A DNA stretch of 64,000 nucleotides from an uncultured Bacteroidales bacterium. GTDB taxonomy: Bacteria; Bacteroidota; Bacteroidia; Bacteroidales; Bacteroidaceae. The notes beneath the pieces are model-generated. The model searched no databases. It saw only the letters and a program-made list of their open reading frames with translations, and was not told the DNA's origin. Both the position numbers and the translations under genes were made by a program. Below are positions 1-64,000 of this stretch, piece by piece; within the stretch, counting starts at the first letter, position 1; every line of letters starts with the position of its first letter. Location of the stretch: positions 1 through 64,000 of the forward strand of contig CACYHW010000001.1 of the NCBI GenBank assembly GCA_902774335.1, written 5' to 3'.

Positions 1-1317
1 GACCTGCTTACCGATGGCGATAACTTTGTGATTGTCAAGGTGGACAACAAGCGCAAGGCCGAAAATGTCCCCACCCAGATATTTGACTGGTGGAACTACG
101 GCGGCATAACACGCGACGTATTGCTCATCGATGTGGCACCCGTCTATATTGAGAACTATAAGCTCTGCCTGGACAAATCGGCCCCGGACCAGATAAGTTT
201 CAACGTCAATCTGAATGAGAAGCTGGCCGGCCGGCAGATAACGCTGAGCATCCCCGAGCTCAAGATTACCAAAAAACTTGTGACCGATGACAACGGAACC
301 GCACAGGTACAGTTCAAGGCCAAAAAGCTGCAGCTCTGGTCACCCGATAACCCTAAACTCTATGATGTGGAGATTACACTGGCCGATGAGACCCTGAAGG
401 ATCGGATTGGTTTCCGTACCATCGAGACCAAAGGCAAGCAGCTGCTGCTGAACGGCAAGCCCATATTCCTGAAAGGTATAAGCATCCATGACGAGAAGCC
501 CAACGGCGGAGGCCGCACCAACAGCGTTGAAGATGCCCGCACCCTGCTCTCCTGGGCCAGGGAACTGGGCTGCAACTACGTACGTCTGGCCCACTACCCC
601 CACAACGAGTATATGGTACGTGAAGCCGAGAAGATGGGCATCCTGGTATGGTCCGAGATTCCGGTCTATTGGACAATTACCTGGACCAATCCCGATACCT
701 ACGCCAATGCCGAGCGCCAGCTTACCGATATGATACGCCGCGACCAGAACCGCGCCAACGTAATCATCTGGAGCGTAGCCAACGAGACTCCCCACAGCCC
801 CGAGCGTGACAAGTTCCTGAGCAGCCTGGCCAAGACCGCCCGCAGCCTGGACGATACCCGTCTCATATCGATGGCAATGGAGGTGACATCGGCCTCCAAC
901 TACAAGAACCGCCTGCAGGACAACATGAACGAGTATGTGGATGTGATATCGTTCAACCAGTACATCGGCTGGTACAGGGATGTCAATGACGCGCCCAAGA
1001 TGGAATGGGAAATCCCGTATGACAAACCGGTTATAGTAAGCGAGTTCGGAGGAGGCGCCCGATACGGCCTTCACGGTGATAAGAACGAGCGTTGGACCGA
1101 GGAGTTCCAGGAGAACCTCTACATAGAGAACCTGGCCATGCTGGATAAGATAGAGGGTCTGGTAGGCACCACCCCCTGGATCATGAAAGATTTCCGCTCA
1201 CCGCGCCGCGTGCTGGACGGCATCCAGGACTACTACAACCGCAAAGGCCTCTACTCTGACAAGGGCGAGAAAAAGAAAGCCTTCTACATCCTCCAATCCT
1301 GGTACAGCACAAAATGA
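1..1317 (+). CDS. Glycoside hydrolase family 2 (beta-galactosidase/beta-glucuronidase-like), 5' end missing
   Basis: This reading frame is open at the first base of the window, so the N-terminal sugar-binding domain is cut off and no start codon can be assigned. What remains is the end of the jelly-roll domain (WWNYGGITRDV), an immunoglobulin-like domain (about residues 50-140) and the TIM barrel. The acid/base glutamate is in WSVANE (codon 784-786) and the nucleophile glutamate is in VIVSEFGGG (codon 1042-1044), both as expected for GH2. Family members release beta-linked galactose, glucuronate or mannose from glycans. The exact substrate cannot be read from the sequence. The stop codon lies inside a long inverted repeat shared with the convergent uvrA. 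A secreted or periplasmic location is likely but the signal peptide is outside the window. Confidence 0.9.
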   Translation, partial: DLLTDGDNFVIVKVDNKRKAENVPTQIFDWWNYGGITRDVLLIDVAPVYIENYKLCLDKSAPDQISFNVNLNEKLAGRQITLSIPELKITKKLVTDDNGTAQVQFKAKKLQLWSPDNPKLYDVEITLADETLKDRIGFRTIETKGKQLLLNGKPIFLKGISIHDEKPNGGGRTNSVEDARTLLSWARELGCNYVRLAHYPHNEYMVREAEKMGILVWSEIPVYWTITWTNPDTYANAERQLTDMIRRDQNRANVIIWSVANETPHSPERDKFLSSLAKTARSLDDTRLISMAMEVTSASNYKNRLQDNMNEYVDVISFNQYIGWYRDVNDAPKMEWEIPYDKPVIVSEFGGGARYGLHGDKNERWTEEFQENLYIENLAMLDKIEGLVGTTPWIMKDFRSPRRVLDGIQDYYNRKGLYSDKGEKKKAFYILQSWYSTK

Positions 1318-1395
1318 TACAAAAGGGGTCAGGCCCCAATTGTATCATTTTTGAAAAATAGTACAATTGGGGCCTGACCCCTTTTGTATCATTTT
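1311..1395. repeat. Perfect 34-bp inverted repeat across two convergent stop codons
   Basis: The left arm (1311-1344) and right arm (1362-1395) are exact reverse complements with a 17-bp spacer. The arm core is aaaaggggtcaggcccc. The TGA of the GH2 gene (1315-1317) and the TAA of uvrA (1394-1396) both lie in or at the edge of the arms. The hairpin is flanked by A/T runs on both strands, so it should act as a bidirectional terminator. The layout matches the other palindromes in this window but the arm sequence differs. I infer a REP/MITE-like mobile repeat. Confidence 0.9.
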
Positions 1396-4255
1396 AGCGG
1401 GAGAGTTCCTGGGCTAGGAAGCGGGAGGTGTAGCCTTTAGCGGATGCGGCAACTTGCTCTGGAGTGCCCTGGGCAACAATCATGCCGCCGCCGCGACCGC
1501 CTTCGGGGCCGATATCGATAATCCAGTCGGCCTGCTTTATTACATCCAGGTTGTGCTCTATCACGATTACCGTGTTGCCTTTGTCGACCAGACGGTTGAG
1601 CACGTTCATGAGCACGCGTATATCCTCAAAATGCAGTCCTGTGGTAGGCTCGTCAAGGATGTAGAGGGTCTTGCCGGTATCGCGTTTGGCCAGCTCCGTA
1701 GCCAGTTTTACGCGCTGGCTCTCACCGCCCGATATGGTGGTTGAGGGCTGTCCCAGCTTGAGGTAACCCAGGCCCACATCCTGCAACACCTTTATCTTGT
1801 TAAGTATTGTGGGGACGTTCTCAAAGAACTCAACAGCCATGTTGATGGTCATGTCCAGCACATCGGCAATGGACTTGCCCTTATAGCGCACCTCCAGCGT
1901 CTCGCGGTTGTAACGCTTGCCGTGACATACCTCGCAGGGCACCATCACGTCGGGCAGGAAGTTCATCTCGATGGTCTTGTAACCGTTACCGCCGCAAGCC
2001 TCGCATCGGCCTCCCGACACGTTGAACGAGAAGCGGCCGGGCTTGTATGCACGTATCTTTGACTCAGGCAGTTCCACAAAGAGCTGGCGAATATCACTGA
2101 AGACGCCGGTGTATGTTGCAGGGTTGGAGCGCGGAGAGCGTCCTATGGGCGACTGGTCCACATCCACCACTTTATCGATGAATTCGATTCCATCGGCACT
2201 TTCGTAGGCAAGCGGCTCCTTGAGCGAACGGTAGAACTTTTGCGACAGCAGCGGATGCAGTGTCTCGTTCACCAGCGTTGACTTTCCGCTGCCAGATACA
2301 CCTGTAACGCAGATGAGCTTACCCAGCGGGAACTCCACGTCAATGCCCTTCAGGTTGTTGCCACGGCAGCCGCGCAGTACTATGCTCTGTCCGTTACCCT
2401 GACGGCGCTCTGTCATATTGCCGTCAGCCGTATCAAGCTTGCCGTTCAGATAGCCGGCGGTAAGGGTCTCAGTCTTGAGCATGTCGCCCACGGTTCCCTG
2501 GAACACCACCTCACCACCCTTGCGGCCGGCACGCGGACCCAGGTCAATTATCCAGTCGGCAGCCAGCATCATGTCGCGGTCATGCTCCACCACAAGTACG
2601 GTGTTGCCGCCGTCACGCAGCTGCTTGAGTGATTCTATAAGACGTACATTGTCACGCTGATGCAGTCCGATGCTGGGCTCGTCAAGTATATAGAGCACAT
2701 TGACAAGCTTTGAACCGATCTGTGTGGCCAGACGTATACGCTGCTCCTCACCTCCCGACAACGACTCCGCCGGACGGTTGAGCGACAGGTAATCCAGACC
2801 AACATCCAGCATGAACTGAAGTCGGGTACGTATCTCCTTAAGTATCTCCGATGCAATGGCACGCTGACGTTCGCTCAGGCGGGGCTCCACATGGCAGGCC
2901 CAGTCATAGAGATCCAGGATGTCCATCGAGGCCAGCTCGTATATGTTCTTGCCGTCAATACGGAAGTTGAGAGCCTCCTTGTTCAGACGGGCGCCGCCGC
3001 ACTCGGGGCATACGCGGGTCACGGCAAACTGATCGGCCCACTTCTGCTCGGCGGCACTCAGGTCAGTCTGCTGCTGCAGCGAACGTACATATTTGACCAC
3101 TCCCTCATACTCCATGAACACGGCATCGGCCTCGCTATTTATACCGGTTATCTGCACCTTGATGCGCTCGTCGGAGCCGTTCAGGAGCTCATCGATCACA
3201 TCGTTGGTCATCTCCGATATGGGAGTATCCAGAGTATAGTCATATTTATTGAGCAGAGCTGTTATCTGCCTGAATATAAGCGTATTCTTAAACGGTCCCA
3301 GGGGAGCTATGGCACCCTGGCGTACGGAGAGCGAACGGTCCGGAAGAACCTTGTCCTCATCAACGGCCGATATATAACCCAGGCCCTTGCACTTGGGGCA
3401 GAATCCCTGAGGCGAGTTGAACGAGAAGTTGTGCGGAGCGGGATCGTGGTACGAGAGTCCTGTCACGGGGCACATCAGTCGCTTGCTGTAGTGACGCAGT
3501 ACACCCTGCTCAGGACGTCCCGGAATGGTTTCCTGCGGCATGGAGAGTATCATCATCAGGCCGTCGCCCTGCTTCATGGCAAGCGATACGCTGTCGGCCA
3601 GACGGTGCTTGTATTTCTCGTTGACAACCAGTTTCTCTATCACCACCTCGATGTCGTGGTTGCGGTAACGGTCCAGCTTCATGCCGGGTTTGACCTCACG
3701 CAGCTCGCCGTCAACGCGCACATTCAGGTAACCCTTGCGGCGTATGCCCTCAAACAGCTCCTTATAGTGACCCTTACGGTTGCGTACCAGCGGTGCCAGC
3801 ACATATATGCGCTGACCGTCATAGTCGTTCAGGATAAGGTCTATTATCTGCTCCTCGGTGAACTTGACCATCTTCTCACCGCTCAGATAAGAGAAGGCCT
3901 CACCCGCACGTGCAAAAAGCAAGCGCAGGTAGTCATACACCTCGGTCACGGTTCCCACGGTTGAGCGGGGATTGCGGTTGGTGGTTTTCTGTTCTATGGA
4001 GATAACGGGACTCAGGCCTGTTATGCGGTCCACGTCGGGACGCTGCAGGTTACCCAGGAAGTTTCGTGCATAAGCCGAGAAGGTCTCTATATAACGGCGC
4101 TGGCCTTCGGCGTATATGGTGTCGAATGCCAATGATGACTTACCGCTTCCGCTCAGTCCGGTGACCACCGTAAGTGACTTGTGCGGAATCTCAACGTCTA
4201 TGTTCTTCAGGTTATTGGACCTGGCGCCAGTTACGACTATCTTTGACTTATCCAT
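1394..4255 (-). CDS. uvrA: UvrABC excision nuclease subunit A
   Basis: This is the damage-recognition ATPase of nucleotide excision repair. It works as a dimer with UvrB and loads UvrB onto lesions. It has 953 residues, close to the usual 940. There are two ABC modules, with Walker A GLSGSGKSS (about residues 33-41) and GVSGSGKST in the second half, signature motifs SLSGGEEQR and TISGGESQR, and Walker B ILDEPS and ILDEPT. The C-terminal zinc finger is complete (CEAC...CEVC). The N-terminal finger shows CPVTG...CPKC, so one of its four cysteines is replaced by threonine. The gene starts 6 bp after the stop of the CHU_C gene, so the two are probably cotranscribed. uvrB lies separately at 11.6 kb. 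Confidence 0.97.
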   Translation of the reverse strand: MDKSKIVVTGARSNNLKNIDVEIPHKSLTVVTGLSGSGKSSLAFDTIYAEGQRRYIETFSAYARNFLGNLQRPDVDRITGLSPVISIEQKTTNRNPRSTVGTVTEVYDYLRLLFARAGEAFSYLSGEKMVKFTEEQIIDLILNDYDGQRIYVLAPLVRNRKGHYKELFEGIRRKGYLNVRVDGELREVKPGMKLDRYRNHDIEVVIEKLVVNEKYKHRLADSVSLAMKQGDGLMMILSMPQETIPGRPEQGVLRHYSKRLMCPVTGLSYHDPAPHNFSFNSPQGFCPKCKGLGYISAVDEDKVLPDRSLSVRQGAIAPLGPFKNTLIFRQITALLNKYDYTLDTPISEMTNDVIDELLNGSDERIKVQITGINSEADAVFMEYEGVVKYVRSLQQQTDLSAAEQKWADQFAVTRVCPECGGARLNKEALNFRIDGKNIYELASMDILDLYDWACHVEPRLSERQRAIASEILKEIRTRLQFMLDVGLDYLSLNRPAESLSGGEEQRIRLATQIGSKLVNVLYILDEPSIGLHQRDNVRLIESLKQLRDGGNTVLVVEHDRDMMLAADWIIDLGPRAGRKGGEVVFQGTVGDMLKTETLTAGYLNGKLDTADGNMTERRQGNGQSIVLRGCRGNNLKGIDVEFPLGKLICVTGVSGSGKSTLVNETLHPLLSQKFYRSLKEPLAYESADGIEFIDKVVDVDQSPIGRSPRSNPATYTGVFSDIRQLFVELPESKIRAYKPGRFSFNVSGGRCEACGGNGYKTIEMNFLPDVMVPCEVCHGKRYNRETLEVRYKGKSIADVLDMTINMAVEFFENVPTILNKIKVLQDVGLGYLKLGQPSTTISGGESQRVKLATELAKRDTGKTLYILDEPTTGLHFEDIRVLMNVLNRLVDKGNTVIVIEHNLDVIKQADWIIDIGPEGGRGGGMIVAQGTPEQVAASAKGYTSRFLAQELSR

Positions 4256-4261
4256 GGTATA

Positions 4262-5050
4262 TCAGTTCCCCAATCCCAATCCTTTCAGGACGTTTATATC
4301 GGCTCTCTTGTCATATTTGCGGCCGCCTGCGCCGGTTGCCTGAACGTTAATGAAATAGACACCGTCGTTCACGACATCACCGTTGAACGTACCGTCCCAT
4401 ATCTCAAACAGGTATCCGCCCTCATTGTCGGGTTCGGCATCGGCAGGCAGAATCTCATCCATCTTGCCCGATATGCTCTTGATGGTCTGTCCCCAGCGGT
4501 TGAATATGGCAATCTTCATGTTCACAATGGAGCGTACATATATCTTGTACACGTCGTTAATGCCGTCTCCGTTGGGCGAAAAAGCATTGTACAGACGTAT
4601 GTCAGAGTCATCAATCGTAAAGTCCATGGGCTGGATTTCCGTGCCGGGAACGGTCTCGACGGAGTCCTTCTCCCTGTACGACCATGCGTAGTTGACCTGG
4701 AACTTGCCGTAGTCGGTAAACTCGAAATCTGTCACGCTCTCCTGACGTTTCAGGTAATCCACGGTGTTTGAAGTCTCGCCGTTGGTATAGGTGCGCGTAA
4801 CCGTCCACTGCGGGAAGAGCACGTAGTCCTTTCCGTCATCGGCCACAAGTTCCGATTCAAAGTGCGCACGGAGCGGGACATTCAGGGTGGTCGGCGACGA
4901 CTCGCCCGGTACAATAACCGTGGAGTCACCCGATACGGATATCAGGACAAGCCTTACCTGAACGGAAGGGGTGCCGGCCAGACACGTAAAACCGCTCACA
5001 AACGCCGCCAGAGCGGCCAGAATGAACCTGAAAGGAGGAATTCTTTTCAT
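4262..5050 (-). CDS. Secreted protein with gliding-motility-type C-terminal domain (CHU_C, T9SS type B sorting)
   Basis: This 262-residue protein has an N-terminal signal peptide (hydrophobic stretch ending near FTCLAG). I chose the ATG at 5050 over an upstream TTG. The middle (about residues 30-150) is a predicted beta-rich region I do not recognise. The last 90 residues match the CHU_C domain: NAFSPNGDGINDVYKI, IFNRWGQ, WDGTFNG and DGVYFI. In other Bacteroidetes this domain directs export by the type IX secretion system and surface attachment. It shares a promoter with uvrA downstream, with the -7 box TAATTTTG on the minus strand at 5070-5077. The biological role is unknown. Confidence 0.85.
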   Translation of the reverse strand: MKRIPPFRFILAALAAFVSGFTCLAGTPSVQVRLVLISVSGDSTVIVPGESSPTTLNVPLRAHFESELVADDGKDYVLFPQWTVTRTYTNGETSNTVDYLKRQESVTDFEFTDYGKFQVNYAWSYREKDSVETVPGTEIQPMDFTIDDSDIRLYNAFSPNGDGINDVYKIYVRSIVNMKIAIFNRWGQTIKSISGKMDEILPADAEPDNEGGYLFEIWDGTFNGDVVNDGVYFINVQATGAGGRKYDKRADINVLKGLGLGN

Positions 5051-5069
5051 ATATGTCCGTTTCAAATCG

Positions 5070-5077
5070 CAAAATTA
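5070..5077 (-). promoter_or_regulatory. -7 promoter box for the CHU_C-uvrA operon
   Basis: TAATTTTG on the minus strand fits the Bacteroidetes consensus TAnnTTTG and lies 20 bp before the chosen ATG. Confidence 0.6.
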
Positions 5078-5173
5078 CTCAAAACACAACGAAATTGTCT
5101 TAACCCTATCTATAAATATGGTTATATATTATAGATTCACTACTTATTAAAACGTAGTCTGAACCCTTTTTTG

Positions 5174-5181
5174 TATTTTTG
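5174..5181 (+). promoter_or_regulatory. -7 promoter box for the LysM protein gene
   Basis: TATTTTTG matches TAnnTTTG and lies 26 bp before the ATG at 5208. I see no clear TTTG -33 box. Confidence 0.55.
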
Positions 5182-5207
5182 CCCGACACTAAGTTCAAAT
5201 CAAAGTG

Positions 5208-7025
5208 ATGAATCGCTTCAAGACAATCATACTGACGGCATTGGTGGCATTTGCATTCCAGGCCAAAGCGTCAGCCCAGGAATTTTTCATGCATACCGTA
5301 ACTCAGGGACAGGGACTCTACTCCATCTCCAGGATGTACGGTGTGACCGAGGATGAGATCATCAAGTACAACCCCGGAAGCGAAAAAGTGATACGCACCG
5401 GCGAGCAGCTGCGCATTCCCAACACCAAGAATACCAGTTCAGGCAGCTTCCACACCATCCAGAAGGGCGAGACCTTGTACCGTCTTGCTGTCAACAACCG
5501 CATTTCCGTCAAGGAGCTGTGCGACGCCAATCCCGGACTTTCGGCCGATAACTTCAAGGTGGGCCAGGTAATCACCATCCCCGCCCCCTCCGACAGCGAT
5601 CCGCTGGCAGCAACCATCCAGAACGCCAGTCAGGAGGCACCTCAGTCCATCCTGACCGATGTACAGACCCTGTCGGCCGATACAGCACGTTACAAGACCA
5701 CGCATGTAGTGAGCAAGCGTGAGACCATATTCCGCATCTGCCGCAACTACGGCATATCACAGGCCGAGTTCCTGGCTGCCAACCCCGAATTCAGATACAC
5801 CAAGCTGCGTCAGGGCGCAGTGGTCAACATACCGTTCACCAAGGAGGAGCTTGATCAGCGCGCCAAGAGACTCGGCGAGGCACAGTCACGCATGGAGGCC
5901 CTTCCCGACAGCACGCTCTTCAGCCTTAACGAGAACAGGTCAAAGGATGATGACGGTATCATAACAGCCGCCCTTATGCTTCCCTTCTCGCTCAACGATT
6001 CGTCCACAACCCTCCAGAAACAGATGGTGGAGTTCTATCAGGGTATGCTTCTGGCACTTGACAGACTCAAGACCGAGGGCGTATCGGTCAACCTCAAGCT
6101 GTTTGACACCGAGGGCGAGGACAAGTCTGTGACTCCTATGCTTGAAAGCGGCAGCATGGATGACGTGGATATCATCTTCGGCCCCAGATGGACCAGCCAG
6201 ATCACCGAGACAGCCCGTTGGGCCCAGGCACATCAGGTTCCCTTGGTGCTCACCATGAACAGCGAGGCCGACGACGTCTACAACAACCCCTACGTATTCC
6301 AGCTCAACACCCCCAAGTCATACTTCAACCAGGAGATCTACAACCACTTCCTGGAGCAGTTCCCCAACCCCAACGTAATCCTGTTGGATGCCGATGAGTT
6401 CAAGAAGGATGACTTCATAGAGGGCTTCAAGCAGCTCATGACCGATCATGACATCCCGTATACCACTCTCATGGTAGACACCACCTATCAGCAGATAATG
6501 GATGCCACCATGCCGGACAAGCAGAACATATTCCTTATTAACACCGACAGCAGCGAGCCTCTGAACACCATGCTGCCCGTTCTGCAGCTTATCACCCGCA
6601 ACAAGGAGCCGGAGGTTGAGACACATCTGTTCGGCTATCCCAAATATCAGATTTACGCATCCAGCCATCTTGAGGAGTTCTACGAGGTGGATACTTGGTT
6701 CTACAGCTGGTTCTACACCAACAACCTGCTGCGCGAATCGGTCGAGTTCAACAACCTGTTCCGCCGTTCGTTCAGCCGCCAGATGCTGGCCAGCTATCCC
6801 AGCTATGCACCCTACGGATATGACACAGGCTACTATTTCCTCAAGGGACTGGCCACCTACGGACGCGATTTCCAGGATCATTTGGATGACATAAGGTTTG
6901 AGCCCGTACACACCGGATTCAAGTTCGAGAGAGTAAACAACTGGGGAGGATTCATCAACCGCAAAGTGTTCTTTATCCACTTCTCCAACGACTACAGAAT
7001 CGAGAAGAAAGACTTTGACAGATGA
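5208..7025 (+). CDS. LysM-repeat protein with periplasmic ligand-binding (type 1) domain
   Basis: This 605-residue secreted protein has a signal peptide ending near AKASAQ. Three LysM modules follow: residues about 28-70 (HTVTQGQGLYSIS), 80-130 (HTIQKGETLYRLA) and 165-215 (HVVSKRETIFRIC). LysM binds N-acetylglucosamine in peptidoglycan. From about residue 245 the protein resembles a type 1 periplasmic binding fold (ALMLPFS, EFYQGMLLALD, LFDTEGED), as in branched-chain amino-acid receptors. The ATG at 5208 is preferred to the GTG one codon upstream. It overlaps the next gene by 4 bp (ATGA), which suggests translational coupling and a joint envelope function. I infer cell-wall anchoring. The ligand is unknown. 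Confidence 0.85.
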   Translation: MNRFKTIILTALVAFAFQAKASAQEFFMHTVTQGQGLYSISRMYGVTEDEIIKYNPGSEKVIRTGEQLRIPNTKNTSSGSFHTIQKGETLYRLAVNNRISVKELCDANPGLSADNFKVGQVITIPAPSDSDPLAATIQNASQEAPQSILTDVQTLSADTARYKTTHVVSKRETIFRICRNYGISQAEFLAANPEFRYTKLRQGAVVNIPFTKEELDQRAKRLGEAQSRMEALPDSTLFSLNENRSKDDDGIITAALMLPFSLNDSSTTLQKQMVEFYQGMLLALDRLKTEGVSVNLKLFDTEGEDKSVTPMLESGSMDDVDIIFGPRWTSQITETARWAQAHQVPLVLTMNSEADDVYNNPYVFQLNTPKSYFNQEIYNHFLEQFPNPNVILLDADEFKKDDFIEGFKQLMTDHDIPYTTLMVDTTYQQIMDATMPDKQNIFLINTDSSEPLNTMLPVLQLITRNKEPEVETHLFGYPKYQIYASSHLEEFYEVDTWFYSWFYTNNLLRESVEFNNLFRRSFSRQMLASYPSYAPYGYDTGYYFLKGLATYGRDFQDHLDDIRFEPVHTGFKFERVNNWGGFINRKVFFIHFSNDYRIEKKDFDR

Positions 7026-7714
7026 GACGCGCGTTGACCTTTATCTTTCTGACAGCATTCACGGCACTTGCCGCCAACGCTCAGGTTGGTGATCCCAGAA
7101 ACATGCTCTCATTCGGTGTGAATGCCGGAATGGGAACAAGCAACGTATCGTTTGTACCCTCCATCAAACAGCAGCTCTGCCTGGGCCCCACCTTCGGCGT
7201 ACAGGTAAGACATATCTCCGAGAAGTACTTCTTCCTTATCTGCGGAACGCAGATTGAGTGCAACTATGCACGCCGCGGATGGACCGAGAAGATCGAGGAC
7301 GGATCGGGCAACGAATATACCCGTGTGGCCGATTACATCGAGGTACCCTTCCTGGCTCACGTAGGATTCGGCCGTGAGATACGCGGATTCCAGGGTTACA
7401 TCAACCTTGGCCCCCAGGTGAGTTACCTGATACACGAGGACGAGAAATACAGCGACCTTGCCACATGGGATGACACGAACCGCCCCAATCAGGTGACGGC
7501 ACAGTACGGCAAGGCCATAGAGAATAAACTGGATTACGGTATTACAGCCAGCGTAGGACTGGAGATGCGTACCGGTGCAGGAAACTTTGGAATTCAGGGC
7601 CGATACTACTTCGGCCTGGGTAACATATTCGGAATCACCAAGAAGGATTACTTTGCACGTTGCGCAAACAGCACAATCTCCGTCCGCGCAACATACACCT
7701 TCAATCTCTTTTAA
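7022..7714 (+). CDS. PorT-like outer membrane beta-barrel protein
   Basis: This 230-residue protein has a signal peptide (ALAANAQ) and alternating amphipathic strands ending in the aromatic-rich TYTFNLF, typical of a small outer-membrane barrel. The pattern (FGVNAGMGTS near the start, YIEVPFLAHVGFG in the middle, LGLEMRTG-like strands near the end) fits the porin/PorT family of Bacteroidetes. Some members help the type IX secretion system but most have no known role. Its start overlaps the stop of the LysM gene by 4 bp, and its stop overlaps the stop of the convergent DUF4293 gene by 4 bp. The function within the family is uncertain. Confidence 0.8.
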   Translation: MRRALTFIFLTAFTALAANAQVGDPRNMLSFGVNAGMGTSNVSFVPSIKQQLCLGPTFGVQVRHISEKYFFLICGTQIECNYARRGWTEKIEDGSGNEYTRVADYIEVPFLAHVGFGREIRGFQGYINLGPQVSYLIHEDEKYSDLATWDDTNRPNQVTAQYGKAIENKLDYGITASVGLEMRTGAGNFGIQGRYYFGLGNIFGITKKDYFARCANSTISVRATYTFNLF

Positions 7715-8184
7715 TCCCTAAGACGGAAACCGCTTGCGCGGGCAATGATGGCAGCCTCGGCCTTGGATACGCCGTGTATGGTCATGTATTCCAGAATCAT
7801 GCTTATGAGCGGGAATGCCGATGCCACCTCAAGGCCGAACGATGCGTCGCCCTTGATAACGAGCACGTAGATGACAAACAGTATGTAGTAACCTACGGTA
7901 AGCAGCATCATAAAGACCAGAAGCCTTTTCTGGAGCACAAAGTTGCGGAATCCCGAGAGCAGCAGTTCAAACACGCCCACAGCCAGAATTACAATCATGA
8001 TGGCACCCAGCGCCCACAATGCGACCTTGCTGTCGCCCTCAACAAAGTTCAGTCGGAAGTTGGTAAGCTCGGCCGAAGCTCCGTCGGCGTTCACCAACTG
8101 TCCTATCGGAAGAAGAAGGCCGGCAAACATCAGCACACAGATGAGAGCCAGCCATACTTGATGCAGGTAGAATTCTATCTTCAT
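7711..8184 (-). CDS. DUF4293 family membrane protein
   Basis: This 157-residue protein has four hydrophobic segments (about residues 10-30, 55-77, 86-108 and 118-138) and a short cytoplasmic tail. Size, topology and position after the omega subunit and bamD fit the Bacteroidetes DUF4293 family. No biochemical role is known. It is the last gene of the bamD operon, 31 bp after the rpoZ-like gene. Its stop overlaps that of the convergent barrel gene. Confidence 0.75.
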   Translation of the reverse strand: MKIEFYLHQVWLALICVLMFAGLLLPIGQLVNADGASAELTNFRLNFVEGDSKVALWALGAIMIVILAVGVFELLLSGFRNFVLQKRLLVFMMLLTVGYYILFVIYVLVIKGDASFGLEVASAFPLISMILEYMTIHGVSKAEAAIIARASGFRLRD

Positions 8185-8215
8185 AAAGTAAATCCGGACC
8201 TATGCCGGAAAGTTA

Positions 8216-8548
8216 TTAGAGATTCTCCTTCTCCTTGGCAGGATTACGGAAATAAATCTTACCCTCCTCAAACTCCTGGGCTGCAATCAGAGTGGGTTTG
8301 GGCAGACGCTCGTAGTAGCGTGAAATCTCAATCTGCTCCCTGTTCTCAAACATCTCCTCCAGGTTGTCTGTTGATGAACTGAACTCCTCGAGCTTTGACT
8401 TGAGTTCTTCCTTCATCTCAACTGCAATCTGATTGGCGCGCTTTCCCATGATGGCAACGCTCTCATAGATGTTGTTAGTGTCCTTTACGAAATTGACCAG
8501 GTCACGTGTAACGGTGTTGGTCGGAGCATTTGTCTTCTTGAAATCCAT
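8216..8548 (-). CDS. rpoZ: RNA polymerase omega subunit (Bacteroidetes type)
   Basis: This 110-residue protein matches the divergent omega/Rpb6-like subunit of Bacteroidetes. Features are NIYESVAIMGKRANQIA near residue 27, a helical middle, and the tail LPKPTLIAAQEFEEGKIYFR. Omega helps fold the beta-prime subunit of RNA polymerase. The ATG sits one base after the bamD stop codon, so translation is probably coupled. Placement between bamD and DUF4293 is a common Bacteroidales arrangement. Confidence 0.85.
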   Translation of the reverse strand: MDFKKTNAPTNTVTRDLVNFVKDTNNIYESVAIMGKRANQIAVEMKEELKSKLEEFSSSTDNLEEMFENREQIEISRYYERLPKPTLIAAQEFEEGKIYFRNPAKEKENL

Positions 8549-8549
8549 G

Positions 8550-9386
8550 TTAGTCTTCTTCTATTATTTGATTCTTGTTTCCTAAATTCTTGGTGGAGAC
8601 GCGGAACATCTTGTCGGCCTCCTTCATGTATGAGCTCTCAGGAAACTCGTTCTTGAAAGCGTAATACTCATCTATAGCATCGCGGTAGCGGTCATCCCTC
8701 TTTTCCAGCACGCTCTCCTGAGCCATCTGGAATTTGGCCTTGAGTATCAGCATAGAGAGTTTCTCGCGATACTTGGTGTAGGGATAGTCACGCAGCGCGT
8801 TCTGAGCCACGATTATACTTGAGCGGTAGTTGTTGCCCATGTAGTTGCCCATGTTGTAGTAGAGCTCGGCGGTTCCTATCTCCTTCTCCACCAGACGGTC
8901 ATACATAGTGTAGATCATCTGCTCGGCATCCGGACGGAACTTGCTCTCCGGGTAGGTCTCCACAAAGCGCTGCAGCTGCATAATGGCATTTGTAGTGCTT
9001 GTAGCATCCAGTCTGGGATCGGGAGTATCCAGGAACAGGCTCTTGCCTGACCAGAACAGACAACCCTCCGAGTAGGTGCTGTTGGGGTACGACCTGTAGC
9101 ATGCCATGTAATACTGCGAAGCCGAGAGGTAATCGTCCATGTTGAAGTAGCAGGTAGCCAGCAGATACATGGATTCCTCGGCCTGGGCGGTACCGCGCTG
9201 ATAAGCGACGCACTCCTCCAGAATCGAGCTGCAGCTGGTGTAGTGACCCTCCATGAAGTAAATCTTGGCAAGACTGTACTTTGTGTTGTAGTCCGATGCC
9301 TTAAGGATCTTGTTATAGCCTGAGCATCCCGACAACAAAGCCAGGAGAAGCAGTGAAACCGATATTGTTAACGCAGTCTTACGCAT
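8550..9386 (-). CDS. bamD: Outer membrane assembly lipoprotein BamD
   Basis: BamD is the essential TPR lipoprotein of the BAM complex that inserts outer-membrane barrels. This copy has 278 residues from the ATG at 9386; an upstream TTG is less likely. The lipobox LLSGC gives the acylated cysteine near residue 21. TPR-like helical pairs follow, including AKIYFMEGHYTSCSSILEE and SMYLLATCYFNMDDYLSAS, and the region FVETYPESKFRPDAEQMI is typical of BamD. The -7 box TAATTTTG lies 20 bp upstream on the minus strand. It is the first gene of bamD-rpoZ-DUF4293. Confidence 0.9.
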   Translation of the reverse strand: MRKTALTISVSLLLLALLSGCSGYNKILKASDYNTKYSLAKIYFMEGHYTSCSSILEECVAYQRGTAQAEESMYLLATCYFNMDDYLSASQYYMACYRSYPNSTYSEGCLFWSGKSLFLDTPDPRLDATSTTNAIMQLQRFVETYPESKFRPDAEQMIYTMYDRLVEKEIGTAELYYNMGNYMGNNYRSSIIVAQNALRDYPYTKYREKLSMLILKAKFQMAQESVLEKRDDRYRDAIDEYYAFKNEFPESSYMKEADKMFRVSTKNLGNKNQIIEED

Positions 9387-9405
9387 GCTGTTGAATTTCA
9401 AACTG

Positions 9406-9413
9406 CAAAATTA
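9406..9413 (-). promoter_or_regulatory. -7 promoter box for bamD operon
   Basis: TAATTTTG on the minus strand matches TAnnTTTG, 20 bp before the bamD ATG. Confidence 0.55.
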
Positions 9414-9458
9414 TCTATTTTGGACGAACAGTGCAAGCATGCGCCCGTTATTTAATTA

Positions 9459-11087
9459 TTATTTACGTATGCGCAACACATCGCCATGGTCATGCACCAC
9501 ACTCTCCTTCCACTTTTCGGAGTAGTCCTCCTGTATGGGGAACTCAGGAATGGTCTTGTCAAAACCGTTGTCCATGAACGATCCGTCGGGATTCTGGCGC
9601 TTAATGTTTCCGTCAATATATTTTACCAACAGATAACGATCCAGCCCCTTCCATTTTTCAAACAGGGCCGATGCATTGTCAACGCCAAAAGCAGACAACC
9701 TTGCAACAGGATCATCATCACTCATGGCATCAACCTTGGCAATCATATCATTCTCATATTCATCAATCACGCTGCGCACTTCGGCACCTATCCTGTCATA
9801 ACGCAGATATGCGAACTGTGCTATACGGCTTACCATCCAGTACATTGATGTTTCTGAGTATTCAATAAGAGAGCCGTTACCCTCCCTGAGGCACTCCGGA
9901 ACGCTATTGGTGCAGCTGAAGAAGGGCATGAGCGGAGATGTGGCGGCATCATCGACGCCAAACCAGAAGACACCGCATTTATGGTCGGCACGAGACTGGG
10001 CAACATACCACCAGCCGGTCTGCTGGGTCGCAATGGCACGCTCGTTCACATACTCCCATCCCTGATACTCAAACTCCATGGGACGCCAGCGGTAAGGCAG
10101 ATGACTGCCGCCGGCACCTATGTCGGTAGTCATATCCATGGGTGTTCCCTCAAAGTGATCGCGCATCATGTCGGCCAGGTCTTTTGTTGAGATTTTTTTA
10201 TTAGGCTCAACATACAGGGGCATATGCTTTTTCAAGTCATAACCCATGGCGTAATCCACATATTCATCCATTCCATCGGCAAATCGGTTGAAGAATGACC
10301 AAACCCTTGCCTCACATCCGCGGGCGGCGCCGAAATCCAGAGGATTGTATACGTCGCAGAAGCTGAACTCGCTGTCCTTGCCGCTGAATATTCCCTGCTC
10401 ACGTGCATGCTTGATCACATCCTTGGCGTACATGCAGTTGTCGGGATCATTAAAGTCGATGGTGGTTATCCTGGACTGATTGGCATGACCGGATATGTAT
10501 CCGTCAGGGATACGCTTGGCCACCCAAACGGCACCGCGGTTCACATTTCGGCCCTTCTTGTCAAACTTGGGGTTCTTGCCTATTATCTCCATGATCCAAA
10601 TCTCCTGAGGGTCACAGAGTGTGAACGACTCACCCTCCGATGCATATCCGTACTGCTGCACCAGCTTATCTATCAACGATATAGCTTCGCGGGCGGTCTT
10701 GCATCTCTGCAGTGCTATATATATAAGCGAACCGTAATCCAAAACAGCGGTCGAATCAATGAATTCGCGTCCGCCGAAGGTTGTCTCACCTATCACGAGC
10801 TGATGCTCATTCATGTTTCCAATCACCGAGTATACATGCTGAGCCTGCGGAATCTCGCCCAGGAACTTGCCTGAGTCCCAGTCATGGATCTGCATCATGG
10901 TTCCGGCCGGATAGTCGGCGGATGCAGTGTAATGCAGGGTTCCGTAAAGTTGATGCGAGTCAGCAGCATAAGTACACATATTGGAGCCGTTAGCCGAGGC
11001 CCCCTTGGTAACTATCAGGTTTGTACAGCCCCAAGCCCTAACGCCCAAAGCCAGACACAAAATCAAAATTCCAAAACCTCTCCTCAT
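9459..11087 (-). CDS. Peptidase family C69 dipeptidase (PepD-like)
   Basis: This 542-residue protein has a signal peptide followed directly by [15 protein letters not shown]. In C69 (N-terminal nucleophile) enzymes the cysteine exposed after processing is the catalytic residue, and signal cleavage after AWG would expose it at about residue 21. The family motifs [26 protein letters not shown] and a late aromatic-rich [10 protein letters not shown] region are present. The family cleaves dipeptides or related amides, and this copy probably acts in the periplasm. It is about 20 bp downstream of the C_GCAxxG_C_C gene, with only heptamer repeats between, so the two may form an operon. Confidence 0.88.
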
Positions 11088-11089
11088 TT

Positions 11090-11131
11090 AATTCTCAATT
11101 TTCAATTCTCAATTCTCAATTTTCAATTTCC
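11090..11131. repeat. Six tandem heptamers (aattctc/aattttc)
   Basis: Six 7-bp units follow each other. On the minus strand they read aattgag/aattgaa. They encode the last residues (KLKIEN) and the stop codon of the C_GCAxxG_C_C gene and fill the gap to the C69 gene. The same heptamer occurs after dsbD at 24366-24414. Confidence 0.9.
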
Positions 11132-11573
11132 TTGCCACAATACCCGCTGCGATGGAACACAGTTCGCCGCACGGACGCTTCTTATAATACTCCGGAGTAC
11201 GGTCCGATGCAACCGGAGTACCCTCAGGCTTGCTCAAGCCCAGCAACTCACGGCATATAATACTGCCGTTCATCTGCTTGAACTCTCCCGCCATCTCCTG
11301 CACCAGAGCGTAATTGGCTGTCTTGGCATCCTTATTGCTTACATCGTCGGCCGGGATGATCTTGCCGGCCACCAGAGTCATGGCCGAAACAGTACCGCAA
11401 ACCTCGCGCATGCGGCCCATTCCACCGCCGAATCCGCTGGTCAGACGAGCCACCTCGTCCTCCGGAAGTCCAAGTACATCGGCAAATGTCATCGCAACTG
11501 CCTGGCAGCAGTTATAACCGGCCTTAAAAAGCTCGCCGGCACGTTGTTGTCTCTCTTCTACAGTCATATCCAT
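11109..11573 (-). CDS. C_GCAxxG_C_C family protein
   Basis: This 154-residue protein shows the cysteine pattern that names the family: [10 protein letters not shown] (about residues 19-28), [17 protein letters not shown] (about 66-82), a cysteine in IICRELLG and a final [11 protein letters not shown]. The conserved cysteines suggest metal or redox-cofactor binding, but no reaction is established. It is divergent from uvrB with a short shared upstream region. Its last codons and stop are made of the heptamer repeat, so the C-terminus may have been altered by repeat expansion. Confidence 0.85.
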
Positions 11574-11609
11574 AAATATTTCGGGGGTTCAAAAATACGA
11601 AAAAAAACG

Positions 11610-11617
11610 TATCTTTG
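11610..11617 (+). promoter_or_regulatory. -7 promoter box for uvrB
   Basis: TATCTTTG matches TAnnTTTG, 25 bp before the ATG at 11643. Confidence 0.6.
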
Positions 11618-11642
11618 TTCCCCATTTCCACAACCGCGCACA

Positions 11643-13682
11643 ATGGATTTCAAGCTTGTCTCACCCTTCCAGCCCACCGGCGATCAGCCGCAGGCCATAC
11701 AGCAGCTCACCGAGGGGCTGTTAAGTGGCGCACATGCCCAGACTCTGCTGGGTGTAACCGGCTCCGGTAAGACATTCACCATTGCCAACGTCATAAAGAA
11801 CATAGGACGTCCCACCCTGGTGCTGAGCCACAACAAGACGCTGGCTGCCCAGCTCTACAGCGAGTTCAAGGCTTTCTTTCCCGAAAACGCCGTTGAATAC
11901 TACGTTTCTTACTACGATTATTATCAGCCGGAAGCCTATCTTCCTGCTACCGATACATATATAGAAAAGGACCTGGCCATCAACGACGAGATTGACAAGC
12001 TGCGCCTGTCGGCCACATCGGCCCTGCTGTCGGGACGCAACGACGTGATTGTGGTGTCATCGGTGTCATGCATATACGGCATGGGCAACCCGGCCGATTT
12101 CTACAACAACGTGATTGAGCTGCGCCGCGGCGACCGCATTGACCGCAACGTGCTGCTGCGCAAACTTGTGGACAGCCTGTACACCCGCAATGACATCGAG
12201 TTGGGACGCGGCTGTTTCCGTGTCAAGGGCGACAACGTGGATATAAACCTGGCCTATAACGACACCGCCGTAAGGGTTCAGTTCTGGGACGATGAAATAG
12301 ATTCCATCGAGGAATTCGACGTGCTCACGGGAGAGCGCATAGAGACATACGATTTCTACCGAGTCTACCCCGCCAACCTGTTCATGACCACCAAGGAGAG
12401 CCAGGAAAGGGCCATCCGCGCCATCCAGGACGACCTGACGGAGCGTGTGGACTACTTCCAGGAGATAGGCAAACCGCTGGAGGCCAAGCGTTTGAAGGAG
12501 CGCGTAGAGTATGATATAGAGATGATCCGCGAGCTGGGACATTGCAGTGGAATAGAGAACTACTCACGCTATTTTGACGGCCGCCAGCCCGGTACGCGCC
12601 CCTACTGCCTGCTGGATTTCTTCCCCAAGGATTTCCTGACCGTCATTGACGAGAGCCATGTGAGCGTGCCCCAGCTGCACGCCATGTACGGCGGCGACCG
12701 TGCCCGCAAGATAAACCTGGTGGAGTACGGATTCCGCCTGCCTGCCGCGCTGGACAACCGTCCTCTCAAGTTTGACGAGTTCAAGGAGCTTACCGGACAG
12801 ACCATCTACGTGAGCGCCACCCCTGCCGACTACGAACTGGCCGAGAGCGACGGTGTGGTAGTGGATCAGGTGATACGCCCCACAGGACTGCTGGACCCCG
12901 AAATAGAGGTACGTCCCAGCAAGAACCAGATAGACGACCTGCTGGAGGAGATTGCCGTCCGCTCCGAGCGCGACGAGCGTGTCCTTGTGACTACCCTGAC
13001 CAAACGTATGGCCGAGGAACTGAACGACTACCTGCTCAAGAACGGAGTGCGCTGCAACTACATACACAGCGACGTGGATACCATGGAGCGCATCCAGATA
13101 ATGACCGACCTGCGCAAGGGACTGTACGATGTTCTGGTGGGTGTAAACCTGCTGCGTGAGGGTCTGGACCTGCCCGAGGTATCGCTCGTGGCCATCATCG
13201 ATGCCGATAAGGAGGGATTCCTGCGCGACCACCGGTCACTCACCCAGACTGCCGGCCGTGCAGCACGTAACGTAAACGGAAAGGTCATTCTGTATGCCGA
13301 CAAGATAACCGAGAGCATGCGTCTGACCATCAACGAGACCACCCGCCGCCGTGACAAGCAGATGCAGTACAACAAGGAGCACGGCATCACACCAAAGCAG
13401 ATCGAGAAGGCGCTCAACACATCAATTCTGGCGCAGAGCAATCCGGAGGCCGAACCCAAACCGTACGAGATTCAGGAGCGCACCAGGGCCGTTGCGGATC
13501 CCGTCATCTCCAGCATGACACCGCAGCAGCTTGACAAGGCCATAGCCCGCACCCGCCGCCTTATGAACGAAGCAGCCTCCAGAATGGACTTCATGGAGGC
13601 CGCTCAATATCGTGACGAGATGTTCAAGCTCGAAGCGCTGAAAAAGGACCCCGTTGCAACTAACGCGACCGGAGGGAGCTAA
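11643..13682 (+). CDS. uvrB: UvrABC excision nuclease subunit B
   Basis: UvrB is the helicase-like subunit that verifies DNA damage and recruits UvrC. The 679-residue length is normal. The start is set by the conserved N-terminus [17 protein letters not shown] and a promoter just upstream; the frame stays open far upstream but without UvrB homology. Visible features are Walker A GVTGSGKT (about residue 39), the beta-hairpin [12 protein letters not shown], the helicase motif DESHVS, motif [11 protein letters not shown], and the C-terminal UVR domain ([12 protein letters not shown]) that contacts UvrC. It stands alone, divergent from the C_GCAxxG_C_C gene. Confidence 0.97.
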
Positions 13683-13721
13683 GCGAAGCGCTTTTGCGAT
13701 AGCAAAATAAAAGAAGGATAA

Positions 13722-13765
13722 AAACGGTCTTCTGCTGAAGAATTCAGCTGAAGACAACGGTTTTG
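13722..13765. terminator. Bidirectional terminator between uvrB and purU
   Basis: A 13-bp stem with one mismatch (13727-13739 with 13743-13755, gtcttctgctgaa / ttcagctgaagac) is flanked by A-rich sequence on the left and gttttgtt on the right. It overlaps the 3' coding end of purU, whose last codons (KTVVFS) come from the stem. Confidence 0.7.
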
Positions 13766-14595
13766 TTCTTGTAAACCAGAATCTTGTGCTCTATGTGTTT
13801 CTGCACAGCGTGTGAAAGCACGATCTTCTCAAGGTCCTTACCCTTGTTTACCAGGTCAGAGGGCATATCCTTGTGTGATATCCTGACTACATCCTGACAG
13901 ATGATAGGACCGGCATCAAGCTCGGCGGTTACGTAGTGGCTTGTAGCGCCGATAATCTTCACACCGCGGTCAAAAGCAGCCTGATAGGGCTTGGCACCTA
14001 CGAATGCAGGCAGGAACGAATGGTGAATGTTGATTATCTTGTTGGGATAAGCGGCAATCATGCGGTCGCCGATTATCTGCATGTAACGTGCCAGAACAAT
14101 AAAGTCTATGTTGTTCTCCTTGAGCAACTCCATCATGGCAGTCTCCTGTTCCAGCTTGTTCTCCTTGGTGATAGGATAAACGTAATAAGGAATGCCGAAC
14201 ATATCGGCCACATGCTTCATATCGGGATGGTTGCTTACAATCAGAGGTATGTCCACGTTCCACTCGCCTGCGCTGTAGCGTGCCAGCAGGTCGAACAGGC
14301 AGTGTGACATCTTTGATACGAATATGGCCATGCGGGGCTTGCAGTCGCTGTAGTAGAGACGGAAGTTCATATCGTACTTCTTGGCATAGAGCGTACCGAA
14401 ATAGTCGGAAATCTTATCCTTGGGGATAAGGAAGTTGTCGATATTCCACTCTATACGCATATTGAACACGTTCTCAACATGATCCACGAACTGGGCCAGA
14501 TAAACCACGTTACCGCGGTTCTCGGTGATGAAATTCGTTATGTCAGCAATGATTCCCGGTCTGTCGGGGCAGTGCAGTAATAGTGTTACGGTCAT
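13744..14595 (-). CDS. purU: Formyltetrahydrofolate deformylase
   Basis: PurU hydrolyses 10-formyl-tetrahydrofolate to formate and tetrahydrofolate, balancing one-carbon pools and feeding formate to purine synthesis. The 283-residue protein starts at the ATG at 14595 (MTVTLLLHCPDRPGI), which begins the N-terminal ACT domain (residues 1-80). The frame extends about 39 codons further upstream but without homology. The formyltransferase domain carries INIHHSFLPAF and TAELDAGPIICQ, which include the catalytic Asn-His-Asp set. It is monocistronic and divergent from the SDR gene. Confidence 0.95.
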   Translation of the reverse strand: MTVTLLLHCPDRPGIIADITNFITENRGNVVYLAQFVDHVENVFNMRIEWNIDNFLIPKDKISDYFGTLYAKKYDMNFRLYYSDCKPRMAIFVSKMSHCLFDLLARYSAGEWNVDIPLIVSNHPDMKHVADMFGIPYYVYPITKENKLEQETAMMELLKENNIDFIVLARYMQIIGDRMIAAYPNKIINIHHSFLPAFVGAKPYQAAFDRGVKIIGATSHYVTAELDAGPIICQDVVRISHKDMPSDLVNKGKDLEKIVLSHAVQKHIEHKILVYKNKTVVFS

Positions 14596-14728
14596 TTCGA
14601 ATTGTTTTTCAAGCCGCGAAATTACACAAAAAGAGCACAAAATTATCCATTTAAGAGACGAAAACGCTACGGAAAGTATCAGATGATAAAAAATCATTAA
14701 CTTTACGGGCATATAATTGCTGTTTAAA

Positions 14729-15595
14729 ATGGATAACAGAAGATATTTTCAGGACAAAGTTGCAATCGTTACAGGCGCCAGTTCAGGAATAGGACTTTCA
14801 ACAGCCACCTTGCTTGCAAAGTATAAAGCCAAAGTAGTTCTGGCCGCCAGGTCAGAGGACAAACTCAATGATTTAGGTCGTGAGCTCTCACAGTACACCG
14901 ACGTTCTGATTGTCAGGACCGATGTCTCAGTGGAGGACGACTGCCGCAATCTGATAGAACAGACCGTAAGCCGATTCGGCCGTATAGACATACTCATCAA
15001 CAACGCAGGCATATCCATGCGTGCCATGTTCAGAGACCTGGACCTGAGCGTGATACGCCGTCTGATGGACGTAAACTTCTGGGGAACGGTATACTGCACC
15101 AAGTACGCCCTGCCCTACCTCCTTGATTCCAAGGGATCGGTAGTGGGAGTCATCTCCACCGCCGGATACAAGGGACTGCCGGGCCGCACGGGCTATTCGG
15201 CCTCCAAGTTTGCAATCAACGGATTCCTGGACACCCTGCGTTCGGAGCATCTGTACGACGGACTGCACGTAATGATTTACGCCCCCGGATTCACCGCATC
15301 CAACATACGCAAGACAGCCCTTATGGCCGATGGAAGCGAACAGGGCGAGACCCCGCGTGAGGAGGGAAAGATGATGACATCCGAACAGGTGGGCATGATA
15401 ATGCTCAACCACATACGCCGCCGTTCACGCCGTGCCACACTCACATTCACCAGCAAGCTGCTGCTTGTGCTGACACGCCTGTTCCCCATCATTACCGATC
15501 ATATGGAGTATTGGTACATGGCCCGTGAGCCGGACTCCCCCTTCAAGAAGCGTTCGGAGATAATGCGCGAGCGCAGAAAAAATCACCAGGCGTAA
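14729..15595 (+). CDS. SDR family oxidoreductase
   Basis: This 288-residue short-chain dehydrogenase has the nucleotide-binding motif TGASSGIG (about residues 15-22), NNAG (about 92), a conserved serine in ISTAGYKG and the catalytic YSASK. A C-terminal hydrophobic stretch (LLLVLTRLFPIITDHM) suggests membrane association, as in the DHRS7-like branch. The substrate is unknown. The ATG at 14729 was chosen over a TTG four codons upstream. Its end overlaps the convergent DUF3078 gene by 13 bp. Confidence 0.88.
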   Translation: MDNRRYFQDKVAIVTGASSGIGLSTATLLAKYKAKVVLAARSEDKLNDLGRELSQYTDVLIVRTDVSVEDDCRNLIEQTVSRFGRIDILINNAGISMRAMFRDLDLSVIRRLMDVNFWGTVYCTKYALPYLLDSKGSVVGVISTAGYKGLPGRTGYSASKFAINGFLDTLRSEHLYDGLHVMIYAPGFTASNIRKTALMADGSEQGETPREEGKMMTSEQVGMIMLNHIRRRSRRATLTFTSKLLLVLTRLFPIITDHMEYWYMAREPDSPFKKRSEIMRERRKNHQA

Positions 15596-16941
15596 TTGAA
15601 ATTAAGCGTAAGGAATTCCTTGAACTGACTGTATCCCATCAGTTCGCCCTCCTTATTCTTCTTGCGCTTCACACTGTCGTCAAAGCGCCAGTGGCAGAAG
15701 AACTGCAGCGAGAGGTATTTGGAAAGTTTGTAGTCTATGGTATTCTCAAAGTTCATCTCGGTGCTCTCATAGCTGGTGTAGAACTGAGCCTTTGAGGTCC
15801 ATGTAAAGTCCTCCAGGAATTTCCACTTCAGGTTACCGTCAAGACGCGAACCGATGGTGTACTTGAAGTTCTTGCCCTTGTCTATACCGAAGTTGGTCGC
15901 GATACTGTCCACGCTCACATAACGGCAGTTGTATGAGAACGGCGACAGCAGCATGGAGAGCGTGATGTTCTTGTTCTTGAACTTGGGCTTGTAATCCATA
16001 CCGATTGACAGGTTACCGTATGCGGGAGCAAAGAATTTTGACTTGAGCAGCGTAGTAACCTTGGTGTCATACACCGGCATGAACTGCGTATATCCCTGGA
16101 ACTGGGCCGAATAGTACCAGCTCTCGTATGCCTTGAGGCCATATTTGGAGGTCAGACGGATAAGGTCCTCGTTGGTACGGAACGTATTCTCACCGTTAAT
16201 CTCGGTCGTATAGTAACCCAGCTTGAGCTCAAGCTTGTTGTCAAAGGTGGTCTGTTTCTTGGCGTAGTTGGCCTCGAAGTTTATCTGTCCCAGTATAGAG
16301 TGGTTGCTCTCACCGCCCTTGTACCAGTTCTCGGAATAGTAGCTCTGGGTATACTTGCCCTGGAAATTACCGAATGTCTTCCAGTAACGCGGCCTGGAGT
16401 GCACCATATCGGGATCATTCTCGTTTGACGGCTTGAGTCCGCTAGCACGGGAATCGCCCAGATGTATACCCATGGCCATATCCTCCGATATGGGTAAGAT
16501 GCCCGGCACGTCCATCAGCTCCTCCTCGGTCATCTTGACCAGCTCGGGATGCTCCAGATAGACCTTCACCAGAGCCTCGTCGATCATTCTGGCAAGAGTA
16601 CGGTCAGACCCCGTCTCAATGGGATCGAGCGGCAGCAGGCTGTCCGACAGAGCGCCGTCCCTGGGGTTGGGCGATATAGCCTCCGATACGGCAGATCCGT
16701 AGAGCACCAGCGGCATGAACAGTTTGTAATACAGGGGATTATCGGATATCTCATCGAACGAAACATCCATATATGCTATCTCGTCTTCAAACTCATATGA
16801 GATTGAATCCAGCAACGATTTCAGGTCATTGGAAATAACAACGGTGTCCGGAGATGTCTCCAACTGCGGAACGGAGATCTCCTGAGCGGCGGTCGTAATT
16901 GACAATAACAGTAATGCGGTTGGCGCAAAACGTTTTTTCAT
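15583..16941 (-). CDS. DUF3078 outer-membrane protein
   Basis: This 452-residue protein has a signal peptide ending at TTAAQ. The first 190 residues are acidic and poorly conserved. From about residue 195 comes the DUF3078 barrel-like domain with SYYSENWYKGGESNHS and the final aromatic strand LTLNFNYAW. The family is found across Bacteroidetes and is predicted to sit in the outer membrane. Its role is not known. The minus-strand -7 box TATTTTTG is at 16964-16971. The 3' end overlaps the SDR gene. Confidence 0.88.
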   Translation of the reverse strand: MKKRFAPTALLLLSITTAAQEISVPQLETSPDTVVISNDLKSLLDSISYEFEDEIAYMDVSFDEISDNPLYYKLFMPLVLYGSAVSEAISPNPRDGALSDSLLPLDPIETGSDRTLARMIDEALVKVYLEHPELVKMTEEELMDVPGILPISEDMAMGIHLGDSRASGLKPSNENDPDMVHSRPRYWKTFGNFQGKYTQSYYSENWYKGGESNHSILGQINFEANYAKKQTTFDNKLELKLGYYTTEINGENTFRTNEDLIRLTSKYGLKAYESWYYSAQFQGYTQFMPVYDTKVTTLLKSKFFAPAYGNLSIGMDYKPKFKNKNITLSMLLSPFSYNCRYVSVDSIATNFGIDKGKNFKYTIGSRLDGNLKWKFLEDFTWTSKAQFYTSYESTEMNFENTIDYKLSKYLSLQFFCHWRFDDSVKRKKNKEGELMGYSQFKEFLTLNFNYAW

Positions 16942-16963
16942 AGCCTCGTTTAAGGTTCAAGTG

Positions 16964-16971
16964 CAAAAATA
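16964..16971 (-). promoter_or_regulatory. -7 promoter box for DUF3078 gene
   Basis: TATTTTTG on the minus strand matches TAnnTTTG, 23 bp before the ATG. Confidence 0.55.
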
Positions 16972-17025
16972 CAATAAAAACCTTTCATATATGCGCGCGC
17001 AGAGGGAAGAGTATCTCTTTTTTTA

Positions 17026-17033
17026 TACCTTTG
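17026..17033 (+). promoter_or_regulatory. -7 promoter box for yidC
   Basis: TACCTTTG matches TAnnTTTG, 33 bp before the GTG start. Confidence 0.6.
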
Positions 17034-17065
17034 CACCCTGAAACATTTTATAACGTTAAGATACA

Positions 17066-18955
17066 GTGGACAGAAGAACTTATTTAGGCATGATCCTGAT
17101 CAGCCTCGCCTTAGTACTGGTAGTCTGGTTATCAGGTAATTTCCAGAAGAAAAACGCACCCGCCAAAGCAAAGTACGAGCAGACTCTTGACTCCGCCAAG
17201 AAGAGCCAGGTCCAGAACGTTGACGATGAGACAACCGTAGCAATGCCCGCTCAGCAGGATTCACTCTCACCGCTCTTCCCCGCCATGAACGGAACCGAGA
17301 ACGTGGTCACCCTTGACAACGGACTCGTAAAGATAGGCATCTCCTCAAAGGGCGCCGCTCCCTGCTTTGCACAGCTCAGCAACTACAACGACCAGCAGGG
17401 TCAGCCGGTGGTTCTCTTTGACCGGAACGAGATAAGCCTCAACTTCAAGATAGACGGCAAGAACCAGAACATACAGAGCCGCAACCTCTATTTCGAGACC
17501 GTTCAGAGCGGAAGCAATTCCGTAACGATGCGTCTTAACACCAACGGTTACGGTCACCTGGATTTTGTCTACTCCCTTATCCCCGAGAGCTACATGCTCA
17601 ACCTGGACATCAAGGCTTCAGGCATGGACAACTTCTTCTCGTCCGATCTGAACGCACTGGCAGTAGACTGGATCCAGAACCTGCGCCAGCAGGAGAAGGG
17701 ATTCGAGTTCGAGCAGCGTTACACCACACTCACCTACAAGCGTGCCGATAAGATAAAGGCCAAGGTGATGAACGTGGCTCCGGCTACCAAGAAGTCGGTC
17801 AAGGCCTCCTCAAAAACCATAGAAGAGTCTATGGACTGGGTAGCCTACAAGAACCAGTTCTTCTCATGCATAATGATTGCGTCCGATACATATGCCGGTG
17901 GCACACAGCTCTCAGGCGTATCATATCAGAAAGGTGTGGGTTACATGAAAAAGCTCATGGCCAAGTCCCACGCCGGATTTGACCCCAGCGGCAGCCAGCC
18001 CACAAAGTTCCAGTTCTACATCGGACCCAACGACTACAAGATACTCAAGCAGAACAGCAAACTTGCCAACAGCGACCACAAGGTTCGTCTCAACCGCGTG
18101 ATCGACCTTGGCTGGCCTATAGTACGCGAGATCAACCGTTATCTCATCATACCTCTGTTCAACCTGCTCTCCAAGTGGAACATAAGCATGGGCCTGGTCA
18201 TTCTGCTTATGACACTCATTGTCAAGATGCTGGTATTCCCCGCACAGGTCAAGAGTTATATGTCATCGGCCAAGACACGCGCCCTCAAGCCCTACGCCGA
18301 CGAGATCAACGCCAAGTATCCCAAGCCCGAGGATGCCATGAAGAAGCAGCAGGAGACCATGGCCATGTACAGCAAGTACGGCGTAAGCCCCATGGGAGGC
18401 TGTCTGCCCTCACTCATACAGATGCCTGTGTGGATGGCGTTCTTCTTCTTTGTGCCCAACGCAATCGAGCTGCGCCAGCAGAGTTTCCTCTGGGCAACCG
18501 ACCTGACAGGATTCGATGAGCTTATCAGATGGAACACCAATATACCTCTTATCGGTAACCACCTGAGCATTTTCTGCCTCCTGTTCTGCGTAACCAATAT
18601 CATCAACACCATCTACTCGATGCAACAGCAGCAGTCTGTTCCCGGTCAGGAGGACGCAATGAAGATGACACGCTGGATGATGTACCTCATGCCGGTAATC
18701 TTCTTCTTCTCGTTCAACAACTACTCATCGGGCCTGTGCTACTACTACTTCATATCCGGTCTGGTTGGTATCATCACCATGATCTGGCTGCGCCGTTCAA
18801 CCGACGAAAAGGCCATTCTGGCCAAACTGGAAGCCGATTATGAAGCCAGCCGCAACGATCCATCAAAGCGCAAGCAGGGCGGCAGCAGCATGATGGCTCG
18901 CCTGGAGGCTCTCCAGAAGGAACAGGAGCGCCTGCAGAAGCAGCAGAAAAAGTAA
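17066..18955 (+). CDS. yidC: Membrane protein insertase YidC
   Basis: YidC inserts and folds inner-membrane proteins, alone or with SecYEG. The 629-residue length is typical for Bacteroidetes. The start is GTG at 17066: the sequence DRRTYLGMILISLALVLVVW matches the conserved first transmembrane helix, and the next ATG would remove part of it. A periplasmic beta domain (about residues 75-340) follows, then the core helices with MGGCLPSLIQMPVWMAFFFF and a final YYYFISGLVGI. The basic tail (KRKQGG...QKEQERLQKQQKK) is normal for the family. A 76-bp perfect palindrome begins 5 bp after the stop. Confidence 0.97.
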   Translation: MDRRTYLGMILISLALVLVVWLSGNFQKKNAPAKAKYEQTLDSAKKSQVQNVDDETTVAMPAQQDSLSPLFPAMNGTENVVTLDNGLVKIGISSKGAAPCFAQLSNYNDQQGQPVVLFDRNEISLNFKIDGKNQNIQSRNLYFETVQSGSNSVTMRLNTNGYGHLDFVYSLIPESYMLNLDIKASGMDNFFSSDLNALAVDWIQNLRQQEKGFEFEQRYTTLTYKRADKIKAKVMNVAPATKKSVKASSKTIEESMDWVAYKNQFFSCIMIASDTYAGGTQLSGVSYQKGVGYMKKLMAKSHAGFDPSGSQPTKFQFYIGPNDYKILKQNSKLANSDHKVRLNRVIDLGWPIVREINRYLIIPLFNLLSKWNISMGLVILLMTLIVKMLVFPAQVKSYMSSAKTRALKPYADEINAKYPKPEDAMKKQQETMAMYSKYGVSPMGGCLPSLIQMPVWMAFFFFVPNAIELRQQSFLWATDLTGFDELIRWNTNIPLIGNHLSIFCLLFCVTNIINTIYSMQQQQSVPGQEDAMKMTRWMMYLMPVIFFFSFNNYSSGLCYYYFISGLVGIITMIWLRRSTDEKAILAKLEADYEASRNDPSKRKQGGSSMMARLEALQKEQERLQKQQKK

Positions 18956-18960
18956 CAACC

Positions 18961-19036
18961 TGAAAAGGTGACAAAGGGGACGGTTCCGTTTGGCTCACGT
19001 GAGCCAAACGGAACCGTCCCCTTTGTCACCTTTTCA
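18961..19036. repeat. 76-bp perfect palindrome (tgacaaaggggacggttc family)
   Basis: The arms 18961-18998 and 18999-19036 are exact reverse complements with no spacer. They include tgacaaaggggacggttc and tttggctcac. It lies between the convergent yidC and AraC genes, 5 bp and 7 bp from their stop codons. It probably terminates transcription in both directions. Confidence 0.95.
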
Positions 19037-19043
19037 CCTCACC

Positions 19044-20258
19044 TCACTTGTTGCGCTCCAGCCACTGGGTTGGAGTCTCTTTGTAGAAAAGCTTGAAGTA
19101 GCGGTAGAAAGTCTGGATTGATCCGCATCCGCACTGGGATGCTATATTCTGAATAACGATATCCTCCTTGGGAGTTTGCTTGAGAATGTCCAGGGCATAA
19201 GCCAGACGGTACCTGTTCACGTAGTCCGAGAAGTTGCAGCCCTTGGCATCCTTGATTGCCTTTGATGCATAGGTACGGTTTGTGCCTACCCTCTCGCAAA
19301 GTGAGATAAGCGTCAGGTCCGGCTCCAGATAGAGCCTTTCGTTCTCCATCACCAGGTCGATGCGTTCCATCAGTGAAGTCGGCATAGGCTGCGCCTTGAC
19401 AGGCTCAGGATGTGCCATGGGTGAATGAGCACTAATTACGGGTCTGACGGGAACTACCGGTTCATCCTCGGTCATCACATGAATATCCTCGGCAGTGACC
19501 TCCAGCTGCATCACATAAGAGACAACCATACTAACCATGACAATCTGACCAGTTACGGCAATGGCCACCAGAAGCAGATGGTCCGTACTTTCATAAATAG
19601 GTATGGCCGACATTATCAGACCCGTAACCACCACCAGAACCGTCATGACATGAATTCCGCGCATTCTGATCGTTGTTTCCGTCTGTCTGGCAGAGCTGTA
19701 CCTGCGCAGCATGCTGATGTATGAATTGAGCCTGAACTCTCCGTATATCAGAACAAATATGCTCTGGCACGGCATAAAGATGTCGAATATCTTCTTTCCC
19801 ACCAGCAGCATAAGCGAATAGGCTACCGATGATTCCATCTGTATGTCCTGCCCCATTATCTCGCTTGACATATAGGCATGTCTCTCGGCTCCGTTCAAGA
19901 GAGCCTGAGCCAGGATGAGCAGCACCATATATATGATGGCCGGCAGGAACATCAGCACATTTATGACGGGCCTTCGTTTGATGTCGGTCAGACAGTTGAT
20001 GAACAGATAGTAGAGCGGCGCACAGAACGGCGTGATAAAGCTGTATACGAAATCAAAGCCCCATGAATACCTTGCTGCCAGGTACGGATTGTAATACTGC
20101 GCATAGCACAGCATACTCAACGCAACCACAATCAGCATGGCAGACATGGACCGCTTTATCATCACGGAACAGTTGCCCCTGAAGTTCAGGACAACGGTAG
20201 CGATGAGAATTGCCAGGCTCGGTAGCGAAAACAGTATATAGATTATTGTTTGAGCCAT
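19044..20258 (-). CDS. Membrane-anchored AraC-family regulator (7-TM plus HTH)
   Basis: This 404-residue protein has about seven hydrophobic segments in residues 5-250 and a C-terminal AraC-type DNA-binding domain (about residues 300-404). The first helix-turn-helix lies in LISLCERVGTNRTYASKAIK, and the second contains IASQCGCGSIQTFYRYFKLF. A membrane sensor fused directly to a DNA-binding domain would pass an envelope signal to DNA without a kinase. The gene overlaps the end of the S9 peptidase gene by 16 bp, so the two are likely translated together. The regulated genes and signal are unknown. A second protein of the same design is at 26.5 kb. Confidence 0.85.
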   Translation of the reverse strand: MAQTIIYILFSLPSLAILIATVVLNFRGNCSVMIKRSMSAMLIVVALSMLCYAQYYNPYLAARYSWGFDFVYSFITPFCAPLYYLFINCLTDIKRRPVINVLMFLPAIIYMVLLILAQALLNGAERHAYMSSEIMGQDIQMESSVAYSLMLLVGKKIFDIFMPCQSIFVLIYGEFRLNSYISMLRRYSSARQTETTIRMRGIHVMTVLVVVTGLIMSAIPIYESTDHLLLVAIAVTGQIVMVSMVVSYVMQLEVTAEDIHVMTEDEPVVPVRPVISAHSPMAHPEPVKAQPMPTSLMERIDLVMENERLYLEPDLTLISLCERVGTNRTYASKAIKDAKGCNFSDYVNRYRLAYALDILKQTPKEDIVIQNIASQCGCGSIQTFYRYFKLFYKETPTQWLERNK

Positions 20259-22357
20259 CTGTCAAGCCAGTTGAAGTATGTTCTCTGCCACATTATTCCG
20301 TTTTGGGGTTTCAGGACCCAGTGATTCTCGTCCGGGAAGAGCAGGAGCTCGGCAGGGACACCGCGCAGCCTTGCAGCCTGGAAGGCCGATACCGCCTGCG
20401 AGTATAGTATGCGGTAATCCTTCTCACCGTGAATGCAAAGTATGGGTGTATCCCACTTGTCGGCAAACAGGTGCGGCGAAGTTGCGTAAGTGCTCTTGGT
20501 TACGCTGTTCTTGTCCCAGTACGGACCGCCCAGATCCCACTGCGGGAACCACATCTCCTCGGTCTCGACAAACTGCTGCTCAAGATTGAATATGCCGTCA
20601 TGTGCAATAAAGCACTTGAAACGTCCTTCGTGATGACCGGCCAGCCAGTATACCGAATAGCCGCCAAAACTTGCGCCGACGCATCCCAGGCGATCCTTAT
20701 CCACATAAGGCTCATTGCTTATGTCATCGATGGCCGACAGAAGGTCCTGCATGCACTGGCCACCGTAATCGCCGCTAATCTGCTCAAGCCATTTCTTGCC
20801 GAATCCCGGCAGGCCGCGACGGTTGGGAGCAACCACAATGTAACCCTGAGCCGCCATTATGCGGAAATTCCAGCGATAGCTCCAGAACTGTGAAACCATG
20901 CTCTGGGGACCGCCCTCGCAGAACAGGATGGTGGGATACTTCTTTGTCTCGTCAAAATTGGGCGGGAAGGCAACCCATGTGAGCATATCCTTGCCGTCGG
21001 TGGTCTTGACCGCACGTGCCTCGACCTTGATATTTGGCAGCTGGCTGAAGATACGGTCATTCTCGTGCGACAGCTTCTGTGCAAGTCCGCGGCGGATATC
21101 CACCGAATAAATCTCGGTGGCAAACCTCATGGACTGACGTGTCACGACAAGACGGTTGCCGCTGCCCCAGGCCAGCGAGTTGTAGTCACAGGCGTCGTTG
21201 TTGACGGGAAGTATGTTTCCTTCAAAATCCACATTGTAGAGTGACATGCATCCCTGCCATGAGCCGATAAAGTAGAGGTAGTTCTTTCCTTTGGCCCATA
21301 TATAGTCATCCACATTGCTGTCAAAGTTCTTGGTGACCCACCACTTGCGGTTCTCCTGCAGATCCATCACGTACAGACGGTTGATATCGCTCTCATATCC
21401 GTCGCGCTCCATGCTCTGCCATGCAATATAACGGCCGTCGTCGCTGAACTTGGGATTTGTGTCATATCCCATATTCTTATCGTCATCGGCCTCCTTGCAG
21501 ATATTGCGTGTCTGGCCGCTCTGTATGTCGTAAAGGAATATGTCCGAATCGGTGCTCTTGGCATACTCCAGGCCGGCTTTCTTGCGGCAAGTGTAAGCCA
21601 GGGTCCTGCTGTCGGGGCTCCATGCGAACTGCTCAATGCCGCCGAACGGGAGCATAGGGCTCTCAAACGGCTCGCCCTCCAGCAAGTCCATAGTCTTGTC
21701 CGATACCTTCTTACCGTCAAATGCGGCGATGAAGGGATGCGGCAGAGATGTTACCCAGGTATCCCAGTGACGGAACATCAGGTCATCGGCAATCATACCC
21801 GATGCCTTGGGCAGATCCTCATACTGCCTATCCTTTACAAGCGGGTTGGGCACACTCATGATCATGAGAACGTTGCTCATATCCGGCGAGAACAGGAATC
21901 CCTCCACATCCTTGTCGGCAAAAGAGAGTTGCTTGCGACGGCTGCCGTCGGCGTTCATCTGCCAAATCTGCTGTATGCCGTTCTTAACCGAAAGGAAAGC
22001 TATACGGTCATTGTCAATCCAGGCGGGACTGTGGTCCGATGCAGCGTTTCTTGTAAGGAGTCTTACATTACCGCCTTCATCGTCCATAACATAAATCACG
22101 GTGTGGCTGGCATTCTCCTCAACGCTGTAGTAAGAAACCTGATAAGCTATCTTTGTGCCGTCAGGCGACGTTGTAACGCCACCTATCCTACCGAGTGACC
22201 AAAGCACCTCGGGTGTAAACTGACCATCCTCAATGCGGATATCGCTCCTACCAATGTTAACCTTACTCTCCTCTTTTTTTGTCGTCATAAAATACAATGC
22301 GGCTATAACGGCTGCTGCAATCAATACGTAAAGTGCAGTGAATCGTTTTCTGTCCAT
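20243..22357 (-). CDS. S9 family prolyl oligopeptidase / dipeptidyl aminopeptidase
   Basis: This 704-residue enzyme has an N-terminal membrane anchor or signal (about residues 7-24), a beta-propeller (TolB/WD40-like repeats such as GGVTTSPDGTKIAYQ and KFSDDGRYIAWQS) and a C-terminal alpha/beta hydrolase. The nucleophile serine is in GASFGGYS, the acid is in CIHGEKDYRI and the histidine is in FPDENHWVLKP. The family removes dipeptides or acylated residues from short peptides, here probably in the periplasm. The downstream AraC-like regulator overlaps it by 16 bp. Confidence 0.92.
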   Translation of the reverse strand: MDRKRFTALYVLIAAAVIAALYFMTTKKEESKVNIGRSDIRIEDGQFTPEVLWSLGRIGGVTTSPDGTKIAYQVSYYSVEENASHTVIYVMDDEGGNVRLLTRNAASDHSPAWIDNDRIAFLSVKNGIQQIWQMNADGSRRKQLSFADKDVEGFLFSPDMSNVLMIMSVPNPLVKDRQYEDLPKASGMIADDLMFRHWDTWVTSLPHPFIAAFDGKKVSDKTMDLLEGEPFESPMLPFGGIEQFAWSPDSRTLAYTCRKKAGLEYAKSTDSDIFLYDIQSGQTRNICKEADDDKNMGYDTNPKFSDDGRYIAWQSMERDGYESDINRLYVMDLQENRKWWVTKNFDSNVDDYIWAKGKNYLYFIGSWQGCMSLYNVDFEGNILPVNNDACDYNSLAWGSGNRLVVTRQSMRFATEIYSVDIRRGLAQKLSHENDRIFSQLPNIKVEARAVKTTDGKDMLTWVAFPPNFDETKKYPTILFCEGGPQSMVSQFWSYRWNFRIMAAQGYIVVAPNRRGLPGFGKKWLEQISGDYGGQCMQDLLSAIDDISNEPYVDKDRLGCVGASFGGYSVYWLAGHHEGRFKCFIAHDGIFNLEQQFVETEEMWFPQWDLGGPYWDKNSVTKSTYATSPHLFADKWDTPILCIHGEKDYRILYSQAVSAFQAARLRGVPAELLLFPDENHWVLKPQNGIMWQRTYFNWLDRWLKQ

Positions 22358-22485
22358 ATTCAGTGTCTGTTTAAGATGCGAATATATTAAATTTTATTAG
22401 AACCCACCGGCTTTTTTCCGTCCAACATAACCTCATCCTGGATTTTGGTTTCCATTTTTGCTTATCTTCGCACAAAACAACCCGC

Positions 22486-24378
22486 ATGACACTACTCGCC
22501 TGCATACTCTCCGTACTGTTAGCCTCGCCGCTTGGTTCAGGCTCCCAGCCCGTACGCTCCACACACAGCATAAAAAACGTATCGGCCGATACCGTAAGGC
22601 TTGTTTTTGACCTGACAATCCAGGACGGTTGGCACGTCTATTCCACCGGATTATCGGGCTCAGGACCCATCAGCGCAGAGGTGGAGTTTGACAACATTCA
22701 GGGTGTTCAGCCCATATCGGGACTCCAGTTCAAGGGAAATGAGATTTCCCAGTTCGATCCGGTATTCAGCATGGATGTGCGGTTCTTCAAAAGTAAGGTT
22801 ACCTTCTGGCAGGACATGCTCATTACCGATCCTGCATACGTAATGGAGGGATCGTTAACCTACGGGGCGTGCAACGACGAGAGCTGCCTGCCTCCGCAGC
22901 ATGTAGAGTTCAACCATTCGGGACAGCCGCAGGCCGAATCCGCCGCCCTTCCGGCAGCCGGAGGTCTGAGCGAAATCCAGGGATACGACCCGGAACTCTG
23001 GGCGCCGGTATCCTACTCTTCGGAGTTGGAAACCAAGGGCAACAGCCTGTGGGGACTCTTCCTGACCAGTTTTCTGGGAGGTCTGATAGCACTGCTCACT
23101 CCCTGCGTATGGCCCGTCATACCCATGACGGTGAGTTTCTTCCTCAAGCGTTCCTCAACACGCCGCAAAGCCATCCGTGACGCAGTCATCTACGGACTCT
23201 CCATCATAGCCGTCTATGTGGCGCTGGGCCTTGCCATCACGCTCATTTTCGGAGCCAACGCGCTTAACGCCCTCTCCACAAACGCCATAGTCAACATAGT
23301 ATTCTTTGCCATGCTGGTGGCCTTTGCGCTCTCATTCTTCGGACTGTTTGAGATAACGCTCCCCTCGGGATGGAGCACCGGAACGGACCGGAAAGCTGCC
23401 GCAGCAGGCTTAGGAGGCATATTCTTTATGGCGCTCACGCTTACCATTGTATCATTTTCATGCACCGGCCCCATAATAGGATTCCTGCTTGTCGACGCCG
23501 CATCCACGGGCAGCATACTGGCACCCACCATAGGAATGCTGGGCTTCTCCACGGCCATGGCCATCCCGTTCACGCTGTTTGCCCTCTTCCCCGGATGGCT
23601 GCAGTCACTGCCCAAGTCGGGCGGCTGGATGGACCGCGTCAAGGTGACGTTGGGATTCGTGGAACTGGCATTCTCGCTCAAGTTCCTGTCGGTGGCCGAT
23701 ATGGCATACGGCTGGAATATCCTGCCTCGCGACCTGTTTGTGCTGCTTTGGATTATCATGGCCATCCTTTTAGGCCTATACCTGACAGGACTGCTGCAAC
23801 GCAAGGCCAAACGCTCCAAACCCGATGCAGCCGCAATCGTAACGGCACTAGCATCGTTCGCATTCGCCGCGTGGCTCGTTCCTGGACTGTGGGGTGCGCC
23901 GCTCAAGGCCATAAGCGCCTTCACACCGCCCATGACCACGCAGATATTCGGCCAGAACACCCAGATGGTCGAGGCTCAGTATACCGATTACAACAAGGCG
24001 CTGAATGCCTCAAAGGTGAGCGGCAAGCCCGTGCTGATAGACTTTACAGGATACGGATGCGTCAACTGCCGCAAGATGGAGGCATCGGTCTGGACCTATC
24101 CCGAGGTATCGCAGACCATCCGTGACAACTACATTCTGGTATCACTCTACGTTGATGACAAGACTCCTCTTGAGAATCCCGTAACCATCGATGAAAACGG
24201 AACAAAAGTGAAAATCCGCACTGTCGGCGACAAATGGAGTCTGCTGCAGCGCTTTAAGTTCGGTGCCAACGCACAACCGTTCTATGTTGTGGTTGACTAT
24301 AAAGGAAAACTGATTAAGGGACCTTATGGATTTGATACGGATCCGAATAACTTCCGCAGATTCCTAATTGAGAATTGA
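22486..24378 (+). CDS. dsbD: Thiol:disulfide interchange protein DsbD
   Basis: DsbD moves electrons from cytoplasmic thioredoxin across the inner membrane to periplasmic disulfide isomerases and cytochrome c maturation factors. The 630-residue protein has all three modules: an N-terminal immunoglobulin-like domain (about residues 25-150, with the cysteine pair in YGACNDESCLPP), eight membrane helices with paired cysteines in LLTPCVWPVIPM and SFSCTGPIIGF, and a C-terminal thioredoxin domain with the active site GYGCVNCRKME. The ATG at 22486 follows a near-consensus -7 box (TATCTTCG). The final codons (LIEN) and stop are part of a heptamer repeat. Confidence 0.95.
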   Translation: MTLLACILSVLLASPLGSGSQPVRSTHSIKNVSADTVRLVFDLTIQDGWHVYSTGLSGSGPISAEVEFDNIQGVQPISGLQFKGNEISQFDPVFSMDVRFFKSKVTFWQDMLITDPAYVMEGSLTYGACNDESCLPPQHVEFNHSGQPQAESAALPAAGGLSEIQGYDPELWAPVSYSSELETKGNSLWGLFLTSFLGGLIALLTPCVWPVIPMTVSFFLKRSSTRRKAIRDAVIYGLSIIAVYVALGLAITLIFGANALNALSTNAIVNIVFFAMLVAFALSFFGLFEITLPSGWSTGTDRKAAAAGLGGIFFMALTLTIVSFSCTGPIIGFLLVDAASTGSILAPTIGMLGFSTAMAIPFTLFALFPGWLQSLPKSGGWMDRVKVTLGFVELAFSLKFLSVADMAYGWNILPRDLFVLLWIIMAILLGLYLTGLLQRKAKRSKPDAAAIVTALASFAFAAWLVPGLWGAPLKAISAFTPPMTTQIFGQNTQMVEAQYTDYNKALNASKVSGKPVLIDFTGYGCVNCRKMEASVWTYPEVSQTIRDNYILVSLYVDDKTPLENPVTIDENGTKVKIRTVGDKWSLLQRFKFGANAQPFYVVVDYKGKLIKGPYGFDTDPNNFRRFLIEN

Positions 24379-24414
24379 GAATTGAGAATTGAGAATTGAA
24401 AATTGAAAATTGAG
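24366..24414. repeat. Seven tandem heptamers (aattgag/aattgaa) at the dsbD stop
   Basis: Seven 7-bp units run from inside the last dsbD codons, and the first provides the TGA stop. A reversed, degenerate set of four (aattcta/aattctc/aattcaa) lies at 24483-24510 next to the flavin reductase stop. The two sets could pair and form a loop of about 70 nt. Confidence 0.9.
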
Positions 24415-24482
24415 AACCTGCGTAAAAAACAATTCTCCGCTCGGCCCGAAGGGACGCTTTCACAAAGCGAAGCGACTGAAAG

Positions 24483-24510
24483 AATTCTAAATTCTAAATT
24501 CTCAATTCAA
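24483..24510. repeat. Four inverted heptamers facing the dsbD repeat
   Basis: Units aattcta, aattcta, aattctc and aattcaa are approximate reverse complements of the set at 24366-24414 and end one base before the flavin reductase stop codon. Confidence 0.8.
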
Positions 24511-24511
24511 T

Positions 24512-25096
24512 TTACTTCTTCTCTCTCTTTATGACCTTCTTCTTCCTCACCGACCACCCAAAGAAACCGGTAGGATTGGAAACGTCAAAATACTCACCGT
24601 GAGTATAGGCAATCAGATCCATGGCTGCCATGTCAAGTTTGTCGTTTTCATCGATGAATTTCTCATCCACAAGAACGTTCACAACCTCGGCCAGGAACAT
24701 GTCATGTGAACCCAGCGGACGAATGTCAACAACCTTGCATTCAATCGATACCGGCGACTCCTCGACAATAGGAGCAGCAACCACCTCTGCCTTGCCCGGA
24801 GTGATGCCAGCCTCCTTGAACTTATCGCAGTCACGGCCCGAACGTACGCCGCAGAAATCGGTGGCACGTGCCAGAGCCTTGGTGGTAAGATTTATGACAA
24901 AACAGCCGTTACGCTTGATTATATCGTAGGAATGACGCTCAGGACGTATGGAGACATAGCACATGGGAGGATTGCTGCATACGGTTCCTGTCCACGAAAC
25001 GGTAAGCACATTATACTCCTGGGGAGTAGCGCCGCAACTTACAAGCACGGCAGGCAGCGGATAGATCATCGTGCCGGGTTTAAAGCTCTTCTTCAT
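24512..25096 (-). CDS. Flavin reductase family protein (FMN-binding)
   Basis: This 194-residue protein fits the flavin reductase-like FMN-binding family: PLPAVLVSCG at the start, NVLTVSWTGTVCSNPPMCYVSI (about residues 28-49), and GCFVINL. These proteins bind FMN and may reduce free flavin with NAD(P)H. The substrate is not evident. The start overlaps the stop of the pseudouridine synthase gene by 4 bp (ATGA), so they form an operon. It ends in a lysine/arginine-rich tail. Confidence 0.88.
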   Translation of the reverse strand: MKKSFKPGTMIYPLPAVLVSCGATPQEYNVLTVSWTGTVCSNPPMCYVSIRPERHSYDIIKRNGCFVINLTTKALARATDFCGVRSGRDCDKFKEAGITPGKAEVVAAPIVEESPVSIECKVVDIRPLGSHDMFLAEVVNVLVDEKFIDENDKLDMAAMDLIAYTHGEYFDVSNPTGFFGWSVRKKKVIKREKK

Positions 25097-26013
25097 CTGT
25101 CTTGAGATGTTAATTTACGGAATACAGGGGGTACGGGGAGCGAAAAACGCATCAGCTCGCCTGTTACGGGATGGATAAAGGCCAGACGGTAGTTATGCAG
25201 CATGAGCCTGCGGGCGGGATTGGTCTCGGCACCGTATTTCATATCACCGGCTATGGGACATCCCATCTCCGACATATGTACCCTGATCTGGTTCTTCTTA
25301 CCGGTAAAAATCTCAACATCCACAAGGGCGTACCTGCCTCTGGTCTGCAGAACCTTATAATGTGTCCTGGCCAGACGGCCCTTCTCCTCGTCCGATGTGG
25401 AGAACACCTGCATATGGTCATTCTGAGTCAGAAGGCTCTCTATGGTATCCTCGTTCTTGGCGGGAATATTTTCGGTCACACATATATAGCGGCGTTCCTT
25501 AACGTAGAAATCCCAGTTGGCGCGCATCTCAAGCATCATATCCTGATCCTTGGAGAACATAAGTATGCCCGATGTATACTGGTCCAGACGATGGCAAACA
25601 TAGAGCTCTGCCTCAGGATTATCATGGCGTACATAATCACGCATAATATGGAATGCATTCTTTTCACGGGCATTGTCATTGGCAACCGACAGTAATCCTG
25701 AAGCCTTGGCAATGACAACCATATATTTATCCTCGTACAGAACCTTAACCTGCGGATTGTTGAATTTGTAGAATGAACGTCCGTAGTTAATCTCAACCTC
25801 GTCGCCAGGTAAAAGAGGGTGATCGAACTGTGTCACAGCCGATCCCTTAATGGCTATGTGCTTGTATTTAAGCATGGATTTGACCTCTGTACGGCTCAGA
25901 TTGGGCATTGAAGCCAAAAGAAAAGGAAGAAGAGTTGTCTCCTCCTCTACCTTATATGTCTTGATGTTGTCAGCGGTATAAAGACGCCTGTTTCCCTTTT
26001 TGCTATTGATCAT
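25093..26013 (-). CDS. RluA-family pseudouridine synthase
   Basis: This family converts uridine to pseudouridine in rRNA or tRNA. The protein is 306 residues from the ATG at 26013; the frame runs 16 codons further but without homology. An S4 RNA-binding domain (about residues 20-85) precedes the catalytic domain, whose motif CHRLDQYTSG carries the catalytic aspartate. The target site (rluC/D-like or other) cannot be set from the sequence. The gene is followed by the overlapping flavin reductase gene. Confidence 0.9.
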   Translation of the reverse strand: MINSKKGNRRLYTADNIKTYKVEEETTLLPFLLASMPNLSRTEVKSMLKYKHIAIKGSAVTQFDHPLLPGDEVEINYGRSFYKFNNPQVKVLYEDKYMVVIAKASGLLSVANDNAREKNAFHIMRDYVRHDNPEAELYVCHRLDQYTSGILMFSKDQDMMLEMRANWDFYVKERRYICVTENIPAKNEDTIESLLTQNDHMQVFSTSDEEKGRLARTHYKVLQTRGRYALVDVEIFTGKKNQIRVHMSEMGCPIAGDMKYGAETNPARRLMLHNYRLAFIHPVTGELMRFSLPVPPVFRKLTSQDR

Positions 26014-26063
26014 ACAACCATATGACTTATGTGCCGCAAAATTACGAAAAAAACTCCACATCT

Positions 26064-26095
26064 TTTGGAAATAACAAAATGGACACTTATCTTTG
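26064..26095 (+). promoter_or_regulatory. Complete Bacteroidetes promoter (TTTG - 20 bp - TATCTTTG)
   Basis: The -33 box TTTG (26064-26067) and the -7 box TATCTTTG (26088-26095) are both perfect and 20 bp apart. The promoter points away from the divergent pseudouridine synthase gene into a region with no coding sequence, ahead of a terminator at 26130-26166. Confidence 0.75.
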
Positions 26096-26099
26096 CTAC

Positions 26100-26167
26100 G
26101 TGTTTTTCATGGTATTAGATTTTATTTCAAGGGAAGCGGAACTGTGAAGTCCCGCTTCCCTGCTTTT
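26100..26167 (+). ncRNA. Candidate small RNA (about 65 nt) with intrinsic terminator
   Basis: It starts just after a perfect promoter and ends in a 9-bp hairpin (gggaagcgg...ccgcttccc, loop containing ctgtgaagt) followed by tgctttt. There is no start codon with a sensible frame. The rest of the gap to the next candidate (26168-26375) has no gene. It contains two imperfect direct repeats (26266-26293 and 26306-26334). Confidence 0.5.
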
Positions 26168-26265
26168 CCGAGCGCCGGCAGCGCATCCGGGGTTCCGTCC
26201 AAACAGGACAATCCACATGGCAATACACCCCTAAAGATTAAAATACGTGTCATAATCCTTTAAAA

Positions 26266-26334
26266 AAATCGCAATTTTGATATCATATTCACAATTCCGA
26301 CTCCTAAATCGTAAAAATTGTGATATCCACATGA
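26266..26334. repeat. Two imperfect direct repeats 40 bp apart
   Basis: Both begin with aaatcg, continue with an A/T run and reach (t)gatatc followed by cac(a). The spacing and the position 40-110 bp before the next promoter would suit a regulator binding site. This is inference only. Confidence 0.35.
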
Positions 26335-26375
26335 ATTTTAATATAAAAGATGCTTGATTTAGCAAAAACCCACAT

Positions 26376-26500
26376 TATATTTGTATCGCAAACAAGGAGA
26401 GAGAAGATTGGTTGTGAAACCGGTTCATCTAAATTTCAATTATTGGAAAAGGACTATTGAGAACGAGAGACCCGCTGTGCAGCGAGTCTCTTGTTTTTTT
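26376..26500 (+). ncRNA. Candidate small RNA, copy A of a two-member family
   Basis: A perfect -7 box TATATTTG (26376-26383) precedes a predicted transcript from about 26388. It ends in a hairpin (26467-26476 with 26481-26490) and a run of Ts. The 5' end gcaaacaagga (26388-26398), then agaagat and gttgtg, is shared with the unit at 38399-38511. No credible open frame lies in it. It converges on the AraC-like gene that ends at 26546. Confidence 0.6.
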
Positions 26501-26545
26501 TATTCAATCCAAAAGCAGGGGAAATAATGCCCTGATCAGAAGGGA

Positions 26546-27850
26546 TTACTTCTTTCTTTTTGACAACTCCGCATATCTGTCCTTCCAGATCTTGGGAGTT
26601 ACACCGGTAATCTTGCTGAATGTGGTATTGAAGGCCGACGCACCGGAGAATCCGCAGGCATTTGCAATCTCCTTCTGGGTTACGTCATCGTGATCCAGTA
26701 TATACTGCTCGGCAAAGTCTATCCTGAGCATATTGACATAGTTGGAGAACGACAGACCATAGGTTGTCTCCATATAATCCGCCAGCTCATCCCTGGTCAT
26801 ACCTATTGAATCGGCTACAGACAGGAGTGTTATGTCACGCTGTAGGAAAAGTTTCTCGCCTATCATGAGTTTTTCAAAGCGGGTGTCGCCTGCCTTGAGA
26901 AGCAATGCCTTACGGTCATAAGTGGATAAATCGCCGGATTCATCGGAGGATTTCGTCTCCTGAGCCTCAGCTTCATGAGACCCTTCATCGGACTCATTAT
27001 TCATATAACTGCCAGCCATCAGGAAATCATCCATATCCGATGTATTCACTCCAAAGCGGACCATATGCAGAATGCCGCCTATTGATCCCACACCCAGCCT
27101 GCCGGCGCTGCCTATCAAAGCAATAAGCGATATAACCACCGTAAGGAAGATGCAGAACACCAGGGTTACCATAACCTTGCCTGTATAGAATCCCTTACCT
27201 ATAATAAGTACAGGCACCACTGTAAGCAGAAGCAACAGGGTCAGGATATAGAGGGCAGGTACAAGCTGACACTTCTTTCCTGCAAAAAAGAATCCAAGTA
27301 CATTCTTGGGACTGCAATCCCCCTTTACCGCACATGTCATAAGACTGATGGCGAACAGAAGGAAGTTAAGCAGAACGAAAGTCCTGAACATATAGGTGTA
27401 GCAGGCATAGAAAACACTCTGTCCGTTATCATCCAGATAGGGGAACAAAGGGCCGCTGGTAGAATATGAATCCAAAAGTATTCTTACTGAGTTCTCATAA
27501 CCTGCAGTATAGACCGATTCAACACCCATCATAAAGTGAAACAAAGGAACCATACAGCACACTCTGAAAAGGACGCCGGTTATCTCTTTTCCCTTATACG
27601 CGCTTATATAAGTAAGGAAAGAGGGGACCAAAGCCAATGCACACACCTGCTCAAAGAGAGTAAAGTGGAGCATCATGAAACGGTCGGGCTTGGTTGAAAG
27701 ATATGCAAACAGAAAAAAGAAGGAGACTACTGCCAAAAATCTTTTTGACTTCCTGAAAAAAACATTCCGGGGAGCAAAAAAAATGTAAGCGAAGAGCCAG
27801 AAGAAGCCGGCTATGCAGGGCAGTAAGAGAGGTAATGACTGTAACTGCAT
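26546..27850 (-). CDS. Membrane-anchored AraC-family regulator (7-TM plus HTH)
   Basis: This 434-residue protein has seven hydrophobic helices (about residues 6-265), a charged low-complexity linker (about 285-320, rich in E and S) and a C-terminal AraC-type DNA-binding domain (about 335-430). The domain shows LLSVADSIGMTRDELADYM and IANACGFSGASAFNTTFSKITG. It has the same layout as the protein at 19.0-20.3 kb but low similarity. The minus-strand -7 box TATCTTTG is at 27876-27883. Targets are unknown. The nearby small-RNA candidates and susCD are possible but unproven targets. Confidence 0.85.
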   Translation of the reverse strand: MQLQSLPLLLPCIAGFFWLFAYIFFAPRNVFFRKSKRFLAVVSFFFLFAYLSTKPDRFMMLHFTLFEQVCALALVPSFLTYISAYKGKEITGVLFRVCCMVPLFHFMMGVESVYTAGYENSVRILLDSYSTSGPLFPYLDDNGQSVFYACYTYMFRTFVLLNFLLFAISLMTCAVKGDCSPKNVLGFFFAGKKCQLVPALYILTLLLLLTVVPVLIIGKGFYTGKVMVTLVFCIFLTVVISLIALIGSAGRLGVGSIGGILHMVRFGVNTSDMDDFLMAGSYMNNESDEGSHEAEAQETKSSDESGDLSTYDRKALLLKAGDTRFEKLMIGEKLFLQRDITLLSVADSIGMTRDELADYMETTYGLSFSNYVNMLRIDFAEQYILDHDDVTQKEIANACGFSGASAFNTTFSKITGVTPKIWKDRYAELSKRKK

Positions 27851-27875
27851 TGATAGTTAACTTGTTTTTCCGGGA

Positions 27876-27883
27876 CAAAGATA
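27876..27883 (-). promoter_or_regulatory. -7 promoter box for the AraC-like gene
   Basis: TATCTTTG on the minus strand, 26 bp before the ATG at 27850. Confidence 0.6.
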
Positions 27884-27970
27884 AACAAATAACATAATGC
27901 AAGAAAAATTATTCAAAATAAATTCAAGAATTTTTCAAAAACGGATGAAAATTTTTTCAAATACACATTA

Positions 27971-29773
27971 TCAGTATCTTACAGACCATGATCCGGATGT
28001 CTTGGAGCGCAGCCAATCACGCTCTTCGGCCGAAAGGAAGGCCTCAAGGTCCCTGTATACCGACTCGTTGAAATTATTCAGCCATTCCGTTTCCTGACTG
28101 TCCATAAGTTCAGGAATAATTGCAGAGGTGTCGAAATAAGTTTTTGTAAGGGTCTCGAATCCCAGCCACTTTCCGAACTCATTCTCCCCCTTTTCGACAC
28201 AGAGAATCATGTTCTCATGACGTATTCCGTGAAATTTTTCACGGTACAGCCCGGGTTCATCGGAGGTTATCATACCGGGCAGCAGAGGTTGGTCTTTAAG
28301 ATTCTGACGGATGGACTGAGGTCCCTCATGAACAGAGAGGACATTCCCCACTCCATGTCCCGTTCCGTGTCCGAAATTGCGCATAGTCTGCCACAACGGA
28401 CGGCGCGCCACCGCATCCAGACGGCATCCGGGAGTTCCCTCCGGGAATACGGCCATAGCCAGATCAATCATCCCCTTCAGGACAAGCGTATAGTCCTGAC
28501 GTTCCAGTTCGGTAAGAGGTCCCAGGGGAACAGTCCTGGTTATGTCGGTAGTACCGTATTCATAATGCGCACCGCTGTCATTGAGATATAAACCGTGAGG
28601 CTCAAGAACGGCATCCTTGCCGCGCACTGTCGAGTAATGCGGCGATGCGGCATTCTTTCCGTATGCCGATATGGTCTCAAAGCTCTCGTCCAGGAAACCG
28701 GGCATGGCGGCACGCAGGGCGTGCAGCTTATCTGAGGCATCGGACTCGGTTATCCTGCTGCCGCAGGCCATCTCACTCTCCAGCCACATAAAGAAACGGG
28801 TCTGGACAATACCGTCCTGAATATACGCTTTGCGGAATCCCTCCACCTCCACGCTGTTCTTGACGGATTTGGCCAGTTCCACGGGCGATTCGCCATGCAC
28901 GATATTATCCGTTCCGAAAGCCTTTGCCACGGCCTTGCCGGTTTCATAATTGAGCGAACCCGGATCAATCAGAATACGGCCGCAGCACTTCAGGGAGCCG
29001 ATATAACCACCCACCTCACCGTACGGATGCACGCTGACATTTGCATTTTTGAGTTCATTCCGTACATGGGCCGGGAATTTTGAAATTTCGGCAAACAGTT
29101 CCACACTGTCCGGACCCACAAGTGCGAACGATATCACAAAGGGTGAGTATTCAACATCGTTTGACCTAATGTTAAGCAGCCAGGCAATCTGATCCAGACA
29201 GTTCAGGAACATGTAACTGCAGCCGCGGCCTTTCAGTTCACCGCGCAGCCACTCCAGTTTGTCAGTTCTGGACCGGCCGGCATAGATATCATCATGCAGC
29301 CAGACCTTACCGTCGGGCAGTGACGGACGGTCGGGCCAAAGGGCCTCCAGGTAATCGGGTTTGGAAACAACCTTGGCATCTTTAGGCGCAATTGCGTTTT
29401 CCAGCTTCAGAGCCTCGTCCATGCTCATGCACATGCCGTCTATTCCCACCTTGCCTCCCTGCGGAACAGCATCGGCAATCCATCGGATCCACTCCTTGTC
29501 CTCAACCGACACCATCTTGTGCAGTTCCACTCCGGAGCCCTCGAGCTCGGCTGCAGCCTGAATCCAATAGCGGGAATCGGTCCACAAGCCGGCATGGTCC
29601 TTTGTCACTACCACCACACCTGCCGATCCGGTAAAGCCCGATATGAACTCACGCTGACACCAGCGCAAAGGAGTATACTCACTGTTGTGCGGATCCTCGC
29701 CCACGGTTACTGCGGCATTCCAGCCCCACTCCGCCATGAAACGGCGCAATTGTTCTATTCTGTCCCTTATCAT
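27971..29773 (-). CDS. Xaa-Pro aminopeptidase (M24B)
   Basis: This 600-residue enzyme removes N-terminal residues preceding proline. The ATG at 29773 is used because the -7 box TACTTTTG lies directly upstream at 29781-29788 and homology begins with IEQLRRFMAEWGWNA. Two creatinase-like N-terminal domains precede the pita-bread catalytic domain. Metal ligands are visible: aspartates in NDSGAHYEYGTTDITR, histidine in GHGTGHGVG, and glutamates in DEPGLY and HENM. The length fits the long eukaryote-like APP1 form common in Bacteroidetes. It is probably cytoplasmic. Confidence 0.93.
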   Translation of the reverse strand: MIRDRIEQLRRFMAEWGWNAAVTVGEDPHNSEYTPLRWCQREFISGFTGSAGVVVVTKDHAGLWTDSRYWIQAAAELEGSGVELHKMVSVEDKEWIRWIADAVPQGGKVGIDGMCMSMDEALKLENAIAPKDAKVVSKPDYLEALWPDRPSLPDGKVWLHDDIYAGRSRTDKLEWLRGELKGRGCSYMFLNCLDQIAWLLNIRSNDVEYSPFVISFALVGPDSVELFAEISKFPAHVRNELKNANVSVHPYGEVGGYIGSLKCCGRILIDPGSLNYETGKAVAKAFGTDNIVHGESPVELAKSVKNSVEVEGFRKAYIQDGIVQTRFFMWLESEMACGSRITESDASDKLHALRAAMPGFLDESFETISAYGKNAASPHYSTVRGKDAVLEPHGLYLNDSGAHYEYGTTDITRTVPLGPLTELERQDYTLVLKGMIDLAMAVFPEGTPGCRLDAVARRPLWQTMRNFGHGTGHGVGNVLSVHEGPQSIRQNLKDQPLLPGMITSDEPGLYREKFHGIRHENMILCVEKGENEFGKWLGFETLTKTYFDTSAIIPELMDSQETEWLNNFNESVYRDLEAFLSAEERDWLRSKTSGSWSVRY

Positions 29774-29780
29774 AATACCG

Positions 29781-29788
29781 CAAAAGTA
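29781..29788 (-). promoter_or_regulatory. -7 promoter box for the M24 peptidase
   Basis: TACTTTTG on the minus strand matches TAnnTTTG. The plus-strand promoter for the phosphatase gene lies 21 bp away. Confidence 0.6.
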
Positions 29789-29809
29789 GCAAATACATAC
29801 AGTAATGAT

Positions 29810-29817
29810 TAATTTTG
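29810..29817 (+). promoter_or_regulatory. -7 promoter box for the phosphatase gene
   Basis: TAATTTTG matches TAnnTTTG, 14 bp before the ATG at 29832, so the 5' leader would be very short. Confidence 0.5.
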
Positions 29818-29831
29818 CCAAAAATTTAAAT

Positions 29832-30302
29832 ATGAAGACCAGGATACTGTTTGTCTGCCACGGAAATATCTGCCGTTCGCCCATGGCCGAGTTCATCTTC
29901 AAGAATCTGGTTGCCTCACAGGGTATGGCAGACCTGTTTTACATAGAATCGGCCGCCGTATCGACCGAGGAGATAGGCAATCCCATCTATCCGCCTGCCA
30001 GACGCTGCCTCAACGCCCACGCCGTCCCCTTTGACAGCAGCAAGACCGCACGGCAGATTACACGCTCCGACTACGCCCGCTTTGACCTTATTATATGCAT
30101 GGACAGCATGAACCTGCGCTGGCTCAGATACATCATACCCGATGACCCCGAGAACAAGGTCCACCTGATGATGTCATTCGCCGGCAGCAACAGGGATGTG
30201 GCCGACCCATGGTACACCGGAGACTTTGAAACAACATACAACGACATACTTACAGCATCGGAGCAGCTGCTTAAAAAATTTTCTACAAAAAAATTTTACT
30301 AA
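29832..30302 (+). CDS. Low-molecular-weight protein-tyrosine phosphatase
   Basis: This 156-residue enzyme removes phosphate from tyrosine residues. The P-loop CHGNICRSPM (residues 8-17) holds the nucleophile cysteine and the arginine, and the general acid aspartate is in DPWYTGDFE. In many bacteria it opposes a tyrosine kinase in capsule synthesis, but no kinase or capsule gene is present here. The ATG at 29832 was chosen over one nine codons upstream. The gene ends about 15 bp before the susC leader promoter. Confidence 0.93.
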   Translation: MKTRILFVCHGNICRSPMAEFIFKNLVASQGMADLFYIESAAVSTEEIGNPIYPPARRCLNAHAVPFDSSKTARQITRSDYARFDLIICMDSMNLRWLRYIIPDDPENKVHLMMSFAGSNRDVADPWYTGDFETTYNDILTASEQLLKKFSTKKFY

Positions 30303-30317
30303 TACAAAAACAACACT

Positions 30318-30325
30318 TACATTTG
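30318..30325 (+). promoter_or_regulatory. -7 promoter box for the susC leader
   Basis: TACATTTG matches TAnnTTTG. Transcription would start near 30332, leaving a leader of about 215 nt before susC. Confidence 0.6.
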
Positions 30326-30331
30326 CCTCCG

Positions 30332-30549
30332 ATATAACAATAATTGAAATTTAAGTTTGCTATTTGAAATGAACAACTACGATTGTTTAGGTCGTCGTAT
30401 ACGTCATATACCTATACGACTTTAGATACGCAAGGCTGTCATGTTGCATGACGGCCTGTTTTGTATGCGTACGTCTCAGGGAACCTGTTTATTAGATACG
30501 CTATATAACTATTGTTTAACCAATTAATTGTTTTCCTTTTCCTTTAATT
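30332..30549 (+). promoter_or_regulatory. Structured 5' leader of susCD with terminator-like hairpin
   Basis: Two hairpins are visible. The first is an 8-bp stem gtcgtata/tatacgac (30393-30420). The second is ggctgtcatg...catgacggcc (30434-30456) followed by tgttttg. The direct repeat ttagatacgc occurs at 30422-30431 and 30492-30501. The second hairpin would end transcription about 90 nt before the susC ATG. The leader may therefore be an attenuator or release a small RNA. Confidence 0.5.
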
Positions 30550-33500
30550 ATGAATCTGAAAAAAGTATGTGGCATTCTGCTCGCAATGGCAATGCCTATC
30601 TGTGCAGTGGCACAGAACGTGACTGTTAAGGGACAGGTTAAGGATGAAACGGGCGAGCCTCTTATGGCTGCCGCAGTTTCGGAGGTAGGTACTACCAACG
30701 GAACTTCAACCGATCTGAATGGTAACTATACCATCACGGTTCCTTCAAACTCAACCCTCCAGTTCTCATTCATGGGATACGCCTCCCAGACACAATCGGT
30801 GGGCGGTCGTACAACCATCAACGTGACTCTCCAGGAAGACGTAGAGCTTCTGGAAGAGATTGTCGTAATCGGTTACGGTGTTCAGAAAAAGTCTGATCTT
30901 ACAGGCGCCGTAGCATCAATCCGCCAGGAGGACCTTAAGAACCGCTCCATGTCCGATGCAGGTGCGGCCCTCCAGGGTAAGATTGCCGGTATCCAGGTAC
31001 TGAACAACTCAGGTGCCCCCGGCAGCAAGTCCGAGATCCGCGTCCGCGGTTATTCATCAAACTCAGGTGAGATAGGCCCGCTGCTCATCGTGGACGGTCT
31101 TCAGGTTGACAACATCCAGTATCTGGATCCTGAAATGATCGCAAACGTTGAGGTACTTAAGGATGCCGCCTCAGCAGCCATCTACGGTGCTCAGGCCGGT
31201 AACGGTGTCGTTCTTATCACCACCAAGTCCGGTGCCGCCGCTAAGGGTACAGGCAGGATCTTCTACAACAACCAGTTCCAGTTGGCTTCACTGTCACGCA
31301 AGCTTGACATCATGAACGCCAAGAATTACATCGACTACGGTCTGGCACAGGGATTCCTGAGTCAGAAGATGCTTGACGACAACTATGACGGCACTACCGA
31401 TGTAGATTGGGGCAGCGAGGTATTCGTTCCCACTTGGAGCCAGCGTCACACCATAGGTTTCCAGGGCGGCAACGACCGCGGAAGCCTGTTCCTGTCAATC
31501 AACGACGTGCACAACAACGGTATCTTCAAGGGTGACAAGGACACATACGACCGTCTGACCATGCAGGTAAACGCCGATTACAAGATCAAGGATTGGCTCA
31601 CCATCGGTACCAACAACTCTATCGAGAAGTGGAATACAAAGTCCGTTTCACAGCAGAACGATAACGGTTCGGCAATGTTGGCTACCATCACATCATCACC
31701 TCTGTTCCCCGTACGCGGTGACGAGACTCATCTTTCGGAGACTCAGAAGCAGAAACTGAAGGAGGGTGTAAAGGTCCTCAAGGACTCCGATACAGGCCTC
31801 TACTGGACACTCCCGCTTATCGGCGAGACCCAGTCAGGTAGCCCGTTCACCCAGAGAGATGCCACAGACGAGAGCAGCGGCGGTTTCAACATCCGCGGTA
31901 TCGCTTACATGAACCTGACTCCCATCAAGAGTCTGACCTTCACTTCACGTCTGGGTTACAGAATCACCCACCAGACAGCACACGCTTACACTGAGCCCTA
32001 CTATGCAAACGCATTCGTCAAGGCCGATAACTACACTATCAGAGCCGACGCCAGAACAGGTTACTACTATCAGTGGGAGAACTTTGCAAACTTCAACAAG
32101 ACTGTAGGCCGCAGCAGCTTCAACGCAATGGCCGGTATGTCTTTCATCGAGAACAACTGGGACAATGTAACCACATCGGCCACCGGTAAGAACATCCTGA
32201 TGGGTTATAAAGATAACTTCATCTATATGGACTACCTGCTCGACAAGGATGTAACCAAGACCATCAACAACGCTCCCGGCCGTTCAGCCAGCCTTTCATA
32301 CTTTGGACGTGTAGGTTACTCATATGATGACCGCTACAGCATCCAGGCTAACTTCCGTGCCGATGCATTCGACTCCTCAAAGCTTCCCGCCAGCTCACGT
32401 TGGGGTTACTTCCCCTCAGTATCAGCAGGTTGGACTCTGAGCAACGAGAGCTTTATCAAGGATAACATTGACGCAAGCACTCTTTCATTCTTGAAGCTGC
32501 GTGCATCTTGGGGACAGAACGGTAACGTAAACGTTCTCAACAACTACCAGTATGCCACCTCCGTACGTTCAAACGTACTCTGGTACCAGTACGATGTTGA
32601 CGATGACACCCCCACCACCGGTTCAGTTACCACAGGTGCTGCCAACCCCAACCTCAAGTGGGAGACTTCCGAGCAGCTGGATCTGGGTATCGACGCACGC
32701 TTCCTGGACAACAGACTCTCTGTAGGACTTGACTATTTTGACAAGACCACAAAGGACCTCCTTGTAGGTGCATCGGTTGCTATCGAGATCGGTCTTCCCG
32801 CATTCGGTGACAAGGGCTTCTCAACCACTCCTATCATCAATGCCGGTGAGGTTAGCAACAAGGGTATTGAGCTTGAGCTTGGCTGGAGAGACAGAATCGG
32901 CGACTTCTCATACTCAATCAACGGTAACGTATCATACCTCAAGAACATGGTTACCTACCTGTCACCCACTATCGACCGTATAGCCGGTAGAACACCGCAG
33001 GGAACACATCTGGCAACCACATTCGAGCAGGGTCACTCCATCTGGTACATGCTGGGTTATATTGCCGACGGCATTAAGGCCGACGGTACCGCCAACATCA
33101 GGGATCTGGACGGAAACGGCAAGATCGAGGAGGCCGACCGTACCGACATCGGTTGCGGTATTCCTGACTGGACATTCGGTCTGACCGTCAACATGGCATG
33201 GAAGAACTTTGACTTCACAGTATTCGGCACAGGTGTAGCCGGCAATGATATCTACCCCACCTCATTCCGTGTAGACCGTCCTTCGTGCAACACATATTCC
33301 TACTACTGGAACAACTCATGGAAGAAGGCCGGCGACGAGGCTACCGCCAAGTTCCCCGCAGCCAACCATTGGACCACCGAGGCATTCAGCTCTACTCTGA
33401 ATATATTTGACGGTTCATACTTCAAGATCAAGACCATCGAGCTTGGTTACACTCTGCCCAAGAACATTACCCGCAAGGCAGCCATCAGCAACATGAGAGT

Positions 33501-33651
33501 GTTCGCTTCGCTGGATAACTTCTTCACATTCTCCAACTACATCGGTCTCGATCCCGAAACCGCTACTACAGGTGGAAATGCTACCGGCATAGATATGGGT
33601 ACCTTCCCCACATCTAAGTCATTCATCTTCGGTGTTAACATTGACTTCTAA
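30550..33651 (+). CDS. SusC/RagA-type TonB-dependent outer membrane transporter
   Basis: SusC-type proteins import oligosaccharides or peptides through the outer membrane using TonB energy, with the SusD partner as a lid. The 1033-residue protein has a signal peptide (MPICAVAQ), a carboxypeptidase-regulatory-like domain (about residues 22-100), the TonB box region near EEIVVIGYG, the plug domain (GRIAGIQV-like segment, VRGYSSNSGE, AAIYGAQAGNGVVLITTK) and a large barrel ending in an aromatic strand (IFGVNIDF). susD follows after 2 bp. No glycoside hydrolase lies next to the pair, so the substrate is open. Confidence 0.95.
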   Translation: MNLKKVCGILLAMAMPICAVAQNVTVKGQVKDETGEPLMAAAVSEVGTTNGTSTDLNGNYTITVPSNSTLQFSFMGYASQTQSVGGRTTINVTLQEDVELLEEIVVIGYGVQKKSDLTGAVASIRQEDLKNRSMSDAGAALQGKIAGIQVLNNSGAPGSKSEIRVRGYSSNSGEIGPLLIVDGLQVDNIQYLDPEMIANVEVLKDAASAAIYGAQAGNGVVLITTKSGAAAKGTGRIFYNNQFQLASLSRKLDIMNAKNYIDYGLAQGFLSQKMLDDNYDGTTDVDWGSEVFVPTWSQRHTIGFQGGNDRGSLFLSINDVHNNGIFKGDKDTYDRLTMQVNADYKIKDWLTIGTNNSIEKWNTKSVSQQNDNGSAMLATITSSPLFPVRGDETHLSETQKQKLKEGVKVLKDSDTGLYWTLPLIGETQSGSPFTQRDATDESSGGFNIRGIAYMNLTPIKSLTFTSRLGYRITHQTAHAYTEPYYANAFVKADNYTIRADARTGYYYQWENFANFNKTVGRSSFNAMAGMSFIENNWDNVTTSATGKNILMGYKDNFIYMDYLLDKDVTKTINNAPGRSASLSYFGRVGYSYDDRYSIQANFRADAFDSSKLPASSRWGYFPSVSAGWTLSNESFIKDNIDASTLSFLKLRASWGQNGNVNVLNNYQYATSVRSNVLWYQYDVDDDTPTTGSVTTGAANPNLKWETSEQLDLGIDARFLDNRLSVGLDYFDKTTKDLLVGASVAIEIGLPAFGDKGFSTTPIINAGEVSNKGIELELGWRDRIGDFSYSINGNVSYLKNMVTYLSPTIDRIAGRTPQGTHLATTFEQGHSIWYMLGYIADGIKADGTANIRDLDGNGKIEEADRTDIGCGIPDWTFGLTVNMAWKNFDFTVFGTGVAGNDIYPTSFRVDRPSCNTYSYYWNNSWKKAGDEATAKFPAANHWTTEAFSSTLNIFDGSYFKIKTIELGYTLPKNITRKAAISNMRVFASLDNFFTFSNYIGLDPETATTGGNATGIDMGTFPTSKSFIFGVNIDF

Positions 33652-33653
33652 AC

Positions 33654-35369
33654 ATGAGCTTTATGAAAAAGATAATATTAGCTTCAATTGCTTTGACCGC
33701 TCTCATTTTTTCAGGGTGCGAAGACAGGTTGGACATCCCTCAGAAAGGTGTCATACTTCCTGAAGACTACTATAAGACTGATGCAGATGCAGAGTCTGCA
33801 CTTGCCTCAGCCTACTATACCGCAGGCCGTTTCTACTCGAACACCATGTGGACCACAGCAGGTTGGAACGAGTGCCCCTTCCTCTCAATGTGGGAGTATG
33901 CATCGGACAACATCTACGCTGCCGGTAACAACAAGGCCGATAACCTGGACTGCAACGCCATCAACTCGTTCCGTCATGAGACCAACAACAGTCTGATTAC
34001 CGGAACATACGAGTGCTACTACATGATTATCCGTATCGCCAACCTGGTTATCGACAACTTTGACGGTGACAAGGCCGATACCGACACCAAGAAAAGATGC
34101 GTTGCCGAGGCACGCGTACTGCGCGACCAGGCTCAGCTGCTTCTTACCCTTGGTTGGGGTACAGCTCCTATCGCTGACCACGTATATAACAGCACCGACG
34201 ACAAACCCGGCAATGCCACCTCACAGGCCGATGCATTGCAGTGGATTGCCGACGACCTGAAGCTGGCTATCCCCTATCTGACATCAAAGGATTCCATCGA
34301 TGACAAGAACGGTGCCGTCAAGGTTACCAAGGAGTATGCAAAGGCACTTGAGGCCAAGGCTCTTCTGAGCTTGAAAGACTACGAAGGTGCCAAGACTCTC
34401 CTCAAGGAGGTCATTGATACCGATCTGTATGACCTGGTTCCCTCCAACAAGATGACCAGCCTCTATCACTATTCAGGCCGCGGTTGCAAGGAGAGCGTAT
34501 TTGAGCTCAACCTTGTGTTCAGCGGACAGGGTGACTACTACGGCCGTTGCCAGCCAAACTGGAAGATATTGTGGTCATGGCGTTCAGAGAAGATCAATCC
34601 TCCCACAGGCCCCGGTACAGAGTATGTACATAACGGTTGGGGTGAGGTTTGTCCTTCCGAGAAGTTCGTGAACAAGATTCTTGAGTATGACGGAGCCAAC
34701 TCAGCCAGACGTAAGGCTTGGATCAAGAGCTACGACGAGGTTCTCTACGAGATGCCTTACGTAAGCGATGCCGACTGCCCCACTCTGGATGACAAGAAGG
34801 CTGACAAGAAGCGTGGAATCATAGCAGCCGACGGTCTGTACGGAAACGTAGGTTACTTTATGTGGAAGCACCTGTACCGCGTTGAGGACCAGACATCAAC
34901 CAACGAGATCCGCTGGAACATGTGTCTGATGCGTTATGCCGAGGTTCTTCTGATGTACGCCGAGTGCTGCGCCATGACAAGCGATCCCGACGGTTCAGGT
35001 CTTGCCGCCCTGCAGAAGGTTAACCTCCGTGCTCAGTCACAGACTCCCGTTACCGCATTAAATATGGCTACAGTCAAGACAGAGAAGTTCCTTGAGATGT
35101 GGCTTGACGGAACACGCTTCCAGGATCTGGTACGTTGGGGTGATGCCGAGGCAGAACTCGGTCACAACGGCGAGGATTATCCCAGCTTCTGCGATGCTAT
35201 GTTCACCAAGAACGAGGCTGTTCACCGCGGTTACATTGAGCGCGCTGACGCCGATTGGTGCAAGAAACTCTATAACGTAGGATTCAAGAAAGGTAAGAAC
35301 GAGGTCTTCCCCTTCCCGTTCAAGGAGGTGCAGATCAATCCGAATATCAAACAGAATCCGGGCTATTAA
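33654..35369 (+). CDS. SusD/RagB-type surface nutrient-binding lipoprotein
   Basis: SusD is the surface lipoprotein that captures substrate for the SusC channel. The 571-residue protein has the lipobox FSGC, the N-terminal SusD-like region (DDYYKTDADAESALASAYY) and the C-terminal RagB/SusD domain with NEIRWNMCLMRYAEVLLMYAE-like sequence and FQDLVRWGDA. The first ATG is 2 bp after the susC stop; a second ATG three codons later (MKKIILAS) gives a more typical signal peptide. A strong terminator follows at 35390-35421, so susCD forms a two-gene unit. Confidence 0.94.
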   Translation: MSFMKKIILASIALTALIFSGCEDRLDIPQKGVILPEDYYKTDADAESALASAYYTAGRFYSNTMWTTAGWNECPFLSMWEYASDNIYAAGNNKADNLDCNAINSFRHETNNSLITGTYECYYMIIRIANLVIDNFDGDKADTDTKKRCVAEARVLRDQAQLLLTLGWGTAPIADHVYNSTDDKPGNATSQADALQWIADDLKLAIPYLTSKDSIDDKNGAVKVTKEYAKALEAKALLSLKDYEGAKTLLKEVIDTDLYDLVPSNKMTSLYHYSGRGCKESVFELNLVFSGQGDYYGRCQPNWKILWSWRSEKINPPTGPGTEYVHNGWGEVCPSEKFVNKILEYDGANSARRKAWIKSYDEVLYEMPYVSDADCPTLDDKKADKKRGIIAADGLYGNVGYFMWKHLYRVEDQTSTNEIRWNMCLMRYAEVLLMYAECCAMTSDPDGSGLAALQKVNLRAQSQTPVTALNMATVKTEKFLEMWLDGTRFQDLVRWGDAEAELGHNGEDYPSFCDAMFTKNEAVHRGYIERADADWCKKLYNVGFKKGKNEVFPFPFKEVQINPNIKQNPGY

Positions 35370-35389
35370 TTATTTGTTATTGTTGACGG

Positions 35390-35421
35390 CAGGGAGACTC
35401 ATGCGGGTCTCCCTGTCTTTT
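35390..35421 (+). terminator. Intrinsic terminator after susD
   Basis: A 9-bp perfect stem (cagggagac / gtctccctg) with an 8-nt loop is followed by tcttttt. Confidence 0.85.
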
Positions 35422-35475
35422 TAAAAATCGGCAAAGCTCTCTGAACCAACTCTTTTTTGCATATTTGCATTACAT

Positions 35476-36891
35476 ATGAACCGGTTAAGATTAACTGAGC
35501 CCACACGCTGGGTTCTCCTTGCTTCAGTCCTTGGATTCCTGGTTGCATTCGGATTCTTCCAGTTTGCATACCCCTATCATCTCATACAACGCGAGCAGAA
35601 CACTCTGTTTCTGTTCGACTGGGATTACATATGCATGACATACCGGGGCTCAGGCTGGCTGGCACGTTTTTTGGCCGATTTCGCCGAGCAGTTCTTCCGC
35701 CTGCCGGTGGCAGCACCACTGGTCATCGCATCGCTGCTAACCGCCATAGGATACACATCTTACCGTATATGCAGGATCTTTATGGAGAGCAAGCCGTCTA
35801 TGGCTGTTGCCGCCGCACTCTTTGTGTGGTCATTCATGCGCGAGACCGGCAACCTGTACATCACCCGTTACACCATAGTCTTTTTAGGATACCTTATCCT
35901 GATACTGACAGCTCTCAGGTTCAGGAAACCGGCCGTCAGATACGCAGCATCGGCATTGCTGGCACTTTTCGGAATATGGGCGCTCGGATCGCCCGTACAC
36001 CGTGATTACGGCAAGCTGTGGGGCATACCGCGCATCGGTTATGACAGGGTCATGGGACTGGATGTGGAGACATCGCGTGAGAACTGGGACAAGGTCCTCA
36101 AGCTCTCCGCCAAGGACCTCCATATGGTCGAAGCCAGCTACTGCTACAATCTTGCCCAGGCCATGAAAGGCAACCTGGGACAGAAACTTTTCAACCACTC
36201 CCAGAGCGGAACCGCCACCCTTCTCATGAGCGTCGCCACCAATCTGTCCACCTTTACCAATACGCTGGCCGGCGAGGCCTGGTACCAGTTGGGTGACATG
36301 ACCATTGCCGAGCAGAGCGCTATCATAGCCCTGCAGGCATCGCCCAAACATACGGGAGCGCGCTATATAGTCCGTCTGGCCCAGGTTAATCTCATATCGG
36401 GCCAGGAGGTCACCGCACAGAAATACCTGGGCATGCTCAGCAAGACCCTCTTTTACCGCAAGTGGGCACTCCGCATGATGCCAGGATTGCAGGACGAAGC
36501 TACCCAACGTCATCTGTCACGTGCCCGTTCACGGTTGGCACGCACCGATATGGTACACCACTCCGACAACCCGCGGGCCATCCTGACAGGACTGTTGGAG
36601 GCCGATCCCTCCAATTCTCTGGCACGCAATTACCTGTTGTGCTACGACCTGATGAGTTATGACCTGGACCACTTTATCCGGGATTACTCACAGGATATGA
36701 TCAAGGCGCACATCTACCACGAGGCCGTCCTTATCTGGCTCAGCCAGCAGGACCGCATGACGGAGCAGGACGCTGCCCTGTACGGAGTGGAGCCCTCAAC
36801 CATCGACCAGATGTCGTGGTTCTTCCGCAGGCCCGACAGTTACCGTACCACATACTGGTACTATTACCTGAACGCAATTAATGCCAACTGA
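35476..36891 (+). CDS. DUF6057-like membrane protein
   Basis: This 471-residue protein has membrane helices near residues 12-32, 75-95, 105-125, 130-150 and 155-170, then a soluble C-terminal half with helical repeats (SVATNLSTFTNTLAGEAWYQLG, AIIALQASPKHTGARYIVRLAQ) that look TPR-like. Length and layout fit the Bacteroidetes DUF6057 family, which I recognise with moderate confidence. No function is established. The next gene begins 2 bp after its stop, so the two are probably one operon and one process. Confidence 0.65.
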   Translation: MNRLRLTEPTRWVLLASVLGFLVAFGFFQFAYPYHLIQREQNTLFLFDWDYICMTYRGSGWLARFLADFAEQFFRLPVAAPLVIASLLTAIGYTSYRICRIFMESKPSMAVAAALFVWSFMRETGNLYITRYTIVFLGYLILILTALRFRKPAVRYAASALLALFGIWALGSPVHRDYGKLWGIPRIGYDRVMGLDVETSRENWDKVLKLSAKDLHMVEASYCYNLAQAMKGNLGQKLFNHSQSGTATLLMSVATNLSTFTNTLAGEAWYQLGDMTIAEQSAIIALQASPKHTGARYIVRLAQVNLISGQEVTAQKYLGMLSKTLFYRKWALRMMPGLQDEATQRHLSRARSRLARTDMVHHSDNPRAILTGLLEADPSNSLARNYLLCYDLMSYDLDHFIRDYSQDMIKAHIYHEAVLIWLSQQDRMTEQDAALYGVEPSTIDQMSWFFRRPDSYRTTYWYYYLNAINAN

Positions 36892-36893
36892 AT

Positions 36894-38345
36894 ATGAGAC
36901 ACAGCATATGGGCAATCCTCATTATCGGCCTCACACTGACCGGCTGCGGCAACAACACCTACACCGAGGTGGGCGGCAGCCAGGGTCCGCTGGTGATATA
37001 CCCCGACTACAAGGATGTAACCGTTCCCTATAACATAGCACCCCTGAATTTCCATTACGCCATGCGTAGCGGCCGCAAGGCATCCACCACATTCACGGCC
37101 AGCGGCACCAGCATCACCATCCAGGGGACCGATGTCAAATGGAACCTGGACAAGTGGAAAAAGTTTATGGACGTGGCAGCAGGACAGACAGTCACCGTAA
37201 ATGCCAGCATGATGGTTGACGGCCGTCAGCTGACCGACACCTGGTCCTTCTATGTCAGTCCCGACAAGATAGACGGCTACCTGACCTACCGTCTTATAGA
37301 GCCCTCATACCAGATGTACAACGAGGTCTCCATAATGGAGCGGTGCATCGAGAACTTCAGCGAGACCGTTATCTGCGACTACCGTCATACCCGTGACGCC
37401 TGCATGAATTGCCATGTACACGGACAGCAGCGCGGCGACCTGTCCATGTACTACATACGCGGCCCGCACGGAGGCGCCATCCTGAACCGTGACGGCCGGT
37501 TGCGCAAGCTCTCGCTCAATGCCGAAGGTATGCTCTCGGGCACCGTCTACGGCGAGTTACACCCCTCGGGACGTTTCGGAATATTCTCCACCAACATAAT
37601 CCTGCCCAGTTTCCATACCCTGGCAGGCAAGCGTATGGAGGTGTATGATTCCGCATCGGACCTGACCGTGGCCGATTTCGACAACAACCTGATGATCAAC
37701 CTGCCGCATGTGGCACGCGCCGACAAGTTCGAGACATTCCCCTGCTTCTCGGCCGACGGCAGATACGTGTTCTACTGTGTGGCCGACACCCTGCCGCTAC
37801 CTGACAGGATCGAGGATATCAAGTATCACCTGGTGCGCCGCACCTTTGATCCCGAAAACGGACATATAGGCACCGGGACCGACACAATATGGAACGGACA
37901 TGCCACCAACTCGTCGGCATGTCATCCCAAGGCATCCCCCGACGGCCGATGGCTCATGTTCACTGTGGCCGATTACGGCACTTTCCCGCTCTATCACACC
38001 GAGTCCACCCTCTATCTGGCCGACCTCACGACAGGAGAGATAACGGCGCTGGAGAGCATCAAGGGGGATAAATCGGACACCTATCACAGTTGGTCATCCA
38101 ACAGCAGGTGGTTCGTGTTTGCCAGCAAACGCGGTGACGGACAGTACGGCAAGCCCTATTTCTGCCACCTGGACGAACAGGGTAACCCCTCAAAGCCGTT
38201 TGTCCTGCCCCAAAAGAGTCCCAGATTCTACAACCTTAACCTCAAGTCATTCAACGTGCCGGATTTGGGGAGCACATCCACAGGAATGAGCGTGCGTGAC
38301 GCACAGAAAATGTACCGGATAGAGAGCGAAAAATTCAGGAATTGA
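36894..38345 (+). CDS. TolB-like beta-propeller lipoprotein with a CxxCH motif
   Basis: This 483-residue lipoprotein (lipobox TLTGC) has an N-terminal beta domain (about residues 25-125) and a C-terminal propeller with PD40/TolB-type repeats: FETFPCFSADGRYVFYCVAD, CHPKASPDGRWLMFTVAD and HSWSSNSRWFVFASKRGD. Between them, at about residue 167, is CMNCH, the signature for covalent heme c. Only one such site is present. If heme is attached the protein would be a periplasmic or surface electron carrier; otherwise the motif may bind metal. It overlaps no gene but follows the DUF6057 gene by 2 bp. Confidence 0.75.
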   Translation: MRHSIWAILIIGLTLTGCGNNTYTEVGGSQGPLVIYPDYKDVTVPYNIAPLNFHYAMRSGRKASTTFTASGTSITIQGTDVKWNLDKWKKFMDVAAGQTVTVNASMMVDGRQLTDTWSFYVSPDKIDGYLTYRLIEPSYQMYNEVSIMERCIENFSETVICDYRHTRDACMNCHVHGQQRGDLSMYYIRGPHGGAILNRDGRLRKLSLNAEGMLSGTVYGELHPSGRFGIFSTNIILPSFHTLAGKRMEVYDSASDLTVADFDNNLMINLPHVARADKFETFPCFSADGRYVFYCVADTLPLPDRIEDIKYHLVRRTFDPENGHIGTGTDTIWNGHATNSSACHPKASPDGRWLMFTVADYGTFPLYHTESTLYLADLTTGEITALESIKGDKSDTYHSWSSNSRWFVFASKRGDGQYGKPYFCHLDEQGNPSKPFVLPQKSPRFYNLNLKSFNVPDLGSTSTGMSVRDAQKMYRIESEKFRN

Positions 38346-38398
38346 AATAATTCGCTCATTATTATGGTATTTAGCATTGAAATATCAAAATAAATATA

Positions 38399-38511
38399 TA
38401 TTTTTGTCCTTGCAAACAAGGATAGAAGATGCTGATTAGTTGTGGAATGATTATCACACTTACAGTATTTTCAGGGAGCAGAGCGGCTGTGAAGTTGCTC
38501 TACTTTTTTTA
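38399..38511 (+). ncRNA. Candidate small RNA, copy B of a two-member family
   Basis: A -33-like TTGA (38377-38380) and a perfect -7 box TATTTTTG (38399-38406) precede a transcript from about 38412. It ends in a hairpin (gagca...tgctc, 38476-38500) and seven Ts. Its 5' end gcaaacaagga (38412-38422), then agaagat and gttgtg, matches copy A at 26388. Its terminator loop shares ctgtgaagt with the small RNA at 26100. It lies in the 418-bp gap before the BlaI gene. Confidence 0.6.
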
Positions 38512-38520
38512 TATAGGTCC

Positions 38521-38637
38521 CTATTCCAGATGATGCATCTTTCCGTACGTTTTCAGGCCGCGCATCAATGAATTAAGCTTACCCTTTCCTATATATGTGG
38601 TACGCATGTACCCCTCACGCTCCAAGGTGAACTCCAT
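38521..38637 (-). pseudogene. Small ORF or remnant of a lost gene
   Basis: A minus-strand frame gives 38 residues (starting MEFTLEREGYMR and ending GKMHHLE). The same frame is open a few codons further upstream to a stop. The composition is protein-like but I do not recognise the family. It could be the degraded 3' end of an ancestral gene or a short real peptide. Confidence 0.3.
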
Positions 38638-38763
38638 TAAGGTGTCCGGGCCGGCGATGTATGTTTATATTTACAACAAAAGTATAAATAATTGTCAAAA
38701 TGTTTGGATGTTTTTACAAGATGTAATTTATTTGCATCAAGAACCTGATAAAAAACAACCGGT

Positions 38764-39126
38764 ATGAAGAAACTGACCGATAAAGAACTTGCAATTATGA
38801 ACGTGCTCTGGGACAACGGGGCACTCTCAATGAGAGATATCCTGGCACACCTGCCCGAGCCTCAGCCCAACTTCAACACCCTTACCACGTTTGTACGCCG
38901 CCTGGAGATGAGCGGCATGATAAGTCACCGTGAACTGGGAGCACGATTCTTCCTTTATGAGGCTGCCGTTCCGCGCGACAAGTACATCGAGCTCATGAAC
39001 AAAGAGAGCGTAGCCCGCTTCTTTAACGGTTCATACACCGATTTTATCTCCTGCCTGGTAAAACAGCAGGAAGTTAGCATTGACGAGTTGAAAGAACTTA
39101 TTCGCATGGCCGAAAACGCAAAATAG
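38764..39126 (+). CDS. BlaI/MecI-type transcriptional repressor
   Basis: This 120-residue protein has the winged helix of BlaI/MecI/CopY repressors: LTDKELAIMNVLWDNGALSM at the start, NFNTLTTFVRRLEMSGMI as the recognition region, and a C-terminal dimerisation helix (SIDELKELIRMAENAK). In the classical system the repressor is cleaved when its BlaR1 partner senses a signal. The M56 protein begins 11 bp downstream, so the pair forms one sensing unit. There is no beta-lactamase gene nearby, which suggests another signal such as cell-envelope stress. The promoter region (ttatttg near 38728) is only near consensus. Confidence 0.92.
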   Translation: MKKLTDKELAIMNVLWDNGALSMRDILAHLPEPQPNFNTLTTFVRRLEMSGMISHRELGARFFLYEAAVPRDKYIELMNKESVARFFNGSYTDFISCLVKQQEVSIDELKELIRMAENAK

Positions 39127-39137
39127 TCCGATTCATT

Positions 39138-41444
39138 ATGGGTAGCATAGTATTATATATAATGGAATGGGCATTCGCCCTGATTGTTCTGCTTACAATC
39201 TATAAGGCTGCATTCAGCGGAACGACATTCTACCGTTTTAACCGGTTTTACCTGCTGGGAGCCACATTGCTCTCGGCCCTTCTCCCCCTTGTTCAAATTA
39301 CCATTCCGCAGGACGCTCCCCTGGTCAGCGAGTTGACCATATCGGACACCGAGTTCGCCCAGGAGCTGTCTGGCACCTTCACTCTGGTAGAGGAGCAGCC
39401 CGTGACAGTAGCCGCTGTAACGGAGCAGCCTGCCCCGGCCCCCAGACAATCCAGTTTATGGGCTGTAACCCTGGTATGCATCTACTCCGGTTACGTGATC
39501 ATGCTTATAACCGGCTGGACACGCAGCATCATCAGGACCAGAAAGTTCCTGCGCGGCAAAACACGCCGCCGCTTAAGCCGTACCGTCTGGCTGGTTACCC
39601 ACCATGAGGCTTACGGTCCCTTCAGCTGGATGAACTACATTGTAATATCCGATACCGAGAAGGGCTTTTCACGCCGCGCTAGCCTGCGTCACGAGTATTC
39701 GCACGTAAGGCTCATGCACTCTGCCGACCTGGTATTCCTGTTGGCATGCACCATAGTCAATCCGGTATGCTGGCTTGTACTCCAGGAGATTAAGATCATA
39801 CACGAATACCAGGCTGACCATGAGGTGATCAACCGTTACGGTATCCGCAATTGCGACTATCAGAAATTATTGATAATGAGGACTGTCGGCGCAGAGGCCT
39901 ATGCGCTTGCCAGCTCTTTTAACCTAAACATTAAAAAGAGAATTATTATGTTGAACAAGAACCAATCCAGGAAAAGGCGCCTCATGTGGCTTCTGCTCCT
40001 GATTCCCATGCTGGGAATGACTTCTGTCCTGTTTGCGCGTACAGAAAAGGCCGTAAATCTGGATGACAACTTACGTTTCACTTCCGGTAATACAGAAATG
40101 TCTTACAGGATACCTGAACCTATGGAACCTATATCCGTTGATTATCCCGGCCCTATAACGCGTGCCGAGTACATAATGGTTGTAGAAGATGATCAAGTAG
40201 TAAGTGATGAACTACAAAAACAAGCCCGAAAACAGGAGGCCATGATCATTCGTCAAAGGAACGTCATGACAATACAGGTCAACAAAAACAATGATATTTA
40301 CGTCAAAAACGGATTGTTGGCCAGGACCGTGGCTGTTGACGAACTGAAAGACCTTGCCAAGCAGTTCATTCAGAATCCGGATAACGACAGCAGGCTCCCC
40401 ATAATAGAGGATTATGAAATTAATGGATATGGAACAGTTAAGACAACTGTAAGACATATATTCTCATTTCAGTATGACCGTGCTTCCTCATCAGGCGTAA
40501 TAAGTGATGTAAAGTATGAACTGCTGAACGCATACAATGAACTGCGCGATGAACTGTGCGTGAGCAAATTCGGAAAGAAATATGCCCAATGCTCTGATAC
40601 TGAGCAGTTATTTGCCCGGGGAATGTATGCATGTAAAATAAGTGAAGCTCAACCCGTATCATATGATGGTGAAGGTAACCGCATCGTAAAAGAGGTAAGG
40701 TCTGCCGCGGCCAATCCGGAAAAGGCCAAAACAGAAAAAGTCAACAAGGATCTGCGCATCAGGGTAAAAGGTAGTCCCGCCAGATTATACGTATCCACGG
40801 TATTGTTTGATAATGAAAACGGTCAGGATCATCTTAAGAGTGAGACAACAGCAAAACAGATCCGTCTGGAGGACCTTGATAATTATATAGATCAGGCAAT
40901 ATCAGACGGAATGAAAATCCGCAAAGTCCGCCTTGGAATACAACAGGATGTTCCCATGGGAGTAATCATTGACCTGAAAGAAACTATCCGATACAGGATG
41001 CTTCTTAACATCATCCAGGAGAGCTACCAGGAGCCGGTTACCGCTCAGGCAAGCCCTGTAATTGATGATGACGAAGTAAAGATTGATCTGGACAGGAACT
41101 TCACTGAGCATGCAGAGGGCGAAGTCTTTAAGGAACTCCGCATGGTGATGTCCTATGACCCCGTCTGCATCCAGTCAACCATACGCACTCTCAGGCACGA
41201 AAACGGCCAGGACCTGCTCATTGACGAGGAACCCCTTGAGGATGTCTACGAGGTGGAGTATTTAGCAAACATCCTGGATCAGTCATCGGACCGCCTGCTC
41301 GAGGTCAGCAGGTTCAGGCTCGCCATGAGTCCCGACGTTCCCCAGGGCCTCGCAGCGCTCATGAAAACCATGCTCCGCAGCAGGAAAGTCACCAACTTGC
41401 TCTATGAGTCTTACGCCAACCAGCAAAAGACAAAGGAGATTTGA
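39138..41444 (+). CDS. BlaR1-type M56 metallopeptidase with ExbD/TolR-like C-terminal repeats
   Basis: This 768-residue protein starts as a BlaR1 antirepressor. Membrane helices lie at about residues 5-25, 38-56, 106-126 and 196-215. The zinc protease motif HEYSH is at residues 185-189, and a further helix is at 281-300. The C-terminal 460 residues do not resemble a penicillin-binding domain. Residues about 370-510 resemble a Bacteroidetes ExbD periplasmic domain (VNKNNDIYVKNG, VAVDELKDLAKQFI, YELLNAYNELRDEL, ISEAQPV). Two further segments (about 537-632 and 660-758) look like divergent copies of each other (NENGQDHL / HENGQDLL, QQDVPMGV / SPDVPQGL, IIQESY / LLYESY). The partner BlaI gene is directly upstream. 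Confidence 0.88.
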   Translation: MGSIVLYIMEWAFALIVLLTIYKAAFSGTTFYRFNRFYLLGATLLSALLPLVQITIPQDAPLVSELTISDTEFAQELSGTFTLVEEQPVTVAAVTEQPAPAPRQSSLWAVTLVCIYSGYVIMLITGWTRSIIRTRKFLRGKTRRRLSRTVWLVTHHEAYGPFSWMNYIVISDTEKGFSRRASLRHEYSHVRLMHSADLVFLLACTIVNPVCWLVLQEIKIIHEYQADHEVINRYGIRNCDYQKLLIMRTVGAEAYALASSFNLNIKKRIIMLNKNQSRKRRLMWLLLLIPMLGMTSVLFARTEKAVNLDDNLRFTSGNTEMSYRIPEPMEPISVDYPGPITRAEYIMVVEDDQVVSDELQKQARKQEAMIIRQRNVMTIQVNKNNDIYVKNGLLARTVAVDELKDLAKQFIQNPDNDSRLPIIEDYEINGYGTVKTTVRHIFSFQYDRASSSGVISDVKYELLNAYNELRDELCVSKFGKKYAQCSDTEQLFARGMYACKISEAQPVSYDGEGNRIVKEVRSAAANPEKAKTEKVNKDLRIRVKGSPARLYVSTVLFDNENGQDHLKSETTAKQIRLEDLDNYIDQAISDGMKIRKVRLGIQQDVPMGVIIDLKETIRYRMLLNIIQESYQEPVTAQASPVIDDDEVKIDLDRNFTEHAEGEVFKELRMVMSYDPVCIQSTIRTLRHENGQDLLIDEEPLEDVYEVEYLANILDQSSDRLLEVSRFRLAMSPDVPQGLAALMKTMLRSRKVTNLLYESYANQQKTKEI

Positions 41445-41453
41445 TCTGACAAG

Positions 41454-41519
41454 ATGACAAAGGGGACGGTTCTGTTTGGCTCGCCAAGTCGAGCCAAACA
41501 GAACCGTCCCCTTTGTCAT
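41454..41519. repeat. Palindromic element (tgacaaaggggacggttc family)
   Basis: Perfect 30-bp arms (41454-41483 and 41490-41519) flank a 6-bp spacer. The element begins 10 bp after the M56 stop. Its arms have tct in place of the tcc found in the other copies, and both arms carry the change. Confidence 0.95.
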
Positions 41520-41587
41520 TTTTGTTAAAACGGTGTTTTGACGCATCCCTTCCCCTGCGGCTTTATCCCAACGGAATTATGAAGACG

Positions 41588-41622
41588 AAAATCCCCGAAA
41601 TCCAAGGATTCCGGGGATTTTT
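41588..41622. terminator. Terminator downstream of tRNA-Arg
   Basis: The stem aaaatccccg / cggggatttt forms a hairpin with A and T runs on both sides. It lies 7 bp beyond the 3' end of the minus-strand tRNA and works in either direction. Confidence 0.75.
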
Positions 41623-41629
41623 GGCTTTG

Positions 41630-41703
41630 TGATTCCGTTGGGATTCGAACCCAAGACCCACAGCTTAGAAGGCTGTTGCTCTATCCAGCTGAGCTACGGA
41701 ACC
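41630..41703 (-). tRNA. tRNA-Arg (anticodon TCT)
   Basis: The 74-nt minus-strand sequence folds as a cloverleaf. The acceptor is ggttccg/cggaatc (one G-U pair), the D-arm has gctcagctggatagagc, the anticodon loop is cttctaa with anticodon tct, and the T-loop is ttcgaat. CCA is not encoded. It reads AGA codons. Confidence 0.95.
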
Positions 41704-41837
41704 GAGCCTTAAGCCAAACGAACAAAGCAACGAAGTTGATTTGTATTATTTTGAAATTGTGGGAAAAAGGAACTTGTTCATTTTTCACGCAAATTCAAAA
41801 TAATCAAGCGAGCTTGCTCGCTTTGTCGTGGCGTCGC

Positions 41838-41922
41838 GAGGTCAACGAAGTTAACCAGCCGCATCGCGGAGAGGTCAACGAAGTTAACCGGCCGCATCGC
41901 GGAGAGGTCAACAAAGTCAACC
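41838..41922. repeat. 33-bp tandem repeat (2.6 copies)
   Basis: Units start at 41838, 41871 and 41904 (third partial). The unit contains gaggtcaacgaagttaacc followed by gccgcatcgcgga. A short hairpin (agcgag/ctcgct, 41807-41822) precedes it. The stretch 41704-42046 holds no gene I can support; the repeat is its only notable content. Confidence 0.85.
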
Positions 41923-42046
41923 ATCTTTTTTGCGACTGCAAATGTAGCAAAAACTTCTAACTCAAAGACAATGAAACAACGAAAAAAGCCAACCAGCAAA
42001 AAAAATAATAAAACCAGCAGACGCTTGCATTTATAAATCACTAATC

Positions 42047-42054
42047 CTATTTTT
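42047..42054 (+). promoter_or_regulatory. -7 promoter box for the CD225-DUF2752 pair
   Basis: TATTTTTG matches TAnnTTTG. A -33-like cttg (42023-42026) lies 20 bp upstream. Confidence 0.6.
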
Positions 42055-42086
42055 GCACAAACCAATTAATCCCCACCAATAATAAT

Positions 42087-42449
42087 ATGGAAGAGAAGGA
42101 AACAACCAATTACGCAAAAGAAGAAAGAAGGAGCACAACCTCAGGCAGCATGCCCCTGCCGCCCCACAACAACCTTATGATTTGGGCAATCCTGGCAACA
42201 CTGCTTTGCTGTCTGGTTGGAGGTGTCATTGCCATCATCTACTCTGCAACATCCAACACCAATTACAGTAACGCCCTGATGACACAGGACGATTACGCAA
42301 GACAGACACTCTATTACGAGTCCGAAAAGAATAACAAGACAGCCAGAACATGGATTATCATAAGCATAGTATTTGCTCTGCTTGGTACCATAACTACCGC
42401 CATTCTGGTCTCACTGGGAGTATTTGCATCGGCATTCGCATTCCTATAA
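42087..42449 (+). CDS. CD225/dispanin-family membrane protein
   Basis: This 120-residue protein has a polar N-terminus, the sequence PPHNNLMIWAILATLLCCLVGG typical of the CD225 domain in membrane helix one (about residues 28-52), a short cytoplasmic loop (YSATSNTNYSNALMTQDDY) and a second helix (about 88-115). Related bacterial proteins often sit next to DUF2752 proteins, as here. The biochemical role in bacteria is unknown. The next gene starts 10 bp after its stop. Confidence 0.85.
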   Translation: MEEKETTNYAKEERRSTTSGSMPLPPHNNLMIWAILATLLCCLVGGVIAIIYSATSNTNYSNALMTQDDYARQTLYYESEKNNKTARTWIIISIVFALLGTITTAILVSLGVFASAFAFL

Positions 42450-42459
42450 TCTGCGATAT

Positions 42460-42834
42460 ATGAAAAAAAGAGGGATGGCCATAACTGTTATTGTTATAGC
42501 CATCCTTCTTGTATTATTGATATACGGGCTCATGGATCCCGCCACTGCGCCGTTTCCCAAATGCCCTTTCTACACCTTTACCGGCCTCAAGTGCCCCGGA
42601 TGCGGTTCACAGCGCGCCGTCCACCAGCTTCTGCACCTGAACATAGCACAGGCCTTCCGTTACAACGCCTGTCTGGTGGCATTCATCCCAATAATGCTGT
42701 TTCTTATAGCCGCACAGTTCCTAAGGGGCCGATACCCGCGGCTTCATGCGGCAGCCTACAACCCCATCCTGTCATGGACCATCGTTGCAGTGATCCTTTT
42801 ATGGTTCCTGATCAGGAATATTTTTGGATGGTGA
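42460..42834 (+). CDS. DUF2752 family membrane protein
   Basis: This 124-residue protein has three hydrophobic helices (about residues 6-23, 60-80 and 96-118) and the family motif FTGLKCPGCGSQRAVHQLLH. The paired cysteines suggest metal binding or a redox role, but no function is known. I chose the ATG at 42460 over a start 12 codons earlier that would overlap the CD225 gene. The 3' end overlaps the convergent AbgT-like gene by 36 bp. Confidence 0.85.
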   Translation: MKKRGMAITVIVIAILLVLLIYGLMDPATAPFPKCPFYTFTGLKCPGCGSQRAVHQLLHLNIAQAFRYNACLVAFIPIMLFLIAAQFLRGRYPRLHAAAYNPILSWTIVAVILLWFLIRNIFGW

Positions 42835-43551
42835 TCCAAAGAACAGAAGGATGACCGGTAGCGGCAGCCAGTATATGACAAAACTCAGATAACCGTAAAG
42901 GCTCTCATCCAATCCTATCAGCCGGTCAATGTGAGTGTACTCCAGAGTCTGGATAAGCTGTGCGGCAATTAGCATGGTTACCAGGAACTGGGCAAAGGGA
43001 CTCAGTATGGTACAGAATGCCTTGACGCAGTCATATGCGGTACGGAATGTCTCGGTAGAGAGGCCGAACACAAGCGAAGGCAGGCAGACGGCAAGCATCA
43101 GCAGGAACATAAAGCCGTCATAGAGAGGACTGCCGGCCAGATGTCCGGTAATACCCAGCAACAGATGGCTGCCCGAAAAGACGCCCAGCACAATCAGACA
43201 TACGTAAACCAACAGAACAGCCGTACTGATATAGATAGCATTGCGCTCCTTGGGCGACAGGTTGCCTATCCTGGAAACTGCACGGAACAGTCCGCTCGCA
43301 CGACCGGCACCCACGGCAATGAACAGCATGAGCGCATTACCCACCGGGGTAATGCTCATGCACGATGCAGCCGTACGTACTGCCCATCGTATGCCGCTCT
43401 CGCCCAGCACGCTGCGCAACAGCAGTTCACCGTTACCTCCCACCCTGCGTATCTCCATGATACTGCCTATCCATGATGCCAGGATTACAAGCACCAGCAG
43501 CATCAGATAGATTACGGCGGGATGAAGCCAGCCTGTGGAACGTCTATTCAT
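42799..43551 (-). CDS. Half-length AbgT-like transporter protein
   Basis: This 250-residue membrane protein has about six hydrophobic segments. The stretch LLRSVLGESGIRWAVRTAAS followed by ITPVGNALMLFIAVGAGRASG resembles the N-terminal part of AbgT (p-aminobenzoyl-glutamate transporter) proteins, which are about 500 residues long. A full AbgT dimer subunit would need the second half, so this copy is either a short family form or a non-transporting partner. The ATG at 43551 overlaps the response regulator stop by 8 bp. It ends the minus-strand signalling operon. Confidence 0.6.
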   Translation of the reverse strand: MNRRSTGWLHPAVIYLMLLVLVILASWIGSIMEIRRVGGNGELLLRSVLGESGIRWAVRTAASCMSITPVGNALMLFIAVGAGRASGLFRAVSRIGNLSPKERNAIYISTAVLLVYVCLIVLGVFSGSHLLLGITGHLAGSPLYDGFMFLLMLAVCLPSLVFGLSTETFRTAYDCVKAFCTILSPFAQFLVTMLIAAQLIQTLEYTHIDRLIGLDESLYGYLSFVIYWLPLPVILLFFGSPSKNIPDQEP

Positions 43552-44263
43552 CGGCCTCCAGATTTGACGGATCAATTATGTGTAATTCTATTGCACGCAC
43601 CACCAGGCGGGTCACGTTCACGCCGCGCTGCTCGCCCTCGGGGAACAGGCGTGTCACCAGGTCGGCCTGACGCTTTTCCAGCGACTTGCTGCTGAACGGC
43701 ATGGTACGCAACTCGCTTATCATATCCTTGGTGTAACCCAGCGCCAGATGACGCAGGAAACGCTCGTCGTACTCGTCAATCTCGTACTCAATGCCTGCGC
43801 TGCGCTGCAGTTTCTCGTCGGTGACAGCCTTGCGGAAACGCTCCACAAGCTTTTCCAGGACGGGCTGGTTAAAGACATAGCGCTTGCCGTTCATCACATC
43901 CATCACCTCGGAACGGGTAAGCAGTTCGCCCGTCTTGAGCACAATGCCGTGAGCTCCGGCGTCAAGCACATCGGCCCAGAGTTTCTCGTTCAGGAGCTCG
44001 CCGGTAAAGACAAGCACCTTGACGCCGCCCTTCTGCGTGAGCTTGCGGCAAATGTCCACGCCCACGGTGGTGGAGCCGCCCAGTCCCAGGTCCAGCAGCA
44101 CCAGATCAGGCTGCGCGCCGCCGTCAATCAGGGCCCAGAACTCGCGCTCTGTCTGCGCCGTCCCTATCACCTCGACTTCGGGGATATCGTTCCTGATTAT
44201 GGAGAGTGTACCCTTAAGTTCGAGTGACACATCCTCTACCACGATTGTCTTGATCTTATCCAT
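43544..44263 (-). CDS. Response regulator with receiver and LuxR-like HTH
   Basis: This 239-residue protein has a receiver domain (residues about 5-125). Acidic residues lie in VVEDVSL, the phospho-acceptor aspartate is in LVLLDLGLGG, the conserved threonine is in VLVFTGE and the lysine is in IVLKTGE. The C-terminal part (about 165-235) resembles a LuxR/GerE helix-turn-helix: DERFLRHLALGYTKDMISEL and SSKSLEKRQADLVTRLF. It starts 12 bp after the stop of the double sensor kinase, its likely partner. The genes it controls are unknown. Confidence 0.85.
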   Translation of the reverse strand: MDKIKTIVVEDVSLELKGTLSIIRNDIPEVEVIGTAQTEREFWALIDGGAQPDLVLLDLGLGGSTTVGVDICRKLTQKGGVKVLVFTGELLNEKLWADVLDAGAHGIVLKTGELLTRSEVMDVMNGKRYVFNQPVLEKLVERFRKAVTDEKLQRSAGIEYEIDEYDERFLRHLALGYTKDMISELRTMPFSSKSLEKRQADLVTRLFPEGEQRGVNVTRLVVRAIELHIIDPSNLEADE

Positions 44264-44275
44264 ATCCTAAATGTT

Positions 44276-47200
44276 TTATTTCAGTTTTGCGGCAGGCACG
44301 GTAAACCATATCACCATACCCTCCTTTTCGGCCTCGGCATTGATGCGGCAGCCGGGATGACCGAACGCCTCGTCATGCTCGCGTATTATCTGACGGCACA
44401 GCACGTATGCCATGTTATCCTTGTTCATGAGCGGTGTAAAGAGCCCGTCCAGCACATCGGGAGCGGGTGTCTGGCAGGTGCGGTGCAGCTCAAAACGCAC
44501 AAACTCGCCATCCTTCCTGACCTCCAGCCTCATATCGCCACCCTGGGCCATTCCGCGGTCCAGAATATTGTCAAGCAGGAACTCCAGCATCACGCGGTCG
44601 GCCGTCACGGCAACATCGCTCTCCTTAACACTGAACTTCCCGCCGTATCCGTTCTTTGCCATAGCCTTACCCATGTAAGCCGATGCATGCGCAGTGAGGT
44701 CCGATGCACGGAAAGCCTCCCTGTGAAGCAGCTGGCCCGATGTCTGTGACAGCGCATACTGGCTCAGAATGCCGAATATCTCGCGATAGTAGTCCACCAG
44801 TTCCTGCATATCCTGCACCTGTGCGGCGGTACGGTTGGCAGCATCCGTAGCCTCAACGTCACTCACCATCTGCACAATCCTGTTGGGATACCATACAGTC
44901 TCATGCTTGAGTGTGGAGAGGCAGTTGTCCAGAATAAGGTTGCTTACATGCAGGCGGTTCTCCTCGTAACGAATGCGGTCCGACTCCTCCCTGATCTGTT
45001 CAATGTCACGGAATCCCGACTCAAAGCGTATCACGCAGCTGTAAAGCGCTGTAGCCATGTAACCGGCAATCATACCCTTGATAATCTGCCATGTCTGGCC
45101 GGGTTCCTGCTCCAAACGGATACCCAACGCACCTATCATGCGCTCCGTGCCGTCCAGCGTGAGCACCAGAGGCAGCGCGCGGCACAGTCCGTCGGCCGAT
45201 GCCTGCTCCGTCCCGAGCGTCATGCAGGCGTTCACACGATCCTCAAGACGCTCATCCACAGCACCTTCGCTGTACACGGCGGTAATCATGCGGCCGTCGT
45301 CGTTGAGCTTGATCATCAGGCTGCGCATATCGGCCAGATGGTCCATCTCCAGATATATTCCGTTCACCAGACGCTTTACGATATCCTCGGCATTGAAGTC
45401 CTGAAGGTCCGTCACCGCGGTTGTGGCCGATATGCTGTCAACCACGCGCACGGCCTGCTGCAGGTCGCTGCGGAACTTGAGCCAGTGACGTGAGTGCACC
45501 ACATATCTTATCAGGATAACCATGATGAATATGAGCACGAACACTATCACCGCGATGTAGAGGTTGCTGTTGGTGCGCTGCAGCTCACGGCAGTCCTCCT
45601 CGATCTTCCACTCGCCGAAGTAGAGTTTGAAGAGCTTTAGATAAGCGTCGTCATTGTATCGGTATACGCTCCAGTCACGCAGTGCCAGGGCCGATACCGC
45701 AATCTCGTTGCGCAGCCACAGCACCGTCTCGTAGTCGGTGGCAAAGCCGTCTTCCAGCCAGTAGGTCTCGGCCGGCACAAGCGTATCCACTACCGACAGG
45801 AGCATATCGTCAAAGCCTCCGTTAAGCAGGTAATCCTCGTTTAGTACGGCAAACGCCGAGTCGGCATAGAGCAGCGCATCCTCAAAGCGGCCCTCGGTGT
45901 TGCACAGGTAGGTCTGGTTGGCGTAGTTGTATGCCTCCACAAGCAGGCTGTCGCTACTCTGGGCACGGGTTGTCAGGCCCGAGCATATCAAAATCAGCAG
46001 CGCAAATGCCCGTTTGATACCCTTGGGCAGGCGGAACGAGAAACGGCTGCCCTTGCCCGGTGTGCTCTCCACGTTGAAGCTGCACACGCGGAACAGGTCA
46101 TCGGCCTTGCGGTATTTCTCAATGATACCCTTGCAGTTCATAAGGCCGAATCCGCTGCCCTTGCCCTTGTCGCCCTGTCCAATCTGCGACGGGTCGTATA
46201 CCTTCTCCTCGGTCAGGCGGCGCACATCGTCGGCACTCAGACCCACGCCCGTATCGGCCACCGATATCTCCACATAGTCATCAGCCTGCACGGCCTCGAT
46301 ATGTACCTTTCCGCCGGCCGGCGTGAACTTGCGGGCGTTGTCGGCAAGGGTGTTTATCATAAAGAGCGTAAGCACACGGTCGGCGCGCACCACGGCATCG
46401 GTGGGTGCAACCTCAAGCTCCACGCCCTTTTGGCCGAAGCTGCGGCTGCCGTGACTAACTATGTCAAACAGGCTCTGCACCTGGAAACTCTCAACATTGA
46501 GATTGACCACACCCTGACGAATGCGAATCCACTGGGCCAGCAGGTCGTTGTACTGATTTATGCGCTCCGCCAGCTCACGTACATACTGCAGGCTCTGCGC
46601 ATACTGCGGGCTGTCGGCCGGCATTTCGGCCAGATGACGTATCTCGGAGCGCATACGGTCAATGTACGGCAGGCACTCGGCCACCACCTGACAGCAGGTC
46701 TTGCGGGCCAGATTTTCGCGTTTGTTGGCCGCGGCATGCAGGCTGTACAGATAGTGCTGCTTCTCGGCCTGCTTAAGGCGGTCCTCCTGCCCCACCAGCT
46801 CATCGGCATTACGCAGGGCAGCCTTCAGGTATGGAGCCACGGTACCCAATACGGTGCGACTGTCACGACTCACGCGATGTCCGCCCCATGAGGCATGGAT
46901 ATCGGCATTCTGATCGATGGTTATGGATTCAGCTCCGGTAAGTTCCATCATCACGGGAGCCACCAGACCGTTAAGCCACTCTATGATATCGGCCCCGTCG
47001 GGAGCGGGACGCAGGATACTCTCGCACAGCGCTACGGTCTTGCGCATCATCTCCACATAATGACTGTTGGCCGCGTTGATACGCTTGTGGAACAGCACCA
47101 TGAGGAGTATCAGCAGCACTATCGCGCCGGCCACGGCATAGAGCATGCCCATGAGACGGCGGTTGGAGCGCTCCAGAATAATGGTGCGGGCCTCGTAGCG

Positions 47201-48451
47201 GCGGTCCAGACGGATGGTCTTCTGCAGCTCAAGATAGACCGTACGGTTATAGTCCGATGCCACCTTGTTGTCCATCCCCGAGTAGGCCAGGCTAATCTGC
47301 TCCCTGAGCGATGCCATGCACTCCGGAACCACCGCATGCGGCATTGCGGCCATCCACTGCTGCTCCACAATCACGCCGTCGGTCCTGTAGGGTTCCAGAC
47401 GCTCAAAGGTGCCCTTTCCTACGCTGTTCAGGCGGAAATTGTCGTTGAGCATGTCCAGCGCGTTGGTGAGCACGTCCAGAGCCTCCTCATAGAGTCCGCG
47501 TGCTATATAACATGATGCCAGCAGGCGCTCGCACTCAATAATCTCATACTGTCCTCCGTACGATGCTGACAGCTGCAACGCCTTGAGCGCCAGCTGCGTA
47601 GGCAGAAGCTCAGGCTGCACGTCCGATGCATTCAGGCGTGCAAGCATGTCACTGCTCACACCTGACAGCACATTGTCCGTGCCGTACTCCAGCAGCAGCG
47701 AGCATATGGCGCTGATGCTCAGGGCCTGCATCCTTATGTTGTTGTAACGCACCGCACTGCGCTGGCAGTTATCCAGACTGCGCAGCCTCTGCAGCGCCTG
47801 TTCCTGCAACGTTCCTCCTTCCACGCCTATTCCCAGACCGCGCATGTAGGTATAGGTCAGGTATCGGTCATGGTCATTACGCAGCAGGTTGTCGGCCACC
47901 ACGTATGACATCTCGGTCCCCGCCTGTCCCAGCTGCTCCAGTTCGAACCAGTAGCGTGCCGACTCCATTCTGAACGAGCGCTCCAACGACAGCAGACGCT
48001 CCGTCTGGGCCTCGTTCAGCACCCCGCTCTCCTCGTGCAGCGCACGCAGATGCAGAAGTATGCTGTTGCGGTATTCGTAGAAGGATACGTTGTCCGATGT
48101 ACGCTGACATATGCGCATCAGGCCTATCTCCGCGCCCACCACCTCGAGCATGTTGCTGGTGATGTCGGGAACCGAGCTGTAAAGATCCCAGGCCTGGGTG
48201 TAATCCATGCGGACGGTGGCTATGCGGGCCAGTGTGTTGACAGCCTTGGCGCGCTCATCGGAACGGCGTCCCGACACCTCAAGCGCAAACCTGGCGTACT
48301 GCTCGGCCGAGTCCAGGTTGTTCCAAAGGTAGGAAATGGCCTTCTCGTTCAAGTCAAAGGCGGTCAGTCCCGACTCCTGTGCATGAACGCCTGCCGTTGC
48401 CGCAAGCAGCAGCAACCAAGCCAAAGCCCTATGTCCTGTTCTGAATCTCAT
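44276..48451 (-). CDS. Double receptor histidine kinase (DUF5112/DUF5113-like), 1391 residues
   Basis: The chain contains two receptor-kinase modules. Module 1: signal peptide (about residues 1-25), TPR-rich sensor region (about 26-435), a membrane helix near 440-460, and a cytoplasmic domain with an intact ATPase (N box NTLADNARKFTP near 700, DTGVGLS, GKGSGFGLMN near 763). Module 2 begins near residue 818 with a hydrophobic segment ending TTRAQS that looks like a second signal peptide. It continues with a short sensor region, a membrane helix near 960-980, a phospho-acceptor site LKHETVWYP (about 1182) and a degenerate ATPase without a DxGxG box. Module 1 lacks a clear phospho-acceptor motif. 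The gene overlaps the upstream secreted-protein gene by 4 bp. Confidence 0.82.
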   Translation of the reverse strand: MRFRTGHRALAWLLLLAATAGVHAQESGLTAFDLNEKAISYLWNNLDSAEQYARFALEVSGRRSDERAKAVNTLARIATVRMDYTQAWDLYSSVPDITSNMLEVVGAEIGLMRICQRTSDNVSFYEYRNSILLHLRALHEESGVLNEAQTERLLSLERSFRMESARYWFELEQLGQAGTEMSYVVADNLLRNDHDRYLTYTYMRGLGIGVEGGTLQEQALQRLRSLDNCQRSAVRYNNIRMQALSISAICSLLLEYGTDNVLSGVSSDMLARLNASDVQPELLPTQLALKALQLSASYGGQYEIIECERLLASCYIARGLYEEALDVLTNALDMLNDNFRLNSVGKGTFERLEPYRTDGVIVEQQWMAAMPHAVVPECMASLREQISLAYSGMDNKVASDYNRTVYLELQKTIRLDRRYEARTIILERSNRRLMGMLYAVAGAIVLLILLMVLFHKRINAANSHYVEMMRKTVALCESILRPAPDGADIIEWLNGLVAPVMMELTGAESITIDQNADIHASWGGHRVSRDSRTVLGTVAPYLKAALRNADELVGQEDRLKQAEKQHYLYSLHAAANKRENLARKTCCQVVAECLPYIDRMRSEIRHLAEMPADSPQYAQSLQYVRELAERINQYNDLLAQWIRIRQGVVNLNVESFQVQSLFDIVSHGSRSFGQKGVELEVAPTDAVVRADRVLTLFMINTLADNARKFTPAGGKVHIEAVQADDYVEISVADTGVGLSADDVRRLTEEKVYDPSQIGQGDKGKGSGFGLMNCKGIIEKYRKADDLFRVCSFNVESTPGKGSRFSFRLPKGIKRAFALLILICSGLTTRAQSSDSLLVEAYNYANQTYLCNTEGRFEDALLYADSAFAVLNEDYLLNGGFDDMLLSVVDTLVPAETYWLEDGFATDYETVLWLRNEIAVSALALRDWSVYRYNDDAYLKLFKLYFGEWKIEEDCRELQRTNSNLYIAVIVFVLIFIMVILIRYVVHSRHWLKFRSDLQQAVRVVDSISATTAVTDLQDFNAEDIVKRLVNGIYLEMDHLADMRSLMIKLNDDGRMITAVYSEGAVDERLEDRVNACMTLGTEQASADGLCRALPLVLTLDGTERMIGALGIRLEQEPGQTWQIIKGMIAGYMATALYSCVIRFESGFRDIEQIREESDRIRYEENRLHVSNLILDNCLSTLKHETVWYPNRIVQMVSDVEATDAANRTAAQVQDMQELVDYYREIFGILSQYALSQTSGQLLHREAFRASDLTAHASAYMGKAMAKNGYGGKFSVKESDVAVTADRVMLEFLLDNILDRGMAQGGDMRLEVRKDGEFVRFELHRTCQTPAPDVLDGLFTPLMNKDNMAYVLCRQIIREHDEAFGHPGCRINAEAEKEGMVIWFTVPAAKLK

Positions 48452-49230
48452 TTTCTCTTGCGGTTCCTGCGGGATTTCTTACTCCCCCTGTCGGTCTGTT
48501 CAGGCGCATAGCTGATAGCGCATGCCGCCTCCAGTCCGTATTCCGTGTAGGCCGATACCAACACCGTTCCGGGCTCCCGGATGACATCGGGCGCAATCAC
48601 CCTGCAGGTAAAATCATCGTCCACCTCTATGCGGAACAGGCTGTCCCATGATATCCATCCCACAAACATCCCCTCCTCAAGGCCACGCAACTGCAGTGTG
48701 GCGCTCTGACCGGCTTTGAGCGTGCTTTTATCGGCGCTCATCTGCATAAACAGGGGCTCCTTGAGATCTCCCTTGACGCATTCGGCCAGTTCCAGACCGT
48801 CAATGTCAATTATGCTCTCCACATCGTCCGGCACGGGACACTCATCGCCGTTCACGGTCAGTCCGGTTACATAATTGCGGTCGCAGGGGGACGGATTGAC
48901 GCTGAACATCAGCCCGTTACATCCCATGGCATTGCAATCGGCCAGTATCATTCCGCTGCCGGAGCCAGCCATATAGAGCTGCCCGGTCCTGCTCCGGAAC
49001 GTACAGTTGCGGAACACTGCTCCATATGAGCGGCTCAGCACCACGCTGTCCGTCTCAAAGGTGCAGTTCTCAAAGAGCACAGGCCAGGATACATCCACCG
49101 TTCCATGGAAAGTGCTGCCGCTGAACCTGTTGAGCACAGGGAGCACCTGACTGCGTACGCCGCTCACGGAGAGCATGCATACTATCAGCAACAGTACCGT
49201 TGTCTTGCCTAAACTCTTTGACATGACCAT
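48448..49230 (-). CDS. Secreted beta-rich protein of a signalling operon (unknown family)
   Basis: This 260-residue protein has a signal peptide (GKTTVLLLIVCMLSVSGVRSQ). The middle resembles a short right-handed beta-helix (FENCTFETDSVVLSRSYGA and FRNCTFRSRTGQLYMAGSG), and the C-terminal part has an Ig-like layout (STLKAGQSATLQLRGL). The tail is very basic (KKSRRNRKRK). It overlaps the sensor kinase gene by 4 bp (ATGA), so it may present a ligand or act as an accessory sensor for that kinase. I do not recognise a named family. Confidence 0.7.
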   Translation of the reverse strand: MVMSKSLGKTTVLLLIVCMLSVSGVRSQVLPVLNRFSGSTFHGTVDVSWPVLFENCTFETDSVVLSRSYGAVFRNCTFRSRTGQLYMAGSGSGMILADCNAMGCNGLMFSVNPSPCDRNYVTGLTVNGDECPVPDDVESIIDIDGLELAECVKGDLKEPLFMQMSADKSTLKAGQSATLQLRGLEEGMFVGWISWDSLFRIEVDDDFTCRVIAPDVIREPGTVLVSAYTEYGLEAACAISYAPEQTDRGSKKSRRNRKRK

Positions 49231-49331
49231 AACTTACAAATGTAGTGCAAACCGAGTGGATACAAAAGAAGTTTACTTATTTTTATCCCGAGGCGCAGCC
49301 TACATTATCCAAATGTATCTCTTTTTTTCCG

Positions 49332-49339
49332 TACCTTCG
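49332..49339 (+). promoter_or_regulatory. Near-consensus -7 box for trmO
   Basis: TACCTTCG differs from TAnnTTTG at one position and lies 8 bp before the ATG. Confidence 0.35.
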
Positions 49340-49347
49340 CAACGTAC

Positions 49348-50031
49348 ATGGACAAATTGACTCCCATAGCGACTATACGGACGGGATTCTCATCCAAATT
49401 CGGGATTCCCAGGCAGAGCGGTCTTGTGCCTGAGCTCAAGGGCACCATTGTTTTTGCGCCCGAGTTCCGTAATGCCGATGCACTCCGCGGGCTGGAGGGA
49501 TTCAGCCATATCTGGCTTATCTGGGAGTTCTCGGAGGCAGTCAGGCAGGACTGGTCGCCTACGGTGCGTCCGCCACGTCTGGGAGGCAACACCCGCCTGG
49601 GAGTTTTCGCAACACGGTCGCCCTTCCGCCCCAACCCCATCGGCCTGTCATGCGTCAGACTGGAATCCATCGAGCTCAGCTCACCCGAGGGACCGCGCAT
49701 CCATGTAAGCGGTGCCGACCTCATGGACGGCACACCCATTTATGACATAAAACCTTACATTCCCTATACCGACTGCCAGCCCGATGCCACAGCCGGATTC
49801 ACCGGATCGGTAAGCATGCACCGCCTCAATGTGATCATCCCCGACCACATTGCCGCAAAAATAAAACCCGGCACGCTCAATGCGCTCCGGGGTATTCTTG
49901 CCGAAGATCCGAGGCCACGTTATCAGGACGACCCGGACCGCGAGTACGGATTCGATTTTGACGGTTACGCTGTCAGGTTCAAGGTTCCCCAGCCCGACAC
50001 GCTTACGGTCATTTCTGTTCTTCCGGTTTGA
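49348..50031 (+). CDS. trmO: tRNA (N6-threonylcarbamoyladenosine37-N6)-methyltransferase TrmO
   Basis: TrmO methylates N6 of t6A37 in a few threonine tRNAs. The 227-residue protein shows the conserved regions PIATIRTGFSSKFGIPRQSG, LEGFSHIWLIWEF, RLGVFATRSPFRPNPIGLS and DLMDGTPIYDIKPY. It is divergent from the secreted-protein operon, and its last 23 bp overlap the convergent DUF1573 gene. Confidence 0.94.
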   Translation: MDKLTPIATIRTGFSSKFGIPRQSGLVPELKGTIVFAPEFRNADALRGLEGFSHIWLIWEFSEAVRQDWSPTVRPPRLGGNTRLGVFATRSPFRPNPIGLSCVRLESIELSSPEGPRIHVSGADLMDGTPIYDIKPYIPYTDCQPDATAGFTGSVSMHRLNVIIPDHIAAKIKPGTLNALRGILAEDPRPRYQDDPDREYGFDFDGYAVRFKVPQPDTLTVISVLPV

Positions 50032-50458
50032 CCCTGTCGGCCACCAGTTCCTCAACCATCTCGCCTGTTATATAGAGATAGGCCGAGTTAACCTCGCAGT
50101 TTGTGGTAAGGTTCACCACCCTCTTGAGTTTGCCGACTCTGCGGGTCGATCCGTTGTATGTAACCTTGATTGAATCGGTCTTACCGGGCATAATAGGATC
50201 CTTGGGGGCCTCCACCTGGGTGCAGCCGCAGGTTGAGTTGGCCGAGATGATAAGCAGGTCCTTGTTACCGGTATTGGTAAACTTGAACCAGGTCACCTTG
50301 TCTCCGTGTGCCCTGTCAAACAGGCCGAAGTCATGTGTAGTCTTCTCGAAAGTGATTTCGGGGTATTTCTTCTCCTCCTCATCGCCGGCGTTCTTGCCGC
50401 ATACCGGCAGCACTGCCATAGCGGCAAACATCAGGGATAAAATCTTTAAGTTCTTCAT
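50009..50458 (-). CDS. DUF1573 lipoprotein/periplasmic protein
   Basis: This 149-residue protein has a signal peptide with a cysteine near residue 20 (AVLPVC), so it may be a lipoprotein, and a DUF1573 domain: FEKTTHDFGLFDRAHGDKVTW and NTGNKDLLIISANSTCGCT. The immunoglobulin-like fold is common in Bacteroidetes surface proteins and has no assigned function. It is convergent with trmO. Confidence 0.9.
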   Translation of the reverse strand: MKNLKILSLMFAAMAVLPVCGKNAGDEEEKKYPEITFEKTTHDFGLFDRAHGDKVTWFKFTNTGNKDLLIISANSTCGCTQVEAPKDPIMPGKTDSIKVTYNGSTRRVGKLKRVVNLTTNCEVNSAYLYITGEMVEELVADRVKPEEQK

Positions 50459-50610
50459 ATTTTCAGTGTTTTATCGGCTGCTAAATTATGAATTATTTTT
50501 CATTCACCAATAAGAGTACCTTTTCTTTGCCCAATCCAAAAAACAACACTATTTTTGAGTCTTTAAAAAAGGACTTACAGTTTAATCAGGTACGTTAATC
50601 AGTTTGTTAT

Positions 50611-52137
50611 ATGTTTGACCAAAAAGATCTGGAACAGTTTAAAAAGAAGGGAACCACACCCCAAAAGGTTGAAGCACAGTTGGAGTTGATCAGGAACGGA
50701 TTCCCCTTCCTTGAGTTGGATGCCGCCGCATCGATAGGCAACGGCATTGCGGCTTTCGATGAGACACAGTGCAGGGATTACATCAAGACATGGGATTCAT
50801 ACTGCGCCAGCAGGCACACCATCACCAAGTTCGTTCCCGCATCGGGAGCAGCCAGCCGCATGTTCAAAGACCTTTTTGCATTCCTGGATGCCAATTATTC
50901 CGAGCCTCAGACCGCCTTTGAAAAGAGCTTCTTTGACGGAATAGAAAAGTTCGCATTCTACAACGACCTGAACTCGGCCTGCACTGCAAATGAGGGCATG
51001 GGCATTAAGGAGCTCATATCCGGCGGCAACTACAAGGCTGTCGTCGCCAACCTCTTAGGCTCCAAGGGACTCAATTACGGAGCTCTGCCCAAGGGCCTGC
51101 TCAAGTTCCACAGCTACAACGACACCGCACGCACACCGTTCCAGGAGCATATGGCCGAGGGTGCCTTATACGCATCGGGCGCCGACGGAGTGGTAAACAT
51201 CCATTTCACCGTCTCCCCCGAGCACTGTCCGCTGTTCAAGGATCTGGCCCAGAGCTGCAGCAAGAGCTTCTCCAAGCGCTACGGCACCACATATAACATA
51301 TCGTTCTCCGAGCAGAAGCCCAGTACCGACACCGTTGCAGCTGCTGCCGACGGCACCGCATTCCGCAACGATGACGGCTCCATCCTGTTCCGTCCGGGCG
51401 GCCACGGTGCTCTGATCGAGAACCTCAATGACATCGACACCGACATAGTATTCATCAAGAATATTGACAATGTGGTCCCCGACCACCTCAAGGCCGATAC
51501 CATAACCTACAAGAAACTGCTTGCAGGCGTACTGGTCCAGGTACAGAGCAAGGTGTTTGAATATCTGAACATTCTGGACAGCGATAAATATACGTCCGAT
51601 AAACTCAAAACCATATCGGACTTTGTAGCCGGCACCTTGTGCTGCCGCCGTAAGGATATTGACAAGCTGGATCAGAAACAGCTTGCGGATTGGCTCCACA
51701 AAAAGCTCAACCGCCCCATCCGCGTTTGCGGCATGGTCAAGAACGTTGGTGAGCCCGGCGGCGGTCCGTTCCTGGCATACAACAGCGACGGCACCGTATC
51801 GCTCCAGATTCTTGAGAGTTCCCAGATTGACCTGAACGATCCCCGCAAGAAGGCAATGTTCACCCAGGGCACCCATTTCAACCCCGTTGATCTGGTCTGC
51901 GCCGTTCGCGACTACAAGGGCAACAAATTCAACCTTCCCGATTACGTAGACAAATCCACAGGCTTTATCTCCAGCAAGTCCAAGAACGGACGCGAGCTCA
52001 AGGCTCTGGAACTCCCGGGCCTCTGGAACGGCGCCATGAGTGACTGGAACACCCTGTTCGTTGAGGTTCCCCTGACCACCTTCAACCCCGTCAAGACCGT
52101 CAACGACCTCCTTCGCCCCCAGCACCAACCTGCCTGA
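50611..52137 (+). CDS. DUF4301 family protein
   Basis: This 508-residue cytoplasmic protein matches the DUF4301 family, with KKGTTPQKVEAQLELI near the start, FVPASGAASRMFKDL (about residues 73-87), FRPGGHGALIENLND and VGEPGGGPF. The GAASRMFK and GGHGAL loops resemble sugar-nucleotide-binding folds, but no reaction is established. A palindrome follows the stop by 10 bp. Confidence 0.88.
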   Translation: MFDQKDLEQFKKKGTTPQKVEAQLELIRNGFPFLELDAAASIGNGIAAFDETQCRDYIKTWDSYCASRHTITKFVPASGAASRMFKDLFAFLDANYSEPQTAFEKSFFDGIEKFAFYNDLNSACTANEGMGIKELISGGNYKAVVANLLGSKGLNYGALPKGLLKFHSYNDTARTPFQEHMAEGALYASGADGVVNIHFTVSPEHCPLFKDLAQSCSKSFSKRYGTTYNISFSEQKPSTDTVAAAADGTAFRNDDGSILFRPGGHGALIENLNDIDTDIVFIKNIDNVVPDHLKADTITYKKLLAGVLVQVQSKVFEYLNILDSDKYTSDKLKTISDFVAGTLCCRRKDIDKLDQKQLADWLHKKLNRPIRVCGMVKNVGEPGGGPFLAYNSDGTVSLQILESSQIDLNDPRKKAMFTQGTHFNPVDLVCAVRDYKGNKFNLPDYVDKSTGFISSKSKNGRELKALELPGLWNGAMSDWNTLFVEVPLTTFNPVKTVNDLLRPQHQPA

Positions 52138-52147
52138 GAGTGACAGC

Positions 52148-52209
52148 AGATGACAAAGGGGACGGTTCCGTTTGGCTCAATCCAAACGGAACCGTCCCCT
52201 TTGTCATCT
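52148..52209. repeat. Palindromic element (tgacaaaggggacggttc family)
   Basis: Perfect 28-bp arms (52148-52175 and 52182-52209) flank a 6-bp spacer. It lies between the convergent DUF4301 and serpin genes, 10 bp and 4 bp from their stop codons. Confidence 0.95.
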
Positions 52210-52213
52210 CTTG

Positions 52214-53506
52214 TCACTGATCAATCTTGTTGACCCTACCCATAAACAGAAGAGTGCCGGCAGCACTATCTCTGATTGCATAGGCAAAAGGTCGGTCAAT
52301 AATCATTTCATACGGTATACTATAAGTAAAACGTGACACCGAAGCTGCCGAGGCCTCCACTCCTTCCTCCGAAACAATAATATTTGCAGTCTGATTTATG
52401 CAATCGGCAAAAAGCAAAGAAGCAATCTTGGGTAGAGACTGGAATGGAGCCGATGCGCCCAGGCTCTCCAAGATAGGACGCAACTTGATGTCAGTGGAGA
52501 TACGGAATTTGGGCATAGTAAGATTAACCTGAGTTTCAAGCTTGTCGATGTTAACGGACCAATCCACATAAGGAATTATAGAATCCAAGTCCACATTCTC
52601 ATTGGGTACAACAATATCCATCCAGAATGACTTGTCCTTAAAGGGAAGAGATACTATCTTATAATCACCTTCAGGGTTTTTAAACAAGCAAAACTCCGCC
52701 CGTGTCACTTTCATCATATCAACATCCTGAGTCTGACCGTTTGCCATAGTAAACTCTCCTGTATACGTTTCACTTTTATCGAAGGCTTTATACCAGGCCG
52801 ATGCAAACCATGCCGTATTAGCCAGAACCATTGATGTAGTGGTGCCAAAGTTCTCTAAGTCCAGTTTTTTCTGTTTGCCATAGGTGTTCTCATAAGCCCA
52901 TTGGCAGATAGAGTCCAAAGACGCTTGCGTATCGGACCTGAAATCCAGATAACCGGTTTCACAGTTGTAATACTGCTGAACCAAATTACTATAAGTACTG
53001 TATATGGTTGTGCCGGTTTGCAGCCACATAGCGTTAGCCAGTTTGACACAATTGGTTCTCTCTAAAGCATTCTTGAGCTTTCCATAACTGCTGTTAAGCA
53101 GATCTATATCAACGGTCTCACCGAACATTGCCTGTGACAGTTCAATGTATGCACCATCACTGACACCGTTACTCAGAATACTCATGAGTACCTGCAAACT
53201 CAATGGGGATATACAGAAGTTTTCATCGGCCGTACTCTCGCATATTGCATTGAACATTTTTATGGCAAATGAGTCCGATCTAAGGAACAGTTCAGCCTCT
53301 TCCTGGCTAATATCAACATCAAGCGGAACAGGATCAAGGCGTGTAAAATCGTGCTCTCTTACCTCTCCATCCTTAAGAACAACCTCGGTATTCGGTTCCT
53401 GCGGATTACCTTCATCGGGAATCTTCTCTTGGTCATTGCAACTCACAAACAAAGAGACTACAGCTATCGCTGTGCCTGCAAAAAGGATTAATCGGTTCGT
53501 ACTCAT
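52214..53506 (-). CDS. Lipoprotein serpin
   Basis: Serpins trap serine or cysteine proteases by a conformational change. The 430-residue protein has a lipobox (SLFVSC) and the serpin core, including NFCISPLSLQVLMSILSNG, TNCVKLANAMWLQ and VLANTAWFASAWYKAF. The reactive-loop hinge is EEGVEASAAS, followed by a loop with YSIPYEMI before DRPFAYAIRD. Counting from the hinge puts the P1 position near Ser in YSIP, but this is approximate. Bacteroidales serpins can protect the cell from host or community proteases; here that is inference. It is followed by the palindrome at 52148. Confidence 0.92.
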   Translation of the reverse strand: MSTNRLILFAGTAIAVVSLFVSCNDQEKIPDEGNPQEPNTEVVLKDGEVREHDFTRLDPVPLDVDISQEEAELFLRSDSFAIKMFNAICESTADENFCISPLSLQVLMSILSNGVSDGAYIELSQAMFGETVDIDLLNSSYGKLKNALERTNCVKLANAMWLQTGTTIYSTYSNLVQQYYNCETGYLDFRSDTQASLDSICQWAYENTYGKQKKLDLENFGTTTSMVLANTAWFASAWYKAFDKSETYTGEFTMANGQTQDVDMMKVTRAEFCLFKNPEGDYKIVSLPFKDKSFWMDIVVPNENVDLDSIIPYVDWSVNIDKLETQVNLTMPKFRISTDIKLRPILESLGASAPFQSLPKIASLLFADCINQTANIIVSEEGVEASAASVSRFTYSIPYEMIIDRPFAYAIRDSAAGTLLFMGRVNKIDQ

Positions 53507-53560
53507 ATTATTGAAAAGTTAGTTAGGCAATAAGGTTTTTGCAATGATACAAAAAAAACA

Positions 53561-53597
53561 AAAGGTGACACAATAGGTACGGTTCTTTTTGTCATTT
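53561..53597. repeat. Degenerate single copy of the tgacaaagg...tgtcatt element
   Basis: The sequence has tgaca on the left, tacggttc in the middle and tttttgtcatttt on the right, so it looks like a short or decayed form of the palindrome family. It ends just before the tRNA-Gly promoter. Confidence 0.6.
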
Positions 53598-53600
53598 TAT

Positions 53601-53608
53601 TATCTTTG
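53601..53608 (+). promoter_or_regulatory. -7 promoter box for tRNA-Gly
   Basis: TATCTTTG matches TAnnTTTG, 10 bp before the mature tRNA 5' end. Confidence 0.6.
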
Positions 53609-53618
53609 CCAACGCTTT

Positions 53619-53691
53619 GCGATAGTAGCTCAGTTGGTAGAGCGTTGGCTTCCCAAGCCGAAGGTCGCGGGATCGTGCCCCGTCTATCGCT
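53619..53691 (+). tRNA. tRNA-Gly (anticodon CCC) with atypical T-loop
   Basis: The 73-nt sequence folds as a cloverleaf: acceptor gcgatag/ctatcgc, D-arm gctcagttggtagagc, anticodon loop ttcccaa (anticodon ccc), discriminator T as usual for glycine, and CCA not encoded. The T-loop reads atcgtgc in place of the standard ttcgaat, so the T54-A58 pair is swapped to A54-T58. Confidence 0.9.
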
Positions 53692-53698
53692 CCGGACA

Positions 53699-53760
53699 AG
53701 ATGACAAAGGGGACGGTTCCGTTTGGCTCGAGCCAAACGGAACCGTCCCCTTTGTCATCT
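53699..53760. repeat. 62-bp perfect palindrome (tgacaaaggggacggttc family)
   Basis: Arms 53699-53729 and 53730-53760 are exact complements with no spacer (centre ctcgag). It lies between tRNA-Gly (8 bp away) and the convergent GH51 stop (9 bp away). Confidence 0.95.
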
Positions 53761-53768
53761 GTCACCTA

Positions 53769-55334
53769 TTACTCCACCTCGAGAGTAACAATGCTGGCGG
53801 CCGGAATCTCCAGGATCAGATCGCCGGTCTTCTTGTCAATGCGGGCCTTGTCAAAGTCGGCCAACTTGATCTTGTCGGGGTTCTCGAATGTGTTGTAGTT
53901 CGATGCCTTGTCGCTGGTCAGGATCTTGCCCGATACCTTCTTGGCCTTGATGCCGTCCAGCTTTACAACTACGCTCTGAGCCTCGTCCATCTTGACGTTG
54001 GACATTGAGATGTGCAGCTTGCCGTCCTTCTTTGAAGCGGTTGAGCTGAACAGAGGCAACGGACGTGTTGCGGTCTCATCGGGATTGGCAGCATAGCGCT
54101 CGTTGGGAGTGAGCTTTACATCAACGCCCTCCAGGTCGGTGGGGATGTATGTAGCGTCCATGTGAGGCTTGTACATGTCAAAAAGCCAGTATGTAGGAGT
54201 GAGCACCATCTTGTCGTCCTTGGTCAGGATCATTGACTGGAGCACATTTGCAACCTGGGCGATGTTGGTCATCTGGATGCGGTCGCAGTACTTGTGGAAC
54301 ACGTCAAGTGAAAGTGAAGCCACCAGAGCGTCACGCATGGTGTTCTGCTGGTAGAGCTGTGTGCCGGGCTCCGGTTCCCACCATGTACCCCACTCGTCAA
54401 CCAGCAGCGGAGTCTTGTGCTCGGGATCGTACTTGCTCATGATAGCCAGGTGCTTCTGGATAACAGGCTCAATACCCAGGCACTTGCCCAGAGCCCAGTA
54501 GAAATCCTCCTCGGTAAAGTCCAGAGCGGGCTTCTTGGCACCTACCCAACCTGAAACGGTATAGTAGTGCAGAGATACGGCGTTCATCATTGAACCCACC
54601 TTCTTCATGAGAACCTCGGTCCACTCGTAGTCGTAGTCGGTAGCACCGCTGGCAATCTTGAAGAGCTGTGTGCCGTTAAAGTCACGGCAGTAGGTCTGAT
54701 AACGACGGAAAATGTCGGAGTAGTACTCGGGCAGCATGTTACCGCCGCAACCCCAAGCCTCGTTACCTATACCTATATACTTAACGTGCCAGGGCTCCTC
54801 ACGACCGTTCTGCTTGCGCAGCTTGGCCATAGGACCGTCGGCAGCGTTCATATACTCAATCCACTTGGCAGCCTCCTCGACAGAGCCGCTACCCACGTTC
54901 AGTGAGATATAGGGTTCGCAGCCGATAAGCTCGCACAGGTTCAGGAACTCGTGTGTACCAAAGCTGTTGTCCTCGACAATGCCACCCCAGTTGTTGTTAA
55001 CCATCACAGGACGGTTCTCCTTGGGGCCGATGCCGTCCATCCAGTGGTACTCATCGGCATAGCAGCCGCCCGGCCAGCGCATTACTGGAACCTCAAGCTC
55101 CTTAAGTGCAGCAAGCACGTCGTTGCGGTAACCGTTGGTGTTGGGGATTGACGACTCGGGGCCTACCCACAGACCGCCGTAGATGCAGGTACCCAGATGC
55201 TCCGAGAACTGTCCGTAGATATTCTTGTTGATTGTGGCACCCGGTTTGTCGGCGTGGACATTGACCGTAACTTCATTTTTGGCGCTTACCGACAGGGCTG
55301 CTGTCAGCGAAAGCAGGAAAAAAATCTTCTTCAT
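53769..55334 (-). CDS. Alpha-L-arabinofuranosidase, GH51
   Basis: GH51 enzymes remove arabinofuranose side chains from arabinoxylan and arabinan. The 521-residue protein has a signal peptide (LSLTAALSVSAK) from the ATG at 55334; the frame extends 29 codons further without homology. The barrel shows FSEHLGTCIYGGLWVG, MRWPGGCYADEYHW, the acid/base glutamate in IGNEAWGCGG and the nucleophile glutamate in LLVDEWGTWW. The C-terminal beta domain is normal. The xylanase gene is 1.2 kb away, with mltG between. The minus-strand -7 box TATCTTTG is at 55365-55372. Confidence 0.95.
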   Translation of the reverse strand: MKKIFFLLSLTAALSVSAKNEVTVNVHADKPGATINKNIYGQFSEHLGTCIYGGLWVGPESSIPNTNGYRNDVLAALKELEVPVMRWPGGCYADEYHWMDGIGPKENRPVMVNNNWGGIVEDNSFGTHEFLNLCELIGCEPYISLNVGSGSVEEAAKWIEYMNAADGPMAKLRKQNGREEPWHVKYIGIGNEAWGCGGNMLPEYYSDIFRRYQTYCRDFNGTQLFKIASGATDYDYEWTEVLMKKVGSMMNAVSLHYYTVSGWVGAKKPALDFTEEDFYWALGKCLGIEPVIQKHLAIMSKYDPEHKTPLLVDEWGTWWEPEPGTQLYQQNTMRDALVASLSLDVFHKYCDRIQMTNIAQVANVLQSMILTKDDKMVLTPTYWLFDMYKPHMDATYIPTDLEGVDVKLTPNERYAANPDETATRPLPLFSSTASKKDGKLHISMSNVKMDEAQSVVVKLDGIKAKKVSGKILTSDKASNYNTFENPDKIKLADFDKARIDKKTGDLILEIPAASIVTLEVE

Positions 55335-55364
55335 TATGTTGATGTATTTGTAGATTCGGAGTTT

Positions 55365-55372
55365 CAAAGATA
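55365..55372 (-). promoter_or_regulatory. -7 promoter box for the GH51 gene
   Basis: TATCTTTG on the minus strand, 30 bp before the ATG. The mltG promoter lies 33 bp away on the other strand. Confidence 0.6.
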
Positions 55373-55405
55373 AACAAAAAGGACACATGTAACGTACTTT
55401 ATCAC

Positions 55406-55413
55406 TACTTTTG
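55406..55413 (+). promoter_or_regulatory. -7 promoter box for mltG
   Basis: TACTTTTG matches TAnnTTTG, 19 bp before the ATG. Confidence 0.6.
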
Positions 55414-55432
55414 CGCATCACACTACAATCAG

Positions 55433-56455
55433 ATGACCAAGAGGATTATCATAGTTGTCGCTTCGGCGCTGCTCCTGGCTGGAGCATACTTTGCGTTCCA
55501 TTTCTACAGGCTTTTTACCAACCCGGTATCACTTTGTGACGATTACCGTATCTACATAACCCCTGCCGACACGCAGCAGAGCGTCCTGGAGAGCATACTC
55601 AAAGGCAACCCCGAGGCATCCGTCAAGGGGCTGGAGTACTTCCTGAACCGCCGCGACTACGACAGCCACATCCACACCGGCTGCTACACCGTACTCTCCG
55701 GAGCCGCCCCCAAGCAGGTGGCCGATATGCTCCTGGGAGGAGCCCAGACCCCGGTCCGCCTGACCATCAACAGCACCCGCACAGTGGATCAGATGGTACG
55801 CGCCATATCGGGCCAGATCATGCTGGACTCGGCACAGATAGCATCCCGTCTCAACTCCCCCGCCCTGCTTGACTCGCTGGGCTACACCCCTGCCACGATA
55901 TTCTGCATGATCATCCCCAATACCTATCAGGTATACTGGAACACATCGGCCGACGCCCTGATATCCCGTCTGGTCAAGGAGCGCGACCGTTTCTGGACCG
56001 ATGAGCGCAAAGCCAAGGCCAAGAATATAGGACTGACCGAGCAGGAGGTGGTAACCCTGGCCTCAATCGTTGAGGAGGAGACCTCCAAGTCCGATGAGCT
56101 GACAGTCGTGGCCGGACTCTACATGAACAGACTCAAGAGAAAAATGCCGCTCCAGGCCGATCCCACAGTGATATTCGCCCTGGGAGGCGAAAGACCCAAG
56201 CGCGTGCTCAAGAAACACCTTGAGGTGGATTCACCCTACAATACATACAAGTATCCCGGGCTTCCCCCCGCCCCCATCCGTTTTGTAAGCACACGCAGCA
56301 TCGATGCCGTGCTCAACTACAGCAAACATAACTACCTATATATGTGTGCCAAGGAGGATTTCAGCGGATACCACAACTTTACGGCATCGCTCTCACAGCA
56401 TAACGCCAACGCTGCACGCTACCAACGGGCACTGCGCAATGCAGGCATAAGATAA
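55433..56455 (+). CDS. mltG: Endolytic murein transglycosylase MltG
   Basis: MltG cuts nascent peptidoglycan glycan strands and sets their length. The 340-residue inner-membrane protein has one N-terminal helix (about residues 5-22), a LysM-like region and the YceG domain. The catalytic glutamate lies in VTLASIVEEET. The motifs MPLQADPTVIFALG, SPYNTYKYPGLPPAPI and YHNFTASLSQHN are typical. A hairpin terminator lies between it and the convergent xylanase gene. Confidence 0.95.
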   Translation: MTKRIIIVVASALLLAGAYFAFHFYRLFTNPVSLCDDYRIYITPADTQQSVLESILKGNPEASVKGLEYFLNRRDYDSHIHTGCYTVLSGAAPKQVADMLLGGAQTPVRLTINSTRTVDQMVRAISGQIMLDSAQIASRLNSPALLDSLGYTPATIFCMIIPNTYQVYWNTSADALISRLVKERDRFWTDERKAKAKNIGLTEQEVVTLASIVEEETSKSDELTVVAGLYMNRLKRKMPLQADPTVIFALGGERPKRVLKKHLEVDSPYNTYKYPGLPPAPIRFVSTRSIDAVLNYSKHNYLYMCAKEDFSGYHNFTASLSQHNANAARYQRALRNAGIR

Positions 56456-56458
56456 AGA

Positions 56459-56487
56459 AACAGGGGCCCTGAGGTCCCTGTTCCTGT
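56459..56487. terminator. Terminator between mltG and the GH10 gene
   Basis: The stem aacaggg/ccctgtt (56459-56482) is followed by tcctgttt and lies between two convergent genes. It is of modest strength. Confidence 0.6.
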
Positions 56488-56505
56488 TTATTGCAGCACC
56501 TGTAA

Positions 56506-58938
56506 TCAGTGCTTTATCATTACCTTCTTTCCGCCTATGATATAGAGGCCGTCGGGCAGATCCTCCAAATTATCAATGGTACCGTCTGACATAACCTTAC
56601 GTCCCACAATGTCATATACATCATGCGTCTTGGGCTGCGGGCTGTACCAAACGGGATCATCGTCCTCGGTATCGGCTACGATATCTTCCACACCCGTCAT
56701 TACGGTAGCTCTCTTCTGGTAGGTCTTACGTACGTCGATATATGCCTGGTGCGGAGTAAGGTCGGCAAAGAAGAACAGAGGCTTGGTACCTTCACTTCCG
56801 TCCAGCCATGACTGGTTGTCACGTACGCCCCAAACCATGAAAGTAGGCACATTGTCATACTTGATCATTATCTCTGCTATCTGGGCGTATTTCTCAGCCT
56901 GGATTCTCAGCTCTTCGGCCGATATCTCCCTTACGCATTTCTTGTCACGGACCTCACCACCCGGCATATCCATCTCGGTGATGATACAGTTAAGACCTAT
57001 GGCACGGAACTGTTTGACAGTCTCCTCAATCTGTTCAGGCTGAAGGCCCGATACAGATGTATGCATCTGCATACCTACGCCGTCAATCGGAATACCGGAA
57101 TCCTTAAGTCTCTTAGCCAGATTGTACATGGCGTGTGTCTTACCGTTCTCGTAGTGACCGTTGCCCCAGTGGCCGATGTTATAGTCGTTGATATAGAGTT
57201 TGGCATCGGGGTCGGCCTGATGTGCCCATACAAATGCCGAGTCAATATAATCCTCACCGCCAAAGCCGGAATACCATACAGAGTATGTACGGGTTGAATA
57301 GCCGTCGCCTACAGCACGGCCCACATTCTCCTCAAGGCACTCATTGACCACATCCCATTCGGCAATCTTACCTTTCCAATGACCTACCACATTATATATA
57401 TGGTTCTTAAGAATCTTGATTGCCTCCTGTCTCTTGGCAGCTCCAGACAGACCGTTCAGTGTATTTGCCACCCAATCAGGATTCTGTCCGTGCCATGTAA
57501 GAGTATGTCCGCGTACTTTCATACCGTTCTGATGGGCAAAATTGACAACACCGTCGGCCTGCCAGTTGAAGCCGTTACGTGATGGCTCTGTGGCGTCAAA
57601 CTTCATAGCGTTTTCAAGAACCACCATATTGAAGTTACCCACAACAGTCTTACCGAAATCGTCATTTGTACTTATACCCGGATTGACGCAGGTACCAAAA
57701 TTCTTACCTATCTTGTTAGCCCAGTATTTTACTGTCGACTCAGGCCTGTTAAGGCTGTATTCAGACAGCAGGAACACAATTTCATCTATATAGAACTCAG
57801 CAGCCTCCGAGTGCAGTCCTATTCTCATCTGTTTTGCAAGGGAGTTCTTGCTAAGGGCCAGGCTAAGAACATTGTTAACCCACGAGCCCTTGGTCAAGGC
57901 GTTTGACGGAGCCGTCTTATGAGCATAAATGCCACCCCATGTCACATCAAAGGCAGCATCGGCTGATGCATCATCGACACGTTTGATATTGATTGACATC
58001 TGATTTGTCAACTTGAGTACAGATGCAGCCGACAAAATGCTTTCAGTACCCTCTTTCACAGGATTGTCAAGTTCCACATAGCCTATCTTTCCTTCCACTG
58101 AGGTAACATGAAGCACCTTATTCTTGCGGCCGTCCATCTCAACGACAGCAGTTGCGCCCTCTATGGGACTCTTACCGCCAAGTTCATAGACGGGGAACTC
58201 GGTACCAACTTCAAACTTCTCAAAGTCATAGGCAATGAGCTTGTCCATTTGGTAATCCAGATCCGAGCTGGCTGCGGCATAAGCCTCCTCAAAAGCCTGT
58301 AACTGCAAATCCCTCTCAGCAAGCCCGGCCTTGAAAATGGAGTCCTGTCTTGCCTTCTCCTTTGCCTCAGCCTCACGCTCATATGCATCCTCGGAGGCCA
58401 GGAAAACAATGTTGTCGATATAATAATCGGCATTGGCCACATAGAGACCAATCCTCATTGTCTTGCTGAGTGAACTCTTGGCCAGCTCAATGGGCTTATA
58501 TACGCAATCCTTCCAGACACCGGCGGTAAATACCGACGGATTGGAGTTACTGTCCTTGTAGCCCGATACCTTACCGTAATAGAGTTCGAAATGACAGTTT
58601 GCAGCCTGGTCGTATGCCACATTGCTCTTGATCGAAAGAGTCAGGACGGGATACTTCTTCATTGTTGAAGCCGACAGATCATCTGGATTAGCCAGCTCCA
58701 CGTATCCGGGTACCGCGCCCGTCGTAATATGAAGTACCTTATTGTCAGGATTATTCGGATCAACCTCAACCACTGCGCTCGCACCTTCGACAGCGGCACC
58801 GTCAACTGTAACTACCGGATATGTCTTGCCAACAGCCTGATCATCAAAGGAATCGCCGATAGCATAGAAATCATTATGAATGGCAAAGGTGATTAAGTTG
58901 GAAGAAACGAGTAATAACAGAAGTAAAATTCTCTTCAT
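56506..58938 (-). CDS. Endo-1,4-beta-xylanase, GH10, with duplicated N-terminal module and T9SS tail
   Basis: This 810-residue enzyme starts with a signal peptide. Two similar beta-sandwich modules follow (about residues 25-190 and 240-395), each containing a VVEV/VVEMD...KVLHIT/VLHVTS segment and MRIGL...YIDNIVFL/YIDEIVFL. A charged coiled-coil linker (about 190-240, EREAEAKEKARQDSI) separates them. These modules are probably carbohydrate-binding. The GH10 barrel (about 400-740) has NAMKFDATEP, the acid/base glutamate in WDVVNECLE and the nucleophile glutamate in CIITEMDMP. The tail (VYDIVGRKVM, GLYIIGGKKVMIKH) fits a T9SS type A sorting domain, so the enzyme is likely on the cell surface. 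The ATG at 58938 was chosen over a GTG two codons earlier. Confidence 0.95.
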   Translation of the reverse strand: MKRILLLLLLVSSNLITFAIHNDFYAIGDSFDDQAVGKTYPVVTVDGAAVEGASAVVEVDPNNPDNKVLHITTGAVPGYVELANPDDLSASTMKKYPVLTLSIKSNVAYDQAANCHFELYYGKVSGYKDSNSNPSVFTAGVWKDCVYKPIELAKSSLSKTMRIGLYVANADYYIDNIVFLASEDAYEREAEAKEKARQDSIFKAGLAERDLQLQAFEEAYAAASSDLDYQMDKLIAYDFEKFEVGTEFPVYELGGKSPIEGATAVVEMDGRKNKVLHVTSVEGKIGYVELDNPVKEGTESILSAASVLKLTNQMSINIKRVDDASADAAFDVTWGGIYAHKTAPSNALTKGSWVNNVLSLALSKNSLAKQMRIGLHSEAAEFYIDEIVFLLSEYSLNRPESTVKYWANKIGKNFGTCVNPGISTNDDFGKTVVGNFNMVVLENAMKFDATEPSRNGFNWQADGVVNFAHQNGMKVRGHTLTWHGQNPDWVANTLNGLSGAAKRQEAIKILKNHIYNVVGHWKGKIAEWDVVNECLEENVGRAVGDGYSTRTYSVWYSGFGGEDYIDSAFVWAHQADPDAKLYINDYNIGHWGNGHYENGKTHAMYNLAKRLKDSGIPIDGVGMQMHTSVSGLQPEQIEETVKQFRAIGLNCIITEMDMPGGEVRDKKCVREISAEELRIQAEKYAQIAEIMIKYDNVPTFMVWGVRDNQSWLDGSEGTKPLFFFADLTPHQAYIDVRKTYQKRATVMTGVEDIVADTEDDDPVWYSPQPKTHDVYDIVGRKVMSDGTIDNLEDLPDGLYIIGGKKVMIKH

Positions 58939-58984
58939 AAGCACGTCAGTAATTAGTTAAGTGATAATTTGGAAAAATAACCCA

Positions 58985-58992
58985 CAAATATA
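58985..58992 (-). promoter_or_regulatory. -7 promoter box for the GH10 gene
   Basis: TATATTTG on the minus strand matches TAnnTTTG, 46 bp before the ATG. Confidence 0.55.
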
Positions 58993-59027
58993 CATATTTG
59001 CGGCAATACATCTCTATAAAAGAGAAT

Positions 59028-59209
59028 AAAAAAAACCGCACCGGTGATGTGATGAGAACTCCGAGAAATTAAGTTTTGAGCGCCCGGTCCCCTTTGTAAT
59101 CCACCGACCGAAGGTTACCCCCTAAGGGGCGTGGCCCGCCATTGGAAACCAGAGCAATCCCGGTTCTTCATATTTTTTGATGAGTCTCCCGATCTAACCC
59201 GATGCGGTT
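59028..59209 (-). ncRNA. Structured RNA candidate, 6S-like
   Basis: This minus-strand unit of about 180 nt fills the 333-bp gap between the GH10 and rplT genes. The ends pair over 11 bp (aaccgcatcgg with ccggtgcggtt, one U-G). Inside is a second helix (gagactc with gagttctc), then a large asymmetric bubble, then a helix gctctggtttcc with ggggaccgggcgc that leads to small hairpins. A T run ends it. Length and rod-with-bubble layout resemble 6S RNA, which binds RNA polymerase. A near-consensus -7 box (TATCTTCG) is at 59213-59220. The gene identity is not proven. Confidence 0.45.
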
Positions 59210-59223
59210 ATGCGAAGATACAC

Positions 59224-59259
59224 AAAAAGCGGGAGGATTGAAGCATCCTCCCGCTTTTT
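59224..59259 (-). terminator. Terminator after rplT
   Basis: The arms aaaaagcgggaggat (59224-59238) and atcctcccgcttttt (59245-59259) form a perfect 15-bp stem-loop, ending the infC-rpmI-rplT operon. Confidence 0.9.
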
Positions 59260-59277
59260 AACTTATGGGACCGGTTT

Positions 59278-59622
59278 TTACTTAACCTTTTTAACGATAG
59301 CCTTGAAAGCCTCGGGGTTGTTCATAGCCAGGTCGGCCAGCACCTTGCGGTTGATCTCGATGCCTGCCTTATGGATGGCACCCATGAGCTGTGAATAGTT
59401 CATACCCTCAAGACGGGCAGCAGCGTTGATACGCTGGATCCACAGTGCACGGAACTCTCTCTTCTTGTTCTTACGGTCACGGAATGCGTATGTCAGACCC
59501 TTCTCCCATGTATTCTTGGCAACGGTCCAAACGTTCTTTCTTGCACCAAAGTAACCTCTGGTAAGACCTAAAATTTTCTTTCTCTTTGCTCTTGAAGCAA
59601 CGTGATTTACTGATCTCGGCAT
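59278..59622 (-). CDS. rplT: 50S ribosomal protein L20
   Basis: L20 binds 23S rRNA early in large-subunit assembly. The 114-residue protein has the conserved N-terminus [20 protein letters not shown], then [28 protein letters not shown] and [16 protein letters not shown]. It is the last gene of infC-rpmI-rplT, 93 bp after rpmI, and is followed by a strong terminator. Confidence 0.98.
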
Positions 59623-59715
59623 AGTTTTTTGTTTTTTGAATGTCAGCGCCCATCAAAATAGGACTTAAAGGCTGACAAGTCGGTTAATTTTCTTTTGACT
59701 GATCTCTTAATCGGG

Positions 59716-59913
59716 TTATCTCATGCAAAGCAGGTCCTTAACCATCTTTACGTTGGCCTGGTCCAGCAGAGTGAAGTGATCCAGATTTCTCTTACGCTTC
59801 TTTGACTTCTTAGTCAGGATGTGACTGTGATAAGCGTGTTTTCTCTTGATTTTGCCCGATCCGGTAAGAGCGAATCTTTTTTTGGAACCGGAATTAGTCT
59901 TTGATTTCAACAT
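59716..59913 (-). CDS. rpmI: 50S ribosomal protein L35
   Basis: This 65-residue basic protein shows the L35 pattern: [40 protein letters not shown] and VKMVKDLL. It lies between infC and rplT, which is the usual order. Confidence 0.97.
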
Positions 59914-59978
59914 TGTTATTAAAAGTTTTGTTTGTTATTTATAACCGTACGCACCATGCCGGAGCGCAGCGGTCGTAT

Positions 59979-60545
59979 TTACTCTTTATCCTCTTCCTGC
60001 TTGGCATCCTTCTTGGGAGCGCCACCCTTCTTGGGCGATATGAATATTGTCATACGCTTGCCCTCCAGGATAGGAGCCTGCTCCTGCTTTCCGTACTCCT
60101 CAAGGTCTTTTGCAAAACGGGCCAGGATGTTCTCGCCCTGCTCCTTGAACAGTATTGAACGGCCGCGGAAGAACACGTATGCCTTAACCTTGTCACCGTT
60201 CTGCAGGAAGCCCATGGCGTGCTTAAGCTTGAAGTTGTAGTCGTGATCATCGGTCTGGGGTCCGAAACGGATCTCCTTGACATCAATCTTGACCTGCTTG
60301 GCCTTGGCCTCCTTCTGCTTCTTTTTGAGCTGATAAATGAACTTGGAGAAATCTACGATTCTGCATACCGGAGGAACGGCATTGGGCGAAATCAGAACCA
60401 GATCCAGCTCCATCTCATCGGCTATTTTAAGTGCTTCACGCAGGGGAACCACCTTGGACTCAATGTCATCACCGACTATACGGACCTCTCTGGCACGAAT
60501 CTCATCGTTAACCTGAAACTGGTCACTCAAATTGTCTTTCTTCAT
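59979..60545 (-). CDS. infC: Translation initiation factor IF-3
   Basis: IF-3 binds the 30S subunit and checks the initiator tRNA. The 188-residue protein has the N domain ([36 protein letters not shown]), a basic linker ([20 protein letters not shown]) and the C domain ([20 protein letters not shown]). The tail is longer and charged ([17 protein letters not shown]). The start is ATG, unlike the AUU of E. coli. A minus-strand -7 box TAATTTTG (60605-60612) overlaps the thrS stop, so infC may have its own promoter. Confidence 0.97.
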
Positions 60546-60604
60546 TCAGAATCAATTAATCTCTATATTCCTTTAAAAACTCTCAATTAAACAGAATTAG
60601 CGCG

Positions 60605-60612
60605 CAAAATTA
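60605..60612 (-). promoter_or_regulatory. -7 promoter box for infC at the thrS stop
   Basis: TAATTTTG on the minus strand includes the TAA stop of thrS, 60 bp before the infC ATG. Confidence 0.45.
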
Positions 60613-62556
60613 CCATTTATTTATCATAGAATTAACTTCTTCGGCAATTTTTTTACCGAAATCGTCAATTTTCATGTTTCCAAGGTTCTCGGCACCCTGC
60701 TTACGGACGTTAACCTCGCCCATCTCGGCCTCCTTCTCACCTACTACAAGCATATAGGGAATGTGCTTGACCTCGTTGTCACGGATCTTGCGTCCAATCT
60801 TCTCGTTGCGGTCATCCACAAAGCCGCGGATCTCGTAACGGTCCTCAAGCTCCTTCTGTACCTTATATGCATATTCGTTGGCCTTCTCGGAGATAGGCAG
60901 GATAGCCACCTGGTCAGGTGTGAGCCAGAGCGGGAACTTACCTGCGGTATGCTCAATGAGCACAGCCACAAAACGCTCCATTGAACCGAACGGTGCGCGG
61001 TGAATCATAACCGGACGCTCCTTCTGGTTGTCTGAAGCAATATACTCGAGCTCGAAACGCTGCGGCAGGTTGTAGTCAACCTGGATGGTACCCAGCTGCC
61101 AGCGACGGCCCAGGGCATCCTTAACCATGAAATCCAGCTTAGGACCGTAGAAGGCAGCCTCACCGTACTCAACGGTAGCCTTGAGGCCCTTCTCCTGGCA
61201 AGCCTCTACGATAGCGCTCTCGGCCTTCTCCCAAACCTCGTCGCTTCCTACATACTTCTCGTGGTCGTTAGGATCACGCAGTGATATCTGAGCCTCGAAG
61301 TTGTCAAAGTCAAGGGCCTTGAAGATAATCTCGATAATCTCCATTACGCGGATGAACTCACCCTTTACCTGATCGGGACGGCAGAAGATATGTGCATCGT
61401 CCTGGGTGAAGCTGCGTACGCGGGTCAGTCCGTGAAGCTCACCGCTCTGCTCGTAACGGTATACCGTACCGAACTCGGCTATGCGCAGAGGCAGGTCGCG
61501 GTATGAGCGGGGCTGTGACTTGAATATGCAGCAGTGGTGAGGGCAGTTCATAGGCTTGAGCAGGTAGCACTCACCCTCCTCGGGAGTGGTGATGGGCTGG
61601 AAGCTGTCCTTGCCGTAGTGATCCCAGTGACCTGAGGTTACATAGAGCTGCTTTGAACCGATATGCGGAGTGATTACCTGCTGGTAACCGTAACGCTTCT
61701 GGATACGTGAAAGGAAGTCCTGCAGGCGCAGACGCAGTGCTGTACCTTTGGGGAGCCAGATGGGAAGGCCCTTACCTACCATGTCGCTGAACATAAAGAG
61801 TTCCATCTCCTTACCGATTCTGCGGTGGTCACGCTTCTTGGCCTCCTCGAGCAGCTCCAGATACTCATCCAGCATCTTCTGCTTGGGGAATGTGATACCG
61901 TAGATACGGGTCATCTGGGGACGCTTCTCGTCACCGCGCCAGTATGCGGCCGATGTAGCCAGCAGTTTGATGGCCTTGATTGCACCGGTGTCAACCAGGT
62001 GCGGTCCGCGGCACAGGTCAGTGTAGTTGCCCTGAGTGTAGGTGGTGATGGTTCCGTCCTCCAGGTCGGCAATGAGCTCGTTCTTGTAGCTCTGGCCGCG
62101 TGAGGCGAAGAACTTGAGTGCATCGGCCTTTGAAATCTCCTCGCGGACCAGTTTCTCCTTCTTCTGAACCAGTTCCTTCATCTTGGCCTCGATGGCGGGG
62201 AAATCGCTCTCCTTGATAACGACGCCTTCGGGAGGCATGATGTCATAGTAGAATCCCTTCTCGATTGCCGGACCGATACCGAACTGTGTGCCGGGATAGA
62301 GCTCCTGCAGGGCCTCGGCCATAAGGTGGGCGCTGGTGTGCCAGTAAGCATGCTTGGCCTCCTCGTCCTCCCACTTGTGCAGCTTGATGGTAGCATCGGT
62401 GGTTATGGGGCGGTTGAGCTCTGTAATCTGGTCGTTCACACTGCAGGCCAACACATCCTGTGCCAGTCTCTGGCTGATGCTCTCAGCAATCTCATAACCG
62501 GTCACGCCGCTTTCATATTCGCGTACGGAACCGTCGGGAAACGTAATCTTTATCAT
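60610..62556 (-). CDS. thrS: Threonine-tRNA ligase
   Basis: ThrRS charges tRNA-Thr. The 648-residue protein has the N-terminal TGS domain ([16 protein letters not shown]), the editing domain (about residues 65-225) with [11 protein letters not shown], the class II core motif 2 ([22 protein letters not shown]) and motif 3 ([18 protein letters not shown]), and the anticodon-binding domain at the end. The zinc ligands fit [12 protein letters not shown] and later HRAPFG. It is upstream of infC in the classical order. Confidence 0.97.
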
Positions 62557-62587
62557 GTTGTTTTATAGTAATTTCTATTAGAGCGTG

Positions 62588-62595
62588 CAAAATTA
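62588..62595 (-). promoter_or_regulatory. -7 promoter box for thrS
   Basis: TAATTTTG on the minus strand matches TAnnTTTG, 31 bp before the thrS ATG. Confidence 0.5.
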
Positions 62596-62600
62596 TCAAT

Positions 62601-64000
62601 TTATTCGGACTTTGAGAAGCGTTTGATGATATTATATGCTGAATATATGCCAAGTTCGCCCGCGCGGCTCAGGTCGCGGAACGCCTCATCCATGCGGTTC
62701 AGGAACACCAGCACGAGTCCGCGGTTGTACCACGCTTCGGCCAGAGTCTCGTCCAACTCGATGGCACGGTTCAAATCCATGAGTGCGGCATGCAGGTCGT
62801 TAGTCATGGCGTAATAGGTTCCGCGGTTATACCAGCCGAATGCAAACGACGGCTCCATATCCACCACCCTGGACAGGTCCCTGATAACATCCTGATATCC
62901 TGCATCCGATGATGTGGCCGGCATATTCTGACGTCCCTGGCGTGTCTCCAGTTCCTGGTCGGCCTTGAACATCTCGATGCGGCGAGCCCTTACCTGAGCC
63001 CTGCAGAACCATATTGCCCAGTTATCGGGATCCAGATTGAGTGCGCTGTTCAGGTCCTGCTCGGCGTTGGAGTAGTCCTGCAGCAGGCAGAAATCCATGG
63101 CTCTTGCCAGCAGCTGGCACGACGGGCTAGCCGCGAGCGCCATGGTACGGCGGTCTATATCGTCAAAAAGTTTCTTGATCTGTTTCTCGTCCAGAGGCGA
63201 CTCGCCGTTCTCCAGGAAGAGCTCGGACATGAAGCATCCCGACAGGTAGAGGTCATCCACAAGCTTGCTGTTGCGCACACTGCCCACCTGACGGCTCAGA
63301 TCCCTGAAGAATGTCAGACGGAACGGATCCAGATAACGGGCCTCCACATTGCGGTTCTGCACCTTGCCGCGGTATTCGCTGGAGAATCCGGTGGAGTTCT
63401 CCAGATTCTCGTCAACCACAATCTTGCGGTAGTTGCGCACGTTCTTGTCGGAACGCTCACGGGTTTTGCCCTCGTCCTCATCCTGGTCCGATGCATACCC
63501 CATGGCATTATTGAAACGGCGGTTCTGCTCACGCAGCACCACCATAGCATCCTCTTCGGCTCCGCGCATGTTTCCAAGCTTTTCACGCACCTCACTGCGA
63601 ATCTGATAGCCCTGGATAAACTGCGGATACTCCTGCAGCACACGCGTCAGATCCTGCTCGGCACCACGGTAGTCGCCCGTACCCTCACGCAGCAGGCCGC
63701 GGTAATAGATGGCCATCATATTGTCGGGCTCGGACTCTATCACCACGTCAAAATCCTCGATGGCGCGGTTGTCGTCGCCTATCTGGGCACGCAGGTTACC
63801 GCGGTTGTATCGGCCTGTAACGTTGGCAGGATCAATCGTAATGGACATATCATAGTCCGAGAGAGCCCCGTTCAGGTTATTGCGGAAGTAGCGTATCATG
63901 GCACGGGTTATGTATGCACCCGCATTGGTGGGATCGATGGAGATGACACGGTCCATATCCTCCTCAGCCTCCTGGTAACGTTCCATGCGGGCCAGCATCA
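62601..64000 (-). CDS. Tetratricopeptide repeat protein, 5' end outside the window
   Basis: At least 465 residues are present and the frame is still open at the right edge, so the N-terminus is missing. TPR units are clear at both ends: DRVISIDPTNAGAYITRAMI, AIEDFDVVIESEPDNMMAIY, AEQDLNSALNLDPDNWAIWF and DLNRAIELDETLAEAWYNRG. The middle (about residues 180-260) is acidic and low in repeats, followed by a conserved-looking helical part. TPR arrays bind partner proteins. The partner and location are unknown. It is upstream of thrS with a separate thrS promoter in the gap. Confidence 0.85.
   Translation of the reverse strand, partial: MLARMERYQEAEEDMDRVISIDPTNAGAYITRAMIRYFRNNLNGALSDYDMSITIDPANVTGRYNRGNLRAQIGDDNRAIEDFDVVIESEPDNMMAIYYRGLLREGTGDYRGAEQDLTRVLQEYPQFIQGYQIRSEVREKLGNMRGAEEDAMVVLREQNRRFNNAMGYASDQDEDEGKTRERSDKNVRNYRKIVVDENLENSTGFSSEYRGKVQNRNVEARYLDPFRLTFFRDLSRQVGSVRNSKLVDDLYLSGCFMSELFLENGESPLDEKQIKKLFDDIDRRTMALAASPSCQLLARAMDFCLLQDYSNAEQDLNSALNLDPDNWAIWFCRAQVRARRIEMFKADQELETRQGRQNMPATSSDAGYQDVIRDLSRVVDMEPSFAFGWYNRGTYYAMTNDLHAALMDLNRAIELDETLAEAWYNRGLVLVFLNRMDEAFRDLSRAGELGIYSAYNIIKRFSKSE

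Follow-up and report, generated by a model that had tools for sequence, protein, structure and literature searches.

A BlaR1-type protease with an ExbD-type tail in an uncultured Bacteroidales bacterium, and its relatives in the Bacteroidaceae

The BlaI/BlaR1 pair is known as a beta-lactam alarm, and BlaI operators are of the TACA/TGTA type. In FecR-FecI type signalling, TonB-receptor surface signalling passes through anti-sigma and sigma factors, and in the Bacteroidaceae many receptors share few motors. According to PMC9834060, BlaR1 forms a domain-swapped dimer, cleaves BlaI directly, carries an EXXXD motif and has its autocleavage bond at Ser283-Phe284. The periplasmic domain of ExbD is dimeric and alternates between two states, binding the disordered part of TonB between its protomers (PMC10771500).

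The window analysed here, a stretch of 64,000 nucleotides from an uncultured Bacteroidales bacterium, contains on its forward strand a gene for a BlaI-type repressor and, starting eleven bases 3' of it, an open reading frame for an M56-ExbD sensor that, judged from its sequence, is a variant of the BlaI/BlaR1 system with a Ton-motor tail. The features of this locus are as follows:

38658..38675, strand not assigned: upstream dyad TGTA-N10-TACA, possible second BlaI site (from sequence)
38714..38734, + strand: likely BlaI operator overlapping the promoter region, core TTACAAGATGTAATTTATTTG (from sequence)
38764..39126, + strand: BlaI-type repressor, 120 aa (PF03965 Penicillinase_R, E 4.2e-23)
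39138..41444, + strand: M56-ExbD sensor protease, 768 aa (open reading frame and Pfam)
39138..40043, + strand: M56 module, residues 1-302 (Pfam; Kyte-Doolittle scan)
39690..39704, + strand: HEYSH zinc motif, residues 185-189 (from sequence)
39804..39818, + strand: EYQAD, the EXXXD gluzincin motif, residues 223-227 (from sequence)
39915..39920, + strand: Ser260-Phe261, near the expected place of the BlaR1 autocleavage bond Ser283-Phe284 (matched by eye, not aligned)
40224..40670, + strand: ExbD1-type periplasmic domain, residues 363-511
40731..41033, + strand: ExbD2-like domain 1, residues 532-632
41112..41423, + strand: ExbD2-like domain 2, residues 659-762 (hhalign to ExbD2; repeat of ExbD2-like domain 1)

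Like the BlaR1/MecR1-BlaI/MecI systems of Staphylococcus and Bacillus, the locus combines an M56 protease bearing HEXXH and EXXXD motifs with an adjacent BlaI-type gene, a putatively similar membrane layout as judged by hydropathy and a likely TACA/TGTA-type operator. The hydrophobic segments outlined by the Kyte-Doolittle scan, at approximately residues 1-31, 36-57, 105-128 and 281-302 plus a fifth at 192-218, are compatible with the BlaR1 layout of four membrane helices, in which the protease loop would lie inside and the tail outside the inner membrane. Unlike in the BlaR1/MecR1 systems, no penicillin-binding (transpeptidase-like) family was detected in the sensor at E <= 1 in the Pfam scan, its tail consists of three ExbD-type domains, and there is no beta-lactamase or PBP2a gene among its scanned neighbours. 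A sequence-only reading of this DNA had proposed an M56 protease module with HEYSH followed by a tail free of penicillin-binding motifs. The module was borne out by a PF05569 match of E 5e-6, which lies under Pfam's curated cut-off, together with HEYSH at residue 185 and EYQAD at 223, and the character of the tail by the Pfam scan, on which the identity of a beta-lactam sensor was rejected. NCBIfam returned no named family for the protein, and TonB_C was not found in it at E <= 1 in the Pfam scan.

The same reading had also described the protease as fused to three ExbD/TolR-like domains, the last two repeating each other, and evidence from sequence, profile and fold agrees with this description, most firmly for the first domain. 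The ExbD1-type domain is 58% identical (E 4e-57) to the ExbD1 of the resident ExbB-ExbD1-ExbD2 operon, located on contig 24 of the same genome, which rules out chance likeness. The similarity begins at ExbD1 residue 52, past the ExbD1 transmembrane helix, and the N-terminal transmembrane helix of ExbD that sits in ExbB is absent from the ExbD1 part of the sensor, which should therefore not line a proton channel. The two ExbD2-like segments are weak from sequence alone (E 0.006 for segment 2 and no match reported for segment 3 with blastp), they match each other at E 3e-9 in blastp, and six such domains taken as a profile align to ExbD2 at E 5.3e-6 with hhalign. PF02472 (ExbD/TolR) did not match the sensor protein at E <= 1. 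The order of the tail, ExbD1 followed by ExbD2, is that of the resident operon, and a neighbouring ExbD1-ExbD2 pair was present in all 50 of the 50 ExbD loci examined. The tail hence resembles the ExbD/TolR periplasmic domain (own operon; E. coli ExbD 8p9r, TolR 5by4) in sequence, order and predicted fold, and differs from ExbD/TolR in lacking the transmembrane helix, in being anchored to a protease and in lying outside an exbB operon; no exbB-type partner gene was found among the scanned neighbours of the sensor (BlaI, PD40, DUF6057, CD225 and DUF2752 proteins).

Comparison of structure predictions with ExbD/TolR, which the sequence-only reading had put forward as a check, agreed with it in part. 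ExbD/TolR came first only after structure matches were re-ranked by VIA-align. With Foldseek alone, the first 50 rows for a 438-residue model showed unrelated ATPases and reverse transcriptases with TM-scores of at most 0.30, with no ExbD or TolR among them, and for a 101-residue model glucokinases led, TolR ranking 32nd and ExbD 39th. Segment 1 of the large model obtained VIA-align values of 9.0 and 8.2, level with those of unrelated kinases matching elsewhere in the model, and its assignment rests mainly on sequence for this reason; the VIA-align list contained no ExbD matching segment 2 or 3 of this model. A profile search of solved structures returned TonB alone, at E about 0.2, a match that probably stems from alignment rows carrying TonB_C. 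Taken together, the sequence and model evidence supports a predicted tail made up of an ExbD1 periplasmic domain followed by two that are ExbD2-like.

Frames joining M56 to ExbD1 were identified in at least 18 of the 37 genomes of the same genus (35 stretches around best matches examined; MAG completeness 62-100%), a lower bound because relatives were taken from best matches only. A single freak gene or an assembly artefact was rejected on the strength of this recurrence and of synonymous changes exceeding replacement changes per site. The protease modules of these relatives are 69-80% identical to that of the window, and the matching records belong to uncultured Bacteroidaceae, Prevotellaceae and Bacteroidales, including MAGs from sheep, water buffalo, yak and red deer. 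BlaI lies directly upstream in 42 of 45 relatives; another two sit behind a further sensor in the same direction and one at a contig end. Tandem sensor copies occur among the same-genus relatives, and the tails of the family combine ExbD1, ExbD2-like, CarboxypepD_reg and TonB_C domains in many ways, all four being present in one 976-aa protein (L047). A paralogue on contig 6 of the window's own genome (76% identity over 319 residues) carries a tail of CarboxypepD_reg and TonB_C.

The search for the same fusion in other Bacteroidales, which the sequence-only reading had proposed as a check, succeeded within the genus. Among the matches listed from 251 genomes of the family and 393 of the order, no ExbD1-type fusion was found outside it, the ExbD1 matches there lying in open frames of 189-230 aa (family) and 181-355 aa (order). 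TonB_C was present in 14, and CarboxypepD_reg in 9, of 16 M56 loci examined in the family's other genera. Twelve further stretches, picked for long M56 frames, yielded eight M56 frames matching the ExbD2 profile, all from 7 genomes of a single genus; five of these matches had i-E <= 1.3e-4, the best reaching 2e-12, values obtained on a small frame set in which the ExbD1 profile gave chance-like matches to BlaI down to 0.01. One M56 protein from that genus, which is not the window's, contains a receptor Plug domain (E 1.6e-9). The window sensor shares with the M56-TonB_C proteins of the Bacteroidaceae the BlaI-M56 core, the operator core (at the own-genome paralogue) and a TonB-system tail, and is set apart by the nature of that tail, which is ExbD in the window and TonB_C, often with CarboxypepD_reg, in those proteins.

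Several minor features were observed in this set. One relative has its protease in one frame and its ExbD1-ExbD2 part in another (L050 3513-5427, L109 7076-7915), which points to either a broken fusion or an assembly fault. Two TonB_C-type sensors (L010 6032-8335, L060 2287-4794) have an OmpH/Skp-like helical stretch after TonB_C that may be only a coiled coil. The last ~70 residues of the sensor at L065 8968-11250 resemble a receptor plug motif by eye, with no Pfam call for a plug there at E <= 0.05. The 2.3-Mb genome of the window contains nine M56 matches at E <= 0.01, each beside a BlaI-like frame by eye and most with long tails.

The core TTACA-NN-(A/G)TGTA-(A/G)TTTATTTG is present ahead of 39 of the 42 family BlaI genes with enough upstream sequence, and a stretch similar to the TGTA-N10-TACA dyad precedes only part of the sensor family. 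Allowing up to 3 mismatches, the core occurs at two sites in the window's own genome, both before BlaI genes, against none in the reversed control; these sites belong to the window operon and to the contig-6 paralogue operon, and through this shared site the BlaI of the window operon could act on the contig-6 promoter. A looser pattern matched 9 sites, compared with 4 for the reversed control, a weak excess, and its seven extra sites were dropped, leaving the two BlaI operons as the sole yield of this regulon search. On contig 6 the operator site is flanked by BlaI and a divergent barrel gene if the barrel starts at an internal Met, the point at which its L047 relative begins; the longest frame of the contig-6 barrel would overrun the site. 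Barrel genes of this one sequence cluster, identified as OMP_b-brl_3 in both members scanned, neighbour 15 of 37 sensor loci: in 13 the barrel is downstream and co-oriented, with an intervening gene in two of these, and in the remaining two it is divergent. The genomes with these 15 neighbourhoods are related, and a single conserved location may account for all of them. Beside the window operon no receptor gene was found, the scanned neighbours encoding DUF6057, PD40, CD225 and DUF2752 proteins.

The sequence-only reading had suggested that the sensor may signal the status of TonB, Tol or the cell wall to BlaI. This function is plausible on sequence grounds, the evidence being compatible with each of the three inputs, and it gains weight because paralogues carry other parts of the TonB system and many adjoin a receptor-like gene. 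Since the recognisable tail parts across the family are mostly Ton parts, the state of the Ton machine appears the most likely input, a choice for which we see roughly even odds. The protein would then be a BlaR1-type protease with Ton-motor parts as its sensor, whose engagement or release by partners of the motor is read out through BlaI, an interpretation that stands at about an equal chance of being right or wrong; it would probably report the state of a nutrient pump rather than detect antibiotics.

Among the alternatives, a cell-wall sensor, in which the ExbD/TolR domains bind peptidoglycan glycan and BlaI is cleaved in response to damage or remodelling of the wall instead of TonB activity, is unlikely, though likelier than the others. 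It draws on the transient contact of the ExbD periplasmic domain with peptidoglycan glycan chains and on the ability of TolR to bind peptidoglycan (both in PMC10771500), and on beta-lactams being the classical trigger of BlaI/BlaR1 systems (PMC9834060). Paralogues with a closely similar protease nevertheless carry TonB_C and CarboxypepD_reg instead, and the recurrent neighbour is a receptor-like barrel. We know of no wall role for TonB_C or CarboxypepD_reg.

In a tree of 74 ExbD1 domains, all 24 sensor domains fell into one clade with support 99/95, in a tree with long branches on several sensor rows and with a 25th sensor domain, cut by a contig end, left out. Fourteen ExbD1 of other genera nest within the genus's own ExbD1, on the opposite side of the sensor-clade branch, which, with the root placed among the other genera, indicates that the captured copy diverged from ExbD1 once, within the genus. 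On a tree of 46 protease modules the presence of ExbD changes at least eight times (a parsimony count over a tree with 17 weak forks, in which one change may derive from L050, whose ExbD part sits in a second frame). Two gene pairs showed dS of about 0.15 in the protease versus 0.345-0.743 in the tail, and the protease-ExbD1 contrast was reversed in the L064/L068 pair (0.130 versus 0.062). For a single capture of ExbD1 combined with repeated changes across the protease tree, the best explanation is a putative exchange of tails between sensor copies. Palindrome-like intergenic stretches (GGGGACGG or GGGGTC/GACCCC cores) were also seen by eye before several sensor operons, upstream of BlaI in L047, L052, L054, L063, L065, L068, L073 and L081, and are possibly a repeat family that helps recombination.

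The ExbD domains might instead be a mere dimerisation or spacer module, with the signal coming from the membrane or the first periplasmic loop, as the dimeric state of both ExbD domains and BlaR1 would allow (PMC10771500 and PMC9834060). We regard this as quite improbable, given that tails have been swapped mostly for other Ton parts and that near-invariant ExbD1 positions are kept more than variable ones, at 25/33 versus 60/125 in the main sensor clade. The second clade retains 19/33 and 48/125, respectively, and two of the lost near-invariant positions precede the start of the cut domain; because near-invariant positions were lost, the contact surfaces of the captured ExbD1 may have changed. 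The compared sensor segments are under purifying, not diversifying, selection, with dN/dS of 0.11-0.35 in all but one of the 29 comparisons of segments, the exception, at 0.62, having few changes (ten gene pairs that share members and are not independent). Together with the kept positions, these ratios indicate that the sensor domains have been maintained, though not unchanged.

That mode of selection counts against an integrated decoy, in which copies of Ton parts would bait phages, bacteriocins or injected toxins that use or attack the Ton machine and a touched bait would elicit a response. The apparent exchange of tails between similar protease modules (at least eight ExbD changes; the protease-tail dS contrast in two pairs) and the tandem copies would suit a decoy, which we consider a slim prospect overall. 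Least probable of all is a motor regulator in which the sensor ExbD domains compete with the genuine ExbD or TonB and so reduce uptake, proteolysis playing a secondary part: 58% identity to the resident ExbD1 makes mixed pairing plausible, but the presence of HEXXH and EXXXD and the adjacent BlaI argue for signalling.

Under the preferred reading, in which the state of the Ton machine is read out through BlaI, the sensor would be dimeric, as proteins of BlaR1 type are, and the ExbD domains grafted on the protease would offer a spare docking site, engaged or vacated by ExbD1, ExbD2, TonB or wall glycan. A change in docking could reach the zinc site by way of transmembrane helix 4; BlaI would then be cut, and BlaI-repressed genes would go up. 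These would comprise the sensor operon and, for the own-genome paralogue and many relatives, the receptor-like outer-membrane barrel. The whole family would report supply or demand of the TonB machine, each member by a different part. We tentatively envisage a modular family in the Bacteroidaceae, somewhat short of an even bet, with one BlaI-protease chassis and interchangeable TonB-machine parts that each read a different joint and adjust receptors to motor capacity. The parts would be the stator ExbD1 and ExbD2, the TonB tip, the receptor extension and the plug, amounting to sensing by molecular self-mimicry, a proposal we advance with similar reserve.

Likeness to FecR-FecI type signalling would lie in the use of the Ton uptake machinery as an input to gene control; the means differ, with a protease and a BlaI repressor here and an anti-sigma and a sigma factor there. 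A search of the open-access literature yielded no paper joining M56, ExbD and BlaI, and no M56-ExbD fusion was reported in the titles and abstract starts listed; the text of PMC12204202 contains neither 'M56' nor 'BlaR'. In the tables of PMC10470040 a BlaI gene of Porphyromonas gingivalis changes with hemin and an M56 gene lies beside it, which is no more than suggestive. M56-BlaI pairs should not all be read as beta-lactam sensing. Ton-motor pieces on a BlaI/BlaR1 chassis suggest a wiring of uptake-machine status to transcription in the Bacteroidaceae, and the sensor family bears on how a Bacteroidaceae cell matches receptors to motors. The shuffled wider family is in this respect more striking than the window fusion alone.

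Further along the window, the gap 3' of the sensor contains a tandem array of a 33-base unit in 2.6 copies (41838-41923). On the reverse strand, a 1391-aa frame (44276-48451) resembles two histidine-kinase-like proteins placed end to end, with DUF5112 and HATPase_c followed by a stretch that looks like a signal peptide by eye and by DUF5113, and it is adjoined by a response regulator with DUF5932 (43544-44263).
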